Origin: Geothrix edaphica
Lineage (GTDB): Bacteria; Acidobacteriota; Holophagae; Holophagales; Holophagaceae
NCBI RefSeq assembly: GCF_030268045.1
Contig: NZ_BSDC01000001.1
Coordinates: 1,178,001-1,242,000, forward strand
DNA: 64,000 nt
Direction: 5' to 3'
The notes below the pieces were generated by a model. The model was not told the DNA's origin, searched no databases, and saw only the letters and a program-made list of their open reading frames with translations. Position numbers and translations under genes: made by a program. How positions within the stretch are numbered: position 1 is the first letter of the stretch; every line of letters begins with the position of its first letter. Shown one piece after another: positions 1-64,000 of this stretch.

Positions 1-838
1 CCTTCCAGCCGTAGCCCCAGCCGTCGCCCTTCAGGCCGGCCTTGCCGTCCCAGGCGCCGGGGATGGCGTAGCCAGGGGTGCCGAAGGTCGCGCTGGGGGC
101 GCCCATGGCGACGGTGGCCACGGGGCTGTTCTGGGTCGGACTGGGCGCCACGGGGGACATGCCGGCCGCAGCCAGCCCGCTGCCCACCTTCAGGGCCAGG
201 GCCGTGCCGTAGTCCACGCCGTTGGTCAGCTCGGCATCGGCCTTGCGGGCGATGAAGGCCACGCCGAAGGAGAACTGGTCAGCCACCCGGTAGGCCAGGC
301 TGGGCGTGATGTCGATGGTCTTCAGGTCGGACTTCAGCGCGTGATAGCGGCCGATCCAGTTGGCGTCGTACTCGGTGGTGAGGCCGAAGGGGACATTCAG
401 GGAGAGTCCCAGTTTCAGGTCCTTGTTCACGCTGTACATGATGTTGAATTCAGGCAGGACGGCGGAGATTCCGGAGTTCGGATGGCTGGAGGCGCCGGAA
501 ATGGGGATCAGGCTCGTCGTGGTGTTGGGCGCCACGTTGAAGCCGAGGGCAGTCAGGGCCGGCGTGCGGTTGGCCGTCATGTCCGAGAGCTTCACGTCCA
601 GGCCGACGTAGGTGCCGCCGAAGGAGAACTGCCAGCCATCGTACTGGGTCATCACGGCGGGGTTGAAGAAGAGGGCGCTGATGTCGCTGCCACCCGCGCT
701 GACACCGGCGAAGGCATTGCCCTGGGAGCTGGGGCTCTGCTCGCGAAGCTGGAAGCCGGAGGCCTGGGCCTGGGGAGCGAAGGCGCCGGCGGCGATGAGG
801 GTCAAGGCCGTGAGGGTGAGACGTGAACGGTGGGTCAT
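1..838 (-). CDS. FadL/OmpP1-family outer-membrane transport protein (partial, 3' end outside window)
   Basis: The reading frame is open from the ATG at 838 to the left edge, so only the N-terminal ~279 residues are seen. Residues 1-26 form a Sec signal peptide ending QAQA, followed by SGFQLREQSPSSQGNAFAG and an NPA motif near residue 52, the typical N-terminal hatch region of FadL/OmpP1/TodX porins that carry long-chain fatty acids or other hydrophobic compounds across the outer membrane. The remainder alternates short hydrophobic and aromatic strands (TEYDANW, YHALKSDLKTIDITPSLAYR) as expected for the 14-strand barrel. It is transcribed in the same direction as the trp operon, 155 bp after trpA, but is functionally unrelated. 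Substrate cannot be told. The family call is secure. Confidence 0.85.
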   Translation of the reverse strand, partial: MTHRSRLTLTALTLIAAGAFAPQAQASGFQLREQSPSSQGNAFAGVSAGGSDISALFFNPAVMTQYDGWQFSFGGTYVGLDVKLSDMTANRTPALTALGFNVAPNTTTSLIPISGASSHPNSGISAVLPEFNIMYSVNKDLKLGLSLNVPFGLTTEYDANWIGRYHALKSDLKTIDITPSLAYRVADQFSFGVAFIARKADAELTNGVDYGTALALKVGSGLAAAGMSPVAPSPTQNSPVATVAMGAPSATFGTPGYAIPGAWDGKAGLKGDGWGYGWK

Positions 839-915
839 GGGCGCATGGCTCCTAATCCCGGAAGTCCCGGGGTGGGTGGCTGTTGCCAGCCGATTCCGAA
901 GGTGGAAGATGGATC

Positions 916-943
916 ACAATACCAAATCGATGCAGACCTGCAA
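916..943 (-). promoter_or_regulatory. Candidate sigma-70 promoter for the FadL-type gene
   Basis: On the minus strand, TTGCAG (943-938), 16 bp, then TATTGT (921-916) would start transcription about 70 nt before the ATG at 838. The -35 match is poor (3/6) and the -10 fair (4/6), so this is only a candidate. No T-tailed hairpin separates trpA from this gene, so read-through from trp is also possible. A 12-bp palindrome GACCTATAGGTC lies at 978-989. Confidence 0.3.
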
Positions 944-993
944 TCACTCCCGAGAGCCTACCCTAAGGAAAGATCGCGACCTATAGGTCACCA

Positions 994-1737
994 TCAGAGG
1001 AGTGGAGCGAGGCAGGCCGACAGGCTCCTCCCCCCGGCCAGCTCCCGCACCAGAGCGGATCCGATGACCGGAGTGGCCCCCATGGCCCGCACGGCGGCGA
1101 GGCTGGCCGCATCGGACAATCCGAAACCCACGGCGAGTGGGCGCGTCGTGAGCGTTCCCAGGTCCGCCACGCGCTCCCGCACCGGCGCCAGGTCCGTCCC
1201 CTGCCCTGTGCCCGTGACGCCCAGCCGTGCCACCACATAGGCGAAGCGCTGGGCAAAGGGCGCCGGAGCCCCCGGATCCGGGCGCTCGCCCAGGACCTGC
1301 CGGGCCCGCTCCAGGGTGGTGGTGGGCGCCAGGAGCGGCACCATGGGATAGCCCGCCGCCCGCAGCTCCGCCTCGAACGCGGGCTCCTCCCCGAAGGGCA
1401 GGTCCACCACCAGCAGCGCCTTCACGGGCGTGGTCCTCAGCAGCGTCTTCAGCCGCTCCGCCCCGATCTGGAGCAGGGGATTCAGGTAGGTGAAGAGGAT
1501 CAGGTCCGGGCTGTCCGTGATCCCCGCCAGGGCTTCCAGCACCCGGACCGGCGTGGCGCCGGTTGCAATCGCGCGGTGCGCGGCCGCCTGGAGCACAGGG
1601 CCGTCCGCGATGGGATCCGAGTGCGGCAGGCCGAGTTCCAGGGCCTCGAGGCCAAGGGCCTTGGCCTCGGAAAGCAGGTGCGGGAGCAGGTCCAGTGAGG
1701 GATCGCCGGCCATGAGAAAGGGAAGGAGCGGGTTCAT
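994..1737 (-). CDS. trpA: Tryptophan synthase alpha subunit
   Basis: TrpA cleaves indole-3-glycerol phosphate to indole and glyceraldehyde 3-phosphate, passing indole to TrpB. The 247-residue protein has ELGLPHSDPIADGP at 34-47, giving catalytic Glu34 and Asp45 in the normal spacing, and a C-terminal GFGLSDAASL phosphate-binding stretch. It begins only about ten residues before the first beta-strand core (LPFLMAGDPS), so the usual N-terminal helix is shortened; the family is normally about 260-270 aa. The ATG at 1737 is one base after the trpB stop, implying translational coupling. The upstream open frame lies inside trpB and is a shadow. Last gene of the trp operon. Confidence 0.96.
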   Translation of the reverse strand: MNPLLPFLMAGDPSLDLLPHLLSEAKALGLEALELGLPHSDPIADGPVLQAAAHRAIATGATPVRVLEALAGITDSPDLILFTYLNPLLQIGAERLKTLLRTTPVKALLVVDLPFGEEPAFEAELRAAGYPMVPLLAPTTTLERARQVLGERPDPGAPAPFAQRFAYVVARLGVTGTGQGTDLAPVRERVADLGTLTTRPLAVGFGLSDAASLAAVRAMGATPVIGSALVRELAGGRSLSACLAPLL

Positions 1738-1738
1738 G

Positions 1739-2923
1739 TCAGATCCCCAGGCGTGATTGGTAGGTGGACAGATCCTTGTCGCCGCGGCCGCTGAGCCCCA
1801 GCAGGATGGTGGCGGCGCCTTCGGCGGCCAGCGCGGGCAGCAGGGCCAGGGCATGGCTGCTCTCCAGCGCGGGGAGGATGCCTTCGGCCTCGCAGAGCAG
1901 GCGGGCGCCGGCAAGCGCCTCGTCATCGGACGCGCGGCGCACCTCCACGTTGCCGTCGAGCGCAAGCGCCGCCAGCTCAGGCCCCAGGGCCGGGTAGTCC
2001 AGTCCCGCGCTGATGCTGGCGGTCTCGGCCGTGTGGCCATGCTCGTCCTGGAGCAGCAGGGTCTTGCAGCCGTGCAGCACGCCCATGCGTCCGCCATCGA
2101 GCCGGGCCGCGTGCTCGCCAAGCCCGCGGCCATGGCCGCCGGCCTCCACGGCCACGCGGCGCAGGTCATCGCCCAGGAAGGGCATCAGCAGGCCCAGCCC
2201 GTTGCTGCCGCCGCCGGCGCAGGCAAGGACGGCATCTGGCAACGAACCCGACTGTTCCAGCGCCTGGGCGCGGGCCTCCTCGCCGATGACGGTCTGGAAG
2301 GTTCGCACCAGGGTCGGGAAGGGATGGGGTCCAAGCGCGGAGCCCAGGATGTAGTGGGCCCGATCGCAGCGGCCCGCCCAGGCCCGCAGGGCCTCGTTCA
2401 CGGCTTCCTTGAGGGTGCCCTGCCCCGCGGCCACCGGCTCGACCTTGGTGCCGAAGAGCCGCATGCGGGCCACATTCGGCGCCTGGCGGGCCATGTCCGT
2501 GACGCCCATGAACACGGTGCAGGTCAGGCCCAGGCGCGCGCAAGCCGCTGCGGTGGCCACGCCGTGCTGGCCCGCGCCGGTCTCCGCGATGATCTCGGTC
2601 TTGCCCATGCGCCGGGCCAGCAGGGCCTGGGCCAGGGCGTTGTTGATCTTGTGGGCGCCGGTGTGGGTGAGGTCCTCCCGCTTGAGGAGGAGGGCCTTCA
2701 GGCCCAGCGTCGCAGCTAGGCGTGGGGCAGGCGTGAGAGGCGTGGGCCGGCCCACGAAGTGGCGCAGCTCGGCCTTCAGCTCGGCGAGGAAGGCCGGATC
2801 CGCCCAGGCGGCGCGGAAGGCGGCCTCCAGATCCAGCAGCGGCTGCATGAGGGTTTCCGGGGCGTAGCAGCCGCCAAGCTGCTGCGAACCGAAGCGCGTG
2901 GGGAGCGTGAACGAATCAGTCAT
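1739..2923 (-). CDS. trpB: Tryptophan synthase beta subunit
   Basis: PLP-dependent enzyme condensing indole with serine to tryptophan. The 394-residue protein carries the PLP lysine at Lys92 in HTGAHKINNAL, the AETGAGQHG loop with the catalytic Glu near 118, and the GGGSNGLG phosphate-binding loop. I chose the ATG at 2923 (MTDSFTLP) over an upstream in-frame start at 2950: it overlaps the trpF stop by 8 nt and has a GGAAAGG ribosome-binding site. Length is normal for TrpB1 partnered with TrpA. It is coupled to trpF upstream and trpA downstream. Confidence 0.97.
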   Translation of the reverse strand: MTDSFTLPTRFGSQQLGGCYAPETLMQPLLDLEAAFRAAWADPAFLAELKAELRHFVGRPTPLTPAPRLAATLGLKALLLKREDLTHTGAHKINNALAQALLARRMGKTEIIAETGAGQHGVATAAACARLGLTCTVFMGVTDMARQAPNVARMRLFGTKVEPVAAGQGTLKEAVNEALRAWAGRCDRAHYILGSALGPHPFPTLVRTFQTVIGEEARAQALEQSGSLPDAVLACAGGGSNGLGLLMPFLGDDLRRVAVEAGGHGRGLGEHAARLDGGRMGVLHGCKTLLLQDEHGHTAETASISAGLDYPALGPELAALALDGNVEVRRASDDEALAGARLLCEAEGILPALESSHALALLPALAAEGAATILLGLSGRGDKDLSTYQSRLGI

Positions 2924-3554
2924 GGGTGCCCTTTCCGGCCGAGGCTTCATGTCTCACGGCCGCTACGAACGCGGCCACCTTCGATGGATCTTTGACGCCG
3001 GGCGAGCCTTCCAGCCGACTCGCCGCGTCGAAGCCCCGCAGGTGCGGGCGAATGTCGAGGGGAAGCGCGGTGGCCCGGTCCGCCAGGTTGGTGCCATCCA
3101 GGCCACCCGCGAGCAGGAAGGGGCCGGGGGGTGGAAAGGTCATGGGATGGCTCTGCCCCGATCCTCCAGCCACCCCGGTCTGGGTGGGGCTGGATTCCCA
3201 TAGATAGAGGTCCGCGGGCACCACGGCCTGGCCCGGTTCATCCGCCCAGGGCAGCAGGACGAAGAGGCCTGCCTCCCGCAGCAACGATATTCCTCGCTCG
3301 CGTTCCACTGCGGGGAGGTAGGGCTGGATGCGCCGGAACCCATGGCGGCGCGCCTTTTCGAGGAGGGCCTCGGCACGTTCATCCACCATCACCAGCACGG
3401 CCCGGTCCAGGAAGGCCTCCGCCACCGACAGATCCGCGCAGTGCCGAGGGCTGGGCGGATGGAACACGAAACCCAGCAGATCCGCGCCCTGCCCTGCGGC
3501 GAAAGCTGCGTCTTCGGCGGTGGTAAGCCCGCAGACTTTGGCCAGCAGGTTCAT
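2916..3554 (-). CDS. trpF: Phosphoribosylanthranilate isomerase
   Basis: Catalyses the Amadori rearrangement of phosphoribosylanthranilate to CdRP. The 212-residue TIM-barrel protein starts MNLLAKVCGLTTAEDA with the general-base Cys at position 8, has GFVFHPPSPRH near 30, LLAGGLDGTNLADR near 145, and ends with the conserved RLEGSPGVKDPSKV. It overlaps trpC by 4 nt (ATGA) and trpB by 8 nt. The stretch around 110-145, containing PPPGP, is a little longer than in textbook members. It is a separate gene, not fused to trpC as in enterobacteria. Confidence 0.95.
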   Translation of the reverse strand: MNLLAKVCGLTTAEDAAFAAGQGADLLGFVFHPPSPRHCADLSVAEAFLDRAVLVMVDERAEALLEKARRHGFRRIQPYLPAVERERGISLLREAGLFVLLPWADEPGQAVVPADLYLWESSPTQTGVAGGSGQSHPMTFPPPGPFLLAGGLDGTNLADRATALPLDIRPHLRGFDAASRLEGSPGVKDPSKVAAFVAAVRHEASAGKGTHD

Positions 3555-4387
3555 CGCGCCTCCTGGCGCAGGTCCGCGAAGACGCGCTCCAGAAAGCCCT
3601 TGGGATCCGGGCTCCGCATGAGGGCTTCGCCGATGAGCACGGCCTCGAAGCCCGCCCGCAGGGAGGTCTGGGCATCCTCGGGCGTGGCGAGGCCGGATTC
3701 CCGGACCAGCACCGCATCCGGGAAGGCCTTGCGCAGGGGCGCGGCGGTGGGTTCGCCCAGGGTGAACGTGGAGAGGTCCCGGGCGTTGATGCCCACCATG
3801 CGGGCCCGGGCTTCCTGGGCGTGGGGAACCTCCGTGAGGTCGTGCAGCTCCACGAGCGCCTCCAGACCGCGCTGACGCGCAGCCTCGGCGAAGGCGGCCG
3901 TATGGCCTTTCAGCACTCGGACGATGAGCAGCACCGCCTCGGCACCGCAGCTTTCGGCCTCCGCAAGCTGGGCCTCGGAAATGACGAAGCCCTTGTAGAG
4001 GCGCGGCAGACCAAACTCCGCCGCGGCGGTCAGATGGGCCGCCGCTCCGCGGAAGTAGGCTGGTTCCGCCAGGATGGAGAAGGCTGCCGCGCCACCGTCG
4101 CGGTAGGCCTGGAGCTGGGCCTGGAGGGGCGTGCCGGCCGCGAAGGGACCGAGCGAGGGCGAAGCCTGCTTGTATTCGGCGATCACGGCTCCACCCCTGG
4201 CCGCGGCTTCCCGCCTCAGGGCCAGCTCGAAGGGACCAGGGCCCTCCAGGGGCCCGCGGACCGGTGGCGCCGTTGGCGTTGCCTGGGCCAGGCGGGCCAG
4301 TTCGGATACCAGTACCCGCTGGAGATGCGAACTCTTGGGCAGCCCGGTGCCCCGGACCAGGGAGGCGGGATCAGGCAGGCGACTCAC
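3551..4387 (-). CDS. trpC: Indole-3-glycerol phosphate synthase
   Basis: Ring closure and decarboxylation of CdRP to indole-3-glycerol phosphate. The 278-residue TIM barrel has AEYKQASPSLGPF (substrate-binding lysine and SPS loop) near residue 70, MVGINARDLSTF near 198 and VRESGLATPEDA followed by VLIGEALMRSPDP towards the end. The family usually reads AEIKKASPSKG at the first motif, so Lys-Gln-Ala is a mild variation that keeps the first lysine. The start overlaps the trpD stop by 4 nt, the end overlaps trpF by 4 nt. Length is normal (about 255-280). Confidence 0.95.
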   Translation of the reverse strand: MSRLPDPASLVRGTGLPKSSHLQRVLVSELARLAQATPTAPPVRGPLEGPGPFELALRREAAARGGAVIAEYKQASPSLGPFAAGTPLQAQLQAYRDGGAAAFSILAEPAYFRGAAAHLTAAAEFGLPRLYKGFVISEAQLAEAESCGAEAVLLIVRVLKGHTAAFAEAARQRGLEALVELHDLTEVPHAQEARARMVGINARDLSTFTLGEPTAAPLRKAFPDAVLVRESGLATPEDAQTSLRAGFEAVLIGEALMRSPDPKGFLERVFADLRQEAR

Positions 4388-5418
4388 GGTTGCACTCCCG
4401 TCATGGGAAACGGCAGGGTGAAGCCGTGTTCGAGGGCGGCCCGCAGGTCGCGGAAGATCTGGGCCAAGCCGTCCAGAGAACCGCCCTGATGCAGGACCAG
4501 CCCAAGCCCGGCCTGCAAGGCTACGGCATCCGCCACGGCCGGGCGGAACTCCGCGTGGCCGGCCCCACCGAAGATGCCGCGGGCGACGGCCAGGGCCTCG
4601 CCCCGGTCCGCCACCCGCAGCGCGTGGCGGTCGGGCTGGGTGATGCCCAGCTCCCGGGGGACGATCACCTGGGGCGCCAGGACCCGACCCTCCCTCACCG
4701 CCACCACCGTCGTGGGACCTTCGATGGAAGCTTCGTCGAGCCCCTTCCCTTCCGCGTCCTTGCCGTGGATGACGAAGGCCCGCTCCAGGCGGGTGCGCCG
4801 GGCCAGGGCTCCGGCCATGGGAGCCAGCAGCTCCTCGCGCGCCACGCCCAGCACCTGCAGGGGCGGATGCCCGGGATTCAGCAGCGGCCCCAGCAGGTTG
4901 AAGATCGTGGGGATCCCCAACCGGCGGCGGATCTCCCGGAGACGGCCCAGCAGCGGGTGGTAGGCCGGCGCGAACAGGAAGGCGAACCGGCGCTCCAAGA
5001 GGTCCGCCTCCAGGTCCGAGACTGCCCTGGAGAGGTCGTAGCCCAGGGCCTCCATCAGGTCGGCGCTGCCGCAGACACCCGTGGCGGCGCGGTTCCCATG
5101 CTTCACCACGGGCACCCCGAGGGTCGGGAGGAACAGCGCCGTGAGGGTGCTGAGGTTGGCGGTGGATGCCCCATCACCGCCCGTGCCCACCACATCGATG
5201 GCGCCGTGGGGCGCTTGCGGGAAGGGTACGGCCACCTCAAAGAGGGAGTCCGCGAAGGCCGCCAGCTCGTGGGCCTCGGGCACCCGCTGGGCCAGCAGGG
5301 CCAGACAGGCCCCTACCAGCAGCGCGTCCGTGTCCTGGTCGATGAAGATGTGCATGAGCTCCGAGGCGGTGGCCTCCGGCAGCGGGCGGATGGGGTTGTG
5401 GGTGGTCAGCAGGGTCAT
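4384..5418 (-). CDS. trpD: Anthranilate phosphoribosyltransferase
   Basis: Transfers phosphoribose from PRPP to anthranilate. The 344-residue protein shows the PRPP/Mg motif VDVVGTGGDGASTANLST near residue 78 and the KHGNRAATGVCGSADLMEALG anthranilate-site stretch near 105-125, both diagnostic. It begins 56 bp after trpG, the only real gap inside the operon, in which a strong hairpin lies. It ends in a 4-nt overlap with trpC. Stand-alone TrpD rather than a TrpGD fusion. Confidence 0.96.
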   Translation of the reverse strand: MTLLTTHNPIRPLPEATASELMHIFIDQDTDALLVGACLALLAQRVPEAHELAAFADSLFEVAVPFPQAPHGAIDVVGTGGDGASTANLSTLTALFLPTLGVPVVKHGNRAATGVCGSADLMEALGYDLSRAVSDLEADLLERRFAFLFAPAYHPLLGRLREIRRRLGIPTIFNLLGPLLNPGHPPLQVLGVAREELLAPMAGALARRTRLERAFVIHGKDAEGKGLDEASIEGPTTVVAVREGRVLAPQVIVPRELGITQPDRHALRVADRGEALAVARGIFGGAGHAEFRPAVADAVALQAGLGLVLHQGGSLDGLAQIFRDLRAALEHGFTLPFPMTGVQP

Positions 5419-5442
5419 CGGGTCAAGTCCTTAGGGAGCGTT

Positions 5443-5475
5443 AGGGGAAAACCAGCGTAGTTCTGGGTTTCCCCT
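5443..5475 (-). other. Stem-loop between trpG and trpD
   Basis: The arms AGGGGAAA and TTTCCCCT, extended inward by CCAG/CTGG with one bulge, make a stem of about 12 bp with a 7-nt loop starting at the trpG stop. No T-run follows, so it is not a standard terminator. It could stabilise or process the mRNA between trpEG and trpDCFBA, or attenuate partially. The function is inference. Confidence 0.5.
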
Positions 5476-6065
5476 TAGGGCCCCTTATGTCGCCCAGGCG
5501 ACGTGGAGAGACGCAGGAAGTTCGCGAGCATGGCCGGGCCGTCCGGCGTGAGGATGCTTTCCGGGTGGAACTGCACACCCCAGCGGGGCAAGTCGCGGTG
5601 GGCCATGGCCATGATTTCGCCACCGGGGCTGCGGCCGGTGACGCGCCAGCAGGCGGGCAGCGAAGCCGCATCCGCGATGAGGCTGTGGTAGCGGCCGACA
5701 GGAAGTCCCATGGACAGGCCCTGGAAGAGTCCCGTCCCGTCGTGCTCCAGGGCCGTGGCCTCGCCATGCAGGGGTTCGAGGGCCCGGATGACCCGGCCAC
5801 CAGTAGCCGCGGCCAGGGCCTGGTGCCCCAGGCACACGCCCAGCAGCGGGATGTCCCAGTCGGAGCCGGCGAGCGCCATGTGCGCTGGGCTTTCCGTGGG
5901 GTGGCCGGGCCCCGGCGACAACACCACGGCTTCGGGCCGCAGGGCCTTGGCCTCGTCGAGGGTGATGGCGTCGTGCCGGACCACGCGGACCGGCGCACCC
6001 AGTGTCTCGAAGGCCTGCACCAGGTTGTAGGTGAAGGAATCCAGGGCGTCGATCAGGAGGATCAT
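5475..6065 (-). CDS. trpG: Anthranilate synthase glutamine amidotransferase subunit
   Basis: Class I glutamine amidotransferase supplying ammonia to TrpE. In the 196-residue protein the nucleophile is Cys78 in LLGVCLGHQALAA, with His167 and Glu169 in GVQFHPESIL completing the triad, and DALDSFTYNLVQ at the N-terminus as in TrpG/PabA. Context decides TrpG: it overlaps trpE by 4 nt and heads the trp order EGDCFBA. It may also serve p-aminobenzoate synthesis if no separate pabA exists, which cannot be judged here. Confidence 0.95.
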   Translation of the reverse strand: MILLIDALDSFTYNLVQAFETLGAPVRVVRHDAITLDEAKALRPEAVVLSPGPGHPTESPAHMALAGSDWDIPLLGVCLGHQALAAATGGRVIRALEPLHGEATALEHDGTGLFQGLSMGLPVGRYHSLIADAASLPACWRVTGRSPGGEIMAMAHRDLPRWGVQFHPESILTPDGPAMLANFLRLSTSPGRHKGP

Positions 6066-7462
6066 CGGGTGGCTCCGGGCAGCTGGACACCGAGGGCCTG
6101 GGCGATGGCGCCCAGCTTGTGCAGGGTTTCGAAGTATTCGGACTCGGGCTTCGAGGCCCGCACCACGCCGGCCCCGGCCTGGATGTGGGCCGCGCCGCCC
6201 GCATAGACCGCCGTGCGCAGGATGAGGGCCGTGTCGAGGGCGCCATCGGTGCCCAGTCGCAGCAGCACGCCACCATAAGGGCCGCGCACCTCGCCTTCCA
6301 GTTCGGCGATGCGCTGGCAGGCCCGGAGCTTGGGGGCACCGCTGACCGTGCCGGCTGGGAAGGTCGCCGCCAGCACGTCCAGGGCGTCCACGCCGTCCCG
6401 GAGTTTCGCCTTCACGGTGGTGGTGAGGTGCAGCACGTGGCTGGTGCGCTGGAGGGCCAGGGGCTTCTCCACCCGGACCCCGCCGGGAACGGCCACGCGG
6501 CCCAGGTCGTTGCGGGCCAGGTCCACCAGCATCTGGTGCTCGGCCAGCTCCTTGGGATCGCGCTTGAGGGCCTCGAAGCGGGTGATGTCCTCCTCCGCAT
6601 TGGCCCCACGCGGTACGGTGCCGGCGATGGGCAGAGTCTCCGCTTCATCACCCTGCACCCGCACCAGCATTTCCGGCGACGCACCCACCAGGGCGAAGCC
6701 CTCCCACTCCAGCAGGAAGCCATAGGGGCTCGGATTCAGGCGGCGGAGGCGGCGATAGGCCTCCAGCGGCGGCGGCGGATCTTCGATGCGGAAGCGCTGG
6801 CTGGGCACCAGCTGGTAGATGTCCCCATCCAGGATCAGTTCCTGGGCTGTTCGCACGGCGCCTTCGTAGGCTTCCCGGGTCATTTGCGCGATGGCGCGGG
6901 GTTCCGAGGCGCCTGGTCCGGGATCGCGCACACCGGCCAGGAGCCGCGCCCGAAGGTCCCGCAGGCGGCGGAAGCCGGCCTCTGCATCGCCGTCCACGGT
7001 CTGGAGTTCCGCCACCTGGTGCAGGTGGTCGAAGACCAGGGCCACGTCGAAGCGGCGCACCCACAGGCCCGGCAGGCCCAGGCTGTCCCTGGCCGGCTGG
7101 GGCAGCGTGGGCTCCAGGGCCCCCACCGCCTCGAAGCCCAGGTAGCCCGCGCAGCCCACGCCCACGGGGAGGGTTTCCTTCAGGGCCGGCAGCTCCGTCG
7201 CGGGGTCGGTGACCGTGGCCGACGACGGTCCACCGGCCAGGGCCCGCAGGGCCTCCACCCAGCCCTTCGCGGGCGGGTCCAGGCGGCACTCGGCGGGCCC
7301 CTCCAGCAGCACGAAGCTGTGGCGGCCCACGCGCTCGCCCTGGTCGCAGGACTCCAGCAGCAGGCTGGCGCCAGCGGGGCGCAGGGCCAGGTAGGCGGCC
7401 AGGGGTGTGAGGAGGTCCGCGGGGAAGGGATGGCGGAGCAGGAGCCTGGGTTCAGAAGCCAT
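6062..7462 (-). CDS. trpE: Anthranilate synthase component I
   Basis: Converts chorismate and ammonia to anthranilate. I take the ATG at 7462 (MASEPRLLLRHPF), giving 466 aa; the frame is open far upstream but that stretch is the leader region. SLLLESCDQG at 33-42 contains the LLES tryptophan-binding motif of feedback-inhibited TrpE. The C-terminal half carries the chorismate-binding signature (PSPYGFLLEW, IAGTVPRGANAEED, DLARNDLGRVA, GTVSGAPKLRA). It is the first structural gene, 18 bp after an intrinsic terminator, so expression depends on attenuation as well as product inhibition. It overlaps trpG by 4 nt. Confidence 0.96.
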   Translation of the reverse strand: MASEPRLLLRHPFPADLLTPLAAYLALRPAGASLLLESCDQGERVGRHSFVLLEGPAECRLDPPAKGWVEALRALAGGPSSATVTDPATELPALKETLPVGVGCAGYLGFEAVGALEPTLPQPARDSLGLPGLWVRRFDVALVFDHLHQVAELQTVDGDAEAGFRRLRDLRARLLAGVRDPGPGASEPRAIAQMTREAYEGAVRTAQELILDGDIYQLVPSQRFRIEDPPPPLEAYRRLRRLNPSPYGFLLEWEGFALVGASPEMLVRVQGDEAETLPIAGTVPRGANAEEDITRFEALKRDPKELAEHQMLVDLARNDLGRVAVPGGVRVEKPLALQRTSHVLHLTTTVKAKLRDGVDALDVLAATFPAGTVSGAPKLRACQRIAELEGEVRGPYGGVLLRLGTDGALDTALILRTAVYAGGAAHIQAGAGVVRASKPESEYFETLHKLGAIAQALGVQLPGATR

Positions 7463-7479
7463 GGTTGTCGTCCACATAC

Positions 7480-7506
7480 AAAAAAGCCCGACCATGGGGT
7501 CGGGCT
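7480..7506 (-). terminator. trp attenuator: intrinsic terminator upstream of trpE
   Basis: Read on the minus strand, AGCCCGACC - CCAT - GGTCGGGC is followed by six T (7485-7480): a 9-bp G+C-rich stem with a U-tail, 18 bp before trpE and after the leader peptide. A competing antiterminator is visible. CGGGCTTGG (7564-7556), just downstream of the Trp codons, is complementary (one G-U) to CCGAGCCCG (7509-7501), which includes the 5' arm of the terminator. GGTGGCG within the Trp codons can also pair with CGCCACC (7525-7519). This is the 1:2, 2:3, 3:4 arrangement of a classical attenuator. Confidence 0.88.
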
Positions 7507-7532
7507 CGGAGGGTCCGGGGTGGCGTCGGCCG

Positions 7533-7625
7533 CTAGGCCTCGCGCAAGGAGCCATCCAAGCCCGTACGCCACCACCAAGCCCCGAGAAGGAGGCCCTGGC
7601 GGAGGGTCGGAAAGGACAGCGGCAT
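7533..7625 (-). CDS. trpL: trp operon leader peptide
   Basis: A 30-codon ORF from ATG at 7625 to TAG at 7535-7533, too short for routine gene calling. Residues 17-19 are three consecutive Trp codons (7577-7569), in the middle of the peptide, with no other Trp. The ORF lies between a good promoter and an intrinsic terminator in front of trpE, so ribosome stalling on uncharged tRNA-Trp should favour the antiterminator. The ATG falls at or within one or two bases of the predicted transcription start, so the peptide would be translated from a leaderless or nearly leaderless mRNA; no ribosome-binding site is visible. The only doubt is the exact start. Confidence 0.8.
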   Translation of the reverse strand: MPLSFPTLRQGLLLGAWWWRTGLDGSLREA

Positions 7626-7632
7626 GGAACCG

Positions 7633-7662
7633 ATGAAACCCCATCGGCGCGGGCCCTGTCAA
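7633..7662 (-). promoter_or_regulatory. Promoter of the trp operon
   Basis: Perfect -35 TTGACA (7662-7657), 18-bp spacer, -10 TTTCAT (7638-7633, 4/6). Transcription would start about 7626, immediately before the trpL ATG. The -35 lies a few dozen bases upstream of the divergent membrane-protein gene, so the two share this intergenic space. No clear TrpR-like palindrome was found. Confidence 0.72.
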
Positions 7663-7696
7663 GTGTGGTTTGATGAAGGATTGCTTGCGGACGGCC

Positions 7697-8623
7697 ATGA
7701 CCGAGGATCGCCCCACCACCATCCATACCGAGGACGCTCTTGCGCCCAGGAACCCCTGGCGGTTCCTCCGTCCCGGCCTGCCCGGCGGCTTCACCCGCTG
7801 GGGCTGGGGCCTCATGGCCGGCTGGATGCTGGTGCTGCTGGGCCCCGTCCTGGGCTGGGCCGGCCACCTGCGCCGGGCCGCGGGCTGGAGCGCCCTGCCC
7901 AGCCACTGGGGCGAGCGCATCAGCGCCCGCGACATCTGGGAACTATGGGAGAACGGCGGCCTCCAGCACCGATTGGCGAACTCGCCGACCGTGCATCTCT
8001 TCGGCCTGGGCCTCGTGATCGTGCTCTGGTGCGGCTGGCGGATGCAGGCAGAGCGGGCGGGCCTGCAAGCCCGCCTCGGGTCCTGGCTGCTGGGCGCCCT
8101 GGACACGGTTCTCATCGGCTTCCTCCCCGTGGGCCTCCTGGCCTGGCTCGGGGATGTGGCGCTGGCCTGGCTGGGCCAGCTGGGCATCGACGGGCTCGGC
8201 TGGATGGCTCTCTTCGGACGTCCCCTGTTCTGGATGGCCGCCGTGGCCGCCCTGAACCTCCAGTGGTGGTTCTGCCGCCTGGGCCGCGCCGCCGGGCCGC
8301 TCCGCGGCTACCGGCACCATCTGGCCGACTGCTTCCTGCGGCTGTGGACGCACCCCGTCCAGTGGGGCCTCCTCTCCCTGGGCGGCGCCGCTCTGCGGGG
8401 GGTCCTGCCCTTCCTGGTGCTGGTCCTGGCCTGGCGCATGGGGGGCGGCACCGCCTTCCGCGTGGGGCTGTTCCTCGGCCTGCAGCTGGCCGTCACCGTG
8501 CTCAACGGCTGGCTCATGGGCTGGCTCTTGCGCGCCACCGCCCTGTTCTGGGCCCATGATGCCGAGGTGCGGGACGCCCGCGCCGCCGTGAAGGACCTCC
8601 CCCGTGAAGCTGCGATCAACTAG
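7697..8623 (+). CDS. Multi-pass membrane protein of unknown function
   Basis: Unrecognised protein of 308 aa from ATG 7697 (in-frame starts at 7670/7673 would add 8-9 residues; CGGAC lies just before 7697). It contains about six hydrophobic segments: GLMAGWMLVLLGPVLGWAG, VHLFGLGLVIVLWCGW, TVLIGFLPVGLLAWLG, ALFGRPLFWMAAVAALN, LRGVLPFLVLVLAWRMG and a C-terminal FLGLQLAVTVLNGWLMGWLL. No catalytic motif is visible. It is transcribed divergently from trp, and its stop overlaps the next gene by 20 nt, so it probably forms an operon with the split 5'-nucleotidase. The spacing of helices resembles integral-membrane domains of unknown function; I give no role. Confidence 0.75.
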   Translation: MTEDRPTTIHTEDALAPRNPWRFLRPGLPGGFTRWGWGLMAGWMLVLLGPVLGWAGHLRRAAGWSALPSHWGERISARDIWELWENGGLQHRLANSPTVHLFGLGLVIVLWCGWRMQAERAGLQARLGSWLLGALDTVLIGFLPVGLLAWLGDVALAWLGQLGIDGLGWMALFGRPLFWMAAVAALNLQWWFCRLGRAAGPLRGYRHHLADCFLRLWTHPVQWGLLSLGGAALRGVLPFLVLVLAWRMGGGTAFRVGLFLGLQLAVTVLNGWLMGWLLRATALFWAHDAEVRDARAAVKDLPREAAIN

Positions 8624-9404
8624 CGTATTCCTGTCCCTGGCCCTCCTGCCTATCCACTTGGCGGCGCAGCCGCCCAGCGTGAAGGCGGAGGTCATCCCCG
8701 TCACTGAAATGCTCCCCGACGATCCGGAGGTCCAGAAGGTCATCGCCCCTCTGGCGGAGGAGATCAAGGCCAGCTTCGGCCTGCCCCTGGTGCAGGCGCC
8801 CCAGGGCGTGTTCCGCGGGCGGCGGGGGGAGGAGAACCTCCTGGGCTACTGGGTTTCGGATGTCATGCGGCAGGCGGCCCAGCCCCTGGTGGGTGCCCCG
8901 GTGCGCTTCGCCATCACCAACGCCGGCGGCCTGCGGGCCAACCTGCGCCCCGGCCAGCTCAAGGTGGGCGATATCTTCGAGCTGATGCCCTTCGAGAACG
9001 AGCTGGTCGTCATCGAACTCACCGGCGCCGAGGTCATCCAGGTGGTGAAGGAGGGCCTCCTCCGCCGCGGCGGCGAGCCTTGTTCCGGCGTGAAGGTGAA
9101 GGTCGAGGGTACGCCCCAGCAGGCCACGCTCACTGTCACCTGGGAAGATGGCAGCCCCATCGATCCCGCCGCCATGGTGAAGGTCGCCACCACCGACTAC
9201 CTCTACCTTGGCGGCGACTCCATCCCCACGCTGAAGAAGGGTCGCAAGCCTTTCACCACGGGCGTCACCCTCCGGCAGATGCTGTTGGACGAGTGCGCGG
9301 CCATGGGCAAGGCGGGCAAGGAGCTGCTGGCCCCGGCGCCAGGCCGCTACACGGTGCCCGTGCCGATCCTGGAAGCCATCCGCGACAAGACGTTCAAGCT
9401 CTAG
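8604..9404 (+). CDS. 5'-nucleotidase C-terminal (substrate-binding) domain protein, secreted
   Basis: A 266-residue protein starting GTG at 8604 with signal peptide 1-21 (ending LAAQ). It contains only the C-terminal half of an UshA/CpdB-type nucleotidase: GYWVSDVMRQAA, NAGGLRANLRPG and GDIFELMPFENELVV are the hallmark substrate-specificity motifs, and TTDYLYLGGDS follows. The metal-binding catalytic half is encoded by the next gene, eight bases downstream, each with its own export signal. The two proteins presumably associate in the periplasm to dephosphorylate nucleotides. The gene order (C-domain before N-domain) is reversed relative to the fused protein. Confidence 0.88.
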   Translation: MKLRSTSVFLSLALLPIHLAAQPPSVKAEVIPVTEMLPDDPEVQKVIAPLAEEIKASFGLPLVQAPQGVFRGRRGEENLLGYWVSDVMRQAAQPLVGAPVRFAITNAGGLRANLRPGQLKVGDIFELMPFENELVVIELTGAEVIQVVKEGLLRRGGEPCSGVKVKVEGTPQQATLTVTWEDGSPIDPAAMVKVATTDYLYLGGDSIPTLKKGRKPFTTGVTLRQMLLDECAAMGKAGKELLAPAPGRYTVPVPILEAIRDKTFKL

Positions 9405-9412
9405 GAATGCCC

Positions 9413-10342
9413 ATGGACCGCCGCCACTTCCTCGCCTCCCTCGGCGCCGCCGCCGTGGCCTCCCGGGTGCCCCTGAAGGCCGCGGAAGGCCCGGCCGCGG
9501 GCCGCATCACCCTGCTGCACACCAACGACACCCACTCCCGCATCGAGCCCTTCGGCCCCGGCAACGGCGCCATCAGCGGCAAGGGCGGCATGGCCCGGCG
9601 GGCCACGCTGGTGAAGCAGCTCCGGAGCCAGCTGGGTTCCGTGCTGCTGCTGGACGCGGGCGACACCTTCCAGGGCACGCCCTACTTCAACCGCTACAAG
9701 GGCCGGCTCGACTACCAGCTCATGCGGATGATCGGCTACGACGCCACCACCCTTGGGAACCACGATTTCGACAACGGCGTGGGGATGCTGGTCGAGGCCA
9801 TGGCCTCCATGGAGCAGCTGCAGCACAAGAACCCGCCCTTCGCCTTCCTGAACTGCAACTTCGACTGCAAAGGCGCACCGGAACTGGCCAGGCGGATCCG
9901 CCCCTTCCTCATCCGGGACTTCCCTGGCGTGAGGGTGGGCATCACGGGGGTGGGCGTGGCCTTCGCCGGGCTGGTGGCCCCCAAGAACCACGAGGGCATC
10001 GCCTGGAAGGATCCCTACCAAAGCCTCAAGCCCGTGGTGAAGCGCCTCCGTGAGGTCGAGAAGGTGGACCTGGTGGTGGTCCTCTCCCACCTGGGCTACG
10101 ACGTGAAGGACGCCGGCCATGATGATCTGCGCCTGCCCGGCCAGGTGGCGGGCATCGACGCCATCATCGGTGGGCACAGCCACACCTTCCTGGAGGCGCC
10201 TGTGAAGGTCAAGCAGGCCCAGGGGGAGACCCTCGTCTTCCAGGTCGGGTTCGGTGGCGTGAACCTGGGGCGCATGGACTTCACCCTGGCCCGCGGCGAG
10301 GTGAAGGCCGCCTCCGGGGCCGCCATGCCGGTGCTCGGATAA
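9413..10342 (+). CDS. 5'-nucleotidase N-terminal metallophosphatase domain protein, Tat-exported
   Basis: A 309-residue metallophosphatase. MDRRHFLASLGAAAVAS is a twin-arginine signal. The dinuclear metal site is complete: LLHTNDTHSRIEPF, DAGDTFQGTPY, GNHDFDNG, LSHLGY and GGHSHTFLEAP. The start at 9413 is preferred over 9407 because AGGA lies 6 nt upstream. Standard UshA enzymes carry a C-terminal substrate domain after this part; here the protein stops at residue 309 and that domain is the preceding gene. Tat export suggests folding with metal in the cytoplasm. Confidence 0.9.
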   Translation: MDRRHFLASLGAAAVASRVPLKAAEGPAAGRITLLHTNDTHSRIEPFGPGNGAISGKGGMARRATLVKQLRSQLGSVLLLDAGDTFQGTPYFNRYKGRLDYQLMRMIGYDATTLGNHDFDNGVGMLVEAMASMEQLQHKNPPFAFLNCNFDCKGAPELARRIRPFLIRDFPGVRVGITGVGVAFAGLVAPKNHEGIAWKDPYQSLKPVVKRLREVEKVDLVVVLSHLGYDVKDAGHDDLRLPGQVAGIDAIIGGHSHTFLEAPVKVKQAQGETLVFQVGFGGVNLGRMDFTLARGEVKAASGAAMPVLG

Positions 10343-10375
10343 ATCGTTTGGCGTGACGGAAGTCCCAATTCCCCG

Positions 10376-10419
10376 TCCCCACAGGGAAAGCCGCTTGAAG
10401 CGCGACTTTCCCCGTGGGA
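10376..10419 (+). other. Imperfect hairpin in the icd leader region
   Basis: TCCCCACAGGGAAAG (10376-10390) and CTTTCCCCGTGGGA (10406-10419) are imperfect reverse complements with a 15-nt loop. The 3' arm contains GGGAG, which would be the ribosome-binding site of a small ORF at 10427. No T-run follows. It may terminate weakly after the nucleotidase or control translation. Confidence 0.4.
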
Positions 10420-10426
10420 GCCTGCC

Positions 10427-12729
<2,303 letters not shown>

Positions 12730-12764
12730 CAGAAGGTTTTCCAGGGACGAAGTCCCACCCGACG

Positions 12765-12793
12765 AAAACGGCCCGCCAAAGCGGGCCGTTTTT
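12765..12793. terminator. Bidirectional intrinsic terminator between icd and fhs
   Basis: AAAACGGCCCGC - CAAA - GCGGGCCGTTTTT is a perfect 12-bp stem with A/T tails on both sides, 36 bp after the icd stop and 7 bp before the fhs stop. It can end transcription of both convergent genes. Confidence 0.93.
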
Positions 12794-12799
12794 CGCAGG

Positions 12800-14707
12800 T
12801 CAGAACAGCCCGACCACCCTCCCCGTCTCCGGATCGATATCCACATCGTAGAAGCCCGGCCTGGTCGGCAGACCGGGCATGGTGGCCATCTTGCCAAGCA
12901 GGGGATAGAGGAAGCCCGCCCCGGCGCTGATGCGGATGTCCCGCACGGGGATGCGGAAGCCCGTGGGCACGCCCTTGAGGGCCGGGTCGTGGCTGAGGCT
13001 CAGGTGCGTCTTGGCCATGCAGATGGGCAGGCGGTCGTAATCCAGGCGCGTGTAGGCCTCGATCTTCGCTTCGGCCCCGGGCGCATAGTCCACCCCGTCA
13101 GCGCCGTAGATCTCCCGGGCGATGGTCTCGATCTTCTGCTTGATGGGTTCGTCCACGCCGTAGAGGAACCGGAAGTCCGAGGGGCGATCGCAGACGCGCA
13201 TGACGGCCCGGGCCAGATCCAGGGCCCCTTCCCCGCCCTGGGCCCAGTTGTGGCAGACCACGGCGTCCTCGGCGCCGCTCTCCAGCGAGGCCCGGCGGAC
13301 CAGGTCCAGCTCGGCGGGACTGTCCGTGGCGAAGCCGTTCACAGCCACCACCACCGGCACGCCGAACTTCCGGGTGATGCGGATGTGGTGCAGCAGGTTG
13401 GGCAGGCCCCGGCGCAGGAGGTCCAGGTTCTCCTCCACGTAGACCGGGTCCAGCGGCTTCCCGGCCACCACCTTGGGGCCGCCACCGTGCATCTTGAGGG
13501 CGCGGACCGTGGCCACCAGCACCACCGCATCAGGCACCAGGCCCGAGACGCGGCACTTGATGTCGAAGAACTTCTCCATGCCCATGTCGGCACCGAAGCC
13601 CGATTCGGTGATCACGTAGTCGGCCAGCTTGAGGGCGATCTGGTCCGCCAGGATGGAGCTGTTCCCATGGGCGATGTTGGCGAAGGGTCCCGCATGCACG
13701 AAGACCGGCGTACCCTCCAGCGTCTGCATGAGGTTCGGTTTGAGCGCGTCCTTCATGAGCACGGTCATGGCGCCCGCCACGCCCAGATCCTCGGCGGTGA
13801 CGGCTTCGCCCTGCCGGTTGAGCCCCACCACCATGGCGCCCAGGCGTCGCCTCATGTCCTCGAGGCCCGTAGTGAGGGCCAGCACGGCCATGATCTCGCT
13901 GGCCACGGCGATGTCGAAGCCCGTCTCCCGGGCGAAGCCCTGCTCCTCGTCGCCCCGGCCCACGGTGACTCCGCGCAGGAACCGGTCACTGGTATCCAGC
14001 ACCCGACGCCAGGTCACGGCGGCGGGATCGAGGTCCAGGCGGCAGATCCGGCGGCGTTCCTCCGTGGTGAACCTGTCCGGGTCGCCCTGGGTGATGCCCA
14101 GCTTCGCGCAGCGCAGCTGCAGCGAGCGCGGAAACTTCCTGCCGCCTCTCCCCTTCGGGAAAATCCGCTCGAACAGCTGCTCGTCCGTGGCTCCAGCCTC
14201 ATGCAGGATGCGGGCGTCGATGGCGGCCGCGCAGAGGTTGTGGGCGGCGGTGATCGCGTGGATGTCCCCGGTGAGATGGAGGTTGAAGTCCTCCATGGGG
14301 ATCACCTGGCTGTAGCCGCCGCCCGCCGCGCCACCCTTGATGCCGAAGGTCGGCCCCTGGCTGGGCTGCCGGATGCAGGTGATGACGCGCTGGCCCAGAT
14401 GGGCGCCGAGGGCCTGGCTGAGCCCCACGGTGGTGGTGGTCTTCCCCTCCCCCAGCGGCGTGGGGGTGATGGCGGTGACATCGATGTACCTGCCATTGGG
14501 ACGCGACCGCAGGCGCTCCAGCACCTCCAGCCGCACCTTGGCCTTGGTGGGGCCATAGAACTCCAGCTCGCCTTCCTGGAGACCCAGCTCCGCGCCCACG
14601 AGGGCGATGGGTTTGAGGGCGGCCGCCTGGGCGATGTCCAGGTCCGAGGGCACGGGCGTCCTGGGCTGCAGGGCCGTGGGCGTGAAGGGCCGCGTGACGG
14701 TAGCCAT
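12800..14707 (-). CDS. fhs: Formate-tetrahydrofolate ligase, long form
   Basis: ATP-dependent ligation of formate to THF, feeding one-carbon metabolism. The 635-residue protein has the P-loop-like [14 protein letters not shown] near 83, [20 protein letters not shown] near 110, [17 protein letters not shown] and [17 protein letters not shown]. It is about 75 residues longer than the usual bacterial enzyme (about 557 aa). The additions, and the C-terminal end ([20 protein letters not shown]), match my recollection of the synthetase domain of eukaryotic C1-THF synthase. The ATG at 14707 has GAGGAG upstream. No folD or other one-carbon gene is adjacent. Confidence 0.95.
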
Positions 14708-14815
14708 GCCGTCTCCTCGAAAAGATCCACCTCAACTATAAGTAAAAAACGACTGAATGGTCGTCATTGAACCGCGTTTGTTGATTCCCGTCACAGCCGC
14801 CTCCATGCTGGATCC

Positions 14816-15424
14816 ATGCGTCGGTTGAAAGAGGTTGTGACCCACCGGTTCCGCGAGAAGGCCTCCGTCTTCCTCACGGAGCTACACCCTGCCCGGGACG
14901 CGGCGGAGCGGTCGGCCGTGCTGGCTGCGCTCCGCAAGCGCGACTTCGACGCCACGCACCGCTGCAGCGCCTGGCGGGAGGGCGTCCCCGTCACCGCCCA
15001 GGGGTCGGACGATGACGGCGAACCCTCTGGAACCGCCGGGCGGCCCATGCTGGCGGTCCTCGAGGGCGCCCAGGCCACGGATCTCATCGCGGTCTGCATC
15101 CGTTGGTACGGGGGCACCAAACTCGGCACTGGCGGCCTGGTGCGCGCCTACACCGAAGGCGTCCAGGGCGCCCTGGCCGAGGCCGGGACCCTGGGGTCCT
15201 GGGAAGAAGTGCGGATCCTCCGCCGGGGGCTGATCCGCGTGCCTGCCGCCCAAGCCCATCTGCCCTTCGCGCTCCTGGGGACCTTCCCGGGAACGGCCCT
15301 GGCGGAGCATACCTTTGAAGGCGAGTGGGCCATCCTGCACTTCGAGTGCCCGCCGGAGCTCTGTCCGGCCCTCGATCACGCCTGGCGGGAGCGCAGCCGG
15401 GGCGGGAGCATCGCCTGGGACTGA
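14816..15424 (+). CDS. IMPACT/YigZ family protein
   Basis: A 202-residue protein. The N-terminal IMPACT domain shows FLTELHPARD, ATHRCSAWR, SDDDGEPSGTAGRPML and IRWYGGTKLGTGGLVRAY, the signature of YigZ/UPF0029. A C-terminal ferredoxin-like DUF1949 domain follows. Family members are linked to translation stress through ribosome/tRNA or GCN1-like contacts, but the bacterial role is not settled. Divergent from fhs. No clear ribosome-binding site is seen before the ATG, so the start is slightly uncertain. Confidence 0.9.
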   Translation: MRRLKEVVTHRFREKASVFLTELHPARDAAERSAVLAALRKRDFDATHRCSAWREGVPVTAQGSDDDGEPSGTAGRPMLAVLEGAQATDLIAVCIRWYGGTKLGTGGLVRAYTEGVQGALAEAGTLGSWEEVRILRRGLIRVPAAQAHLPFALLGTFPGTALAEHTFEGEWAILHFECPPELCPALDHAWRERSRGGSIAWD

Positions 15425-15514
15425 CCACTCGCCGGTCCCTGTCCTCCGTTCACCGATCCCCGCCCGGATTCCTGTCGGGACGCCCGTAGCTTGGTCATGC
15501 GGAAGGAGACGGAC

Positions 15515-15628
15515 ATGATCCATGCGGGATGGTTCCTCGACAGCCCCTGGTGGTGGCTGGCGCTGTGGCTGCCCTCCCTCGCGTTCGTCATCCCCTTCGG
15601 TTCGGAAAGAAAGGAACATCGCTCATGA
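15515..15628 (+). CDS. Small Trp-rich membrane peptide (37 aa) heading an envelope-sensing operon
   Basis: A short ORF not reachable by a length cut-off. AAGGAG precedes the ATG at 15515 with 7-nt spacing, one of the best ribosome-binding sites in the region. The product has a single hydrophobic segment, SPWWWLALWLPSLAFVIPFG, and a charged tail SERKEHRS. Its TGA overlaps the ATG of the next gene by 4 nt, as do the later junctions of this cluster. The Trp-Trp-Trp run is not an attenuator signal here because no terminator follows. It may be a small regulatory membrane protein of the LiaF/LytS system; that role is inference. Confidence 0.62.
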   Translation: MIHAGWFLDSPWWWLALWLPSLAFVIPFGSERKEHRS

Positions 15629-16050
15629 ACGCCCAGGAACGCCCCCCCGTCTTTTCGGTGAAGCTGGTCCTCGGACTGGTGGTCATCGCCATCGGTCTCA
15701 TCCTCCTGCTGGACAGCCTCCGCTGGTACGACGCCTGGCACCTGCTGGCCTGGTGGCCGCTGGCTCTGGCCGCCTTCGGACTCGCCCGCCTGGCCCAGGA
15801 CGGCCCCCTCAGCCTGCGGGGCCACATCTGGCTTGGTTTCGCCGTCGCGGGCTTCATCTCCCAGTTCGGCCCCTGGGGCCTGCTGGAGCGCTGGTGGCCG
15901 GTCTTCCTGGTGTGGGGCGGCACGGTCGTCGCCCTGCGGGCCATCTTCCCCCAGCCCAAGCGGGTCCGGACTCCCAAGGCCGTCCCCCCATCGCCAACAC
16001 CCAGCGTTTCCTGTGATCCTGAAACCGAATCCACCCAGGTGAAGCCATGA
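15625..16050 (+). CDS. LiaF/LiaI-like transmembrane protein (DUF5668-type)
   Basis: A 141-residue protein starting at the ATG at 15625, with AAAGAAAGGAA upstream; an upstream in-frame extension lies in the small ORF. It has four hydrophobic segments (LVLGLVVIAIGLILLLDSL, LLAWWPLALAAFGLARLA, HIWLGFAVAGFISQFGPWG, WPVFLVWGGTVVALRAIF) arranged as in the membrane part of LiaF-type envelope-stress proteins. The C-terminus is Pro/Ser-rich and soluble. It resembles the N-terminal half of its downstream neighbour, suggesting an old duplication without the C-terminal DUF2154 part. ATGA overlaps on both sides. Confidence 0.75.
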   Translation: MNAQERPPVFSVKLVLGLVVIAIGLILLLDSLRWYDAWHLLAWWPLALAAFGLARLAQDGPLSLRGHIWLGFAVAGFISQFGPWGLLERWWPVFLVWGGTVVALRAIFPQPKRVRTPKAVPPSPTPSVSCDPETESTQVKP

Positions 16051-16757
16051 ACGCCCCCGACGACGCCAAGGCTCCGAGCCCCTTCAGCCCCAAGCTGGTG
16101 GTGGGCGTGGCCATCATCGTGGCGGGCCTCGTGCTCACCCTGGACAACCTCGGGCTCATCCAGGCCCACACCATCTTCAAGCTCTGGCCCCTGGTCCTCG
16201 TAGCCATGGGCGTGGCCAAAATCCGCCAGGACCGCGGCGGCAGCAGCATGGGCGGCTGGTTCCTGGTCCTGGGCGGGGCCTTCCTGCTGCTCTTCACGTT
16301 CGGTCATGGCCATCTGGCCGACGCCCTGGGGCCCATGCTGGTGGTGGCCGTGGGCATCCTCATCGTGGTCAAGGCCCTCAAGCAGAACCGGGGCGTCCCC
16401 CCGGAGTTGGCCCGCTCCGAGGACTTCCTCCAGGGCACGGCCATCTTCGGCGGCTTCAAGCGGCGGATCTCCACCCAGTCCTTCAAGGGCGGCGAGCTGA
16501 CGGCCATCTTCGGCGGCTACGAAGTGGATCTCCGCCAGGCGGTCCTCGAAAACGGGCAGGCCCGCATCGATGTGTTCGTGCTCTTCGGTGGCGGCGAGAT
16601 CCGCGTGCCGGAAGGCTGGGAGATCTCCAATCGCGCCACCGCCATCGCCGGGGCCCTCAACGACAGCACCCACCACGGCCCGGCCTCTCTGGAGAGCCGG
16701 CCCCGCCTGGTGGTCACGGGCCTCATCCTCTTCGGCGGCACGGAAGTGAAATCCTGA
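16047..16757 (+). CDS. LiaF-like cell-envelope stress protein
   Basis: A 236-residue protein. Four N-terminal transmembrane helices (LVVGVAIIVAGLVLTLDNLG, IFKLWPLVLVAMGVAKI, GWFLVLGGAFLLLFTFG, LGPMLVVAVGILIVVKAL; residues about 15-120) are followed by a C-terminal beta-repeat domain with GTAIFGGFKRR, LTAIFGGYEVDLRQA and VFVLFGGGEIRVPEGWE, the recurring FGG motif of LiaF C-terminal (DUF2154) domains. In Firmicutes LiaF restrains a sensor kinase responding to cell-wall damage. Here it sits directly before a LytS-type kinase and LytTR regulator, so a similar inhibitory role is plausible. It overlaps the kinase start by 1 nt. Confidence 0.85.
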   Translation: MNAPDDAKAPSPFSPKLVVGVAIIVAGLVLTLDNLGLIQAHTIFKLWPLVLVAMGVAKIRQDRGGSSMGGWFLVLGGAFLLLFTFGHGHLADALGPMLVVAVGILIVVKALKQNRGVPPELARSEDFLQGTAIFGGFKRRISTQSFKGGELTAIFGGYEVDLRQAVLENGQARIDVFVLFGGGEIRVPEGWEISNRATAIAGALNDSTHHGPASLESRPRLVVTGLILFGGTEVKS

Positions 16758-17821
16758 TGCATCCCCTGCTGGCCAGCCGCGCGCGACTGGGGGCCTACCT
16801 CCTGGGGTGGGTCCCCATCGCCCTGCTGCTGGCGGGTATCGCCCGGAGCCAGGGCTGGAGCTGGGCCGAGGCCGGCACCCTCGCCCCGCCCCTCTGTCTA
16901 CTGGCGGCCTTCCTGTTCCTGTCCGCCTGGTTCCTCTGCCGGGCCCTGCCCCTGGGCCGGAGGGTGGAGACCCTGGGCTCCCATGGCGCGGCCTGGGGCC
17001 TGGCGGCCGTGCTCATGGGCGGCATCTGGGCGGGGCTGGCCTGGCTGCTGGCCCGGGCCCTGGCCTGGATCCCCGGCCTGGGCGCCCTCCCCCGTCGGGT
17101 GGACATCGCCCTGCCGGTGCTCACGGGCCTGGGCATCCTGCTCTACCTGGCCTCTGTGGCCCTCAGCTACCTCATGCTGGCCCAGGACCGGGCCGTGGAG
17201 GCCGAACGCCGGGGAGCCGAGCTGCAGCTGCTGGCCCAGGAATCAGAGCTGAAGGCCCTGCGCGCCCAGCTCAACCCCCACTTCCTGTTCAACAGCCTGA
17301 ACTCGCTCTCCGCGCTCACGGCCGTGGATCCGGCCCGGGCGCGGGAGATGTGCGTGCTGCTGTCCGACTTCCTCCGCCGCAGCCTGGGCCTGGGGGAGCG
17401 CCGCCTGGTGCCCCTGCGGGAGGAACTGGACCTGGCCCGGGCCTACCTGGCCATCGAGCAGATCCGCTTCGGCGCCCGGCTGACCCTGGACTGGCGCATC
17501 GATCCGGCCGCCGATCCCGCCCTCCTGCCCACGCTGCTGCTGCAACCGCTGGTGGAGAACGCCATCAAGCACGGCATCGCGGCGCTGCCCGAGGGAGGCA
17601 CCCTGGTCGTGGCCGCCGAGGCGGCGGAAGGCCATGTGACCTTGCGGGTGGAGAACCCGGCGGACCTGGACGTGCCGACACCCCAGGGACTGGGGCTCGG
17701 GCTGCGCCAGGTCCGCCAGCGCCTGCTCGGGCGCTTCGGCAACCGGGCCCGCTTCGAAGCGGGCGTGCAGAATGGCATCCATCGCGTGACCCTGGTCTTC
17801 CCCCTGGAGACGGAACCATGA
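16757..17821 (+). CDS. LytS/YehU-family membrane sensor histidine kinase
   Basis: 354 residues with about four N-terminal transmembrane helices (residues 10-145), a short linker with coiled-coil character (RAVEAERRGAELQLLAQESELKALRAQ), then the His_kinase domain with phospho-acceptor LNPHFLFNSLNSLSAL near 172-187 and a compact HATPase domain (N-box LLQPLVENAIKHGI, glycine loop GLGLGLRQVRQRL). No periplasmic ligand domain is evident, so sensing probably goes through membrane helices or the LiaF partner. Its stop overlaps the response-regulator start by 4 nt, giving a two-component pair. Confidence 0.92.
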   Translation: MHPLLASRARLGAYLLGWVPIALLLAGIARSQGWSWAEAGTLAPPLCLLAAFLFLSAWFLCRALPLGRRVETLGSHGAAWGLAAVLMGGIWAGLAWLLARALAWIPGLGALPRRVDIALPVLTGLGILLYLASVALSYLMLAQDRAVEAERRGAELQLLAQESELKALRAQLNPHFLFNSLNSLSALTAVDPARAREMCVLLSDFLRRSLGLGERRLVPLREELDLARAYLAIEQIRFGARLTLDWRIDPAADPALLPTLLLQPLVENAIKHGIAALPEGGTLVVAAEAAEGHVTLRVENPADLDVPTPQGLGLGLRQVRQRLLGRFGNRARFEAGVQNGIHRVTLVFPLETEP

Positions 17822-18573
17822 AAGCCCTCATCATCGACGACGAGGATCTGGCCCGCGCCGTGGTGCGCGAACACCTGGCCGCCCATCCGGACGTGGAAGT
17901 CGCGGCCGAGTGCGCCAACGGCTTCGAGGCCCTGAAGGCCGTGGCCCTGCACCAGCCCGATCTCATCTTCCTGGACATCCAGATGCCCAAGCTCGATGGC
18001 TTCGAGGTGCTGGAACTGCTCGAAGCCGAAGGGAAGCGTCCCGCCGTGGTCTTCGTCACCGCCTACGACCAGCATGCCCTGCGGGCCTTCGAGGCCCACG
18101 CCGTGGACTATCTTCTGAAACCGTTCTCGAAGGAACGCTTCGACACCGCACTGGCCAAGGCCCGGGCCCAGCAGGCGGCCCACCCCGCCGTTCCCGCGCC
18201 CGCCGCCTCGGAACTTGCGGCCGCGGCCCGCCAGGGGAAGCCCCTGGAGCGCGTCGTGGTGAAGGATGGCCCCAAGGTGACGGTGGTCCACCTGGATCAT
18301 CTGGACTGGGTGCAGGCCCAGGACGACTACGTGCTGCTGAGGACCGAAGGCAGGAACCTGCTCAAGCAGCAGACCCTCGCCAGCCTGGAAACCCAACTCG
18401 ATTCGAGTCGTTTCATCCGCATTCACCGCAGTTACATCCTGAACCTCGACCGCCTTGTCCGCGTCGAACAAGACTCCAAGGAGCATCGCGACGCCATCCT
18501 CCGCGACGGCACCCGCCTGCCCGTGAGCCGGGCGGGCTACCAGCGATTGCGGGAGCTGTGGGAAGGCGACTGA
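17818..18573 (+). CDS. LytTR-family response regulator
   Basis: 251 residues. The receiver domain (1-120) has the acidic pair in IIDDEDLA, phospho-acceptor Asp in LIFLDIQMPKLDG near residue 55, the VTAYDQHALRAF switch region and LLKPF lysine. An Ala/Pro-rich linker (about 125-140) leads to a LytTR DNA-binding domain (VVHLDHLDWVQAQDDYVLL, FIRIHRSYILNLDRL, LPVSRAGYQRL). It is cognate to the preceding LytS-like kinase. Targets probably include its own operon, but I could not recognise paired LytTR sites. Confidence 0.93.
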   Translation: MKALIIDDEDLARAVVREHLAAHPDVEVAAECANGFEALKAVALHQPDLIFLDIQMPKLDGFEVLELLEAEGKRPAVVFVTAYDQHALRAFEAHAVDYLLKPFSKERFDTALAKARAQQAAHPAVPAPAASELAAAARQGKPLERVVVKDGPKVTVVHLDHLDWVQAQDDYVLLRTEGRNLLKQQTLASLETQLDSSRFIRIHRSYILNLDRLVRVEQDSKEHRDAILRDGTRLPVSRAGYQRLRELWEGD

Positions 18574-18579
18574 TCAGAT

Positions 18580-18807
18580 TCAGATTCCGCCGTGGAGACG
18601 GCAGGGATGGTGATGGCAGTGTCCGCAGCGCCCCTCGCAGGGCACCCCGGGGGCCAGATCCTCTTCCGGGTCGAGCAGCGCCTTCTTATCGGGCTTGGCG
18701 GCGGTCATCGGCGCGATGACCTTGGCCACGCGGATGGTGCCCACAGCCGCCTTCCCGGGTTTGGGGCCCGGTGTCCTCTTGCGGGAGGGGGCGGCGGGAG
18801 GCGTCAC
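18580..18807 (-). CDS. Small Cys/His-rich protein, hypothetical
   Basis: A 75-codon ORF with a GTG start at 18807, 7 bp after the SCP2-repeat gene and on the same strand. The N-terminal half is Lys/Pro-rich (PPAAPSRKRTPGPKPGKAA); the C-terminus holds CEGRCGHCHHHPCRLHGG, four Cys and four His in 18 residues, a likely metal-binding knuckle. The ribosome-binding site is weak and no family is recognised. The clustered Cys/His and operon-like position argue for a real gene. It converges with the response regulator, leaving only 6 bp between them. Confidence 0.42.
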   Translation of the reverse strand: MTPPAAPSRKRTPGPKPGKAAVGTIRVAKVIAPMTAAKPDKKALLDPEEDLAPGVPCEGRCGHCHHHPCRLHGGI

Positions 18808-18814
18808 GGGAGAC

Positions 18815-20029
18815 TCAGGCTTCAGGCCGCTTGAAGCTCTTCGCGACCTTCTGCATGAGCAGCGGGTCGCCCTCGATCTGGATCTTGCCGGTCATGAAGG
18901 CCTCCTGGGCATTCAGCGTTCCGGTACTCATGGCAATGAAGTCGTCGGCCTTGGCTTTCAGGAGCGTATCACAGGGTTTCATGAGGCGGGGGAACACCAT
19001 GCAGGTGCCATTCCGGACGAAAAGCGTATAGCCCAGGTCATCAATCTGGTAACCCACGGCGGCTTCAAGATCTCCGGCTTTTTCGGCGTTGAAACGCTCA
19101 GGCATGGACTCCAGCAGGGCCTGGGCCGGGTTCACGTCCGCATCGAAGTGGGCGGTGTAGGCCGCCACCTGGCTCATGTCGCCCTTCACGGTGATGGCGC
19201 CGCCCAGCAGGGCCGCCACCAGGTTCAGCTTGCCCGCGTTGAGCGCCGCGAAATCCGCATCGGAGATGCCCAGAGCCGCGCCGCCCTCCACTTCGCCAGG
19301 TCGCACGGACAGCCCTTCCGGCTTGAAGTCCAGGCGGTAGGGCACCCCATCCACCTTCACTTCCAGGGTGCCGCTGGCGCCGCCCTTGTAGCGCTTGCGC
19401 AGGGTCGCCAGGGCCTTGCCGCCGGGCGTGTCGGGGAAGCTGATTTCAGGCTCGGCGGACCAGGTCTTCCAGGCCTTGCGGAGAAGACTCATGTCCCCCG
19501 CGTACCGGATCTGGCCACCCAGCAGGGCGGGGCCGGGCTCCGAGACACCGCAGACCAGTCCCCGCACGGCGGCTTCATCGCCGGACACTTCCGCGCCGTC
19601 GCCCCAGCTTTCCGTTCCCACGGTCACCTTGATCCCCGTCCCGGCCAGCGCGAGGCGCGCGGGCAGCAGATCCTTCAACGGCTTCACCGGGCCGCCCTGC
19701 TTCTGGGGCTTCTTGAAGAACTTGGGGAATTTCTGGAGCAGGCCGAGATCCCCGGTGCCCTTGAGCTTCCCGGTCATGAAGGCCTGCATGGGATCGAGCT
19801 TGCCTTCGTTCAGGGCGATCCAGTCCTCCGCGCCGATCACCACCACGGAGGTGGCGTCGGGCTTGGCCTCCCGCTTCAGGGAGAACACACCGTTGTCGAT
19901 CTGGCAGGTGTAGTCCCCGCCACCCTCGCCCGTCACCTGGTAGTAGACGGAGACCGTGAGCCCCTGGGCCTTCTCGGGCAGGAAGAGTTCGGGCATGAGC
20001 GCAAAGATGCCATCCACCGTCAAAGCCAT
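18815..20029 (-). CDS. Multi-repeat SCP2 sterol-carrier-domain protein
   Basis: 404 residues from the ATG at 20029, which follows GAGGTGATC; an open extension upstream is ignored. At least three SCP2-like modules are seen: about 5-95 (LNEGKLDPMQAFMTGKLKGT), a degenerate unit about 110-190, 200-290 (LNAGKLNLVAALLGGAITVKG) and 305-400 (STGTLNAQEAFMTGKIQIEG). The G-K/T-L-x-x-x-x-A-x-x-x-G-K/A-I/L motif recurs at the end of each. SCP2 domains bind fatty acyl or sterol-like lipids; single-domain forms are about 100 aa, so a tandem array is unusual. No signal peptide. Role unknown, probably lipid handling in the cytoplasm. Confidence 0.85.
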   Translation of the reverse strand: MALTVDGIFALMPELFLPEKAQGLTVSVYYQVTGEGGGDYTCQIDNGVFSLKREAKPDATSVVVIGAEDWIALNEGKLDPMQAFMTGKLKGTGDLGLLQKFPKFFKKPQKQGGPVKPLKDLLPARLALAGTGIKVTVGTESWGDGAEVSGDEAAVRGLVCGVSEPGPALLGGQIRYAGDMSLLRKAWKTWSAEPEISFPDTPGGKALATLRKRYKGGASGTLEVKVDGVPYRLDFKPEGLSVRPGEVEGGAALGISDADFAALNAGKLNLVAALLGGAITVKGDMSQVAAYTAHFDADVNPAQALLESMPERFNAEKAGDLEAAVGYQIDDLGYTLFVRNGTCMVFPRLMKPCDTLLKAKADDFIAMSTGTLNAQEAFMTGKIQIEGDPLLMQKVAKSFKRPEA

Positions 20030-20122
20030 CTGATCACCTCGGAATGTGGGATCGAGCATGGCCGGGCCCTCGGACTTCACGCAACGGTTACCAGAGGTCA
20101 GGCTCCTCCCTGCTTCTCACTG

Positions 20123-20156
20123 GGCGCAAAAGGGGCCTGATGGCCCCTTTTGCGCC
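20123..20156. terminator. Strong palindromic terminator/stem-loop after the M56 gene
   Basis: GGCGCAAAAGGGGCC - TGAT - GGCCCCTTTTGCGCC is a perfect 15-bp stem with a 4-nt loop, between the stop of the M56 gene (20170) and the start of the SCP2 gene (20029). There is no outer T-run but internal A4/T4. It probably ends blaI-M56 transcription and protects the 3' end. Confidence 0.75.
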
Positions 20157-20169
20157 GTGGTGAAAAGAT

Positions 20170-21486
20170 TCACTTCAGGCGGAACGGCATGGTGAGCTTG
20201 AATCTGGCGGGCACGGGTTTTCCTTTGACTTTGGCGGGTTCAAACTCCCAGGCCCTGGCATAACCCACGGCGCATGCGTGGAGTTCCGGGGGGCCCGAGA
20301 TGGCCTTGGCCGCCGTCACCTTGCCTTCGGTGTCGATGACCAGGACCACCACCACGGTGCCCTGGATGCGAGCGGCCTTGGCCTCGGGAGGATAAGCGGG
20401 CGCCTCGGGCTGATGCTTGACACGGATCAGCTTGAAATCCATCTCCACGGGGTCCGATGCTGCCGGTGCAGGCTTGGGGGCGTCGGTGGCCGAGAGTGTG
20501 GCGATGCCCAGGACAACCGCCAGCAGGAGGGCCGGAATGAGGGCGGCCAGGGGCGCGGCCGGAGCGTGGGTGGCATGCGGGTGCAGCAGTCGTTGAATGC
20601 GGGACATGAGGTGGCCTCCACTGGCCGCGGGGGCCAGATCGGGAATCAGGTTCGGTTGAGAGCGGAGTTCCTCCAATCCGACGAGGGCGGAGGCGTAGAG
20701 GATCGGATCGCCGCAGGCTTGTACGGCCGCATCATCGCAGCAGTGCTCGCGCTCCTGGCGGATGCGCCGGGAGAGCCACCAGACGGCGGGGTGGTAGAAC
20801 AACAGCGCTTCCGCGAAAGTCTGGAGGACATTCGCCAGGAAGTCCCCACGGCGGACATGGGCCAGTTCGTGGGCCAGCAGGGCCTCCAAAGCCTCGGGGC
20901 TCAGGGCCAGGAAAGCCGCCGCCGGGACCAGCACCATGGGTTTCAGCCAGCCCAGCACTACGAGGGAATCCACCTGGTCGGACAACCCCAGGCGGACGGG
21001 TGCTTGCACGCGGCTGCGGATTCGCATGGATTCGAACCGTGCCAGCCATTCGGCTGGCGGCGGCTGAAGGTTTCCCAGGCAAGGCCCATAGAGCCAGACC
21101 AAGGATCGCCCCACTTGCACGAGCCGCAGGCTGAAACCCAGAATCCAGGCCAGGAACAGCCAGGGAATCCAGGGACCGAGTGCCCCACGAAGCCGGACCA
21201 TCCAGCTCACGGGGCTCTGCCCTTCACCGATGGGGACGATGGCCAAGGTTCCGGACACGGGCAGCGGATCGCCGCCGATCGAGATCCAGATCAGGGTTCC
21301 GGCGAAGGTGAGGACCAGCAGGCCCAGCGTTCCCACCGCGATGGCGTAGCGGAGGTCCGCGGAATGTCGCTGCGCCAGCCGGAGCGCCACCACCGCCAGC
21401 AGGGCCAACAGCGCGCCCTGCCAGAGGCTGTGGAGCAGGGTCCAGCCGATGGCCTGCAATACAGGGAAGGATGATAGGTCGATCAT
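20170..21486 (-). CDS. BlaR1/MecR1-type M56 membrane peptidase with TonB C-terminal domain
   Basis: 438 residues. N-terminal transmembrane helices surround a zinc-peptidase core with HELAHVRRGDF at 206-216 and an EREHCCDDAA third-ligand region near 248. A further helix follows (PLAALIPALLLAVVLGIATL) and a periplasmic C-terminus from about 345 ending in a TonB-type domain (PAYPPEAKAARIQGTVVVV, WEFEPAKVKGKPVPARF). The beta-lactam sensor domain of BlaR1 is missing and replaced by the TonB module. It overlaps blaI by 4 nt; the peptidase presumably inactivates the BlaI-like repressor when an envelope signal arrives. Confidence 0.9.
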   Translation of the reverse strand: MIDLSSFPVLQAIGWTLLHSLWQGALLALLAVVALRLAQRHSADLRYAIAVGTLGLLVLTFAGTLIWISIGGDPLPVSGTLAIVPIGEGQSPVSWMVRLRGALGPWIPWLFLAWILGFSLRLVQVGRSLVWLYGPCLGNLQPPPAEWLARFESMRIRSRVQAPVRLGLSDQVDSLVVLGWLKPMVLVPAAAFLALSPEALEALLAHELAHVRRGDFLANVLQTFAEALLFYHPAVWWLSRRIRQEREHCCDDAAVQACGDPILYASALVGLEELRSQPNLIPDLAPAASGGHLMSRIQRLLHPHATHAPAAPLAALIPALLLAVVLGIATLSATDAPKPAPAASDPVEMDFKLIRVKHQPEAPAYPPEAKAARIQGTVVVVLVIDTEGKVTAAKAISGPPELHACAVGYARAWEFEPAKVKGKPVPARFKLTMPFRLK

Positions 21487-21869
21487 CGGGCCCTCCCCTT
21501 GGCGTCATTCAGCAGCTTGCGGATGTCCTCCAGTTCCTCGGCCGAGGCGGGCTCGGTTTCGAGGGCCTGGAGGACGAGTTCCCGACGATTGCCCGCGAAG
21601 GCCTTCTGCAGAAGTTCCTTCAACAGGCAGCGCTGGGTTTCGGCCTCCCCCTGGAGGGTCCGGTAGGTGTGGGAGCGCGCGCGTTCGTCCCGGGCCACCA
21701 GGCCCTTCTCCACCATGATCTGCATGAGCTTCAACACGGTGGTGTAGCCCATGTCCCGGTCCTTCGACAATTCGGTGTGCACATCCCGAACGGTCGAGGG
21801 ACCCCGCGACCAGAGGACCCGCAGAATGGCGAGCTCGCCATCGGACGGGCGGATGGGCGCGGTAGTCAT
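21483..21869 (-). CDS. BlaI/MecI-family transcriptional repressor
   Basis: 128 residues: a winged-helix domain (PSDGELAILRVLWSRGPSTVRDVHTEL, GYTTVLKLMQIMVEKGLVARDE) and the C-terminal dimerisation helix typical of Penicillinase_R proteins. The ATG at 21869 has GGAGGC 4 nt upstream. The promoter just before it is overlapped by two perfect palindromes, so autoregulation is expected, with relief by the coupled M56 peptidase. Because the palindromes lie between this gene and the divergent ppx-like gene, that gene could be in the regulon too. Confidence 0.93.
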   Translation of the reverse strand: MTTAPIRPSDGELAILRVLWSRGPSTVRDVHTELSKDRDMGYTTVLKLMQIMVEKGLVARDERARSHTYRTLQGEAETQRCLLKELLQKAFAGNRRELVLQALETEPASAEELEDIRKLLNDAKGRAR

Positions 21870-21890
21870 GAAGCCTCCAGGGGGTCTGGA

Positions 21891-21920
21891 GACAACATAC
21901 GAATCAATTCGTATGTTGTC
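21891..21920. promoter_or_regulatory. Palindromic operator 1 (BlaI-type)
   Basis: Perfect inverted repeat: GACAACATACGAAT, 2-nt centre CA, ATTCGTATGTTGTC (30 bp). It covers the -10 hexamer and spacer of the blaI promoter. The core ACGAAT-NN-ATTCGT is shared with operator 2, centred 23 bp away. The BlaI assignment is inferred from position. Confidence 0.8.
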
Positions 21921-21922
21921 AA
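21894..21922 (-). promoter_or_regulatory. Promoter of the blaI-M56 operon
   Basis: On the minus strand, perfect -35 TTGACA (21922-21917), 17-bp spacer, -10 TATGTT (21899-21894). The start of transcription would be about 25 nt before the blaI ATG. The promoter is embedded in the two palindromes, so a bound repressor would exclude RNA polymerase. Confidence 0.8.
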
Positions 21923-21935
21923 CGAATCGATTCGT
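21922..21935. promoter_or_regulatory. Palindromic operator 2 (BlaI-type)
   Basis: Perfect 14-bp palindrome ACGAATCGATTCGT, starting inside the -35 hexamer of the blaI promoter. It shares ACGAAT-NN-ATTCGT with operator 1, about two helical turns away, which would allow cooperative binding on one face. Confidence 0.72.
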
Positions 21936-21970
21936 AATTTTTGGGGGCGCCATCCGGCCACAATCGTTCC

Positions 21971-23467
21971 ATGCGGATCGCGGCCGTCGACGTCGGATCG
22001 AACTCCATCCACCTGGTGGTGGTGGAGGCGGATCCCATGGGGGGTCAGCTGGTCCTGGCCCGGGAGAAGGCCATGGTGCGCCTGGCCCGCGGCGAGGCAC
22101 GCTCTGGCGAGATCGGTCCCGAGGCCTTCCGGGCCGGCCTTGATGCCCTGGCCCAGATGGCGAAGGTCATCCAGGGCTTTGAGTGCGAGACCGTGATGGC
22201 CTGCGGCACGGCGGCCCTGCGCGACGCGAAGAATGCCCAGGTCTTCGTCATGGAGGCCGAGTCGCTGGGCATCGCCATCCAGGTGATCTCCGGTGAGGAG
22301 GAGGCCCGGCTCATCCACCAGGCCGTCTCCCACGCCATCCCCTTCCCCCTGGAGCCCGTTGCCCTGGTGGACATCGGCGGCGGCAGCACCGAGCTGACGT
22401 GGGTGCAGGCCGGGCGCGTGGCGGCCAGCATCTCCCTTCCATGGGGCCTCCAGCGCCTGGCGGATGCGGCCCAGACCTCGAACCCGCCCACGGCCCACGA
22501 CCTCAAGCGGCTGCGGAAGATGATCCGACGCATCCTCAAGAAGGCCCGCAAGGACCTGCCCACGGAGCTGCCCGAGCCCACGCTCATCCTGGGCACCTCA
22601 GGCACCCTGGAGGATCTGGCCAAAGGCTCGGACGACGGCCGGGGATTCACGGCGGAGCAGCTCCGGGCCTACGCCCTGAAGCTCTGGCGGACGGATGTCC
22701 AGCAGCGCACCGAGCGCCTGGGTGTGGATCCCAAGCGCGCCGAGGTGCTGCACGTGGGTGCCATCTGGGCCCTCTCCCTCATGGAGTGGCTGGGCACCCC
22801 GCCCCTGCGCCACCTGCCTGTGGGCCTGCGAGAGGGCATGATCTGGGAGGCCCTCAAGCACGGCGGGGCCGCCATCCCGCCCCTGGCGGACCGCCGCCGG
22901 GCCTCCATCGAGCAGCTGGCGGCGCGCCTGGATCCCGACCCCGGTCACAGTCGCCATGTGGCCCTGCTGGCGGACCAGCTCTTCCTGGCGCTCCAGCCGC
23001 ACTTCGAACTGGGCGACACCGAGCGCCAGTGGCTGGCCTTCGCCGCGCGGGTGCATGACGTCGGCTTCTCGGTGTCCGAGAAGGACCACCACAAGCATGG
23101 TGAGTATCTGGTGCGCAATGCGGCCCTGCCTGGCTTCTGGCCGGAGGAGGTGGATGTGCTCGCCCAGGTGGTGCGCTTCCACCGGGGCAAGCCGCCCCAT
23201 CACGCGAAGCACGAGGCGTTCCGGGCTCTGGCGCCCTGGCACCGCCAGGTGGTCCGCAAGCTGGCGGCCCTGGTGCGGGGGGCCGATGCCCTGGACCGCC
23301 GGCGCCGCCAGGCGGTGCGTGGCCTGTCCGTGGACATCGACGACGACACCCTGCGGGTGCACCTGGAGGCCACCGGGGATGTGGAACCGGAGATGGAGGC
23401 TTTCCGCGAGAAGGCCGCCCTCCTGGGAACCCTGCTGGACCGCAGGATCGAAGTCACCGTAGTCTGA
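21971..23467 (+). CDS. Ppx/GppA-family phosphatase with C-terminal HD domain
   Basis: 498 residues. The N-terminal actin-like domain has AAVDVGSNSIHLVVVE, ACGTAALRDAKN, ISGEEEARLIHQAV and the phosphate-binding LVDIGGGSTEL near 140, as in exopolyphosphatase/pppGpp phosphohydrolase. From about 310 an HD-type helical domain follows (DPGHSRHVALLADQLF, FAARVHDVGFSVSEKDHHKHG), as in long Ppx proteins. It hydrolyses polyphosphate and/or pppGpp; sequence alone cannot choose. The ATG at 21971 is used; the open frame upstream crosses the BlaI operators and is ignored. Divergent from blaI. Confidence 0.92.
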   Translation: MRIAAVDVGSNSIHLVVVEADPMGGQLVLAREKAMVRLARGEARSGEIGPEAFRAGLDALAQMAKVIQGFECETVMACGTAALRDAKNAQVFVMEAESLGIAIQVISGEEEARLIHQAVSHAIPFPLEPVALVDIGGGSTELTWVQAGRVAASISLPWGLQRLADAAQTSNPPTAHDLKRLRKMIRRILKKARKDLPTELPEPTLILGTSGTLEDLAKGSDDGRGFTAEQLRAYALKLWRTDVQQRTERLGVDPKRAEVLHVGAIWALSLMEWLGTPPLRHLPVGLREGMIWEALKHGGAAIPPLADRRRASIEQLAARLDPDPGHSRHVALLADQLFLALQPHFELGDTERQWLAFAARVHDVGFSVSEKDHHKHGEYLVRNAALPGFWPEEVDVLAQVVRFHRGKPPHHAKHEAFRALAPWHRQVVRKLAALVRGADALDRRRRQAVRGLSVDIDDDTLRVHLEATGDVEPEMEAFREKAALLGTLLDRRIEVTVV

Positions 23468-23474
23468 TTCCTCC

Positions 23475-24674
23475 ATGACACTGGACGAGCTGATCAATGA
23501 CTGGAACGGCCCTCAGGCAGAAGGCCGGATCCCGATACTCCTCGACGAGACCCTGCGCGACGGCCTCCAGAGCCCTTCCGTGCGTGATCCGGACATCGCC
23601 GCCAAGCGCGACCTGATCCACCGTCTCGCCAGCCTGGGGGTGGACGCCGTGGACCTGGGCATGCCCGGGGCGGGGCCGAAGGCCCTGGCGGCCGTGCGGG
23701 CGCTCATGGTCGAGATCCGGGATCACCGCCTGCCCCTCCAGCCCAACGTGGCCGTGCGGACCATCGAGGCGGACCTGATCCAGGTAGCGGAGATCCAGCA
23801 GCGCGTGGGGTTCCCGCTGGAGGCCGGCGCCTTCCTGGGATCCAGCCCCATCCGCATGGATGTAGAAGGGTGGGACCTTGCCTTCCTGGTGGACACGGCG
23901 CGCAAAGCCGTGGCCTTCTGCCGCCGCCACGACGTGCCCGTGATGATGGTGACCGAGGACAGCACCCGGGCCCGGCCCGACGTGCTGAAGGCCATCTACG
24001 TTGCCGCCCTCGACGAGGGGGCCCAGTCCATCTGCCTCTCGGATACCTGCGGCCACGCCACGCCCGACGGCGTTCGGCGGCTGGTGCGCTTCATCAGGGA
24101 CGAGGTCGTCCGGGACCGCCCGGTGAACATCGACTGGCACGGGCACAACGACCGGGGGCTGGGCGTGGCCAATGCCATCGCCGCCTTCGAGGCCGGCGCG
24201 GACCGCCTCCACGGCACCATCCTGGGTATCGGAGAGCGCTGCGGCAACGTGGCCCTGGACCAGCTCATGATCAACCTGCACCTCATGGGCTACCCCAAGG
24301 GGGACCTCACGGACCTGCCTGCCCTCGCAGAGCGCGTGGCCGAGCTGTGCGATGTGGTGATCCCCGCCAACTACCCGGTGCTGGGCCGCGACGCCTTCCG
24401 CACGGGCACGGGCGTCCATGCCGCCGCCATCGTGAAGGCCCTGCATCGGGGCGACGTGGACCTGGCGGATGCCGTCTACTCCGGCGTTCCCGCCGCCCTG
24501 GTGGGCCGGCGGCAGGAGATCGAGATCGGCCCCATGGCGGGGCACAGCAACGTCATCTACTGGCTTGAGCTCAACGGGTACGACCCCAGTCCCGACCGCG
24601 TGGAACGGGTCCTCCAGGCCGCCAAGAACAGCCCACGGATCCTCAGCGAGGCCCAGATCCGGGCCGTGCTCTAG
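23475..24674 (+). CDS. HMGL-like acyltransferase related to 2-isopropylmalate/homocitrate synthase
   Basis: 399 residues of the DRE-TIM aldolase family: LLDETLRDGLQSPS (metal-binding Asp, catalytic Arg) near residue 22, DWHGHNDRGLGVANAIAAFEAGA (metal His pair) near 218, and GIGERCGNVALDQL. The C-terminal LeuA dimerisation/feedback domain is missing; the protein ends with a shorter helical communication region. It condenses acetyl-CoA with a 2-oxo acid, but whether the product is isopropylmalate, citramalate or homocitrate is not decided, and no leuBCD lies nearby. It begins 7 bp after the ppx-like gene. Confidence 0.85.
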   Translation: MTLDELINDWNGPQAEGRIPILLDETLRDGLQSPSVRDPDIAAKRDLIHRLASLGVDAVDLGMPGAGPKALAAVRALMVEIRDHRLPLQPNVAVRTIEADLIQVAEIQQRVGFPLEAGAFLGSSPIRMDVEGWDLAFLVDTARKAVAFCRRHDVPVMMVTEDSTRARPDVLKAIYVAALDEGAQSICLSDTCGHATPDGVRRLVRFIRDEVVRDRPVNIDWHGHNDRGLGVANAIAAFEAGADRLHGTILGIGERCGNVALDQLMINLHLMGYPKGDLTDLPALAERVAELCDVVIPANYPVLGRDAFRTGTGVHAAAIVKALHRGDVDLADAVYSGVPAALVGRRQEIEIGPMAGHSNVIYWLELNGYDPSPDRVERVLQAAKNSPRILSEAQIRAVL

Positions 24675-24710
24675 GCCTGGGGCGGGTGGAGGCGAACTCC
24701 ACCCCGGTCA

Positions 24711-26612
24711 TTACAACGGGAACCTCAACCCCTTGTCGCCCTTCACCTCCACCGTCTCGTTCTTGCTGCCTTTGGGGCCTCGGACGGTGACGGTGTGGCG
24801 GCCCTCCGTGAGCTTGACGCCGCTGCCGTCGCTTTCGATGCCCGCATCCTGGCCATCCACGAGGACCTTGCCGGTGCCAGGGAAGGTCTCGACGGTGAGG
24901 GTGGCGAGGGGGGGCAGATTCAGGGGCGCGGTCTGGCCGGCGGTCACACTCAGGGTCCGAATCTCCTTGAAGTAGTGCTTCGGGCTGGCCAACTCGACCT
25001 TGTGGGAGCCGGGAGGCAGCGGGAGCTTGGCACCAGGGGCGAAGTCACCCATGTCCTTGCCGTCCACCCTCACGCGCACGCCGAAGGCGCCGGCCAGCCT
25101 GATGAGGCCGGGGGCGTTGGGATCCAGGGGCGGCTCCTGGCGGGCGTCGGCGGTGGTCCCCTCCTTCAGCTCGAAGACCCTCCCGCCCGGAGCCTCGCCG
25201 GGGGCAAAATCCGAGGCGTAGCCCAGCTTCTCCTTGGTGAGGGTGAGGCGATGGGGCTGCCCATGGTTCCACGACACCTTGAGGGGCGTTGCGCCCTCCA
25301 ACGGTTTCTCGTCCAGCACGACCGAGGCGCCGGGCGGCACGGAATCGATGAGCTCCTCGCTGACGATGGCCGCCAGGGTGAAGGTCGGAGGCGCTTCGCC
25401 TGGCTTGAAGGCGTACTCCATGGGCCGGAAGCCCTTGAGTTCCAGCCGCAGGGCATCCCCGGCCCGCAGGGGCTGGCTCATAGGGGTGGTGCCCACGGCC
25501 TGGTCGTTCAGGAAGACCTTGGCCCCCGCAGGCTGAGAGTCGATGGGAAGGCGGACGACCTTCGGACCCTGGAATAGGAACCAGCCGCCCCCCGCCAGGG
25601 CGGCCAAGGCGGCCGCGGCGAGCCAGATCCGGCCGGAGCCCCGGGGTTCGGGCCGCGCCACCACCATGGTCTCGTCGAAGGAGGTCGACCGGATCTCGGG
25701 GATGGGGGAATCTCCGTTCATCTTCAGGAGCCCGAGGAGCTCGCGGCGGTCCTCCTTGCCGAGGTCCACCACGGCGTCGAGCAGCTCGCGGACGAAGGCC
25801 GTGCAGGTGGCGTAGCGGTCTTCGGGACGCTTGGACAGCACCTTGTCGAAGATGCGGCGCCAGCCATCCGGGAGGACCCCGAGCACCGGCGGCTGCACCT
25901 CCACGGGCGGCTCGTTGACGATGCGGTAGAGGATGGTGTTGATGGAGGTGCCGGGGAACGGCGACTGGCCGCTCATCAGCTCGAAGACCAGCACGCCGAA
26001 GCTGAAGATGTCCGAGCGGCTGTCCACGGTGCCTTCGCGGATCTGCTCGGGGCTCGCATAGCTGGGTGTGCCCAGGAAGGTTCCGGTCTGGGTGAGGCTG
26101 GCATCCTCGCGCTTCGCGATGCCGAAGTCCATGAGCTTGGGGTGGCCATCCTCGCCCACCATGGCGTTCCCGGGCTTCACGTCGCGGTGGACGATGCCCT
26201 TGGCATGCGCGTGGTCCAGCGCCTCCGCCAGGCCCGCGGCGATGCGCAGCTTCTCCTTGTTGGGCAGTGCCGCACCCTCCTTCATCAGGCCGTCGAGGGG
26301 CTTGCCCGGCACGAACTCCATGGCCAGGAAGGGCCCGTAGCCCTCCTCCTCGCCCACATCGTAGATGGCCACGATGCCCGGGTGGTTCAGCAGGCCGGAG
26401 ACCTCCGCCTCCCGCTGGAAGCGCATCAGGTGTTCGTGACGGTCCGCATCGGTCGTCACGGCGTCGAGCTTCATGAGCTTGATGGCCACCTTGCGCTTGA
26501 TGCGGGGGTCCTCGGCGAGCACGACGCTGCCCATGGCCCCGGAGCCCAGGAGGCGCAGGACCTGGTAGCGGCCGATGGTCTTGGGGAGGTTCAAGTTGTC
26601 GAGTTCTGCCAT
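24711..26612 (-). CDS. Serine/threonine protein kinase with extracytoplasmic PEGA repeats
   Basis: 633 residues. The kinase domain (about 15-275) has GSGAMGSVVLA, VAIKLMKLD, IVHRDVKPGNAM, LMDFGIAK and an SPEQ-type activation segment. A single transmembrane helix at about 327-346 (IWLAAAALAALAGGGWFLF) is followed by an outer part of about 285 residues with PEGA-like modules: IDSQPAGAKVFLNDQAVGTTP, IDSVPPGASVVLDEKPLEG, FGVRVRVDGKDMG, VETFPGTGKVLVDGQDAG. PEGA domains probably bind envelope polysaccharide or protein, so this is a likely envelope-state sensor. Divergent from the glycosyltransferase gene, its possible functional neighbour. Confidence 0.93.
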   Translation of the reverse strand: MAELDNLNLPKTIGRYQVLRLLGSGAMGSVVLAEDPRIKRKVAIKLMKLDAVTTDADRHEHLMRFQREAEVSGLLNHPGIVAIYDVGEEEGYGPFLAMEFVPGKPLDGLMKEGAALPNKEKLRIAAGLAEALDHAHAKGIVHRDVKPGNAMVGEDGHPKLMDFGIAKREDASLTQTGTFLGTPSYASPEQIREGTVDSRSDIFSFGVLVFELMSGQSPFPGTSINTILYRIVNEPPVEVQPPVLGVLPDGWRRIFDKVLSKRPEDRYATCTAFVRELLDAVVDLGKEDRRELLGLLKMNGDSPIPEIRSTSFDETMVVARPEPRGSGRIWLAAAALAALAGGGWFLFQGPKVVRLPIDSQPAGAKVFLNDQAVGTTPMSQPLRAGDALRLELKGFRPMEYAFKPGEAPPTFTLAAIVSEELIDSVPPGASVVLDEKPLEGATPLKVSWNHGQPHRLTLTKEKLGYASDFAPGEAPGGRVFELKEGTTADARQEPPLDPNAPGLIRLAGAFGVRVRVDGKDMGDFAPGAKLPLPPGSHKVELASPKHYFKEIRTLSVTAGQTAPLNLPPLATLTVETFPGTGKVLVDGQDAGIESDGSGVKLTEGRHTVTVRGPKGSKNETVEVKGDKGLRFPL

Positions 26613-26691
26613 GCCAGCATCCTACCGGACGATCGGAGATGGAGTGGTAGATTGTCATGTTTTTCGTGGATTTTCCGGCCTCCCGTGCCAC

Positions 26692-26734
26692 AATAAACCA
26701 CAGGCCCGCTGACCCGGGCCGAGGGAGGTTTATT
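26692..26734 (+). promoter_or_regulatory. Hairpin enclosing the ribosome-binding site of the glycosyltransferase gene
   Basis: Outer arms AATAAACC (26692-26699) and GGTTTATT (26727-26734) enclose an inner stem GGCCCG/CGGGCC with a 6-nt loop. The purine-rich GAGGGAGG ribosome-binding site (26721-26728) is partly inside the structure, and the start codon is 2 bp beyond it. This could throttle translation. It is structure read by eye; no ligand is implied. Confidence 0.45.
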
Positions 26735-26736
26735 CC

Positions 26737-28263
26737 GTGATGGAAGTCGTCAAGACCATCGTGCTCGGCACCTACTTCACGCTGCTCACCATCCTGAGTG
26801 TCTACGGGGCGCACCGCCTCTGGATGCTGCTGCTCTACTACCGCCACAAGAAGGACGTGCCGCAGCCCGTGGGCGACGCGAACTACCTGCCGGTGGTGAC
26901 GGTGCAGCTGGCGGTGTTCAACGAGATGAATGTCATCGAGCGGCTCATGGACCACGTCGTGAAGATGGACTGGCCCAAGGACAAGCTTGAGATCCAGGTG
27001 CTGGACGATTCCACGGACGACACGGTGCACGTCGCCAGCGGCGTGGTGGACCGTTACAAGGCCCTGGGCTTCGACATCCACTACCTGCACCGCACGGACC
27101 GCACGGGCTTCAAGGCCGGCGCGCTGGCCGAGGGCCTGAAGGTCGCCAAGGGCGAGCTGGTGGCCATGTTCGACGCCGACTTCCTCCCCACCGAAGACTT
27201 CCTCCGCAAGGCCGTTCCCCACTTCGCTGATGAGAAGGTCGCCTTCGTCCAGGGCTGCTGGGCCCACTTGAACCGCGAGTTCTCCCTGCTGACCCAGGTG
27301 CAGGCCATCCTGCTCGACGGCCATTTCGTCTTCGAGCACACCGCCCGCCACCGCTCCAAGGCCTTCTTCAACTTCAGCGGCACCGCCGGCATGTGGCGCG
27401 TCGCCGCCATCGCCGACGCAGGCGGCTGGGAGCACGACACCATCACCGAGGATGCCGACCTGTCCTACCGGGCCCAGCTCAAGGGCTGGAAGGGCGTCTA
27501 TCTCAAGGATCTGGTCGTCCCCGCCGAGCTGCCCGTGGAGGTCAACGCCTTCAAGAGCCAGCAGCACCGCTGGGCCAAGGGCAACGCCCAGGTCATCCGG
27601 AAGCTCATGAAGACCATCTGGAAGTCCGATGAGAGCCTGCACACCAAGATGGAGTGCTGGTTCCACCTGACGGCCAATTGCAACTACATGCTGATGGTGG
27701 TGCTCTCCGTGATCATGGTGCCCGCCATGGTCTTCCGGGCCGGCACGCCCGTGCATGTCCTGCTGCTCACCGACGGCCCCTTCTTCCTGCTGAACGCAGT
27801 GAGCGTCGGTCTCTACTTCGGCCTCTCCCAGAAGGAACTGACGGACAACACCGGTTGGCAGAAGCGCCTGAAGTACATCCCCGGCCTCATGGGCCTGGGC
27901 ATCGGCCTCGCACTGAACCAGGCCAAGGCCGTGCTGGAGGGCTTCTTCACCGACGACAAGGAGTTCAAGCGCACCCCCAAGTACGGCGTGGATGCCAATG
28001 GCAAGTCCGTCACCAAGCGGGCCTACAAGGTGCCCAAGAGCCTGCTCACCTTCCTGGAGCTGGGCTTCGCGATCTACTATTTCGCCGCCCTCTTCGTGGC
28101 CATCTACATCCGCAAGTGGGCTTCCGTGCCCTTCCTCTGGCTGTTCTTCAGCGGCTTCTCCTACATGAGCATCCTGTCCCTGGCTGACGTGAAGCTGTTC
28201 CGCCGCCTGGCCATGGATGAGCCCACCGACGACGCCCAGAGCGCGGCAAACTTCGTCCAGTAG
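26737..28263 (+). CDS. Family 2 processive glycosyltransferase (cellulose-synthase-like)
   Basis: 508 residues. N-terminal helix (IVLGTYFTLLTILSVYGA), then a GT-2 catalytic domain: VVTVQLAVFNEMNVIERLMD, VLDDSTDDT (UDP-sugar), AMFDADFLP (DxD), ITEDADLSYR and QQHRW (Q-x-x-R-W) near 272. Four or five C-terminal helices form the export channel region. This is the architecture of membrane beta-glycan synthases such as glucomannan/cellulose-like enzymes. There is no PilZ domain and no BcsB/BcsC neighbour, so the product is unknown. The start is GTG 26737 or ATG 26740, behind GAGGGAGG. Confidence 0.92.
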   Translation: MMEVVKTIVLGTYFTLLTILSVYGAHRLWMLLLYYRHKKDVPQPVGDANYLPVVTVQLAVFNEMNVIERLMDHVVKMDWPKDKLEIQVLDDSTDDTVHVASGVVDRYKALGFDIHYLHRTDRTGFKAGALAEGLKVAKGELVAMFDADFLPTEDFLRKAVPHFADEKVAFVQGCWAHLNREFSLLTQVQAILLDGHFVFEHTARHRSKAFFNFSGTAGMWRVAAIADAGGWEHDTITEDADLSYRAQLKGWKGVYLKDLVVPAELPVEVNAFKSQQHRWAKGNAQVIRKLMKTIWKSDESLHTKMECWFHLTANCNYMLMVVLSVIMVPAMVFRAGTPVHVLLLTDGPFFLLNAVSVGLYFGLSQKELTDNTGWQKRLKYIPGLMGLGIGLALNQAKAVLEGFFTDDKEFKRTPKYGVDANGKSVTKRAYKVPKSLLTFLELGFAIYYFAALFVAIYIRKWASVPFLWLFFSGFSYMSILSLADVKLFRRLAMDEPTDDAQSAANFVQ

Positions 28264-28325
28264 GGCGCGCTTTCAATATGGGGCCCTGCCCCGCCCCGGG
28301 GGTTTCCGAAACTGCGCGGGATCCT

Positions 28326-28476
28326 CCTTCGGATCATTCCGTCCAATCCTCTCCCTCCCTCCTTACCAGGGTCGGATCGTGACTCGGGCCTCCGGCCCTC
28401 GCCCTTCGGGCGGCAATGCCCCTTCGGGGCATTCCGTCCAATCCTCCCTCCGCTCTGCTACGGTCGGATTGTGATC
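28326..28476. repeat. Two imperfect direct repeats upstream of the PHP gene, with UUCG-type hairpins
   Basis: The non-coding 28264-28470 gap holds two copies, 28326-28383 and 28421-28476, offset 95 bp. Both begin CCTTCGG, contain CATTCCGTCCAATCCTC and end GGTCGGATYGTGAYC; the second copy runs into the GTG start of the next gene. Between them are GCCC-TTC-GGGC (28401-28411) and AATGCCCC-TTC-GGGGCATT (28415-28433) hairpins. It looks like a duplication of the gene's own 5' region; the hairpins may terminate the glycosyltransferase transcript. Confidence 0.6.
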
Positions 28477-29322
28477 GACCTCCACTGCCACACCCTCCAC
28501 TCGGACGGCACCGATACGCCGGAACGGCTGGCTCTGCTCGCGGAGGAGGCGCGGCTGACGGCCCTCTGCCTTACTGACCATGACACCCTGGACGGTATCC
28601 CGCAGTTCCTGGCCATGCAGCCCCGGGTGCAGGTGCGCCTGCTGGTGGGCACTGAACTGAGCTGCCGTTTCCTGGGCCGCTCCCTGCACGTGCTGGGCCT
28701 CCTGGTGGATCCTGCCGACGCGCGGTTCCAGACTCGTCTCGACGAGCTGCGCCTCCGCCGCGATGACCGGAACCGCCGCATGATCGCCCGCCTGGGGGAA
28801 CTGGGGTGCCCCATCACCTCTGAGGATGTCCAGGCCCAGGCGGAGACGCCGCTGATTTCCCGCGTCCATTTCGCCAAGGCCCTGGCCGCCCGGGGGTTCG
28901 TGCGGCGGGCACCGGAGGCCTTCGAGCGGCTCATCGGGGATGACTGCCCGGGCTTCGTGCCGCGGGAGGAATTGAGCCCCGCTGAGGCCGCCCGCTGGAT
29001 CCGGGAGGCCGGCGGCGTGCCCGTGGTGGCCCACCCGGGGCGATTCGCCGGGGGGGCCTTCCGCTGGGACGAGGCCATGAAGGATCTCCAGCGCGAGGGA
29101 ATGGAAGGGCTCGAGGGCTACTACGGGGAGTACCGGGCCGCGGAGCAGAAATACTTCGTGGCCCTGGCTGCGCGTCTCGGCATGGTGGTCACGGGGGGCA
29201 GCGACTACCACGGCGCCAACAAGCCGGGTCTCCGCCTGGGCGTCGGGCGGGGGGGCCTCAAAGTGCCGGATGACCTCCTGGAACACCTGGAACGGCGGCA
29301 AAAATACGGCACTTACCGCTGA
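28471..29322 (+). CDS. PHP-domain phosphoesterase (RNase AM / YciV type)
   Basis: 283 residues. IDLHCHTLHSDGTDTPERL at 2-20 gives the metal-binding H-x-H and Asp, followed by CLTDHDTLDGIPQF near 32, VGTELSC near 60, VVAHPGRFAGGAF near 185 and GGSDYHGANKPG near 250: the full set of PHP metal ligands. Similar proteins hydrolyse 3',5'-nucleoside bisphosphates or trim 5' ends of RNA. The GTG start at 28471 lacks a clear ribosome-binding site and lies in the second copy of the upstream direct repeat. Together with the next genes it may form a co-directional cluster. Confidence 0.9.
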   Translation: MIDLHCHTLHSDGTDTPERLALLAEEARLTALCLTDHDTLDGIPQFLAMQPRVQVRLLVGTELSCRFLGRSLHVLGLLVDPADARFQTRLDELRLRRDDRNRRMIARLGELGCPITSEDVQAQAETPLISRVHFAKALAARGFVRRAPEAFERLIGDDCPGFVPREELSPAEAARWIREAGGVPVVAHPGRFAGGAFRWDEAMKDLQREGMEGLEGYYGEYRAAEQKYFVALAARLGMVVTGGSDYHGANKPGLRLGVGRGGLKVPDDLLEHLERRQKYGTYR

Positions 29323-29353
29323 TTGCCGATAGTCTGGAATCACCGAGGCAGCT

Positions 29354-29752
29354 ATGGCAGACCGGATCCTCCTAGTGGAGGATGACCCCATCAATGTGAA
29401 ATTCATCCAGACCGTGCTGGTAAAAAAAGGCGGGTACGAGGTGCTGGTTTCCGAGGAGGTCGACGAGATCCTCCGTCTGGCGCGTGAAGCCGGACTGAAG
29501 GCCATCATCATGGACGTGAGCCTGTCCAGATCGAGCTATCAGGGCCAGAAGGTGGACGGGATCTTCATCACCAAACTGCTTAAGCAGGATGAGGCCACCC
29601 GGCGGGTTCCCGTGCTGCTCGCGACCGCCCACGCCATGTTCGGGGACCGGGAGAAATACCTGGAGCTGACCGGCGCCGAAGGCTACATCTCGAAGCCGAT
29701 CCACGACCCATCGACTCTCATCGAGGCGGTGAAGTCCGTCATCGGGGGTTGA
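29354..29752 (+). CDS. Single-domain CheY-like response regulator
   Basis: 132 residues, receiver domain only. ILLVEDDPINVKFIQ gives the acidic pair, AIIMDVSLS the phospho-acceptor Asp near 52, LLATAHAM the switch threonine and GYISKPI the conserved Lys. The insertion SRSSYQGQKVDG after the phospho-site is typical of stand-alone DivK-like receivers. No kinase is adjacent, so the partner is unknown. Its stop overlaps possible starts of truA. Confidence 0.9.
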   Translation: MADRILLVEDDPINVKFIQTVLVKKGGYEVLVSEEVDEILRLAREAGLKAIIMDVSLSRSSYQGQKVDGIFITKLLKQDEATRRVPVLLATAHAMFGDREKYLELTGAEGYISKPIHDPSTLIEAVKSVIGG

Positions 29753-29754
29753 AG

Positions 29755-30585
29755 GTGGCTGCGAAACCTGTGCCCTATGCCGCCTTCCGCCTGCTGGTGG
29801 AGTACGACGGCAGCCGCTTCCAGGGTTGGCAGAAACAGGGCCCCAAGCAGACCCGCGAAGGAGTCCGCACGGTGGCAGGCAGCCTGGAGCACGCCATCCA
29901 CGAGGCCGGTCTGCACCTGGTCTATCTGGGCGGCGCCGGTCGCACCGACGCCGGAGTCCACGCCCTGGGCCAGGTCGCCCATCTGCACCTGGAGGCCAAG
30001 GGCGCGCCGCGGCCGGGAGAACTGCGCCGCATCTTTGATAGCGTCCTGCCCCAGGACATCGCCATCCGCGATGTGCGTGTGTGCGCCCCCCGGTTCCATG
30101 CGCGCTTCGATGCCGTGGATCGCACCTACCTCTACCAGATCAGCCAGCGGCGCAGCGCTTTCGGCAAACCCTGGATCTGGTGGGTGAAGCGCAGCCTGGA
30201 CCTCAACCGGCTGCGGAAGGCCTGGTGCGCCTTCGAGGGGGACCAGGATCTAGGCTCCTTCGCGGATCTGGACGCCGAGGAGGATGGCCTGAGCCGGATC
30301 CTCCAGTGCGAGGTCACGGAAGCCGGCTCGCTGGTGCTGCTGCGGGTCCGGGCCACGCATTTCTTCCGTCGCCAGGTGCGGCGCATGGTCGGGGCCTCTG
30401 TGGCCTGTGCCCTGGGCGAGGAGGAACCGCGCCGCATCCTGGAGGACCTCCACGCCCCCACCGAAGCCGCGAACCTGTACTGGGCCGCCAAGGCCGCCCC
30501 CGCCTCGGGCCTGTTCCTGGAGGCCGTGCGCTATTCCGGCGACCCCGAGCCCGGGCCGCCGCGGCCCACCATCATCATCCCTTGA
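29755..30585 (+). CDS. truA: tRNA pseudouridine(38-40) synthase
   Basis: Isomerises U38-U40 in the tRNA anticodon arm. The 276-residue protein has RLLVEYDGSRFQGWQ, the catalytic-Asp motif GGAGRTDAGVHALGQ near 60-72, VDRTYLYQI and THFFRRQVRRMVG near 205. I use GTG at 29755; a TTG at 29749 overlapping the previous stop is also possible. Length is normal for the family. Position after a receiver-domain gene is not informative. Confidence 0.95.
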   Translation: MAAKPVPYAAFRLLVEYDGSRFQGWQKQGPKQTREGVRTVAGSLEHAIHEAGLHLVYLGGAGRTDAGVHALGQVAHLHLEAKGAPRPGELRRIFDSVLPQDIAIRDVRVCAPRFHARFDAVDRTYLYQISQRRSAFGKPWIWWVKRSLDLNRLRKAWCAFEGDQDLGSFADLDAEEDGLSRILQCEVTEAGSLVLLRVRATHFFRRQVRRMVGASVACALGEEEPRRILEDLHAPTEAANLYWAAKAAPASGLFLEAVRYSGDPEPGPPRPTIIIP

Positions 30586-30594
30586 GGACACGCG

Positions 30595-31152
30595 ATGCTC
30601 GCCCGTGATGAAGCCTGGACCCTGCTCTGCCAGTGGACGCCTTCCGAGAAGCTGCGGACGCACGCCCGGGCCGTGGAGCTGGTCATGCGTGACCTCGCGG
30701 CCAGGCTGCAGGAGGACGTGGCGCTCTTCGGCCTGGCGGGACTGCTCCACGACGCAGACTACGACACCTGGCCCGGGGAGCACCCGAAGCGCATCGTGGC
30801 CTGGCTGAACGAGCGGGGAGAGGGGGACCTGGCCCATGCCATCAGCGCCCACTACACCCGCTGGAACGTGCCCTACGACCATTTGCTGGACAAGGCCCTG
30901 CTCGCCTCGGATGAGATCACGGGGTTCGTCATGGCCTGCGCCCTGGTACGACCCACTCGCACCGAGGGCCTGGAACCGAAGAGCGTGAAGAAGAAGCTCA
31001 AGGACAAGGCCTTCGCGGCCGGGGTGGATCGCTACGAAGTGGCCGAGGGCTTCCGGATGCTCATGGAGGCCGTGGGCGGTTCCGAGGACGAGCACCTGGC
31101 CCGCATCATCGCCGTGCTGCATGAGAACCGCGCGGAACTGGGCCTGGCCTAG
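30595..31152 (+). CDS. HD-domain hydrolase
   Basis: 185 residues. KLRTHARAVELVM (first His), GLAGLLHDADYDTWPG (HD) and HAISAHYTRW supply the metal-binding residues of an HDIG-type phosphohydrolase, similar to the family annotated as HAD-superfamily-associated HD proteins. It is not linked to a GGDEF or synthetase domain. It begins 9 bp after truA and ends 3 bp before the convergent CapA gene. The substrate is unknown, possibly a nucleotide. Confidence 0.85.
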   Translation: MLARDEAWTLLCQWTPSEKLRTHARAVELVMRDLAARLQEDVALFGLAGLLHDADYDTWPGEHPKRIVAWLNERGEGDLAHAISAHYTRWNVPYDHLLDKALLASDEITGFVMACALVRPTRTEGLEPKSVKKKLKDKAFAAGVDRYEVAEGFRMLMEAVGGSEDEHLARIIAVLHENRAELGLA

Positions 31153-31155
31153 CTC

Positions 31156-32382
31156 CTAGCGGACAAACGCCTCGCCCAGGGTCTCTGCGATGCGCCGCCG
31201 CCGGAGGATGAGCGTGCGGAGGTACTCCTGCTTCGCGAGGAGCGCGGTCCGATGGCCTGGGGCCCCCTGCCCCTCCCGGGAGGCCGACAGGGCCTCCACC
31301 TCCGCCCGCACCCTGGCTTCGGCGGCGGCCACGCGGATGACGCGGATCTCCCGTTGCGCGGCGGGGGAGCCCCAGTTGTTCTCGGTCCACAGGGGCTCGA
31401 AGGAAGTCTCCGCCAGCGCCAGGTGCGGCCGTCCGTCCGCGCCCTGCCGCTGTTCGAAGACGGCCTGGAGGGCTGCTCCGTCGCGGCTGTCGCCCCCCGC
31501 CACCGGAAAGAGGTCCGCCCGGTACATGCGATCCTGATTGCTGATGAAGTTGCCGAGGGAATAGGCCACCAGGGCCTTCCGCCCGCCCGCCTCCACGATC
31601 TCCGCCGGCTGCAGGACGTGGGGGTGGTGGCCCAGCAGGAGATCGCAGCCAGCCTCCACCAGCCGCTTCGCGATGTCCCGCTGCCGCTTTGTGGGCTGCC
31701 GCTGATACTCATTGCCCCAGTGGACGCTGACGACCACCAGGTCGGCGCGGAGGCGCGCTTCCCGCACGGCAGACATGGCGGGCTCCAGGTCCAGGGGCCG
31801 CACCCAGGGCTCGGTGGCCTTCCGGTTGAGGTCCACGTTGAAGAGATCGGTGAAGCCCAGGAAGGCCACTTTCAGGCCCTGGCGCTCCACGACCTGGACC
31901 GCCTCCGCCCGGACGCGGTCCTCGCCACTGCCCACCGCCACCAGCTGCTCCGCCCGCAGGCGGTCCAGGGTCTCCCGCACTCCCTTCGCCCCCTGGTCGA
32001 AGGCGTGGTTGTTGGCCGTGGAGAGTACCGTGAACCCGCTGGCCCGCAGGGCGGCCGGAAGGGCGGCTGGCGCGTTGAACTGGAACGGCACCCCGGGACG
32101 GCCCGAGGTCGGCGCCACGGGCGTCTCCAGATTGCCGAAGGCCACATCTGCCCCCTGGAACAGAGGCACGAGATCGGCCCAGAGGGCCGGAAATCCGGAC
32201 GGAGCGCGCTCGGCGGCCGCCTTCACATCCTGGTGCATCAGGATGTCCCCCACCGCCACCAGGCGAAGGCGCGGGGGTGGGGGCGGCGGTGGGACGCGGC
32301 GGGGCCGGCAGGCGATGGGCAGGCCCAGCATGGCGCCCAGCCCGACCGCCACGATGACGGTGCTCCCGACCCGGCGGCGCAT
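31156..32382 (-). CDS. CapA/PGA_cap-family metallophosphatase lipoprotein
   Basis: 408 residues. A lipobox GLPIAC puts the lipid-anchored Cys at about 25, followed by a proline run. The calcineurin-like core reads LVAVGDILMHQDVK, FGNLETPVA, LSTANNHAFDQG, VSVHWGNEYQ and LLLGHHPHVLQP. CapA proteins are tied to capsule or poly-gamma-glutamate assembly, and many stand-alone copies have unknown roles. It overlaps the radical SAM gene by 1 nt, so expression is coupled although the functions are not obviously related. Confidence 0.88.
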   Translation of the reverse strand: MRRRVGSTVIVAVGLGAMLGLPIACRPRRVPPPPPPPRLRLVAVGDILMHQDVKAAAERAPSGFPALWADLVPLFQGADVAFGNLETPVAPTSGRPGVPFQFNAPAALPAALRASGFTVLSTANNHAFDQGAKGVRETLDRLRAEQLVAVGSGEDRVRAEAVQVVERQGLKVAFLGFTDLFNVDLNRKATEPWVRPLDLEPAMSAVREARLRADLVVVSVHWGNEYQRQPTKRQRDIAKRLVEAGCDLLLGHHPHVLQPAEIVEAGGRKALVAYSLGNFISNQDRMYRADLFPVAGGDSRDGAALQAVFEQRQGADGRPHLALAETSFEPLWTENNWGSPAAQREIRVIRVAAAEARVRAEVEALSASREGQGAPGHRTALLAKQEYLRTLILRRRRIAETLGEAFVR

Positions 32383-33260
32383 CAGCCCCAGGCCTCCGGC
32401 CCGTAGTAGACCTCGATCGGCAGGCTGGGCAGTCGGGCGCCCACCCGGGCCGCGAGATCATCCATTTCCGGCCGGGACAAGGGGCGCGCCTCGGGCTCCG
32501 GCGTGGGCCGCGCCACCGTATAGAGCTGAAGGGCCTGGAGGCGGCCGCCCTGGGCCAGGATGGCCTCCAGACGGCCGCAATAGGCTTCCACCTCGCCAGC
32601 CGAGGGCCCCTGCCCCTTCCAGCTGAGGAAGAGGGTCTGGATGAGGATGGGCCAGCGCCGGGCCGTGGCCAGCAGGTTGTCGAGGATCCTCTGGAACGGT
32701 ACCTGGCTGCGGCAGATCTCGCGGTAGAAAGCCTCGGTGCCCGCATCGAGCTTGGCCCAGATCTCGCCCTGATTCGCCATGAGCGTCTCCAGGCCCTTCA
32801 CCACCTCGGGGGCCTGCAGGCGGCTGGAATCCGTGATGAGCACGAGCTTTACTAGGTCGAGGCCGCGCTGTTTCTTGAGGGTGGCGACCCTCGCCGCGAC
32901 TTCCGCGAACTCGCGGGCCGTGGTGGGCTCGCCATCGCCGCTGAAGGCGATGTCGTTGAGGCGGCGCTGCTCGGGCCGGGCTGAATCGAAGGGCGGGATG
33001 TCGTAGATCTCGCCGCTGGTCGCCAGGTCCAGCAGCAGGCCCAGCTCCTTGTCCAGCAGGTCCAGATCCAGATCCTTCCGCCTCGCCGGCGTCAGGCGGT
33101 CCACCTCGCAGTAGACGCAATCGAAGTTGCAGACCTTGTCCGGGTTCAGGTTCACGCCCAGGCTCACCCCGCGGCTGCGCCGTGAAATCACAGGGTAGCA
33201 ATAGTCGAAATCCCGCCAGACGCGGCGGTGATCCAGATGGGCCTTGATGAGATCCGTCAT
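32382..33260 (-). CDS. Radical SAM protein (COG0731-like)
   Basis: 292 residues. The CNFDCVYC cluster motif (C-x3-C-x2-C) lies near 44-51, FSGDGEPTTAREF follows as the GGE-like SAM-binding region, then LVLITDSSRL and AKLDAGTEAFYR, as in bacterial proteins distantly related to the wyosine-base enzyme TYW1. The modified substrate in bacteria is not known to me. The ATG at 33260 lies 18 bp after the thioesterase gene on the same strand, so thioesterase - radical SAM - CapA form a probable transcript. Confidence 0.87.
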   Translation of the reverse strand: MTDLIKAHLDHRRVWRDFDYCYPVISRRSRGVSLGVNLNPDKVCNFDCVYCEVDRLTPARRKDLDLDLLDKELGLLLDLATSGEIYDIPPFDSARPEQRRLNDIAFSGDGEPTTAREFAEVAARVATLKKQRGLDLVKLVLITDSSRLQAPEVVKGLETLMANQGEIWAKLDAGTEAFYREICRSQVPFQRILDNLLATARRWPILIQTLFLSWKGQGPSAGEVEAYCGRLEAILAQGGRLQALQLYTVARPTPEPEARPLSRPEMDDLAARVGARLPSLPIEVYYGPEAWG

Positions 33261-33278
33261 GCCACCAGGATACGCCCT

Positions 33279-33695
33279 TCAGGCCCGGCTGCTCCGGGCC
33301 TGGTGGGCCTCCGCCGCGAGTTGGACGGCCTCGGGCTTCCAGAGGATGGGCTCAGGGTGCTGCCCTTCGTCTACGGCCACCATGACGAATTCGCCGCTGG
33401 TGACGGCCCGTCGGGCATCGGACACGGGCTGGTAGACCTGCACCTCGATCTGGAGCGTCATGCTGGTGCGACCCTGGCGGGCGACGGCCACGTAGAACTC
33501 GATGATCTCTCCGGCCCGAACCGGGCTGTGGAAGACCAGCTCTGAGACCTTGAGCGTGAGGAACCGCCGGTTCCGGGACATGAGCGAGGCCGTGATCCCC
33601 GCCACCTTGTCCATGCGGGACATCATGTCGCCGCCGAAGAGGGTGGCGTTGAGGCCGATGTCCTGGTCCAGGACCATTTCCCGTGAAATCAACAT
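33279..33695 (-). CDS. Acyl-CoA thioesterase, hotdog fold (YciA/BFIT type)
   Basis: 138 residues from the ATG at 33695 (a second ATG at 33677 is possible; the frame upstream runs into the repeat). LNATLFGGDMMSRMDKVAGITA is the catalytic-helix signature with the Asp of acyl-CoA hydrolases, followed by FHSPVRAGEIIEFYV and TSGEFVMVAVDE. It hydrolyses acyl-CoA to free acid and CoA in the cytoplasm; chain-length preference is unknown. It lies directly after a long inverted repeat. Confidence 0.88.
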   Translation of the reverse strand: MLISREMVLDQDIGLNATLFGGDMMSRMDKVAGITASLMSRNRRFLTLKVSELVFHSPVRAGEIIEFYVAVARQGRTSMTLQIEVQVYQPVSDARRAVTSGEFVMVAVDEGQHPEPILWKPEAVQLAAEAHQARSSRA

Positions 33696-33706
33696 AATGA
33701 AAATTA

Positions 33707-33780
33707 ACCACCAAGACACCAAGACACCAAGAAAAGAAAAAGCAGTTCTTGGTGCCTTGGTGTCTTGGTGTCTTGGTGGT
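33707..33780. repeat. Long inverted repeat built from 8-bp CACCAAGA units
   Basis: The left arm (33707-33733) has three CACCAAGA-type units, the right arm (33746-33780) four TCTTGGTG-type units (one reading CCTTGGTG), separated by an A-rich 12-nt loop. The arms form a hairpin of more than 25 bp. It lies between the sucD stop and the thioesterase start, so it can act as the sucCD terminator. The units are themselves tandem, so slippage could change copy number. Confidence 0.85.
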
Positions 33781-33797
33781 GAAGCTTTTCGTTGCGG

Positions 33798-34670
<873 letters not shown>

Positions 34671-34714
34671 GTCATACCTCGCAAGAATGGAATCGATCGG
34701 GTTCCGTGGTGGGA

Positions 34715-35872
34715 CTACTTGATGGAGGCAACCACCTTCTCGGCGGCGTCCTTCAGGTCGGCGGCGACGATGAGGTTCAGGCCGCTGGCCGCGAGGATCT
34801 GCTTGCCTTCCTCGACGTTGGTGCCCTCGAGGCGCACGACCACGGGCACCTTGATACCGATCTCCTTGGCGGCATTGACGATGCCGGAGGCCACGATGTC
34901 GCAGCGCATGATGCCGCCGAAGATGTTCACCAGCACGGCCTTCACGGCCTTGTCCTGGAGGATGATGCGGAAGGCGTTCTTCACCGCATCCTCGGTGGCA
35001 CTGCCGCCCACATCCAGGAAGTTGGCCGGGGAGCTGCCGCAGTACTTGATGATGTCCATGGTGGCCATGGCCAGGCCGGCGCCGTTCACCATGCAGCCGA
35101 TGCTGCCGTCGAGCTTGATGAAGTTGAGGTTGTACTTGCTGGCTTCCACCTCCTCCTCCGCTTCCTCGTTGAGGTCGCGGTAGGCCAGCACATCCGGGTG
35201 GCGGACCAGGCCGTTGTCATCGAAGCCGATCTTGGCGTCCAGGGCCGTGACCTCACCCTGCTTGGTCACCACCAGCGGGTTGATCTCCACCATGGAGCAG
35301 TCCTTCTCCACGAAGAGCCGGTAGAGGTTCTGGAGGAACACCACACCCTTCTTGAAGGCATCGCCCTCAAGGCCCAGGGCGAAGGCGACCTGGCGGGCCT
35401 GGAAGCCATTGAGGCCGAGCGCCGGGTCGATGGCCACCTTGACGATCTTCTCGGGGGTCTTCTCCGCCACTTCCTCGATCTCCACGCCCCCTTCGGTGGA
35501 GGCCAGGATGGTGACCCGGCTGGTGACGCGGTCCACCAGGAAGCTCAGGTAGAGCTCCCGCTCGATGTCCACGGGCTTGGAGAGGAACACGGTGCGGACC
35601 TTGCGGCCTTCGGTGCCGGTCTGCTTGGTGACCAGCTGCATGCCGATCATGGCCTTGAACAGCTCGGCGGCCTTGTCGGGGTCCGTCGCGAACTTCACGC
35701 CACCGCCCTTGCCGCGGCCACCGGCATGGATCTGCGCCTTGACGACGCTGGCCCCGCCGAACTCCTTCGTGATCATGCGGGCCTCTTCCGCGTCCTGGGC
35801 GACCTTCCCGTCGGGCGTGGCCACCTTGTACTGCCGCAGCAGTTCTTTGGCTTGGTACTCATGAATGTTCAT
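34715..35872 (-). CDS. sucC: Succinyl-CoA synthetase beta subunit (ADP-forming type)
   Basis: 385 residues from the ATG at 35872 ([15 protein letters not shown]); the much longer open frame upstream lies antisense to the PilT-like gene and is rejected. ATP-grasp features include [39 protein letters not shown] and [17 protein letters not shown] plus [11 protein letters not shown] at the subunit interface. It operates with SucD and is divergent from the PilT-like gene. No other TCA gene adjoins, though icd lies 22 kb away. Confidence 0.97.
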
Positions 35873-35947
35873 GCTGGCTCCGGGAAAAGGGTCGCCCTCC
35901 AGTCTAGCGTCCAGGCCGCCAGGTCCGAACCCCGAAGGCTGTGACCC

Positions 35948-37474
35948 GTGGCATCCTTTGAGGGCACCCAGGAGGCGTTCATGGCCCAGCTCGACCGGCT
36001 GCTCTCGCACGTCATCTCCCGCGGTGGGTCCCGGCTCCACCTGGAAGCGGACCAGAAGCCCCGACTGGAGCTCAAGAGCGGGGAATTCGTGGACCTCCTG
36101 CCCAACCCCCTGCCTGCGGTGATGGTCGACGTGCTGGCGGGGGAGGTGGTTCCCGGCGGCATGAAGGCAGCCTGGCAGATGGAAGGGAAGGCCGAGTTCG
36201 AGCACGAGCTGGCCGGTGAGACCTTCCGGATCCGCCTGGGTCGTCATGGGGAGGTCCCGAACCTCGTCGCCGAATACCAGGGACCCACCGGCCCGCAGGC
36301 AGTGGCCGTCCCAGCCACCGCACCCGTTCCCGCCTCCAAGCAGGCCCCGAGACCCGGGGGGACCCACGGCCATCCCCTGGCCGAGCGCCTGTTCTCCGCC
36401 CTGCTGGCCCAGCAGGGTTCCGATCTCCACTGCACCTCCCTGGAGCCGCCCCTGGTCCGCGTCCATGGCGACATGAAGGAACTGGAAGGCTTCGGTCCGC
36501 TCGAACCGGCCACCATGCTGGAAATGATGGAGGCCGTGGCCACGCCGGCCGCCTGGCACCACTTCCAGGAGCGCCACGATGCCGATTTCGCCTACGCCTA
36601 CGAGGCGGGCGGCTGCCGGCTGCGTGTGAACTACTTCATGGATCGCGTGGGACCGGGTCTGGTCTGCCGCGTCATCCCCAATCAGATCCCGGATCCCGAC
36701 AAGCTGGGCCTGCCCGACCCCATCCGGCGACTCTGCGACCTGGCCAAGGGCCTGGTGCTGGTGACCGGCCCCACGGGTAGCGGCAAGTCCACCACCCTGG
36801 CGGCTATCATCGACCTGGCCAACCAGAAGCGCCACGACCACATCCTCACCATCGAGGACCCCATCGAGTTCGTGCATCCCCGCAAGGGCTGCCTCGTGAA
36901 TCAGCGCGAGGTGGGCACCCACACGGACAGCTTCAAGAGCGGCCTCCGCGCGGCCCTGCGGGAAGATCCCGACATCGTGATGGTCGGGGAGATGCGCGAT
37001 CTCGAGACCATCGCCATCGCCCTGGAGACCGCCATCACCGGCCATCTGGTCTTCGGCACCCTGCACACCAGCAGCGCCATCGGCACCATCGACCGCATCG
37101 TGGACCAGTTCCCCGCCGACCGGCAGCAGCAGATCCGCGTGATGCTCGCCGACGCCCTCAAGTGCGTGGTGAGCCAGACCCTGCTCAAGAAGATCGGCGG
37201 CGGCCGCATCGCGGCCCTGGAGACCCTCTTCATCAGCCCAGCCATCGCCAACCTCATCCGCGAAGGCAAGAACTTCCAGATCACCAGTGCCATGCAGACG
37301 GGCCGGAGCTATGGCCAGAAGCTGATGAACGATGCCCTGGTGGAGTTCATCAAGGACAAGAAGGTGGAGCCCATGGAGGCCTACCTCAAGTGTCCCGACA
37401 AGGAGAGCTTCATCGCGGCCTGCAAGCGGGCCGGCATCCCCTTCGATCTGAGGTTGGGCGAAGTCGAAGGATAG
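35948..37474 (+). CDS. PilT/PilU-like retraction ATPase with duplicated N-terminal domain
   Basis: 508 residues against about 345 for PilT. The C-terminal 370 residues are a complete Pil[20 protein letters not shown], Walker [10 protein letters not shown] near 277, Asp-box [10 protein letters not shown], Walker [13 protein letters not shown], His-box [18 protein letters not shown], and [10 protein letters not shown]. The extra N-terminal 130 residues contain a second, weaker copy of the PilT N domain ([19 protein letters not shown]), joined by an Ala/Pro linker. It probably powers type IV pilus retraction or a related machine; no pil genes are adjacent. The start is GTG 35948. Confidence 0.9.
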
Positions 37475-37486
37475 GTCGGTCTCGAA

Positions 37487-37650
37487 AGGCCTTTGCGCCG
37501 GGTGGCCTGGCCCAGGGCCTATGCCTTCGACCGCCAGGACCTCTTCGCGACGCTCGACGACCTGACCCGGTGCGTGGCTTCCTCCTCCTCGACGGCGACC
37601 TGGATGCGGTCCGGTCCCATCCCCGCTTCCGGGAACTATTGGCAAGACTA
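37487..37650 (+). pseudogene. Possible frameshifted remnant of a TPR-protein C-terminus
   Basis: The 194-bp gap after the PilT-like gene has protein-like sequence in two frames. About 37505-37570 reads [19 protein letters not shown], and from 37573 in another frame [19 protein letters not shown] and ELLARL. In order, these look like the end of TPR-containing kinase or regulator proteins, whose tails typically end ...DPDLDPLRSDPRF... A small frameshift near 37571 would join them. No start or upstream part is present. Recognition is by eye only. Confidence 0.35.
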
Positions 37651-37670
37651 GAGGGTCGATCCCGACCCTC
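37651..37670. terminator. Short hairpin at the end of the polyprenyl synthase gene
   Basis: GAGGGTCG - ATCC - CGACCCTC, an 8-bp perfect stem overlapping the last bases of the convergent minus-strand gene. No T-run is present, so termination strength is doubtful. Confidence 0.4.
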
Positions 37671-38664
37671 ACTTGCTCCGTGACAGCAAAGCCTCCGGAA
37701 TGTCACGCAACAGGGCCCCGGTGTCGGCATCGCCGGCCACGGCCGCAAGCTGGGCCACGGCATTCTGGGAGGCCCTGTGGGCCAATCCGCGGGTTTCCGA
37801 GAGGGCGTCGTGCCGGGCGATGAGGGCGCGGAGCCGGGCCTCCTCGTCCGATGGGATGGGCACTTCCTCGCCCCGGTCCCAGATGGTGCGGATGAGGGTT
37901 CGGGCCTCATCCGGAGCCCTCTCCAGCAGGGTGAGCATGGGCAGGGTGAGCTTGCCCTCCCGCAGGTCGCTGAAGGCCGGCTTGCCCAGCTGCTCGCTGG
38001 TGGCGGTGTAGTCCAGCAGGTCATCCACCAGCTGGAAGGCGCGCCCCACCTCAAGGCCGTACTCGCGCATGGCCGTGCACTCGGCCAAGCTCCGGCCGGT
38101 GAGCACGGCGCCGGTCTCGGTACAGCCACTGAACAGGAGCGCGGTCTTCCGTTCCTGGATGTCGAAGTAGTCCTTGCGGCTGGTGTCCAGCTTGAAGAGG
38201 ACGTCGTTCTGGATGAGCTCGCCCTCGATCATGCGGGTGGTCACTTCCGCGAAGATCTCCATCATCCGCCAGCTCCGGCCGGCGATGGCCTCGTTCATGG
38301 CCACCAGGTAGAGCAGATCCCCGAAGAGCACCGTCAGGGTGTTGCCCCAGAGCCGATTGAGGGTGGGCATCCCCCGGCGCAGCTGGGCGTGATCGATGAC
38401 ATCATCGTGCACCAGGGTGGCGGTGTGGATCAGCTCGAAGACGGCTCCGAAGCGCACGTCCTCATCGTTGGGCACACCGCAGAACCGGGACGACAGCATC
38501 ACCAGGGCCGGCCGGAGACGCTTGCCCTGGCCTCCGCGAACATGGTCCGCCAGCTTCTGGACCACCTCCACGTCGCTCTGCAGGATGCGCTGCAGTTCCG
38601 CCTCCACGCCCGCCAGCTTGGGGGCGATGGGGAGGAAGTAGCGGGAGAGGTCGAGTCGCGACAC
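37669..38664 (-). CDS. All-trans polyprenyl diphosphate synthase
   Basis: 331 residues, trans-isoprenyl diphosphate synthase fold. [11 protein letters not shown], the first Asp-rich motif [15 protein letters not shown] near 86 and the second, [12 protein letters not shown] near 212. Short-chain FPP synthases carry bulky residues before DDxxD; here the TATLV stretch is permissive, as in octaprenyl/heptaprenyl enzymes that make the quinone side chain. The exact chain length is not decided. It lies 1 bp after the yajQ gene on the same strand, so the two are coupled. Confidence 0.92.
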
Positions 38665-38665
38665 G

Positions 38666-39163
38666 TCAGCCCCGGTAGTTGGTGAACTGAAGGTCCAGAC
38701 CCTGGTCGTCCTTCTTGAAGAGGGCGATGACTTCCTGCAGGTCGTCGCGGCTCTTGCCGCTCACCCGGAGCTGGTCGCCCTGGATGCTGGCCTGGACCTT
38801 GATCTTGGCGTCCTTGACGGCCTTGATGAGCCCCTTGGCCTTCTCCACGGGAATGCCCTGGTGGATGGTGACCTCCTGGCGGACGGTGCCCTTGGTGGCG
38901 GGTTCGATCTTGCCGTATTCCATGCTGCGGATGCTCACGCCGCGCTTGTGCAGCTTGGTCTGCAGCACATCGATGACGGCCTTGAGCTTCACCTCGTCAT
39001 CGCTGTTGAGCACCAGCACCTTGTCGTCCTTGAGCTCGATCTTGGATACCGAGCCCTTGAAGTCGTAGCGCTGGCCAATCTCCTTCATGGCCTGGGAGAC
39101 GGCGTTCTTCACCTCGTCCAGGTCCACCTTGCACACCACGTCAAAAGAACATTCGCTGGCCAT
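38666..39163 (-). CDS. yajQ: YajQ family nucleotide-binding protein
   Basis: 165 residues from the ATG at 39163 (MASECSFDVV), with GAGGAG 5 nt upstream; an in-frame GTG two codons earlier is less likely. Family hallmarks are SFDVVCKVDLDEVKNAV, RYDFKGSVSKIEL, IEPATKGTVRQEV and the C-terminal LDLQFTNYRG. UPF0234 proteins bind nucleic acid or nucleotides, and c-di-GMP binding is reported for some members. Likely in one transcript with the polyprenyl synthase. Confidence 0.95.
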   Translation of the reverse strand: MASECSFDVVCKVDLDEVKNAVSQAMKEIGQRYDFKGSVSKIELKDDKVLVLNSDDEVKLKAVIDVLQTKLHKRGVSIRSMEYGKIEPATKGTVRQEVTIHQGIPVEKAKGLIKAVKDAKIKVQASIQGDQLRVSGKSRDDLQEVIALFKKDDQGLDLQFTNYRG

Positions 39164-39228
39164 GGGCACTCCTCATCCGGATACACCTTTCAGACTAGCG
39201 CTTTGCCTTGGCTTAGGAAAAGGCCGAG

Positions 39229-39305
39229 ACAGGATTAACAGGATGAAAAGCCGGATGAACAGGATGGGTGCAGCGTTGTGCTTCTTTTGGATCCTGTTAA
39301 TCCTG
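39229..39305. repeat. Inverted repeat of AACAGGAT-type units overlapping the Nudix stop
   Basis: CAGGATTAACAGGAT (39230-39244) and ATCCTGTTAATCCTG (39291-39305) are perfect 15-bp reverse complements 46 bp apart; a further GAACAGGATG lies at about 39257. The right arm contains the stop codon of the Nudix gene, so the repeat formed or replaced that gene's 3' end. It is a possible terminator for the Nudix transcript. Confidence 0.75.
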
Positions 39306-39926
39306 CCCCCGCTTTTCACCCGAGCCCTCCAGCCGCTCTCGCAGCGCGGGCCAACCTTCCCAGAGGCTCAGAAGCTGGAAGGCGGACAGCACCAGGGCGT
39401 GGTGGACCTCCCCCTGGCGCATGCGGGCCTGCCATTCAGACCAGGAGCAGGCCCAGACCTGCAGTTCCTCGGCGGGATCCAACTCCAGGTCTCCCTGGAG
39501 CTCGCAATCCAGGGCCAGGAAGCTATGGCAGCGGTTGTTCTGGGTGGCCGGGTTCGGGGTGCAGGAGCCCAGCGGAACCCAGCGGTCAGAGACGAACCCG
39601 GTCTCCTCCCGGAGCTCCCGCCGAGCGGCCGCTTCCGGGATCTCGCCCCCATCGCAGCCCCCGCCCGGGATCTCCAGGGTGGAGGCGTCGATGCCGTGCC
39701 GGAACTGCTCAACCACCAGCAGGTCGCCCTCCCGGGTGAAGGCCACCACGTTCACCCAGTCGGGCCCCTGGAGGCGGTAGAAGGCATGCTGGCGGCCGGT
39801 ATGGGGGCTCCGCCGCTGGGCCACGATCTGCCGGAAGAGGCGGGAATCCTGCCGCACACTCTCGGATTCCTGGGTCCAGGCCGCGTTCGGGTCGAAGCCT
39901 TCCGGGTGGCGGTGCAGGAGCCGCAT
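39297..39926 (-). CDS. Nudix hydrolase (ADP-ribose pyrophosphatase-like)
   Basis: 209 residues from ATG 39926. The Nudix box reads GGEIPEAAARRELREETGF near 113-131 with its G-x5-E-x7-REUxEExGU pattern complete, preceded by LLVVEQFRHGIDASTLEIPGG as in ADP-ribose/nucleoside-diphosphate-sugar hydrolases. The tail SGEKRGQD lies within an inverted repeat, so the native C-terminus may have been altered. The start overlaps the rhodanese stop by 1 nt, making it the third gene of the udk operon. Confidence 0.88.
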   Translation of the reverse strand: MRLLHRHPEGFDPNAAWTQESESVRQDSRLFRQIVAQRRSPHTGRQHAFYRLQGPDWVNVVAFTREGDLLVVEQFRHGIDASTLEIPGGGCDGGEIPEAAARRELREETGFVSDRWVPLGSCTPNPATQNNRCHSFLALDCELQGDLELDPAEELQVWACSWSEWQARMRQGEVHHALVLSAFQLLSLWEGWPALRERLEGSGEKRGQD

Positions 39927-40243
39927 CAGTACCTCGGAATGGATGGATCCAGGCGGCTGTAGGCGTCGATGCCACCGGCCAGGTGGGCCAGATCCCGGAA
40001 GCCCGCACCCTGGAGGAACCGCACGGCATAGAGGCTGCGGGTGCCGTGGTGGCAATAGGCGGCCACGGGCCGGGCGGGGTCCAGCTCCGCCACCCGCTCC
40101 GCCAGCTCGCCCAGGGGGATGAGGATGGCGCCGGGGATCCGCGCCAGGTCGTATTCCCACTGTTCCCGCACGTCGAGGCGCTGAACCGTTTCCGGAAGGT
40201 CCCGGTAGGTTTCGGCTGACAGATGGATACCGTTCTCAAACAC
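39926..40243 (-). CDS. Rhodanese-like sulfurtransferase, single domain
   Basis: 105 residues, GTG start at 40243 overlapping the udk stop by 8 nt, the same geometry as trpF/trpB. VQRLDVREQWEYDLARIPGA and the active-site loop AAYCHHGTRS with the nucleophilic Cys near 64 mark a GlpE/PspE-type rhodanese. It would transfer sulfane sulfur to thiol acceptors; the partner is unknown. An upstream open extension lies inside udk and is rejected. Confidence 0.87.
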   Translation of the reverse strand: MFENGIHLSAETYRDLPETVQRLDVREQWEYDLARIPGAILIPLGELAERVAELDPARPVAAYCHHGTRSLYAVRFLQGAGFRDLAHLAGGIDAYSRLDPSIPRY

Positions 40244-40889
40244 GCTGAGGTTCTCCCTGATCCAGCACGCGGCTGCAGATGTGGCGGGTGATGACGTCCA
40301 GAGCCGTGCGGTTCTCCACACCTGTCGGGACGATGAGATCGGCCCAGCGCTTGCTGGGTTCCACGAACTCCAGGTGCATGGGGCGGACGCTCTGTTCGTA
40401 CTGGTCCATGACGCTCTCGAGGCTGCGGCCCCGCTCCCGGGTGTCCCGCCGGATGCGGCGGAGGATGCGGATGTCGGCATCCGTGTCCACGAACACCTTC
40501 ATGTCCAGCTGGTCGCGCAGCTCCGGCAGCGCGAAGAGCAGCAGCCCCTCCAGGATCACCACCTGTCCCGGCGGCACGGATTCCTCCCAGCCGGTGCGGT
40601 CGGAGATGGTGAAATCGTAGGTGGGCTTGCGGATGCTCTCGCCGCGATGGAGGGCCGCCAGGTGGGCGGCCATGAGGTCCAGGTCGAAGGCGTGCGGATG
40701 GTCCCAGTTCACGGGCAGGCTGCCGAAGCGGGATTTCACCAGTTCCAGCGGGGCGTAGTAGGCGTCCATGTCCAGGAGGAGCGTGGCCACCGAGCGTCGC
40801 CGCAGGCGCTTCACCAGCTCCGCGGCCACGGACGTCTTCCCGCTGCCGGAGCCCCCCACGATGCCCACCAGCATCGGCCTGTCGGTCAT
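40236..40889 (-). CDS. udk: Uridine kinase
   Basis: Phosphorylates uridine/cytidine in pyrimidine salvage. The 217-residue protein has the P-loop GIVGGSGSGKTSVAAEL at 9-25, LLDMDAYYAPLE, NWDHPHAFD, and the PTYDFTISDRT nucleoside site near 89, followed by VVILEGLLLFALPELRD and RRIRRDTRERGRS (lid). All catalytic elements are present. First gene of a udk - rhodanese - Nudix operon with overlapping ends, divergent from the GspG-like lipoprotein. Confidence 0.93.
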   Translation of the reverse strand: MTDRPMLVGIVGGSGSGKTSVAAELVKRLRRRSVATLLLDMDAYYAPLELVKSRFGSLPVNWDHPHAFDLDLMAAHLAALHRGESIRKPTYDFTISDRTGWEESVPPGQVVILEGLLLFALPELRDQLDMKVFVDTDADIRILRRIRRDTRERGRSLESVMDQYEQSVRPMHLEFVEPSKRWADLIVPTGVENRTALDVITRHICSRVLDQGEPQRV

Positions 40890-40942
40890 GTGCCCCCCTT
40901 TCCTCCATCCTAACGTCCCACGCCTCTGCTAAGGTTCATGCC

Positions 40943-41566
40943 ATGCATCGCACGCGCTTCGCCCCAGCCCTGGCCCTTCTCACGCTCCTGGCCGGATGCA
41001 GCTCCGAAGATCCCAGGCTGCCCGGAAACCTCTACGAGGAGGCCCGCAAGCTGAACCTGGAGGGCCGGAGCCTGGAGGCCCGGGCGATGATGAAGCAGCT
41101 GGTGGATCGCTACCCGGACACCGAGGCCGCCCGCCAGGCCACCCGGGACCTGTTCCTCATCGAGGCCTTCGTGAGCCGGGACCTGGCGGACCGCCAGAAG
41201 CAGGTGCGGGCGGCCCTCAAGCGGATCACCGACGCCCTGATACGCTACCGGACCAAGACTGGGGAGTACCCGGAGTCGCTGCAGGGACTGGTGCCCGAGT
41301 ATCTGGAGCAGGTGCCCGAGGCCCCCTGGGGCCATCCGTTCCTCTACCGGCCCTATGTCACCCGCCCGGTGGAGGAAGTCCAGGTCAAGCGCGGCCCGGT
41401 CCGGCAGAAGTTCAACACCAAGCTTGATGGCTACTACCTGGCCTGCCTCGGCACCGACGGTGTCCCCGGCGGCGAGGGGCTCGCCGGCGACATCCTCATC
41501 AAGGACGGCGCCCCCTGGACCGATGGCCCCTTCCCGCCCGTGCCCCAGCCGCAGCCCCTTCGCTAA
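40943..41566 (+). CDS. Lipoprotein with a pseudopilin-G-like C-terminal region
   Basis: 207 residues. Signal peptide with lipobox LLAGC, mature N-terminus Cys19. Residues about 25-75 form TPR-like helices (LEARAMMKQLVDRYPDTEAARQ). The C-terminal part RITDALIRYRTKTGEYPES, LVPEYLEQVPEAPWGHPFLY and YYLACLGTDGVPGGEG resembles the soluble domain of type II secretion pseudopilin GspG, including the GxDGxxGG calcium-loop style motif. It lacks the N-methylated pilin helix, so it is not a pilin itself. Role unknown, outer-membrane or periplasmic. Confidence 0.75.
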   Translation: MHRTRFAPALALLTLLAGCSSEDPRLPGNLYEEARKLNLEGRSLEARAMMKQLVDRYPDTEAARQATRDLFLIEAFVSRDLADRQKQVRAALKRITDALIRYRTKTGEYPESLQGLVPEYLEQVPEAPWGHPFLYRPYVTRPVEEVQVKRGPVRQKFNTKLDGYYLACLGTDGVPGGEGLAGDILIKDGAPWTDGPFPPVPQPQPLR

Positions 41567-41614
41567 GGTTCCAACCAGCCGTGCACCAAGCTGCGCCCGT
41601 TCGTGCGCAGCAAT

Positions 41615-41641
41615 CAAAATGCGGCCCATGGCCGCATTTTG
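41615..41641. terminator. Bidirectional terminator between the GspG-like gene and tdh
   Basis: CAAAATGCGGCC - CAT - GGCCGCATTTTG, perfect 12-bp arms with a 3-nt loop and A4/T4 at the stem base. It lies between the convergent stops at 41566 and 41663. Confidence 0.85.
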
Positions 41642-41662
41642 CAGGTGCCTCAAGGCAAGAAG

Positions 41663-42694
41663 CTACTTGACGCCCCAATCGAGGATCACCTTCCCGCTCT
41701 GCCCGCTGCGCATCGCATCGAAGCCCTTCTGGAAGTCGTCGATGCCGAAGCGGTGGGTGATGACGGGGGTGATGTCCAGGCCGCTCTGGACCATGGCGGC
41801 CATCTTGTACCAAGTCTCGAACATCTCGCGTCCGTAGATCCCCTTCAGGATCAACCCTTTGAAGATCACCTGGCTCCAGTCGATGGCGCAGTCGCCGGGG
41901 AGGATGCCCAGCAGGGCCACGCGGCCGCCATGGTGCATGGCCTCGAGCAGGGACTCGAAGGCGTTGCGATTGCCGCTCATCTCCAGGCCCACGTCGAAGC
42001 CCTCGGTCATCCCCAGGTCCTTCATCACCTCTGGGAGGCTCTTCTTCATGGGATTCACGGCCACGGTGGCACCCATCTTCCGGGCCAGATCCAGGCGGTA
42101 CTCGTTCACGTCCGTGATGACGATGTGTCGGGCGCCCACGTGCTTGGCGATGGCCACAGCCATGATGCCGATGGGGCCCGCCCCCGTGATCAGCACGTCC
42201 TCGCCCACCATGTCGAAGCTGAGGGCCGTGTGGGCGGCGTTGCCGTAGGGGTCGAAGATGGAGGCCACCTCGTCCGGGACGTTGTCGGGCACCTTGAAGA
42301 CGTTGAAGGCGGGAATGGACAGGTATTCGGCGAAAGAGCCCGTGCGGTTCACGCCGACGCCCACGGTGTTCCGGCAGAGGTGGCGCTTGCCCGCCCGGCA
42401 GTTCCGGCAGTGGCCGCAGGTGATGTGGCCCTCGCCGCTCACCCGGTCGCCGGGCTTGTAGCCTTCGACCTCGGCGCCCACCCGCTCGATGATGCCGAAG
42501 TACTCGTGGCCCACCACCATGGGCACGGGAATGGTCTTCTGGGCCCAGTCGTCCCAGTTGTAGATGTGCACGTCCGTGCCGCAGATGGCGCTCTTGTGGA
42601 CCCGGATCAGCACATCGTTGGGGCCCACTTCGGGCATGGGCGCCTCGCCCATCCAGATGCCTTCCTCGCGCTTGGTCTTCAACAGGGCTTTCAT
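41663..42694 (-). CDS. tdh: L-threonine 3-dehydrogenase
   Basis: NAD-dependent oxidation of threonine to 2-amino-3-ketobutyrate. 343 residues of the zinc medium-chain dehydrogenase family: [18 protein letters not shown] with the catalytic-zinc Cys near 39, [12 protein letters not shown], structural zinc Cys in [15 protein letters not shown] near 98-112, and Rossmann [13 protein letters not shown] near 171. The product is used by Kbl, whose gene lies 3.9 kb away on the same strand instead of adjacent. GGAGGC precedes the ATG. A -10-like TATAAC in the asnB leader region (antisense) could be its promoter. Confidence 0.95.
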
Positions 42695-42756
42695 GGCGCC
42701 TCCAACCGCACCATTTCATCATCAACATCAAGACTGGCCAACTTAGCCTTCCGCCC

Positions 42757-42784
42757 TTGACGATTCGTGAAGACAACCGATAAG
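42757..42784 (+). promoter_or_regulatory. Promoter of the asnB leader transcript
   Basis: TTGACG (42757-42762, 5/6), 16-bp spacer, GATAAG (42779-42784, 4/6), predicting a start near 42791, 11 nt before the leader-peptide ATG. tdh is divergent, so this is the only obvious driver of asnB. Confidence 0.6.
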
Positions 42785-42801
42785 GTTCTCCCAGGCGTTA
42801 T

Positions 42802-42888
42802 ATGACCAATCCCTCTCTGCGGTCCAACCGCAATATCAATCGGCTCCCTCGCGCGAATCGCGCGTGGGCCGGAGAGGGTCTCACCTAG
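42802..42888 (+). CDS. Asparagine-rich leader peptide of asnB (28 aa)
   Basis: ATG 42802 to TAG 42886-42888, with CAGG upstream. Asn occurs at residues 3, 9, 11, 13 and 19 (core SNRNINRLPRANRA): five of 28, four of them AAT, whereas neighbouring genes use mostly C/G-ending codons. It lies between a promoter and a terminator directly before asparagine synthetase, the position of an attenuator leader ORF. Its codons overlap the sequence that can form the antiterminator (42852-42860). I know of no described homologue. The reading relies on composition and position, not on homology. Confidence 0.7.
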   Translation: MTNPSLRSNRNINRLPRANRAWAGEGLT

Positions 42889-42908
42889 ACACCTGAATTC
42901 CCGGACCA

Positions 42909-42945
42909 CCCCGATTCGCGAAAGCGGATCGGGGTTTTTTCTTTT
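42909..42945 (+). terminator. asnB attenuator: intrinsic terminator abutting the asnB start
   Basis: CCCCGATTCGC - GAAA - GCGGATCGGGG (42909-42934, 11 bp with one G-U pair) followed by TTTTTTCTTTT, ending one base before the asnB ribosome-binding site (GGAG at 42946). No plus-strand gene other than the leader ORF lies upstream, so its purpose must be premature termination of asnB mRNA. Its 5' arm CGATTCGCG (42912-42920) is the exact complement of CGCGAATCG (42852-42860) inside the leader ORF, giving a 9-bp antiterminator that excludes the terminator. Confidence 0.88.
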
Positions 42946-42955
42946 GGAGCAGGCC

Positions 42956-44665
42956 ATGTGCGGCATCCTCACCATCCTCGACATCGATCCCTCCCGCTCG
43001 AACCCGGCGGAGCTCCGGCGGCAGGCCCTGGCCATGGCCCGGAAGATCCGCCACCGGGGCCCAGACTGGAGCGGCATCTACAGCGACGATTGGGCCATCC
43101 TCGTCCACGAGCGCCTCTCCATCGTGGATGTCGAGCACGGCGCCCAGCCCCTCGTCGACACCCTCCAGGGCACGGTGCTGGCGGTCAACGGTGAGATCTA
43201 CAACCACCGGGAGCTGCGCCACGGACTGGGGGAGGCCCACGACTTCCAGACCCTGTCCGACTGCGAGGTGATCCTCTACCTCTACGATGAGCTGGCCCCG
43301 AAGGACTTCCTCAACCGCATGAACGGCATCTTCGCCTTCGTGCTCTACGACCCCAAGCGGGAGACCTACCTCATCGCCCGGGATCCCATCGGCGTCATCC
43401 CCCTCTACCTGGGTTGGGACCGCGAGGACCGCCTCTACGTCGCCTCGGAGATGAAGGCCCTGGTGAGCCACTGCGAACGGATCCGCGAGTTCCCGCCGGG
43501 CCACTTCTTCCTGGGGCACGAAGCCGACAAGGGGTTCCAGCGGTACTACGAGCCGGACTGGGCCGAGCCTGGGTACGTCCCCGACACGCCCTACGATCCC
43601 ACGGCGCTGCGCGCGGCCCTGGAATCAGCCGTGCGGCGGCAGCTCATGTGCGACGTGCCTTATGGCGTCCTGATCTCCGGAGGCGTGGACTCCTCGCTGG
43701 TAGCGGCCATCGCCGCCCAGTACCGGGACGGCCGCGTGGAGGAGGGCGGTACCACGCCCGCCTGGTGGCCCCGGATCCACAGCTTCGCCGTGGGGCTGAA
43801 GGGCGCGCCGGACCTGGCTCCCGCCCGTCTGGTGGCAGACCACATCGGCGCCATCCACCACGAGCTCCACTTCACGGTGCAGGAGGGGCTGGATGCTCTC
43901 TCGGACGTGATCCACCACCTGGAGACCTTCGACATCACGACCATCCGGGCCTCCACGCCCATGTACCTCATGATGCGGAAGATCCGGGCCATGGGCATCA
44001 AGATGGTGCTCTCCGGCGAAGGCGCGGACGAGATCTTCGGCGGCTACCTCTACTTCCACAAGGCCCCGGACGGCCCGGAGCTGCACGCCGAGACGGTGCG
44101 CAAGCTCCAGAAGCTGCACCTCTACGACTGCGCCCGGGCCAATAAGTCCAGCGCGGCCTGGGGCGTGGAAGCCCGGGTGCCCTTTCTCGACCGCGACTTC
44201 CTCGACGTGGCCATGCGGCTGGATCCTGCGGTGAAGCTGCCCCGGAATGCGCCCCGGCCCCGGCCCATCGAGAAATACCCTCTGCGGAAGGCCTTCGAAG
44301 GGCTCATCCCGGAGGAGGTGCTCTGGCGGCAGAAGGAACAGTTCTCAGACGGCGTGGGCTACGCCTGGATCGATGCCCTCAAGGCCACCGCCGAGCGCGA
44401 GATCAGTGACGTCATGTTGCGGGGCGCGGCGGAGCGCTTCCCCGTCAAGACTCCGGAAACCAAGGAGGCCTACTTCTACCGCCAGATGTTCGAGCACCAC
44501 TTCCCCAGCGCCACGGCCGTGAACTGCGTACCCTTCGAGCGCAGCGTAGCCTGCAGCACGGAGACGGCCCTGCGCTGGGACGCCTCGTTCGCGAAGATGG
44601 CCGATCCATCTGGCCGGGCGGTCACTGGCATCCACGACCAGGGGTACCGGGATGAAGTTCGGTGA
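42956..44665 (+). CDS. asnB: Asparagine synthetase B (glutamine-hydrolysing)
   Basis: Makes asparagine from aspartate, glutamine and ATP. 569 residues from ATG 42956, which places the nucleophilic Cys2 at the mature N-terminus (MCGILTILD). Glutaminase half: RHRGPDWSGIY, LSIVDVEHGAQPL, AVNGEIYNHRELR. Synthetase half: ISGGVDSSLVAAI (PP-loop ATP site), SFAVGLKGAPDL, MVLSGEGADEIFGGYLYFHK, and WGVEARVPFLDRDFLDVAM. It is close to the E. coli AsnB type throughout. An in-frame start four codons upstream is excluded because Cys2 must be exposed. Controlled by the leader region described separately. Confidence 0.97.
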   Translation: MCGILTILDIDPSRSNPAELRRQALAMARKIRHRGPDWSGIYSDDWAILVHERLSIVDVEHGAQPLVDTLQGTVLAVNGEIYNHRELRHGLGEAHDFQTLSDCEVILYLYDELAPKDFLNRMNGIFAFVLYDPKRETYLIARDPIGVIPLYLGWDREDRLYVASEMKALVSHCERIREFPPGHFFLGHEADKGFQRYYEPDWAEPGYVPDTPYDPTALRAALESAVRRQLMCDVPYGVLISGGVDSSLVAAIAAQYRDGRVEEGGTTPAWWPRIHSFAVGLKGAPDLAPARLVADHIGAIHHELHFTVQEGLDALSDVIHHLETFDITTIRASTPMYLMMRKIRAMGIKMVLSGEGADEIFGGYLYFHKAPDGPELHAETVRKLQKLHLYDCARANKSSAAWGVEARVPFLDRDFLDVAMRLDPAVKLPRNAPRPRPIEKYPLRKAFEGLIPEEVLWRQKEQFSDGVGYAWIDALKATAEREISDVMLRGAAERFPVKTPETKEAYFYRQMFEHHFPSATAVNCVPFERSVACSTETALRWDASFAKMADPSGRAVTGIHDQGYRDEVR

Positions 44666-44703
44666 TTTCCTCCGCGGTATCATGTCTGGATTGGACGTCA
44701 GAC

Positions 44704-45114
44704 ATGGCAACCCCTTCCGAGAGGCGGCGATTCCGCCGCGTTCCAATCACCTACCGGGTGAAACTGGTGGTCGAGGACCGGATCATTGCCTACCCCACCG
44801 CCATCGACATCAGCATGGGTAGCATCCTGTTGGGCGGCACCGAGCGCCTGCCCCTTGGGAGCCCGTGCGGCGTGGCCATCCTGCTGGCAGAGGGGGAGTC
44901 CGGGCAGCGGGTCGTGGCGAGGGGGACCGTGGTGCGGTCCGACTCCCGGGGCATGGCCGTCGCCTTTTCCAAGTCCCTCGACGCAGACAGCGAGAACGCG
45001 CTCCGGGCCCTCATCCATTCGCTGTCGCCCGGAGCTGAAGGGGTGGTCGAGCCGGAGCCCGGGCCAGCGGGCGATCAAGCCCCCCGTTCAACCAAGCAGG
45101 CGAAGCGTTCATGA
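44704..45114 (+). CDS. PilZ-domain protein
   Basis: 136 residues from ATG 44704. RRRFRRVPITYRVKL at about 7-21 is the R-x3-R c-di-GMP-binding segment of PilZ, and the second motif reads TAIDISMGSILLGG (D/N-x-S-x-x-G). A single PilZ domain ends near 105, with a short acidic/Pro-rich tail. It may transmit c-di-GMP signals; targets are unknown, though the PilT-like and glycosyltransferase genes in this window are typical outputs. Overlaps the next gene by 4 nt. Confidence 0.82.
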   Translation: MATPSERRRFRRVPITYRVKLVVEDRIIAYPTAIDISMGSILLGGTERLPLGSPCGVAILLAEGESGQRVVARGTVVRSDSRGMAVAFSKSLDADSENALRALIHSLSPGAEGVVEPEPGPAGDQAPRSTKQAKRS

Positions 45115-45386
45115 CAACACCTGGAAGCCTGGAGCGTACGATGCAGGACCCTGAAGCCTCGCTGGCCCGCCTGATGGGCTACATCAAGCCCGGCTCCGGC
45201 GCCCGGGGCCCCGTCGAAGGCGGATGGGAGCCGCCCCCCTTCGACCGGTACGAGGACATCCGCGAATGGCTGAAGGAATCCGTCATGAGCGCCACCATGT
45301 ACGAGCGGTTCCCGGACGGCCGCTGGACCATCCAGCTGCTGCTGAAGGAGCAGGAACCCGGGATCTACCGGTACATCGTGCTGTGA
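45111..45386 (+). CDS. Conserved-looking small protein, function unknown
   Basis: 91 residues starting at the ATG at 45111 that overlaps the PilZ stop (ATGA); a later ATG at 45141 is possible. The C-terminal 45 residues are compact (DRYEDIREWLKESVMSATMY, ERFPDGRWTIQLLLKEQEPG), predicting helix then beta strands. No motif, signal peptide or membrane segment. Its tight coupling to the PilZ gene suggests joint function. I do not recognise the family. Confidence 0.65.
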   Translation: MTTPGSLERTMQDPEASLARLMGYIKPGSGARGPVEGGWEPPPFDRYEDIREWLKESVMSATMYERFPDGRWTIQLLLKEQEPGIYRYIVL

Positions 45387-45423
45387 GTCCGGCCAAGACC
45401 ATGCCCCCGTGGACTGCCCTCTG

Positions 45424-46080
45424 ATGGCCCGATTCCGGTCCACCCTTCTCCGAGTCCTGGCCCTGGCCGGAATGGCGCTGGTGGCGGCTCTGATCGCGAA
45501 CAGCCTCGCCTCCCCCGCGCGCCGCCTGGCCTGGGTCCGGTCGAGCCTGCCGCCTGCCACCGCCGCGCCCAGGGTCGAGAAGATCCAGCCTCCCCTGCCC
45601 GGCTCCGGCCTCCCCATCGTCCCGGAGTCGAAGGTCGGCCACCCGATCCATCCTGGCCACCTCCCGTCGTCGCGGCCGGCGCCCTCTCCCGCCCCTGCCG
45701 CTGCGCCGGCAGCAGAGACGTCTCCCTCCAGCCCCATCCTCGACATCAGCGCCGAGGAGGCCTGGCGGGCGTTCCAGTCCGGAACCCCCTTCCTGGATGC
45801 CCGGCGAGGCTCCGAATTCGCCGAGGGCCACATCGCCGGTGCCTGGAGCACCCCGGTGTGGGAATCGGACCTGGACGACCGCCTGCTCTCCTTCAAGGCC
45901 GCGCGCCGGCCGGGCTCGGAGGATCCCATCGTCATCTACTGCAGCGGCGGTGACTGCCGGGATTCCCACCTCCTCGCCGAGAAGCTGCTGGGAGAGGGCT
46001 ACTTCCACTTGCTCATCTTCCATGATGGCTACCCGGCCTGGGTGGCCCAGGGGCGCCCCATCGGGAAGGGCCGGCCATGA
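45424..46080 (+). CDS. Membrane-anchored rhodanese-domain protein
   Basis: 218 residues from ATG 45424. One N-terminal transmembrane anchor (VLALAGMALVAALIANSLA) is followed by a long Pro/Ala/Ser linker (about 45-105) and a rhodanese domain (about 110-210): SAEEAWRAFQSGTPFLDARR, FAEGHIAGAW, IVIYCSGGDCRDSHLLAEKL with the nucleophilic Cys in YCSGGDC. The extra Cys in the active loop is noteworthy. It overlaps the following DoxX/MauE-like gene by 4 nt; such pairs are often found in envelope sulfur or redox chemistry. Confidence 0.85.
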   Translation: MARFRSTLLRVLALAGMALVAALIANSLASPARRLAWVRSSLPPATAAPRVEKIQPPLPGSGLPIVPESKVGHPIHPGHLPSSRPAPSPAPAAAPAAETSPSSPILDISAEEAWRAFQSGTPFLDARRGSEFAEGHIAGAWSTPVWESDLDDRLLSFKAARRPGSEDPIVIYCSGGDCRDSHLLAEKLLGEGYFHLLIFHDGYPAWVAQGRPIGKGRP

Positions 46081-46538
46081 AGGCCCGCCTCTGGCCTTGG
46101 CTCCTGCACCCCAGGTTGACCCTGGCCGCCCGGATTGCCCTGGGTCTGGTCTTCATCGCGGCAGCCCTGCCCAAGATCGGGGATCCGCCGGGCTTCGCCA
46201 AGGCCATCTGGGCCTACCAGCTGGTGCCTGGCCCGACCCTGAATCCCATGGCCCTCGTCCTTCCCTGGCTGGAACTGCTCTGTGGGCTGGGGCTCGCCCT
46301 GGGGATCTGGGTCCGCGCCGCCGCCACATGGGCCGCGATGCTGCTCCTGGCCTTCGGCCTGGCGCTCGCCATCAACCTCGCCCGCCACCATCCAGTAGAT
46401 TGCGGCTGCTTCGGCGCCACCGCACACCGGACGGACGCCGAACGCCTGACAGACATGCGGTGGTCCCTGCTGCGCGATGCCGGCTTGCTGCTCCTGGCCG
46501 CCCAGATCTTCCTGGCCGCCGCTCCCAGAAAGAACTGA
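46077..46538 (+). CDS. DoxX/MauE-family membrane protein
   Basis: 153 residues with four transmembrane helices (LAARIALGLVFIAAALPKI, LVLPWLELLCGLGLALGIW, AATWAAMLLLAFGLALAINL, LLRDAGLLLLAAQIFLAAA). HPVDCGCFG near 101-109, between helices, is the Cys pair of MauE-like proteins that help disulfide formation or redox maturation in the periplasm. Translationally coupled (ATGA) to the membrane rhodanese gene, so a joint sulfur/redox role is plausible. Convergent with kbl. Confidence 0.85.
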   Translation: MKARLWPWLLHPRLTLAARIALGLVFIAAALPKIGDPPGFAKAIWAYQLVPGPTLNPMALVLPWLELLCGLGLALGIWVRAAATWAAMLLLAFGLALAINLARHHPVDCGCFGATAHRTDAERLTDMRWSLLRDAGLLLLAAQIFLAAAPRKN

Positions 46539-46596
46539 CGCCCCAAACCGGCGCGGTCTGGGGCGCGATTCCACTCGTCTGGTGCGGTCGATCCGC

Positions 46597-47790
<1,194 letters not shown>

Positions 47791-47888
47791 GGCGGTCTCC
47801 TAAGCGTCGAAGCCCCATAGGATACTGCGAGGCTGCGTGACGGGCGCCCGGTTGTGTCACCATCCTTGCGAACTGGAAAGGAACGAAC

Positions 47889-48434
47889 ATGCGCCCCGCC
47901 CTGCTCCTGCCTGTCCTCCTCCTGACGCTGGCCTGCAACTCCAAGCTGGAGCGGGCGAAGGCCGAGGACCTGATCCGCAAGGACTACCCGGTGGTGGTGC
48001 CCGTCACCGTGCCTGAGAGGGCCTCCGCCGAGAAGGGCAGCCCCGAGCACCTGCGGCTGGTTTCCCTCAAGGAGAGCCTGGACAAGAGCGGCTGGTTCGA
48101 CAGCACGGTCCAGGCTGACGGCAGCCGGGAGACCTTCACCTTCCGCCTGAAGCCGTCTGCTCCAAAGGACATCAAGGCGGCGCCCAAGGGCTTCTCCATG
48201 CCCGCGGCCGAGGCCGTGTTCGTGCGCGCCGTCCGCATGGAGCCCACCCGGGAGGGCGCCCGCGTGACCTACGAGATCCGCCTGGACAAGCCCACGGCCC
48301 AGTTCCCGCTCTTCCAGGCCCTGCATCCGGATGTGAAGATCGGCCAGACCAAGCCGCGCCACGCCACCTTCGAGCGGCGCCGGGGCAGCTGGGGATTGAC
48401 CGGGACCGACGAGACCTTCCGCAAGGCGGAGTGA
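47889..48434 (+). CDS. Predicted lipoprotein, function unknown
   Basis: 181 residues. Signal peptide ending LLTLAC with lipid-anchored Cys at 16. The mature part is charged and beta-rich (IRKDYPVVVPVTVPERASA, GSRETFTFRLKPSAP, GARVTYEIRLDKPTAQF, TFERRRGSWGLTGTDE); the closing WGLTGTDETF pattern is common in small periplasmic proteins that end a beta-sandwich. No family recognised. GGAAAGGAA provides a good ribosome-binding site. Confidence 0.75.
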   Translation: MRPALLLPVLLLTLACNSKLERAKAEDLIRKDYPVVVPVTVPERASAEKGSPEHLRLVSLKESLDKSGWFDSTVQADGSRETFTFRLKPSAPKDIKAAPKGFSMPAAEAVFVRAVRMEPTREGARVTYEIRLDKPTAQFPLFQALHPDVKIGQTKPRHATFERRRGSWGLTGTDETFRKAE

Positions 48435-48503
48435 CCGGCGTTACACGCTCGTTCCTTGGGGTATGGCCAAGCCCCCGGTACCATCGAAGGCATCGAGGTT
48501 CCC

Positions 48504-49847
48504 TTGGATCACAGCCCTGCCTTCCGCCTGCGCCGGTTTCTGAACTGGTTTCCCCTGGGGCTGACCTACGCGGCCATGTACATGGGCCGCTACAACTTCA
48601 ATATCGTGAAGAATGACATCGGCGCCTGGTACCACCTGGACAAGGCGCAGATGGGGCTCATCGCCTCGGCGGGCTTCTGGACCTACGGCCTGGCTGTGGC
48701 CTTCAATGGCCCCCTCGCCGACCGCATCGGCGGGCGGAAGGCCATTCTCGTGGGCTCCCTGGGCGCGGCCCTCCTGAACCTGGCCATCGGGTTCATGTTC
48801 CTGAACGGGCATGTCACCCAGATCCTGGTGAGCATGAGCCTGCTCTGGAGCCTGAACATGTACTTCCAGAGCTTCGGCGCCCTGTCCGTGGTGAAGGTGA
48901 ACAGCACCTGGTTCCATGTGCAGGAACGCGGCGTCTTCGGCGGCATCTTCGGCATCATGATCAGCTCTGGCTACTTCCTGGCCACCACCATCGGCGCCTG
49001 GCTGCTGGCCAGCTTCCGCAGCTGGACGGTCATCTGGTTCGTGCCGGCCGCGGCCATGACCTTCATGTTCGCCGTGGACTGGTTCCTGGTGCGCAATCGC
49101 CCCAGCCACGCGGGCCATGCGGACTTCGACACAGGCGACGGCTCCAACGCGGCCTCCGCCGACGAGACGCCCCTGCCCCTCGGCGACCTCATGCGGAAGG
49201 TCTTCCACAACCCGATCGTGGTGGCGCTCATCTTCGCGGAGTTCTGCACGGGCTTCGTGCGGCAGGGCGTGATGCTCTACTTCACCGAGTACCTGCAGGA
49301 GGTCTACCACCTCGGCAAGAAGGAGCACCTCTTCTGGTGGACGGGCGTCGCCTTCATGGGCGGCGGCATCCTGGGCGGTCTGCTCTGCGGCTGGATGAGC
49401 GACAAGCTGTTCCAGTCCCGCCGTCCGCCCGTGGCCTTCCTCTTCTACCTGGTGCAGGTGGTGATGCTGGGGCTGCTGGGCCTGACGCTCGGCCAGGGCA
49501 CCACGGGTGGCCAGATCTGGGCCGTGGTGCTGCTGGGCCTCACCGCCATGTTCATCTTCGGCGTCCACGGCATGCTCAGCGGCACCGCGAGCATGGACTT
49601 CGGCGGGCGCAAGGCCGCGGCCTCCGTGGCCGGAGCCCTGGATGGCATCCAGTACATCGGCTCGGGCCTCACGGGTTTCGGCCTGGGCTGGATCCTCAAG
49701 ACCTACGGCTGGGACGGCATCGCCGCCCACGGCCACCAGCCCGCCCATGCCTGGGTGTGGGTGGGTTCCATCATCCCCTTCAGCCTCCTCGGCGCCTTCA
49801 TCATGACCCGCATCTGGCACGCCAAGGCGGGCGCCGGGGCGCACTGA
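48504..49847 (+). CDS. Organophosphate:phosphate antiporter-family MFS transporter (GlpT/UhpT-like)
   Basis: 447 residues from TTG 48504, which follows GAGG at 6-nt spacing; a TTG at 48456 would add 16 residues that look non-coding. Twelve transmembrane segments. LTYAAMYMGRYNFNIVKND near the N-terminus is the OPA-family signature (R-Y-N), with FNGPLADRIGGRKAIL in loop 2-3 and MLSGTASMDFGGRKAAASVAG near 365 as in GlpT/UhpT. It would exchange phosphate for glycerol-3-phosphate or a sugar phosphate. No uhpABC or glpQ neighbour, so the substrate is open. Confidence 0.87.
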   Translation: MDHSPAFRLRRFLNWFPLGLTYAAMYMGRYNFNIVKNDIGAWYHLDKAQMGLIASAGFWTYGLAVAFNGPLADRIGGRKAILVGSLGAALLNLAIGFMFLNGHVTQILVSMSLLWSLNMYFQSFGALSVVKVNSTWFHVQERGVFGGIFGIMISSGYFLATTIGAWLLASFRSWTVIWFVPAAAMTFMFAVDWFLVRNRPSHAGHADFDTGDGSNAASADETPLPLGDLMRKVFHNPIVVALIFAEFCTGFVRQGVMLYFTEYLQEVYHLGKKEHLFWWTGVAFMGGGILGGLLCGWMSDKLFQSRRPPVAFLFYLVQVVMLGLLGLTLGQGTTGGQIWAVVLLGLTAMFIFGVHGMLSGTASMDFGGRKAAASVAGALDGIQYIGSGLTGFGLGWILKTYGWDGIAAHGHQPAHAWVWVGSIIPFSLLGAFIMTRIWHAKAGAGAH

Positions 49848-49863
49848 ATCCAGGGGCTGTCAG

Positions 49864-50859
49864 CTATCGGCTGGCGGTCGCCAGCTGGTCGAAGGCGGCC
49901 TTGAGGCCACTGTGGATGGCCAGGACGTCGGCGGGCTTCCAGAGCTTCTGGTCTTCGCGGACGAAGGTGGTGAGGTCGTTCCGGTTGTCGAACCGGGCCA
50001 CGGGCAGGTGGTAGACCCGGGTCTCGTAGCGGTCGCCCGCGGGCACGATGCGCTCCACGCGGATGGTGCCGGGGCGGTCGCTCTGCTCCATGAGCCAGGC
50101 CATGTCGTCGGTGCCGTACTGGCCCAGCATCACCTCCATGGGCACGCTGTGGTGGAGAATGCTGCCCTGGCCATCGGGGCGGCCGCGCTCGATGTTCTTG
50201 CGGCGGCTTTCCGCGGGATCCACCCAGACGTACAGGACTGCGGCCGTCTCGAGGATGGCGGGGGACAGCGTCTGGAAGGCCGTGTCGTAGCCGTGGGGCG
50301 GGCACAGGGGGAAGGCCGAGCCGTGGGCACCGCCCCGGGCGGCCTCGATCACCAGGGTGCGGCCCGCCTTGTCCTGGGCGTTCTGGCGGTTGAGGACGTC
50401 CAACTCGGCGCGGCACTCGGCCTCCAGGGCCTCGGCCATCCGCACCCGGAGGCGGTGGGGGATGTCGCCCAGGTATTCCGGCAGGCCCACCTTGGCATGG
50501 GCCGCATCCAGGCGGTCGAAGAGGTGCTGGGCCGCGCCGGCGACTTCGGTCTGACGGCTGGCCATGAGGTTCGCGTAGTCCTCGTTCAGCAGCTCGATGA
50601 GGACCGCCCAGGTCCAGTTGTCGCGGAAGGGACGGTTGGGCCCGTGGTAGTAGGCGTAGCCCAGGCCGTTGGCCTTCAGCTCGTCGTCGATGCGGTGCAT
50701 GAGGTGGACGTAGGGGTAGTCGTCCAGCTGGAGGGTGGGGCCCATGTGGAAGTCGTTCCGGCACTGGTCGGGGGTCAGGCTGGCCAGGTACCGGCGCACC
50801 TCCGACTTGCCCGAGGCAGGCAGGCTGAAGAGGAGGATGGTGTCGAGGAGCTGGCTCAT
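49864..50859 (-). CDS. P-loop NTPase-like protein of unknown function
   Basis: 331 residues from the ATG at 50859 (MSQLLDTILLF); an upstream in-frame ATG would overlap the dnaG promoter region. LLFSLPASGKSEVRRYL at about 8-24 is a Walker A (S-x4-GKS). Later segments include DDYPYVHLMHRIDDELKANG, LVIEAARGGAHGSAFPL near 180-196 and VLYVWVDPAESRRKN, where VDPAESRRKNIERG resembles the base-binding/lid part of kinases. The size and N-terminal P-loop suggest a nucleotide or small-molecule kinase. No closer assignment is possible. Divergent from dnaG. Confidence 0.7.
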   Translation of the reverse strand: MSQLLDTILLFSLPASGKSEVRRYLASLTPDQCRNDFHMGPTLQLDDYPYVHLMHRIDDELKANGLGYAYYHGPNRPFRDNWTWAVLIELLNEDYANLMASRQTEVAGAAQHLFDRLDAAHAKVGLPEYLGDIPHRLRVRMAEALEAECRAELDVLNRQNAQDKAGRTLVIEAARGGAHGSAFPLCPPHGYDTAFQTLSPAILETAAVLYVWVDPAESRRKNIERGRPDGQGSILHHSVPMEVMLGQYGTDDMAWLMEQSDRPGTIRVERIVPAGDRYETRVYHLPVARFDNRNDLTTFVREDQKLWKPADVLAIHSGLKAAFDQLATASR

Positions 50860-50927
50860 GGGGTCCGCCGTGCGAATCCTCAAATATGCCATGCCTCCCG
50901 CATCCGCGCTCATGTTATGCCTGAAGC

Positions 50928-52649
50928 ATGCGTGACCGCGAAATCGTCGAGCGCGTCCGGGAGGCCACGGACCTGCTGGCCCTGGTGGGCCAGGCGGTGA
51001 AGCTGCGCAAGCAGGGCTCGGCCCACGTGGGCCTCTGCCCCTTTCACGCGGAGCGCAGCCCCAGCTTCCAGGTGGTGGCCAACCGGGGCTTCTACCACTG
51101 CTTCGGCTGCGGCAAGCATGGGGACGCCTTCGCCTGGCTGATGGAACGCGAGGGCATGACCTTCCCCGAAGCGCTGGAGCAGCTGGCCCGGGCCGCGGGC
51201 ATCGACCTGCCCCAGCGCCGGGAGCGGCCGGCGGCCGAGGTGGACCTGGAGACCCGCCTGCGCGCGGCGCTGGAGGCGGCCCAGACCTTCTACGAGCGGC
51301 AGCTGGAGCGCCACGAGGAGGCCCGGGCCTACCTGCACCGGCGCGGCTATGAAGGCCCCTTCGTGGCCGAGGCCGGGTTCGGGGTGGCGCCGGACGGCTG
51401 GGAGCCCCTCGTCACCCACCTGCGGGGTTTGAACTTCTCCGGCGAGCTGCTGGAACAGGCGGGCCTGGCCAGCCGCAGCGAGCGCGGCACCCAGATCGAC
51501 TTCCTCCGCAACCGCCTGACCATCCCCATCCATGACGCCCGGGGCCGCCTGGTGGCCTTCGGGGGACGCACGATGGGGGATGCCCAGCCCAAGTACCTCA
51601 ACACCCGCGACACGGTCCTCTTCCACAAGGGCGAGACCCTCTTCGGCTTCCACCGGGCGAAGGGCGCCATGAAGGACGGAGCCCTGGTGGTGGAGGGCTA
51701 CTTCGATGTGCTGCAGCTCCACCAGCACGGGATCCACCAGGCCGTGGCGCCCCTGGGAACGGCCCTCACCGAGGAGCACCTGAAACAGCTGGGCCGGTTC
51801 ACCCGCCGCGTCATCCTCTGCTTCGACGGGGACGCCGCTGGCCGCCGGGCCATGGAGAAGAGCCTGAGGATGGCCCTGCCCCTGGGCTTCGAGGTGCGCC
51901 TGCTGGAGCTGCCCCAGGGCGAGGACCCCGACACCTGGTGTCTCAAGCTGGGCGGCGAGGCCTTCCGCGACCTGCTGGGGACCGCACCGGACTGGACCGC
52001 CTTCATGATCGACCGGGCCATGGAGGGCAAGGACCTGCGCCGCACCTCCGACCGCATGGGCGCCTTCAAGGATCTGCTGGATTTCCTGCCGTACCTGCCC
52101 CGCACCACTGAGAGCCGCGACCTCTTCGCCAGCCTGGCCCACCAGCTCCAGGTGCCGCTGCAGGAGCTGGACCGGGCGGTGCGAGGCCGGCAGGCCCCGG
52201 CCGCGGACACCGAGAGTCCCGTCCAGGCGGCTCCTCCCGAGGTGGATGACCTCATCCGCAGCCTCATCCTCATGACCACCGCTGGCCACTGGCGGCGAAT
52301 CCAGGAAGTCCCTCCCGCCTGGTGGGAGGGCCTCCCCGGAGCCCCCCTGCTCCAGGCCCTGCTCGATGCCGAGGGGGACCCCACCCCCCTGCCCCCCGGC
52401 GCGCTGGCCGCCATCCGGCACCTTGAGGCCCAGGCCAGCCACAAGGACGAGGCCGGTCGCGATGCCGATTCTTTACTTGCCCGGCTGGAAGGCCGATACC
52501 TCGACCGGGAGATCCAGGCCAACAACCGCCTGCTCCAGGATCCCCGCACCATGGTGGACGCCGCCCTCACGACCCGGGTCATGACCCGCCAGAACGAGCT
52601 GCTGGCCCGCCAGAAGGACCTTTCCCGCCGCCGGCGGGCACCTCGCTGA
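50928..52649 (+). CDS. dnaG: DNA primase
   Basis: Synthesises RNA primers at the replication fork. 573 residues: CHC2 zinc finger GLCPFHAERSPSFQV plus YHCFGCGKHGDAF (Cys/His ligands, about 36-64), the TOPRIM core LVVEGYFDVLQLHQ near 253-266 and CFDGDAAGRRAMEK near 305, and NRLTIPIHDARGRLVAFGGR. The C-terminal helicase-binding region (about 430-573) is short and divergent. It directly precedes rpoD, as in the macromolecular-synthesis operon, but rpsU is not in front of it. Confidence 0.96.
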   Translation: MRDREIVERVREATDLLALVGQAVKLRKQGSAHVGLCPFHAERSPSFQVVANRGFYHCFGCGKHGDAFAWLMEREGMTFPEALEQLARAAGIDLPQRRERPAAEVDLETRLRAALEAAQTFYERQLERHEEARAYLHRRGYEGPFVAEAGFGVAPDGWEPLVTHLRGLNFSGELLEQAGLASRSERGTQIDFLRNRLTIPIHDARGRLVAFGGRTMGDAQPKYLNTRDTVLFHKGETLFGFHRAKGAMKDGALVVEGYFDVLQLHQHGIHQAVAPLGTALTEEHLKQLGRFTRRVILCFDGDAAGRRAMEKSLRMALPLGFEVRLLELPQGEDPDTWCLKLGGEAFRDLLGTAPDWTAFMIDRAMEGKDLRRTSDRMGAFKDLLDFLPYLPRTTESRDLFASLAHQLQVPLQELDRAVRGRQAPAADTESPVQAAPPEVDDLIRSLILMTTAGHWRRIQEVPPAWWEGLPGAPLLQALLDAEGDPTPLPPGALAAIRHLEAQASHKDEAGRDADSLLARLEGRYLDREIQANNRLLQDPRTMVDAALTTRVMTRQNELLARQKDLSRRRRAPR

Positions 52650-52672
52650 GGCCCAACCTGAAGATCCAGCCC

Positions 52673-52700
52673 TTGCCTGAGTCAACAGATCCCCTATACT
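52673..52700 (+). promoter_or_regulatory. Promoter of rpoD
   Basis: TTGCCT (52673-52678), 16-bp spacer, TATACT (52695-52700, 5/6), predicting a start near 52707 and an untranslated leader of about 100 nt to the ATG at 52810. It lies 24 bp after the dnaG stop, so rpoD can be expressed independently of dnaG. Confidence 0.68.
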
Positions 52701-52809
52701 GAAAAGTTCCGGACTCGGCCCGGTACATTGGCCGTGTTCTGTTTTCCCCTCGGCCTCCGGGTCTTTCCACCCCCTTGGCCCGATGCCTGCAGTGCTCTTT
52801 GAGGTCCGA

Positions 52810-54534
52810 ATGGTTCCGACGCCGCCACGCGATGCCTACTACACCCTGACCAAAGCCCTGATCTCCATCGGAAGGAAAAACGGATTCCTGCTGGTCGACC
52901 AGCTCAACGATTTCCTCCCCAACACCGCCTCAAGCCCCGATGACCTCGAAGTGGTCATGGGTTTGTTCGCGCGTCTGGGCGTGGGCATCGGTGCCACGGA
53001 GGAGGAGGCCCAGGCTGCCCGCGAGGCCATCGAGCCCGAGTTCATCGTGGTGGAAGGCGGCGGGAAGGGCGACAAGGATCTCGAGACCGAGATCGACAGC
53101 CCCGACAGCGACAAGTTCAACGACCCGGTCCGCATGTACCTCAAGGAGATGGGCACGGTGCCCCTCCTCAAGCGCGAGGACGAGGTCGAGATCGCCAAGC
53201 GCATCGAAGTGGGCGTCCGCAGCGTCATGCGGGCCCTCTCCCGGTCCCGCCTGGCCGCCAGCCTGCTCATCGACATCGGCAAGATGCTGAAGGAGAACCC
53301 CGGCAAGATCCGCGAGGTCGTGGGCCTGTCCGACGAGGTGGACGACGACGAGGATGCCGAGAGCACCTCCGCCACCCAGCACGTGCACCACCAGTTTGAG
53401 AAGCTGCTGGTCTACGACCAGGCGCTCCAGGACCTGCTGGAGCTGAAGCTCCTGGTGGACGCCGGCACCAAGACCCTGCCCAAGAAGCGCAAGCTCGACC
53501 GCGAGATCCTCCACGCCCGGGCCCGGCTCTCGCGCCAGATCCGCAAGCTGGGGCTCAACAGCCTGGCCGTCACCCGCCTCATCGACCGCATCACCCACCA
53601 GCACAGCCAGGTGATGGCCGGCGAGCGCAAGTGCCGCGAGCTGCGGGACCGCCTGAAGAACCCCGCCTTCGCCAAGCTCAAGGACCGCTACAAGGACGAG
53701 CTGGCCCACATCGAGAAGACCCTGGCCGACTTCTTCGAGAAGTACGAGACCACCAGCGACTACTTCCACAAGGACTTCAACGGCCTCAAGGCCGCCGAGA
53801 GCATCAGCCGCGCCGCCAAGGCCGAGCTCATCGAGGCCAACCTCCGCCTCGTGGTCAGCATCGCCAAGCGCTACACCAACCGCGGCCTGCAGTTCCTGGA
53901 CCTCATCCAGGAGGGCAACATCGGGCTCATGAAGGCCGTGGACAAGTTCGAATACAGCCGCGGCTTCAAGTTCTCGACCTACGCCACCTGGTGGATCCGG
54001 CAGGCCATCACCCGCGCCATCGCGGATCAGGCCCGCACGATCCGCATCCCCGTGCACATGATCGAGACCATCAACAAGCTCATCCGCACCCAGCGCGAGC
54101 TGGTGCAGAAGCTGGGCCGCGAACCCTCCAGCGAGGAGATCGCCCACGCCATGGACATGCCCGTGGGCAAGGTCCGCAAGGTGATGAAGATCGCGCAGGA
54201 GCCCATCTCCCTCGAAACGCCCATCGGCGAGGAGGAGGATTCCCACCTGGGGGACTTCATCGAGGACAAGACCGTGGTCTCCCCCGTGGAGCAGGTCGTG
54301 CAGCAGCGCCTCAAGGAGACCGTCCGCAACGTGCTCAACACCCTCAGCGAGCGCGAGGAGCGCGTCCTCCGCATGCGCTTCGGCGTGGGCGACGACGGCT
54401 CGGAGCACACCCTGGAGGAGGTCGGCAGCGAGTTCGCCGTCACCCGCGAGCGCATCCGCCAGATCGAGTCCAAGGCCCTGCGTAAAATTCGCCACCCGCG
54501 CTATTCCAAGACGCTCAAGGCCTTCCTCGGCTAA
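52810..54534 (+). CDS. rpoD: Primary RNA polymerase sigma factor (sigma-70)
   Basis: 574 residues from ATG 52810, chosen because GAGG lies 6 nt upstream; an ATG at 52783 would add 9 residues but has no ribosome-binding site. Region 1.1 lies at the N-terminus, region 1.2 is [17 protein letters not shown], then a non-conserved insert (about 170-310), region 2 with [20 protein letters not shown] and [14 protein letters not shown], region 3, and region 4.2 with [20 protein letters not shown] and the tail [16 protein letters not shown]. All core elements of a housekeeping sigma factor are intact. The 3' terminal 48 bp are repeated twice more just downstream. Confidence 0.97.
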
Positions 54535-54752
54535 ACGCGGGAGCCATGACCGCATGGGTCGGCGAATTTGTGAGCCATCCGAAGGATGCGAACAGGATTC
54601 GCCACCCGCGTTATTCCAAGACGCTCAAGGCCTTCCTCGGCTAAACGCGGGAGCCATGACCGCATGGGTCGGCGAATTTGTGAGCCATCCGAAGGATGCG
54701 AACAGGATCCGACACCCGCGCTATTCCAGGACTCTGAAAGCGTTCTTGGGAT
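54487..54752 (+). repeat. 110-bp tandem repeat carrying the 3' end of rpoD (2 full units plus a diverged partial unit)
   Basis: Unit 1 starts at 54487 inside rpoD, unit 2 at 54597 (one or two differences from unit 1), and a partial unit at 54707-54752. Each unit begins with the codons for [15 protein letters not shown] and stop, then about 60 bp of spacer. The third tail has many synonymous changes (for example CTGAAAGCGTTCTTGGGA) and one K-to-R change, so it is older or has another origin. GGCGAAT in the spacer and ATTCGCC at the unit start can pair around a CATCC-GAA-GGATG hairpin. Confidence 0.93.
54546..54644 (+). CDS. Mini-ORF 1 ending in the sigma-70 tail (32 aa)
   Basis: ATG 54546 preceded by CGGGAG at 4-nt spacing; the peptide starts MTAWVGEFVSHPKDANR and continues in frame into [15 protein letters not shown], the last 15 residues of RpoD. 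Created by the tandem repeat. Translation is possible from the ribosome-binding site, 12 bp after the rpoD stop, but there is no evidence of function. Described so that it is not lost. Confidence 0.3.
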   Translation: MTAWVGEFVSHPKDANRIRHPRYSKTLKAFLG

Positions 54753-54754
54753 AA
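54656..54754 (+). CDS. Mini-ORF 2 ending in the sigma-70 tail (32 aa)
   Basis: Same arrangement as mini-ORF 1, 110 bp downstream: ATG 54656 with CGGGAG, same 17-residue start, then IRHPRYSRTLKAFLG from the diverged third tail. The tail keeps its protein sequence despite many synonymous differences, which argues that it was once under selection as the end of a real sigma-factor gene. Confidence 0.3.
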   Translation: MTAWVGEFVSHPKDANRIRHPRYSRTLKAFLG

Positions 54755-54756
54755 AT

Positions 54757-54854
54757 ACACTCGCGGAGGATGCCGAGAATGCGGAGGGTCGCAGAGGAGA
54801 AAATCCTTTTCCTTCTCTGCGGCCCTCCGCTGCCTTCGCACTCTCTGCGAGTGT
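54757..54854. repeat. Long imperfect inverted repeat downstream of rpoD
   Basis: Outer arms ACACTCGC (54757-54764) and GCGAGTGT (54847-54854) are perfect. Inner arms GCGGAGGGTCGCAGAGGAG (54781-54799) and CTTCTCTGCGGCCCTCCGC (54812-54830) match at 17 of 19, with an A/T-rich loop. The stretch 54535-54883 holds only the rpoD-tail repeat and this element; no conventional gene. It could terminate the rpoD transcript. Confidence 0.8.
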
Positions 54855-54883
54855 TTTCCGCTTTCCCTGGGTAGCCTGAGCCC

Positions 54884-56503
54884 GTGACCGAATCGAAAAG
54901 CCCCTTCGCTCCGCTCCGCAGCCACATGTTCCTCGCGATCTGGATCGCGGCCATGGCTTCGAACGTGGGCACCTGGGTCCAGAGCGTGGGCGAGAAGTGG
55001 CTCATGGCGGAGATCAGCCGGTCCCCGCTGCTCATGAGCCTCATCGAGACGGGCGCCACCCTGCCCATGCTGGCGCTCTCCATGCCCGGCGGCGCCATCG
55101 CCGACATCGTGGACCGCCGGCGGCTGCTCCTGGCCACCCAGGCCTGGATGCTGCTGGCCGCCGCGGCCATGGCCATCCTCTCCGCCCTGCACCTGGTGAC
55201 GCCCGGCGTGCTCATCGGCATGTCGCTGCTGCTGGGCGTGGGCGCTGCCCTCAATGCCCCGGCCTGGCAGGCTTCGGTGCCGGACCTGGTGCCAAAAGAC
55301 CAGATCGCCGCCGGCGTGGCCCTCAACAGCGCCGGCTTCAATGTGAGCCGGGCCGTGGGCCCCGCCCTGGGCGGCCTGGTGGTGGGCTGGCTCGGTGCCA
55401 CCTGGGCCTTCGCTCTCAACGCGGTCTCCTTCGTGGGCGTGCTCGTGGTCCTGAAGGGATGGAAGCGCCAGACCATCACCACGGACCTGCCCGCGGAGCG
55501 CTTCATCGCGGCCATGAAGGTGGGTCTTCGGTACACCTGGCACAGCAAGGCGCTGCAGGTGATCCTGCTGCGTGGCGGCGGCTTCGTGTTCTTCGGCGGC
55601 CCGATCTTCTCGCTGCTGCCCACCCTGGCCATCCACCGGCTCCAGCTCGGCTCCACCGCCTTCGGCCTGCTGCTGGGTTGCATCGGGGCCGGGGCCGTGG
55701 GCGCCACACTGCTACTCCCCTCGCTCCGCAAGAAACTCACCCCCAACATGCTGATGGCCGCCGCCACGGCCACCTTCGCCCTGGGCCTCCTGGTGCTGGC
55801 TTTCGTCTCGCACACCCTTTCTGTGGGGCTGGCCCTCCTGGTCTGCGGAGGCGGCTGGCTGGCGGTCCTGAGCACCTGCAACACCGGGGTCCAGCTTTCA
55901 GTGCCCTCCTGGGTGCGCGCGCGGGCCCTGGGTGTCTACATCACGGTCTGGGGCGGGGCCATGGCCGGCGGAGCGGCCTTCTGGGGCGTCGTGGGGGAGC
56001 GCTGGGGCATCCATACCGCCTATGCCGCGGCGGGCCTCGGCATGCTCCTGCTGCTGGCCATCACGGGGCGCCTGAAGATCCAGGCCCTCCAGCGGCCGCT
56101 GGACCTGAGCCCCCACCACCTCGAGCCCCACTCGCCCGGGCCCATCCATCCTGACGAGGGACCGATCCTCACGGTGCTCGAATACCGGGTGCCACAGGAT
56201 CGCAAGGCCGCCTTCCAGGAGGCCATGCGGGAGGTCCGCCGGATCCGCATCCGGGACGGCGCCGTGCGCTGGTCCCTATTCCAGGATCTGGTGCCCCCCG
56301 ATCCCGGCCAACTCCGGTTCGTGGAGAGCTTCCTCAGCTCCAGCTGGGGGGAGCACCTCCGGCAGCACCACCGCGCCACCGTGGAGGATCGGGCCTTCCT
56401 CCGGAAAGCCTATGCGCTCGGGGTGGAGCCGCGCCCCCGGATCCGTCACCTGGCGGCGGCCTGGGAGGACCAGAGCTCCCTCCTGGACCGCATCCTGGAA
56501 TAG
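54884..56503 (+). CDS. MFS exporter of the MFS_3/EntS family with soluble C-terminal domain
   Basis: 539 residues. About twelve transmembrane helices in the first 400 residues, with loop 2-3 motif GGAIADIVDRRRLLL and LNAPAWQASVPDLVPKDQI, NSAGFNVSRAVGPALGGLV, typical of MFS_3 (PF05977-like) proteins related to EntS. The C-terminal 120 residues form a soluble module (ILTVLEYRVPQDRKAAFQEA, FVESFLSSSWGEHLRQH) resembling an antibiotic-biosynthesis-monooxygenase-like dimeric fold that is usual in this family. Probably exports a hydrophobic small molecule. The GTG start at 54884 has no strong ribosome-binding site. Confidence 0.87.
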   Translation: MTESKSPFAPLRSHMFLAIWIAAMASNVGTWVQSVGEKWLMAEISRSPLLMSLIETGATLPMLALSMPGGAIADIVDRRRLLLATQAWMLLAAAAMAILSALHLVTPGVLIGMSLLLGVGAALNAPAWQASVPDLVPKDQIAAGVALNSAGFNVSRAVGPALGGLVVGWLGATWAFALNAVSFVGVLVVLKGWKRQTITTDLPAERFIAAMKVGLRYTWHSKALQVILLRGGGFVFFGGPIFSLLPTLAIHRLQLGSTAFGLLLGCIGAGAVGATLLLPSLRKKLTPNMLMAAATATFALGLLVLAFVSHTLSVGLALLVCGGGWLAVLSTCNTGVQLSVPSWVRARALGVYITVWGGAMAGGAAFWGVVGERWGIHTAYAAAGLGMLLLLAITGRLKIQALQRPLDLSPHHLEPHSPGPIHPDEGPILTVLEYRVPQDRKAAFQEAMREVRRIRIRDGAVRWSLFQDLVPPDPGQLRFVESFLSSSWGEHLRQHHRATVEDRAFLRKAYALGVEPRPRIRHLAAAWEDQSSLLDRILE

Positions 56504-56572
56504 GCTACCGGGACGCTAGGAGCCCTGAGCTGTTTCGGTCATGCTGGTTCCATCGCTTCGGAGCCCGCGCCC

Positions 56573-57541
56573 GTGCTTTCCAAGGACCAGACCCTGGGGA
56601 AATACCAGATCCTGGACCGCCTCGGCTCTGGCGGTTTCGGGGCCGTTTACCTGGCCATGGACACCTGGGTCAACCGCAAGGTGGCCCTGAAGGTGCCGCA
56701 CCAGCAGCAGGACGAGATCGTGGACCAGCTCAAGGAGGCGCGGATCATGGCCGCGCTCAAGCACCCGAACATCGTCGAGCTCATCACCACCGAGCGGAAG
56801 AACGGGATCTTCTTCATGGTGCTCGAGTACGTCGAAGGCGAGAGCCTCGACCGGATCATCCGCCGCGAGCGCACCCTGCCCCCGGCCCGGGCCCTGGAGA
56901 TCGGCCTGGACGTGTGCAGCGCCATCGCCTTCGCCCACGGCCACCAGATCCTCCACCGCGACCTGCGGCCCGCCAACATCCTCGTGAACCGCGAAGGCGT
57001 GGCCAAGGTCACGGACTTCGGCACCTCCCGGGTGCTGGAGCTGCAGCACGTGCCCTACGCGCCCACCCGCATCGGGTCGCCGCCCTACATGGCCCCCGAG
57101 CACTTCCGGGGCCGGGCCGTCTTCCAGTCCGACCTCTGGTCCCTGGGCATCACCCTCTACGAGATGCTCACGGGCACCGTGCCCTTTTACGATGCGGACC
57201 CGCTCAAGATCGCCCAGGCCTTCACCAGCCAGCAGGTGGTGGCGCCGCACCTCCGCAATCCCATCGTCCCCAAGGCCTTCTCTGAAGTGGTCATGAAGGC
57301 TCTGGCCGTCAACCTCGGCGAGCGCTACCTGTCGGCCCAGGCCTTCCTGGAGGCCCTCCGCCGCCTCAAGGACAGCGTGGCCCGCGAGACCCGGCCCCTG
57401 GGCACCGCCGTGCTCTCGTCCAGCAGCTCGGGCCCCCACCCCACCCTGCGCGCCGCCACCCAGGCCAGGCTGTGCCGCTTCTGCTACCGCCAGCTGCCCC
57501 GCATGGCCATGATCTGCCCCAGCTGCGGCGAAAAGAACTGA
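56573..57541 (+). CDS. Serine/threonine protein kinase with C-terminal zinc ribbon
   Basis: 322 residues. Kinase domain (about 10-265): GSGGFGAVYLA, VALKVPHQ (ATP-anchoring Lys), the catalytic loop HRDLRPANILV, TDFGTSR, SPPYMAPEHFRG and SDLWSLGITLYEMLTG. The catalytic-loop Lys of HRDLKPxN is Arg, a substitution usual in Tyr kinases but rare in bacterial Ser/Thr kinases. The C-terminus carries CRFCYRQLPRMAMICPSCGE, a C-x2-C...C-x2-C zinc ribbon, instead of a membrane anchor, so the protein is soluble. It overlaps the TamB-like gene by 1 nt. GTG start. Confidence 0.9.
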   Translation: MLSKDQTLGKYQILDRLGSGGFGAVYLAMDTWVNRKVALKVPHQQQDEIVDQLKEARIMAALKHPNIVELITTERKNGIFFMVLEYVEGESLDRIIRRERTLPPARALEIGLDVCSAIAFAHGHQILHRDLRPANILVNREGVAKVTDFGTSRVLELQHVPYAPTRIGSPPYMAPEHFRGRAVFQSDLWSLGITLYEMLTGTVPFYDADPLKIAQAFTSQQVVAPHLRNPIVPKAFSEVVMKALAVNLGERYLSAQAFLEALRRLKDSVARETRPLGTAVLSSSSSGPHPTLRAATQARLCRFCYRQLPRMAMICPSCGEKN

Positions 57542-60500
57542 TGGTCTGGCATCCGACGAAGGAAGCGGTGCAACGGCTCTGGGGCCGCCGCTGGGTGCGG
57601 CGCGTGTCCTATGTCCTGGTGGCCGGCGGCGCCACCATGACCATCGTCCCGTGGGTGGCGACCCGACCGGCGGTGCTGCGCTGGACCATCTCCAAGCTGG
57701 ACGCCCTGGTGCGCGAGGAGACCGGCCTTTCCCTGGAAGTCGGCCAGCTGGAGGTCCATCCCCTCTTCGGCTCCGCAGCCATGAAGGATGTGCGGCTCGG
57801 CGGCGACCTGCTCACGGTGCAGCGGGTGGAAGTCCAGGCGAACCTGACCTCCCTGTTCGGCCCCGCGCCACGCATTTTCTCGATCCGGGTGGAGCGCCCC
57901 CACCTCCGCCTCACCGAAGCCGGTCTGGCGTCCATCCACCTCAAGGAGCATCCGCCCCGCAAGGGCCCCCTGCCCCAGGTACGCCTGGATCTGCTCAGCA
58001 TCACCGGGGGCGAGATCGAGCTCCCCGAGCCTCTGCGGGGCCTGCCCGCCATGCGCTACCAGTTCGAGGTGAAGGCCACAGGTCCGGGGCCCAACCGGCT
58101 GCGCGTGGATGTGGCCGGCCCCCAGCTGATGGTCCTGGGACCCAAGGGCTGGGAGAAGGGCCGCCTGGACTTGAACGGCGAGGTTGCGGAGACCTTCGTG
58201 GCCCTCAAGGAGGGCTACCTCCGCCTGGGTGAAAGCCAGGTCCGCCTGCATGGACAGTTTGATGCGAAGACCCCCCAGCGGCCCGAGCGGCTGGAGGCCC
58301 AGCTGGCGGGCATCCTGGGCCTGACCCAGGCCGCCCACTGGGGAGGCATGACGCGTCCCCCCCTCGCGGGCAGCCTGGACTTCACCGCCTCCGTGAACGG
58401 GGCCCTCGCAAATCCCCAATGGACCCTGGCTGCCGAGGGGACCGGACTTCAGCCATCGGAGGCCACCTTCGCGCCCGGTAGCCTCGCCCTTCATGGCCGC
58501 GGCAATCTGGAAGGATTCCAGCTGAGCCAGTTCCGCTGGCATTCCCCGCAGGGAGAGCTTGACCTCGAGGGGAGCTGGTCCCACAAGACACCCGCCAGAG
58601 GCACCCTCACTGGCCGGGCCCTGGACCTCGAGGCCCTGGGCAGGCTCCTCCGGATCCAGGAATTCCAGGGCCTCCGGGGGGACCTGCGCGCCCAGGTGGA
58701 AGGTCCCAGGGACGCCGCTGCCCTCCGCCGGCCCGACCGCTGGCAGGGAACCGTCCAGCTGGGGCTGACCCAGCATGGCCTGGAGGCGGGAAATCTGCGT
58801 GCCACCGTCCGGAACGGGCGGGCCACACTGGATCAGCTTCACCTCGACCTGGAGGCCCTCAAGGCCCAGGGCACCGGGTGGGCCGACCTGGGGCCCCGGG
58901 GACTGATCCGTCTGGAGGCCGAGGGGAACGCGGAGGTGGGGGCGGGCCAGGTGGGCCGGGCGCTCCGGGCCTGGAAGGTGGTGGACCTCGATATGGAGGG
59001 GCAGACCCGGGCCCAGGCGAAGGTCCGCTGGACCCGCGGTCCGGGCCTGGAGCTGGACGGCTCGGCCCAGGTCACCCAGCCCCGCTGGCACGGTGCGCAG
59101 GCAGACAGCGTCCAGGCGAATGTCCAGATCCGAGACACCGACCTGCGCGTCACGGACATCCGCCTGCAGAAGGGCGAGGGCAGCGGCGCGGGCGACCTCT
59201 GGCTGACCTGGGGCCGGACCGCCCCCGGCCAGAAGCAGATGGACATGTGCTTCACCGCCTTCCGCCTGCCGGTGGCCGAAGGGCTCAAGGCGGCTGATCT
59301 GGGGGACCTGCCCATCACAGGCACCGGAGGAGGCTGGGTGCGCCTCCAGGGTCGATTCGACCACATCACAATGAACGGCGAGGCTCAAGTTGAATCTGGT
59401 GTAGCTTACGGAATCAAAATTCCAGCAGCTTCCTCCAGCTTCGCCATGGACCTGGGCAGCCTCCGGCTGCGGCTCGAGGGGGTGCGGATCGGCGAACGGC
59501 TCGACCTGCTGGGTGGGCCCGGAGGCGCGCCCGAAGGCGCCCTGGCCCTGACCGGCAGGGCCGACATGGACTTCCAGGGCTGGACCTGGTGGGTGGACCT
59601 CGCGGGGCGTCTGGATTCCCAGCTCCTGGCCCTCCCAGGGCCCCACATCCAGGCCCAGGTGGAAGCCCGGCTCCTGGGGCCCATCACCAGCCCGTTCGGG
59701 GCTCTGGACCTGCCCGAAGGCCAGGCCACCTTGAGCCGGGGCCGCGTCTTCTTCGAGGGCCGCAGCGTGGAGGGCCTCGAGGCGAAGGTGAACCTGGAGC
59801 GTGGCCGGATGGAGGGACGGCTCGGAATCGAAGGCATGACCCGCTCTCTGGTCGAAGCCCAGGTCCGGCCGGAGGGACCCGATCTGGTCGGCAGCTTCTC
59901 CCTCGCCATATCCCCCGAGAGCGCCCACACGGAAACCCTGGCCCGGGGTCTCACGGATGACCTGCTGGAGGACCTGAACCTGGAGGCCGTCGCCCAGGGC
60001 CGCTGGAATGGCCGGGCCCTGACCTGGACGGGCACGCTGAACCGCCTGGCGGCTCAGTTCAGCGCCTTCGAGCTGCATCAGGCCAGGCCCTCGGCCCTCC
60101 GCGGCGACGCCGCCGGCGCGGAAGTCGACATCACCCTGGAGGGCGGCGCCCGGAAGGCGTCAGACGCGGCGCCAGCCCAGGCGGCGGGGCTGCGGATCTC
60201 GGGCACGGTGCCCTTCTCGAACGCCGGTTCTCTGGGTCTCCGGGCCCAGGGAACTGCGAACCTGGCCCACCTCAAGGCCATCTTTGACCGCGTGATGGAG
60301 GTGGATGAGTACAACCTGCTCTCTGAGGTCAGGGTCCAGGGGACGAGCCGCTTCGACCTCCTGGCCCACGGGACCTATGCCAATCCGCAGCTGGACGGCA
60401 CGCTCTCCCTTGAGAAGGGGCAGATGAACCTGCGGGGCTATCAGGGCGTGGAGGACCTCCAGGCGGAAGTGGTGTTCAAGGACCGCACGATCTCCATCCC

Positions 60501-61623
60501 CGTGGACAAGCCCCTGCGGGGCACCCTCGCCCATGGCGACCTGGTGGTGTCCGGCGGCCTCATCTGGCGGCTGGGGGGACTGGATACCTATGCGCTGAAG
60601 GCCTCCCTGGCCAACTTCCAGCTCCGCGATGTGCCGGATGGCCTGGACCTCCAGGGCACCCTGCGTGCCACCCTGGAAGGCACCGAGGAGAGCGGCCTGC
60701 TCAAGGGCCGGCTGCGGGCCGATCACCTGAGCTACCACACCGAGGTGAAGCTGGCCGATCTCATCCTCCGCAGCGCCCTCAGTGACAGCGGTGGGCTGGT
60801 GGGCCTGGACCTGGACGATCCCCTGGAGCGCATCCGGCTGGAGCTCGACCTGGACCTCCGCAGCCCCTGGAGCTTCGACACCAACCTGCTGAAGCTGGAG
60901 GGCCACACCGAAGGCCCCTTCCAGGTCCTGGGCACCCTGGCGCACCCCGCCCTCAAGGGCACCCTGGTCTTCCAGCCCGGCGGCCGCATCACCAACATCT
61001 TCCCGGCGGGCGACATGGTGGTGAACCAAGGCTCGCTGCGCTTCTCTGAAGCCCGCGGCCTGGATCCCAGCATCAACCTCCAGGGCAGCGTCAGCTCCAT
61101 TCCGGGCTACACCGTGAACCTCGATATCCACGGCACCCTGAGCAACCTGTCCATCGTGCCCAGCTCCACGCCGAGCCTGCGCCAGGACGAGATCGTGGCC
61201 ATCCTCATCAACCCCGGCAACGTGGCCAACGTCGGCACCGCCGGCGCCTCCTCCGGCGCCACCCAGGGCGCCATCACCTCGGGCATCGCCAGCGCGGGGT
61301 CCGGCCTCATCTCCACCCTGGCCTTCGCGCCCCTGCAGGAGCAGCTGCGGAGGACCCTCGGCCTGGACCGCGTGAACGTGGCCGTGCGCACCACCAGCCT
61401 CGGCACCACGGAGACCGAGGTCACCCTGGGCAAGAGCATCAACCTGTTCGGCCAGCGCAGCGCCTTCGTGGTGTCCCACCGGAAGAGCGGCGAGCTCAGC
61501 ATCACCTCCGGCCAGGTGGAGTGGCGCTTCGGCGGCTTCATCCTCCAGCTGGGCGCCAGCAAGGGCGGTGGCACCGGACTGCACCCGTCGGGGGAGATCC
61601 GGCACTCCTGGAGCCCGAAGTAG
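57541..61623 (+). CDS. TamB-like (DUF490) envelope assembly/lipid-transport protein
   Basis: 1360 residues from ATG 57541. A single N-terminal anchor (VSYVLVAGGATMTIVPWVA) and then a very long repetitive beta-rich region (LSLEVGQLEVHPLFGSAAMKD; repeated LDLEG, GTLA..., LRGDLRAQVEG patterns) ending in the TamB signature region (VNQGSLRFSEARGLDPSINL, VSSIPGYTVNLDIHGTLSNL, SSTPSLRQDEIVAIL, NVAVRTTSLGTTETEVTLGK). TamB-like bridges span the periplasm and move phospholipid or assist outer-membrane protein assembly. No TamA neighbour is seen. A short A/T-richer codon patch lies at about 59380-59440. Confidence 0.92.
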   Translation: MVWHPTKEAVQRLWGRRWVRRVSYVLVAGGATMTIVPWVATRPAVLRWTISKLDALVREETGLSLEVGQLEVHPLFGSAAMKDVRLGGDLLTVQRVEVQANLTSLFGPAPRIFSIRVERPHLRLTEAGLASIHLKEHPPRKGPLPQVRLDLLSITGGEIELPEPLRGLPAMRYQFEVKATGPGPNRLRVDVAGPQLMVLGPKGWEKGRLDLNGEVAETFVALKEGYLRLGESQVRLHGQFDAKTPQRPERLEAQLAGILGLTQAAHWGGMTRPPLAGSLDFTASVNGALANPQWTLAAEGTGLQPSEATFAPGSLALHGRGNLEGFQLSQFRWHSPQGELDLEGSWSHKTPARGTLTGRALDLEALGRLLRIQEFQGLRGDLRAQVEGPRDAAALRRPDRWQGTVQLGLTQHGLEAGNLRATVRNGRATLDQLHLDLEALKAQGTGWADLGPRGLIRLEAEGNAEVGAGQVGRALRAWKVVDLDMEGQTRAQAKVRWTRGPGLELDGSAQVTQPRWHGAQADSVQANVQIRDTDLRVTDIRLQKGEGSGAGDLWLTWGRTAPGQKQMDMCFTAFRLPVAEGLKAADLGDLPITGTGGGWVRLQGRFDHITMNGEAQVESGVAYGIKIPAASSSFAMDLGSLRLRLEGVRIGERLDLLGGPGGAPEGALALTGRADMDFQGWTWWVDLAGRLDSQLLALPGPHIQAQVEARLLGPITSPFGALDLPEGQATLSRGRVFFEGRSVEGLEAKVNLERGRMEGRLGIEGMTRSLVEAQVRPEGPDLVGSFSLAISPESAHTETLARGLTDDLLEDLNLEAVAQGRWNGRALTWTGTLNRLAAQFSAFELHQARPSALRGDAAGAEVDITLEGGARKASDAAPAQAAGLRISGTVPFSNAGSLGLRAQGTANLAHLKAIFDRVMEVDEYNLLSEVRVQGTSRFDLLAHGTYANPQLDGTLSLEKGQMNLRGYQGVEDLQAEVVFKDRTISIPVDKPLRGTLAHGDLVVSGGLIWRLGGLDTYALKASLANFQLRDVPDGLDLQGTLRATLEGTEESGLLKGRLRADHLSYHTEVKLADLILRSALSDSGGLVGLDLDDPLERIRLELDLDLRSPWSFDTNLLKLEGHTEGPFQVLGTLAHPALKGTLVFQPGGRITNIFPAGDMVVNQGSLRFSEARGLDPSINLQGSVSSIPGYTVNLDIHGTLSNLSIVPSSTPSLRQDEIVAILINPGNVANVGTAGASSGATQGAITSGIASAGSGLISTLAFAPLQEQLRRTLGLDRVNVAVRTTSLGTTETEVTLGKSINLFGQRSAFVVSHRKSGELSITSGQVEWRFGGFILQLGASKGGGTGLHPSGEIRHSWSPK

Positions 61624-61664
61624 GCTGGAGGCTGGAGGCTGGAGGCGGTAGGTTGGAGCTGGAG
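61623..61664. repeat. Tandem 7-bp GGCTGGA repeats overlapping the moaD ribosome-binding site
   Basis: Three exact GGCTGGA units (61623-61643) begin at the last base of the TamB-like stop, followed by GGCGGTA, GGTTGGA and GCTGGA variants. The array supplies several GGAG ribosome-binding-site look-alikes ahead of moaD; copy number could change by slippage. Confidence 0.85.
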
Positions 61665-61670
61665 ATGGCC

Positions 61671-61892
61671 ATGCTGACCGTCAAGTGCTTCGCCCGCTAC
61701 CGCGCCCTGCTGGGCTTCAGCGATCTCACCGTGCCCGCGGTCCCCACCCTGGGGGACCTGCTGGCGGACCCGCGCTTCGCGGACCTGCCCAAGGACGCCC
61801 TGCTGGCCGTGAACCAGAGCTTCGTCGACCGGAGCGCGCCGCTGGCGGACGGGGACGAGGTGGCCCTCATGCCGCCGGTGTCAGGCGGCTGA
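61671..61892 (+). CDS. MoaD/ThiS-family sulfur-carrier protein
   Basis: 73 residues from ATG 61671 (GGAGATGGCC upstream; an in-frame ATG at 61665 is also possible). MLTVKCFARYRALLGF, a central LLAVNQSFVDRSAPLADGDEVALMPP region and the C-terminal VSGG are the ubiquitin-like fold and di-glycine tail of MoaD, the small subunit of molybdopterin synthase, thiocarboxylated at the terminal Gly. No moaE, moeB or other moa gene adjoins. Stop touches the dnaX stop (convergent). Confidence 0.9.
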   Translation: MLTVKCFARYRALLGFSDLTVPAVPTLGDLLADPRFADLPKDALLAVNQSFVDRSAPLADGDEVALMPPVSGG

Positions 61893-63494
61893 TCAGCCTT
61901 CGCGCCGAATCTCCAGGACTTCCCCGCCACTGAGGCGCAGCAGCTCCTGGAAGCCTGGTTCCCGACGCAGGCGATCCTCCGGGCGTTCAGCCTGGGTCCC
62001 CGCCGGCCCATCATCGAAGCGGACCTCCAGTTCCCTCAGGCCCGGAAGCACCGCCGCCAGGGCCGCCAGCACATGGGGGTTGGCCTGCTCGCGCTCCAGG
62101 TCCTGGAGGGTCTGCCGCACATTGCCCGGAAACCGGAACCGCAGCACCGGCGGCTCCCAGCGCAGGTCCGTGGCCATCTGGGGCGCGGTGCCGAGGACCC
62201 GCAGGCCGGGTACGGCCCGCAGCGCTTCGCTGCACGCCATGCGCAGCTGGGCCGGCGCTGGCGGCCCAGGGGGCGGGGGCGCCTGGGCGCGCGCCGGGGC
62301 ATGGGCCGGGGGTGTGGCCGGCGGAACCCTGCGAGGCCCCTCAGGCGCCGGCGCGGCCTGGGGGGCCCTGGAAGGGACCGGCGGCGGGCTGGTGGGAGGT
62401 CCCGGGGGCCGGACGGCGGCGCCTGATACGAGGGCGTCCAGGGGCGCCAGATGGGGCAGCTGGGCCGCGGTCACCAGGGCCAGCTCCACCACCACCCGGG
62501 GCAGGCTGCTGTCGCGCAGGTCCCGCTCCCGGCTCAGCAGAAGCTGGAGCATCCGGGCCCAGCGCAGCAGGTCCTGGGGCCCACGGGCGGCGCGGGCCTC
62601 CTGCTCGAGGCGGTCCCGGAAGGCCAGCACCAGCTCGCGCCAGAAGGTGGCCCAGTCCGCGCCCTGCTCGTTCAGCTCGCGGCAGGCCTCCACCAGGGCC
62701 GCCGTGTCGCCGATGGCCAGGGCGGACATCACGCCCTGCACCAGGTGGGCGCTGACGATGCCCAGCTGCTCCCGGACCGCTTCCTCCAGCACCTTCCCAT
62801 CCCCCGCCGCGATGACACGGTCGAGGATGGTGAGCGCATCGCGCATGGAGCCCTGCCCCGCCTCGGCCACCAGCCGCAGGCTGCCGCTCTCGGCCTCGAC
62901 GCCCTCCTGCTCGCAGACATGCTTGAGGCGGCCCTCGATGAGACCCACGGGGATGAGGCGGAAGGGGAAGATCTGGACCCGGCTCTTGATGGTGTCGGGC
63001 ACGTCCTGCAGTTCCGTCGTGGCCAGCACGAAGATGGCGTGGGGCGGCGGCTCCTCGATGACCTTCAGCAGGGCGTTGAACGCCTCGGTGCTGAGCATGT
63101 GCACTTCGTCGATGATGTAGACCCGGTAGCGGCAGAAGGCGGGCCGGGTCTGCACCTGCTCCCGCAGGGCGCGCGCATCGGCCACCGAAGCCCGGCTGGC
63201 GGCGTCGATCTCGACGATGTCCAGGCTGCTGTCCGGCTGCTCCGCGGCACGGCAGGGATCGCAGACGCCGCACGGCGTGGCCGTGGGTCCCTCCGCGCAG
63301 TTCAGAGCCCGGGCCAGGATGCGGGCCGTGCTGGTCTTGCCCGTGCCCCGCACGCCGGCGAAGAGGTAGGCCTGGTGGATGCGACCGCTCTCCTTCGCCC
63401 GCTTCAGAGCGTTGGCCAGGGCCTTCACACTGCCTTCCTGGCCCACCAGGTCGGAGAGCAGGCGCGGACGGTACTTGAGGGCGAGGGTGGTCAT
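61893..63494 (-). CDS. dnaX: DNA polymerase III subunit gamma/tau
   Basis: Clamp-loader ATPase. 533 residues from ATG 63494 (MTTLALKYRPRLLSDLVGQ). P-loop FAGVRGTGKTSTARIL near 45, zinc-binding Cys cluster CAEGPTATPCGVCDPC near 66-81, DEXX-box VYIIDEVHMLS, sensor-1 FVLATTELQDVPDTIKSR (SRC-like region reads SRVQ). After the clamp-loader core (about 370) comes a Pro/Ala-rich linker and a C-terminal domain of 120 residues resembling the tau tail. No poly-A/T slip site with downstream stop was noticed that would give a gamma form. The ATG at 63494 fits the family better than an earlier start. Confidence 0.95.
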   Translation of the reverse strand: MTTLALKYRPRLLSDLVGQEGSVKALANALKRAKESGRIHQAYLFAGVRGTGKTSTARILARALNCAEGPTATPCGVCDPCRAAEQPDSSLDIVEIDAASRASVADARALREQVQTRPAFCRYRVYIIDEVHMLSTEAFNALLKVIEEPPPHAIFVLATTELQDVPDTIKSRVQIFPFRLIPVGLIEGRLKHVCEQEGVEAESGSLRLVAEAGQGSMRDALTILDRVIAAGDGKVLEEAVREQLGIVSAHLVQGVMSALAIGDTAALVEACRELNEQGADWATFWRELVLAFRDRLEQEARAARGPQDLLRWARMLQLLLSRERDLRDSSLPRVVVELALVTAAQLPHLAPLDALVSGAAVRPPGPPTSPPPVPSRAPQAAPAPEGPRRVPPATPPAHAPARAQAPPPPGPPAPAQLRMACSEALRAVPGLRVLGTAPQMATDLRWEPPVLRFRFPGNVRQTLQDLEREQANPHVLAALAAVLPGLRELEVRFDDGPAGTQAERPEDRLRREPGFQELLRLSGGEVLEIRREG

Positions 63495-63627
63495 GGGAAG
63501 TCCAGTCTCCCACAAGGTCCCTGCGATAGTCAGGGGCTATAAGCGCGCCTGATAACCCCATACGCCGTTTCAAAGCCAAAGATTCCGTGATTCTCGTTAG
63601 CATGGCTTGATCCCAGAAGGGAAAGCC

Positions 63628-64000
63628 ATGCTTGAGGGATCGCGATCTGAGCACAGTGCCTGCGGGGTCGGCTTCATCGCCAGCCGGACGGGTGTGGCCA
63701 GCCGGGACATCCTGGAGGACGCCCTTCACGCGCTGAAATGCGTGGAACATCGCGGCGGCTGCGCGGCGGACCAGATCAGCAGCGATGGCGCTGGCGTCAT
63801 GGCCGACATCCCCTTCGAAATGTTCGGCCATCGGTCTGGCGACATCGCTGTGGCCAGCCTCTTCCTGCCCCAGGACGCCGACCGGCTCCGCCGGTCCCTG
63901 GAGATCTTCGAGTCCACCTTCGCCTTCTTCGATCTGAACGTGCTGGCCTACCGGGAGCCCCCCGTGGATCCCGCCGTGCTGGGCGACGAGGCGCGACGCT
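63628..64000 (+). CDS. gltB: Glutamate synthase large subunit, N-terminal part (cut by window edge)
   Basis: The first 124 codons are present. MLEGSRSEHSACGVGF shows a short propeptide followed by the catalytic N-terminal Cys at position 12 (ACGVGF) of the class II glutamine amidotransferase domain, and then KCVEHRGGCAADQISSDGAGVM, typical of GltB. It would convert glutamine and 2-oxoglutarate to two glutamates. AGAAGGGAAAG precedes the ATG. It lies divergent from dnaX; 63495-63627 holds no recognisable gene and no clear terminator. The rest lies outside the window. Confidence 0.93.
   Translation, partial: MLEGSRSEHSACGVGFIASRTGVASRDILEDALHALKCVEHRGGCAADQISSDGAGVMADIPFEMFGHRSGDIAVASLFLPQDADRLRRSLEIFESTFAFFDLNVLAYREPPVDPAVLGDEARR

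Follow-up and report, generated by a model that had tools for sequence, protein, structure and literature searches.

A candidate leader-peptide attenuator with asparagine codons ahead of asnB in Geothrix and related genera

The asnB leader and its alternative structures

The window, a stretch of 64,000 nucleotides of the Geothrix edaphica genome, contains a gene for a standard asparagine synthase B, asnB, as judged by both NCBIfam and Pfam, and a threonine dehydrogenase gene divergent from it. The region between the two genes contains a short ORF of 28 codons together with a probable promoter and a terminator (Table 1). The nearest named asnB loci, those of G. fuzhouensis and G. campi, are 93% identical to asnB of the window. 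The short ORF, which has its own probable ribosome-binding site, lies between the terminator and a promoter that matches the consensus weakly. The promoter had been described in the original prediction as directly visible, and a site can indeed be read, with the pattern TTGAC, 16 to 20 nt, TAnnnT found near 37 of 44 distinct related leaders (a raw count with no chance control), but it is weaker than claimed, since the candidate did not pass a strict consensus scan. Only 21 nt separate the end of the terminator stem from the asnB ATG, and an asnB transcription start beyond the terminator, one of the observations that had been named in advance as speaking against attenuation, is therefore implausible.

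Table 1. Features of the asnB locus (window coordinates)
Feature	Position	Strand	Basis
Probable promoter, TTGACG (42757-42762), 18-nt spacer, TAAGGT (42781-42786)	42757..42786	+	Sequence read
AGG, probable ribosome-binding site of the leader ORF	42793..42795	+	Inferred from spacing
Leader peptide ORF, 28 codons and stop, MTNPSLRSNRNINRLPRANRAWAGEGLT	42802..42888	+	Translation; relatives
Control codons Asn9, Asn11, Asn13 (AAC CGC AAT ATC AAT)	42826..42840	+	Last position Asn in 50/50 in-frame rows; stall geometry
Protector hairpin CGCGCG-AAT-CGCGCG, sequesters the antiterminator strand	42850..42864	+	Folding; pairing in relatives
Antiterminator 5' strand, CGCGAATCG (42852-42860) plus GTGGGCCGG (42864-42872)	42852..42872	+	Pairing and duplex tests
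Antiterminator 3' strand, CCGGACCAC (42901-42909) plus CGATTCGCG (42912-42920)	42901..42920	+	Overlaps terminator 5' arm
Intrinsic terminator, 11-bp stem with arms CCCCGATTCGC (42909-42919) and GCGGATCGGGG (42924-42934), GAAA loop, T-run	42909..42940	+	Sequence, terminator scan, pairing in relatives
asnB, glutamine-hydrolysing asparagine synthase B	42956..44665	+	NCBIfam PRK09431.1, 824.5 bits (cut-off 499); Pfam Asn_synthase and GATase_7

The ORF has the coordinates, translation and asparagine positions (residues 3, 9, 11, 13, and 19) that had been reported for it, and its codon cluster matches the amino acid made by the product of the downstream gene. Ten genes of the window, with 3,275 codons in all, have 70 Asn codons (2.1%), which gives a probability of 2.4e-4 for at least five Asn among 27 codons, and the leader was the single case with five Asn among 982 readings of ORFs of 15 to 40 codons in the 64-kb window (nested starts counted). 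The ten genes use AAC 58 times and AAT 12 times; the Asn clusters of 51 related rows (described below) hold 106 AAT and 72 AAC codons, an excess of the rarer codon when kinship among the rows is ignored.

The terminator lies directly ahead of asnB and was the only terminator-like site detected in 42600-43000, where shuffled sequences gave a mean of 0.3. Its 11-bp stem, GAAA loop, T-run and position against the asnB ribosome-binding site were all as described, although "perfect" was slightly too strong a word for a stem with one G-U pair. The 9-bp core of the antiterminator is exact, as claimed, and can be extended, with one mismatch in the extension, to a total of 17 pairs; by complementarity and folding, this helix and the terminator are mutually exclusive. 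The protector hairpin is the element that the original model lacked, and it is the one that would hold the antiterminator strand after the ribosome has passed. The leader folds with a z score of -6.05 (200 shuffles), and the calculated free energies are -26.1 kcal/mol for the 17-pair antiterminator, -22.2 for the terminator alone and -9.3 for the protector hairpin. When the RNA was folded to 42923, and so lacked the 3' arm of the terminator, the best structure was the antiterminator if the 5' part was masked to 42840, 42849, or 42852 and contained the protector if nothing was masked. The terminator remained in the best fold for all five states once the 3' arm was included; the antiterminator can therefore prevail only through the order of formation, and the switch must be kinetic. 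The switch of the trp attenuator likewise has to be kinetic.

The +15/+16 toeprint rule was used to place a stalled ribosome on the leader. With Asn13 in the A site, the computed front edge falls at 42850-42851, one base before the antiterminator strand, a geometry that would free this strand from the protector. With a ribosome stalled at Asn9, however, the protector too would remain free to form, a point against the proposed switch. The best fold also has a small GCGG/CCGC hairpin (42818-42832) that covers the Asn9 codon; its sequence is kept in many relatives, and it is perhaps a pause hairpin.

Control of asparagine genes by Asn T-boxes is known from Firmicutes, and a T-box or another known riboswitch for asparagine could be sought in the same region. 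No Rfam family, T-box and amino-acid leader families included, reached its gathering score anywhere in the window, and the only matches at E<=1 in 42700-42960 were NsiR1 (24.1 bits, gathering score 39) and anti-hemB (17 bits, gathering score 49.5), both of which overlap the terminator. Such an element is thus exceedingly improbable here.

Conservation and distribution of the leader

The upstream DNA of 48 leaders, 44 of them distinct, was compared; 45 of the 48 precede asnB (in one, L153, asnB lacks its first 108 residues), and three (L142, L156, and L157) precede another gene. Together with seven second-phylum leaders (one of them, L236, a repeat of L034), the 44 distinct leaders gave 51 rows that were placed in register by their RAW codons. 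One row, L157, is out of frame in this reading and by eye reads ...RQNNRNNNGLRANG... in its own frame. In the 50 in-frame rows, which span two phyla, a nine-codon stretch contains at least two Asn codons in every row and at least three in 47, and the cluster is kept while the codons that flank it vary. The last control codon is always Asn, AAT in 44 rows and AAC in 6, and some Geothrix leaders carry an extra codon that appears in the alignment as a three-base insertion. These observations bear on the possibility that the terminator is constitutive or answers another signal, such as a protein or small molecule, and that the ORF is incidental. The terminator and hairpin columns are the most invariant of the leader alignment, as such a terminator would allow, and the link to asparagine rests on sequence; however, neither an invariant Asn at the last control codon nor indels that stay in frame within the ORF fit an incidental ORF, and the paralogous leaders described below, where the Tyr and most of the Phe cases have codons that match the pathway of the downstream gene, argue in the same direction. 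We regard this explanation as unlikely.

The C-terminal half of the peptide (PRA[ND]RAWAGEG) is nearly invariant, which might suggest that the ORF encodes a conserved functional microprotein. The invariant codons, however, are those of the protector and antiterminator, and their synonymous positions are nearly fixed (GCG in 50, CGC in 45, and GCG in 49 of 51 rows), as constraint on the RNA predicts; in L157 the peptide is changed in this part, but the pairing is kept (duplex p 0.025). A microprotein is accordingly a very unlikely explanation. Residue 19 of the leader lies in the same region. It had been singled out as odd, because a stall at Asn19, within the antiterminator strand, would have the opposite effect. 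The Asn is there, but the residue is Asp in 28 of the 51 rows and Asn in 21, and its base faces the terminator arm as G-U in 21, A-U in 13, and G-C in 4 of 38 leaders; Asn19 thus looks like a by-product of RNA pairing rather than a control codon, which resolves the difficulty.

The pairings themselves are kept as well. Across 38 distinct leaders, the antiterminator was paired in 96.3% of cells, the protector plus terminator in 98.6% and the protector hairpin in 98.7%, compared to 22.8 to 55.2% for slid controls of the helices. The duplex between the antiterminator strand and the terminator arm was stronger than in dinucleotide shuffles (p<=0.05) for every one of the 44 leaders in the first set, L034 among them, and for all six second-phylum leaders tested. 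Loss of the Asn codons or of the alternative pairing in relatives had been named in advance as refuting attenuation; both are conserved, and so is the terminator. The further question whether these parts co-vary was answered weakly within the Asn set, where covariation is thin: two-sided changes were seen in 3 cells of the antiterminator and 1 cell of the protector plus terminator, the antiterminator slid by -1 gave 6 such cells and a higher covariation score than the true register (0.100 versus 0.062), and the protector-plus-terminator score was reached by 23 of 500 shuffles.

Leaders of this kind are found ahead of asnB both across Geothrix and in further genera of the family. Of the 37 Geothrix genomes, including that of the window, 32 have an asnB orthologue and 31 of these have the leader; in the remaining one (G021), the contig starts inside asnB. 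None of the five genomes that lack an asnB orthologue (G009, G010, G018, G026, and G027) has the leader, with only a weak, proC-type match in G027. Because many of the 31 leaders were part of the search model, the test rests on these five negatives, two of which are genomes only 71 and 78% complete. When 396 genomes of the phylum were scanned with the model R1 at E<=1e-5, using strict filters and 8 scored candidates per genome, the element was found in 24, all of them from the Geothrix family and belonging to 4 genera. One other phylum was scanned, that of a MAG titled Gemmatimonadetes, and the element was present in 7 of its 395 genomes, in each case beside an asnB 82 to 85% identical to that of the window over about 494 residues. 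Identity to the window's asnB is 82 to 94% within Geothrix itself, so transfer between phyla, or misbinning, is the likely source of these copies. Among distant asnB loci (L036, L037, and L039 to L110, with at least 60 nt upstream), eight have a short ORF rich in Asn (with three Asn among eight codons), and none of these eight has a terminator below -12 kcal/mol.

In three family genomes outside Geothrix (G077 and G076 of genus g19 and G094 of genus g24), the leader and terminator precede a gene for a 414- to 417-residue protein that is not AsnB. This gene is present in 4 of 77 family genomes, and the leader was found in 3 of 3 with readable upstream DNA, since the contig of the fourth (G085) ends there. 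The protein matches the NCBIfam model for asparagine synthetase A (NF005054) with E values of 5.5e-26 to 9.6e-32 and scores of 91 to 110 bits, below the curated cut-off of 309, and had no Pfam match at E<=0.001. A profile of the four copies matched the chains 1nnh, an asparaginyl-tRNA synthetase-related peptide (4.8e-17), and 3p8t, an archaeal asparagine synthetase A (7.8e-13), in both cases mainly over residues 49 to 165. The gene is classed as archaeal-type and non-homologous with asnB, and from these matches its product is likely to have asparagine synthetase activity. G094, a genome estimated to be 71% complete with 3% contamination, has both arrangements, a leader before asnB (L146) and a leader before the AsnA-like gene (L157). 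In G092 (L145), the leader is followed by half a terminator and then by what reads by eye as roughly the final twenty codons of the AsnA-like gene, either the remnant of a deletion or an assembly error.

Paralogous leaders with other control codons

Although R1 was built from Asn leaders only, second copies were found with it, and 27 such loci were read. One (L216) was rejected as a chance match inside a coding sequence. Of the genes behind the other 26 leaders, 9 were searched with NCBIfam and the others were named by eye. Fourteen of the loci have Tyr codons in the same scaffold before a class I DAHP synthase gene (a single Tyr codon in four of them), including one in the G. edaphica genome itself (G000:C1:234948-235079, L189 and L218; MTPRFHTYYWFPRADRAWHGEGPA; E 1.1e-12). 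The remaining leaders precede pheA (4), class II DAHP synthase (2), proBA (2), proC (2), an ammonium transporter gene (1) and an unassigned gene for a 579-residue protein (1). Leaders before pheA and class II DAHP synthase have Phe and Tyr codons, and those before the proline genes have three to six Pro codons. The ammonium transporter leader (L203, G093) has four successive Gln codons. The leader before the 579-residue protein, which has no significant Pfam or NCBIfam match, is of the Asn type (L199, G094:C114; KRNTN...RVDRAWAG). A search of the G. edaphica genome with the terminator signature gave three matches, the Asn leader, the Tyr leader and a leader with Phe codons before pheA (G000:C2:201273-201334, L221 and L245). 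A Pro-containing leader before proC (G000:C2:52927-53039, L223) had an E value of 5.25 and is too weak by score. Two other matches in this genome at E<=10 (L220 and L222) appear to be chance, and reverse-strand matches at leader sites are due to near-palindromes.

An antiterminator duplex stronger than in shuffles (p<=0.05) was found in 12 of 14 Tyr leaders, 5 of 7 Phe-type leaders, both proBA leaders and L199 but in none of three proC leaders, the one Gln leader or the G. edaphica pheA leader. The proBA strands pair best with their own terminator arms. For Tyr and Phe strands, the arms of Asn leaders are better partners than those of their own leaders, and the classes are thus only partly specific in their pairing. 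When 14 Tyr, 7 Phe-type and 12 Asn leaders were pooled, the cells with two-sided changes numbered 11 for the protector, 19 for the terminator and 13 for the antiterminator core, compared to at most 6, 2, and 6, respectively, in slid versions; the outer antiterminator helix had 2 such cells versus 3 when slid. In the antiterminator columns of the Asn set, Phe leaders paired in 17 of 51 cells, fewer than in one slid control (30 of 51), and have a different register. Homology of the Asn and Tyr leaders is well supported by these comparisons, and the Phe and Pro leaders are looser relatives that may be homologous, as may the Gln leader. We consider it reasonably likely that in the Geothrix family a single scaffold, consisting of the protector, antiterminator, terminator and a conserved segment that encodes RA[DN]RAW, was copied before different biosynthetic genes and re-addressed by a swap of control codons. 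The codons would be Asn for asnB and the AsnA-like gene and Tyr for DAHP synthase, and they may be Phe for pheA, Pro for proBA and proC, and Gln for the ammonium transporter gene; the Asn version also accompanies asnB in the second phylum.

The window also contains a trp attenuator on the minus strand (7625-7485), with the leader MPLSFPTLRQGLLLGAWWWRTGLDGSLREA and a terminator at 7506-7485, ahead of trpE (7462-6062), which is followed by ORFs that by eye read as trpG, trpD, trpC, and trpF. Its antiterminator duplex was calculated at -28.1 kcal/mol, a value given with no shuffle control.

Proposed mechanism and relation to known attenuators

We propose, with a probability of about 90%, that asnB is controlled by ribosome-mediated transcription attenuation, with its leader as the sensor of charged Asn-tRNA. 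The leader would be transcribed by RNA polymerase as a ribosome translates its short ORF. When Asn-tRNA is sufficient, this ribosome would pass the Asn cluster and the CGCGCG-AAT-CGCGCG hairpin would close behind it; with the protector closed, the terminator would stop transcription before asnB. If Asn-tRNA were scarce, the ribosome would stall with Asn13 in the A site and its front edge at about 42850-42851, blocking the foot of the protector hairpin and leaving the strand from 42852 free, and this strand would form the 17-bp antiterminator with the 5' arm of the terminator before the 3' arm is made, so that asnB is transcribed. The original prediction, in which a ribosome stall at the Asn codons turns on asnB when Asn-tRNA is scarce, is supported by the conserved cluster, the conserved pairings and the fit of the stall geometry. 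Also in its favor are the company of leader and asnB in Geothrix, the leader before the AsnA-like gene, the paralogous leaders and the trp attenuator elsewhere in the window. Points against it are the terminator's dominance in every state folded once complete, the thin covariation, the Asn9 stall and, among the paralogues, the leaders with no duplex beyond shuffles, the Tyr and Phe strands that prefer Asn arms and the Tyr leaders with a single Tyr codon. A match above the curated cut-off for asparaginyl-tRNA synthetase is present in 66 of the 77 genomes of the family, that of the window included, and Asn-tRNA could therefore report free asparagine.

Leader-peptide attenuators are well established for trp, his, leu, thr, and phe in enterobacteria, and the amino-acid leader families of Rfam include the Trp, His, Leu, Thr, and Phe leaders. 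The asnB leader has in common with them a control-codon cluster, a protector, an antiterminator and a terminator, arranged so that a stall would free the antiterminator. It differs in its amino acid, in its occurrence in the Geothrix family and a second phylum, and in an RNA scaffold common to leaders for different amino acids. Asparagine synthetases are known to be controlled by Asn T-boxes and AsnC, which act on the same enzyme with the same physiological logic but through tRNA binding or a protein regulator rather than the translating ribosome proposed for the asnB leader. In Actinobacteria, attenuators of trp, trpS, and leuS and candidate ilvB and cys leaders have been described from the same kind of comparative evidence but in other taxa, and the main text of that report does not mention asparagine or asnB (PMC1262725). 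Leader ORFs likewise stand ahead of amino-acid genes in the uORF motifs uORFC-8-2 (cysS, Rhodobacterales) and uORFC-13-1 (aroF, Acholeplasma), the latter a precedent for the Tyr paralogue; these too are from other taxa, in a report whose main text contains neither asparagine nor asnB (PMC8632094).

The original prediction knew of no leader-peptide attenuator described for asnB, and none for asparagine was found in an open-access library by title and start of abstract either, a scope that leaves most subscription papers and all bioRxiv preprints outside and makes the novelty provisional. The mechanism is classical; the apparent novelty lies in the amino acid and the taxa and in the use of a single scaffold both for Asn and Tyr and ahead of two unrelated asparagine synthetases. 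If the proposal is true, asparagine joins the amino acids for which a ribosome stalled on a leader peptide acts as the sensor. The family would also provide two natural experiments, the same leader ahead of two unrelated asparagine synthetases and a single scaffold whose codons, Asn or Tyr, differ with the gene; codon swaps could then test directly the rule that specificity lies in the codons and the switch in the scaffold. For the cell, control of this kind would mean that more asparagine is probably made only when charged asparagine tRNA is short.
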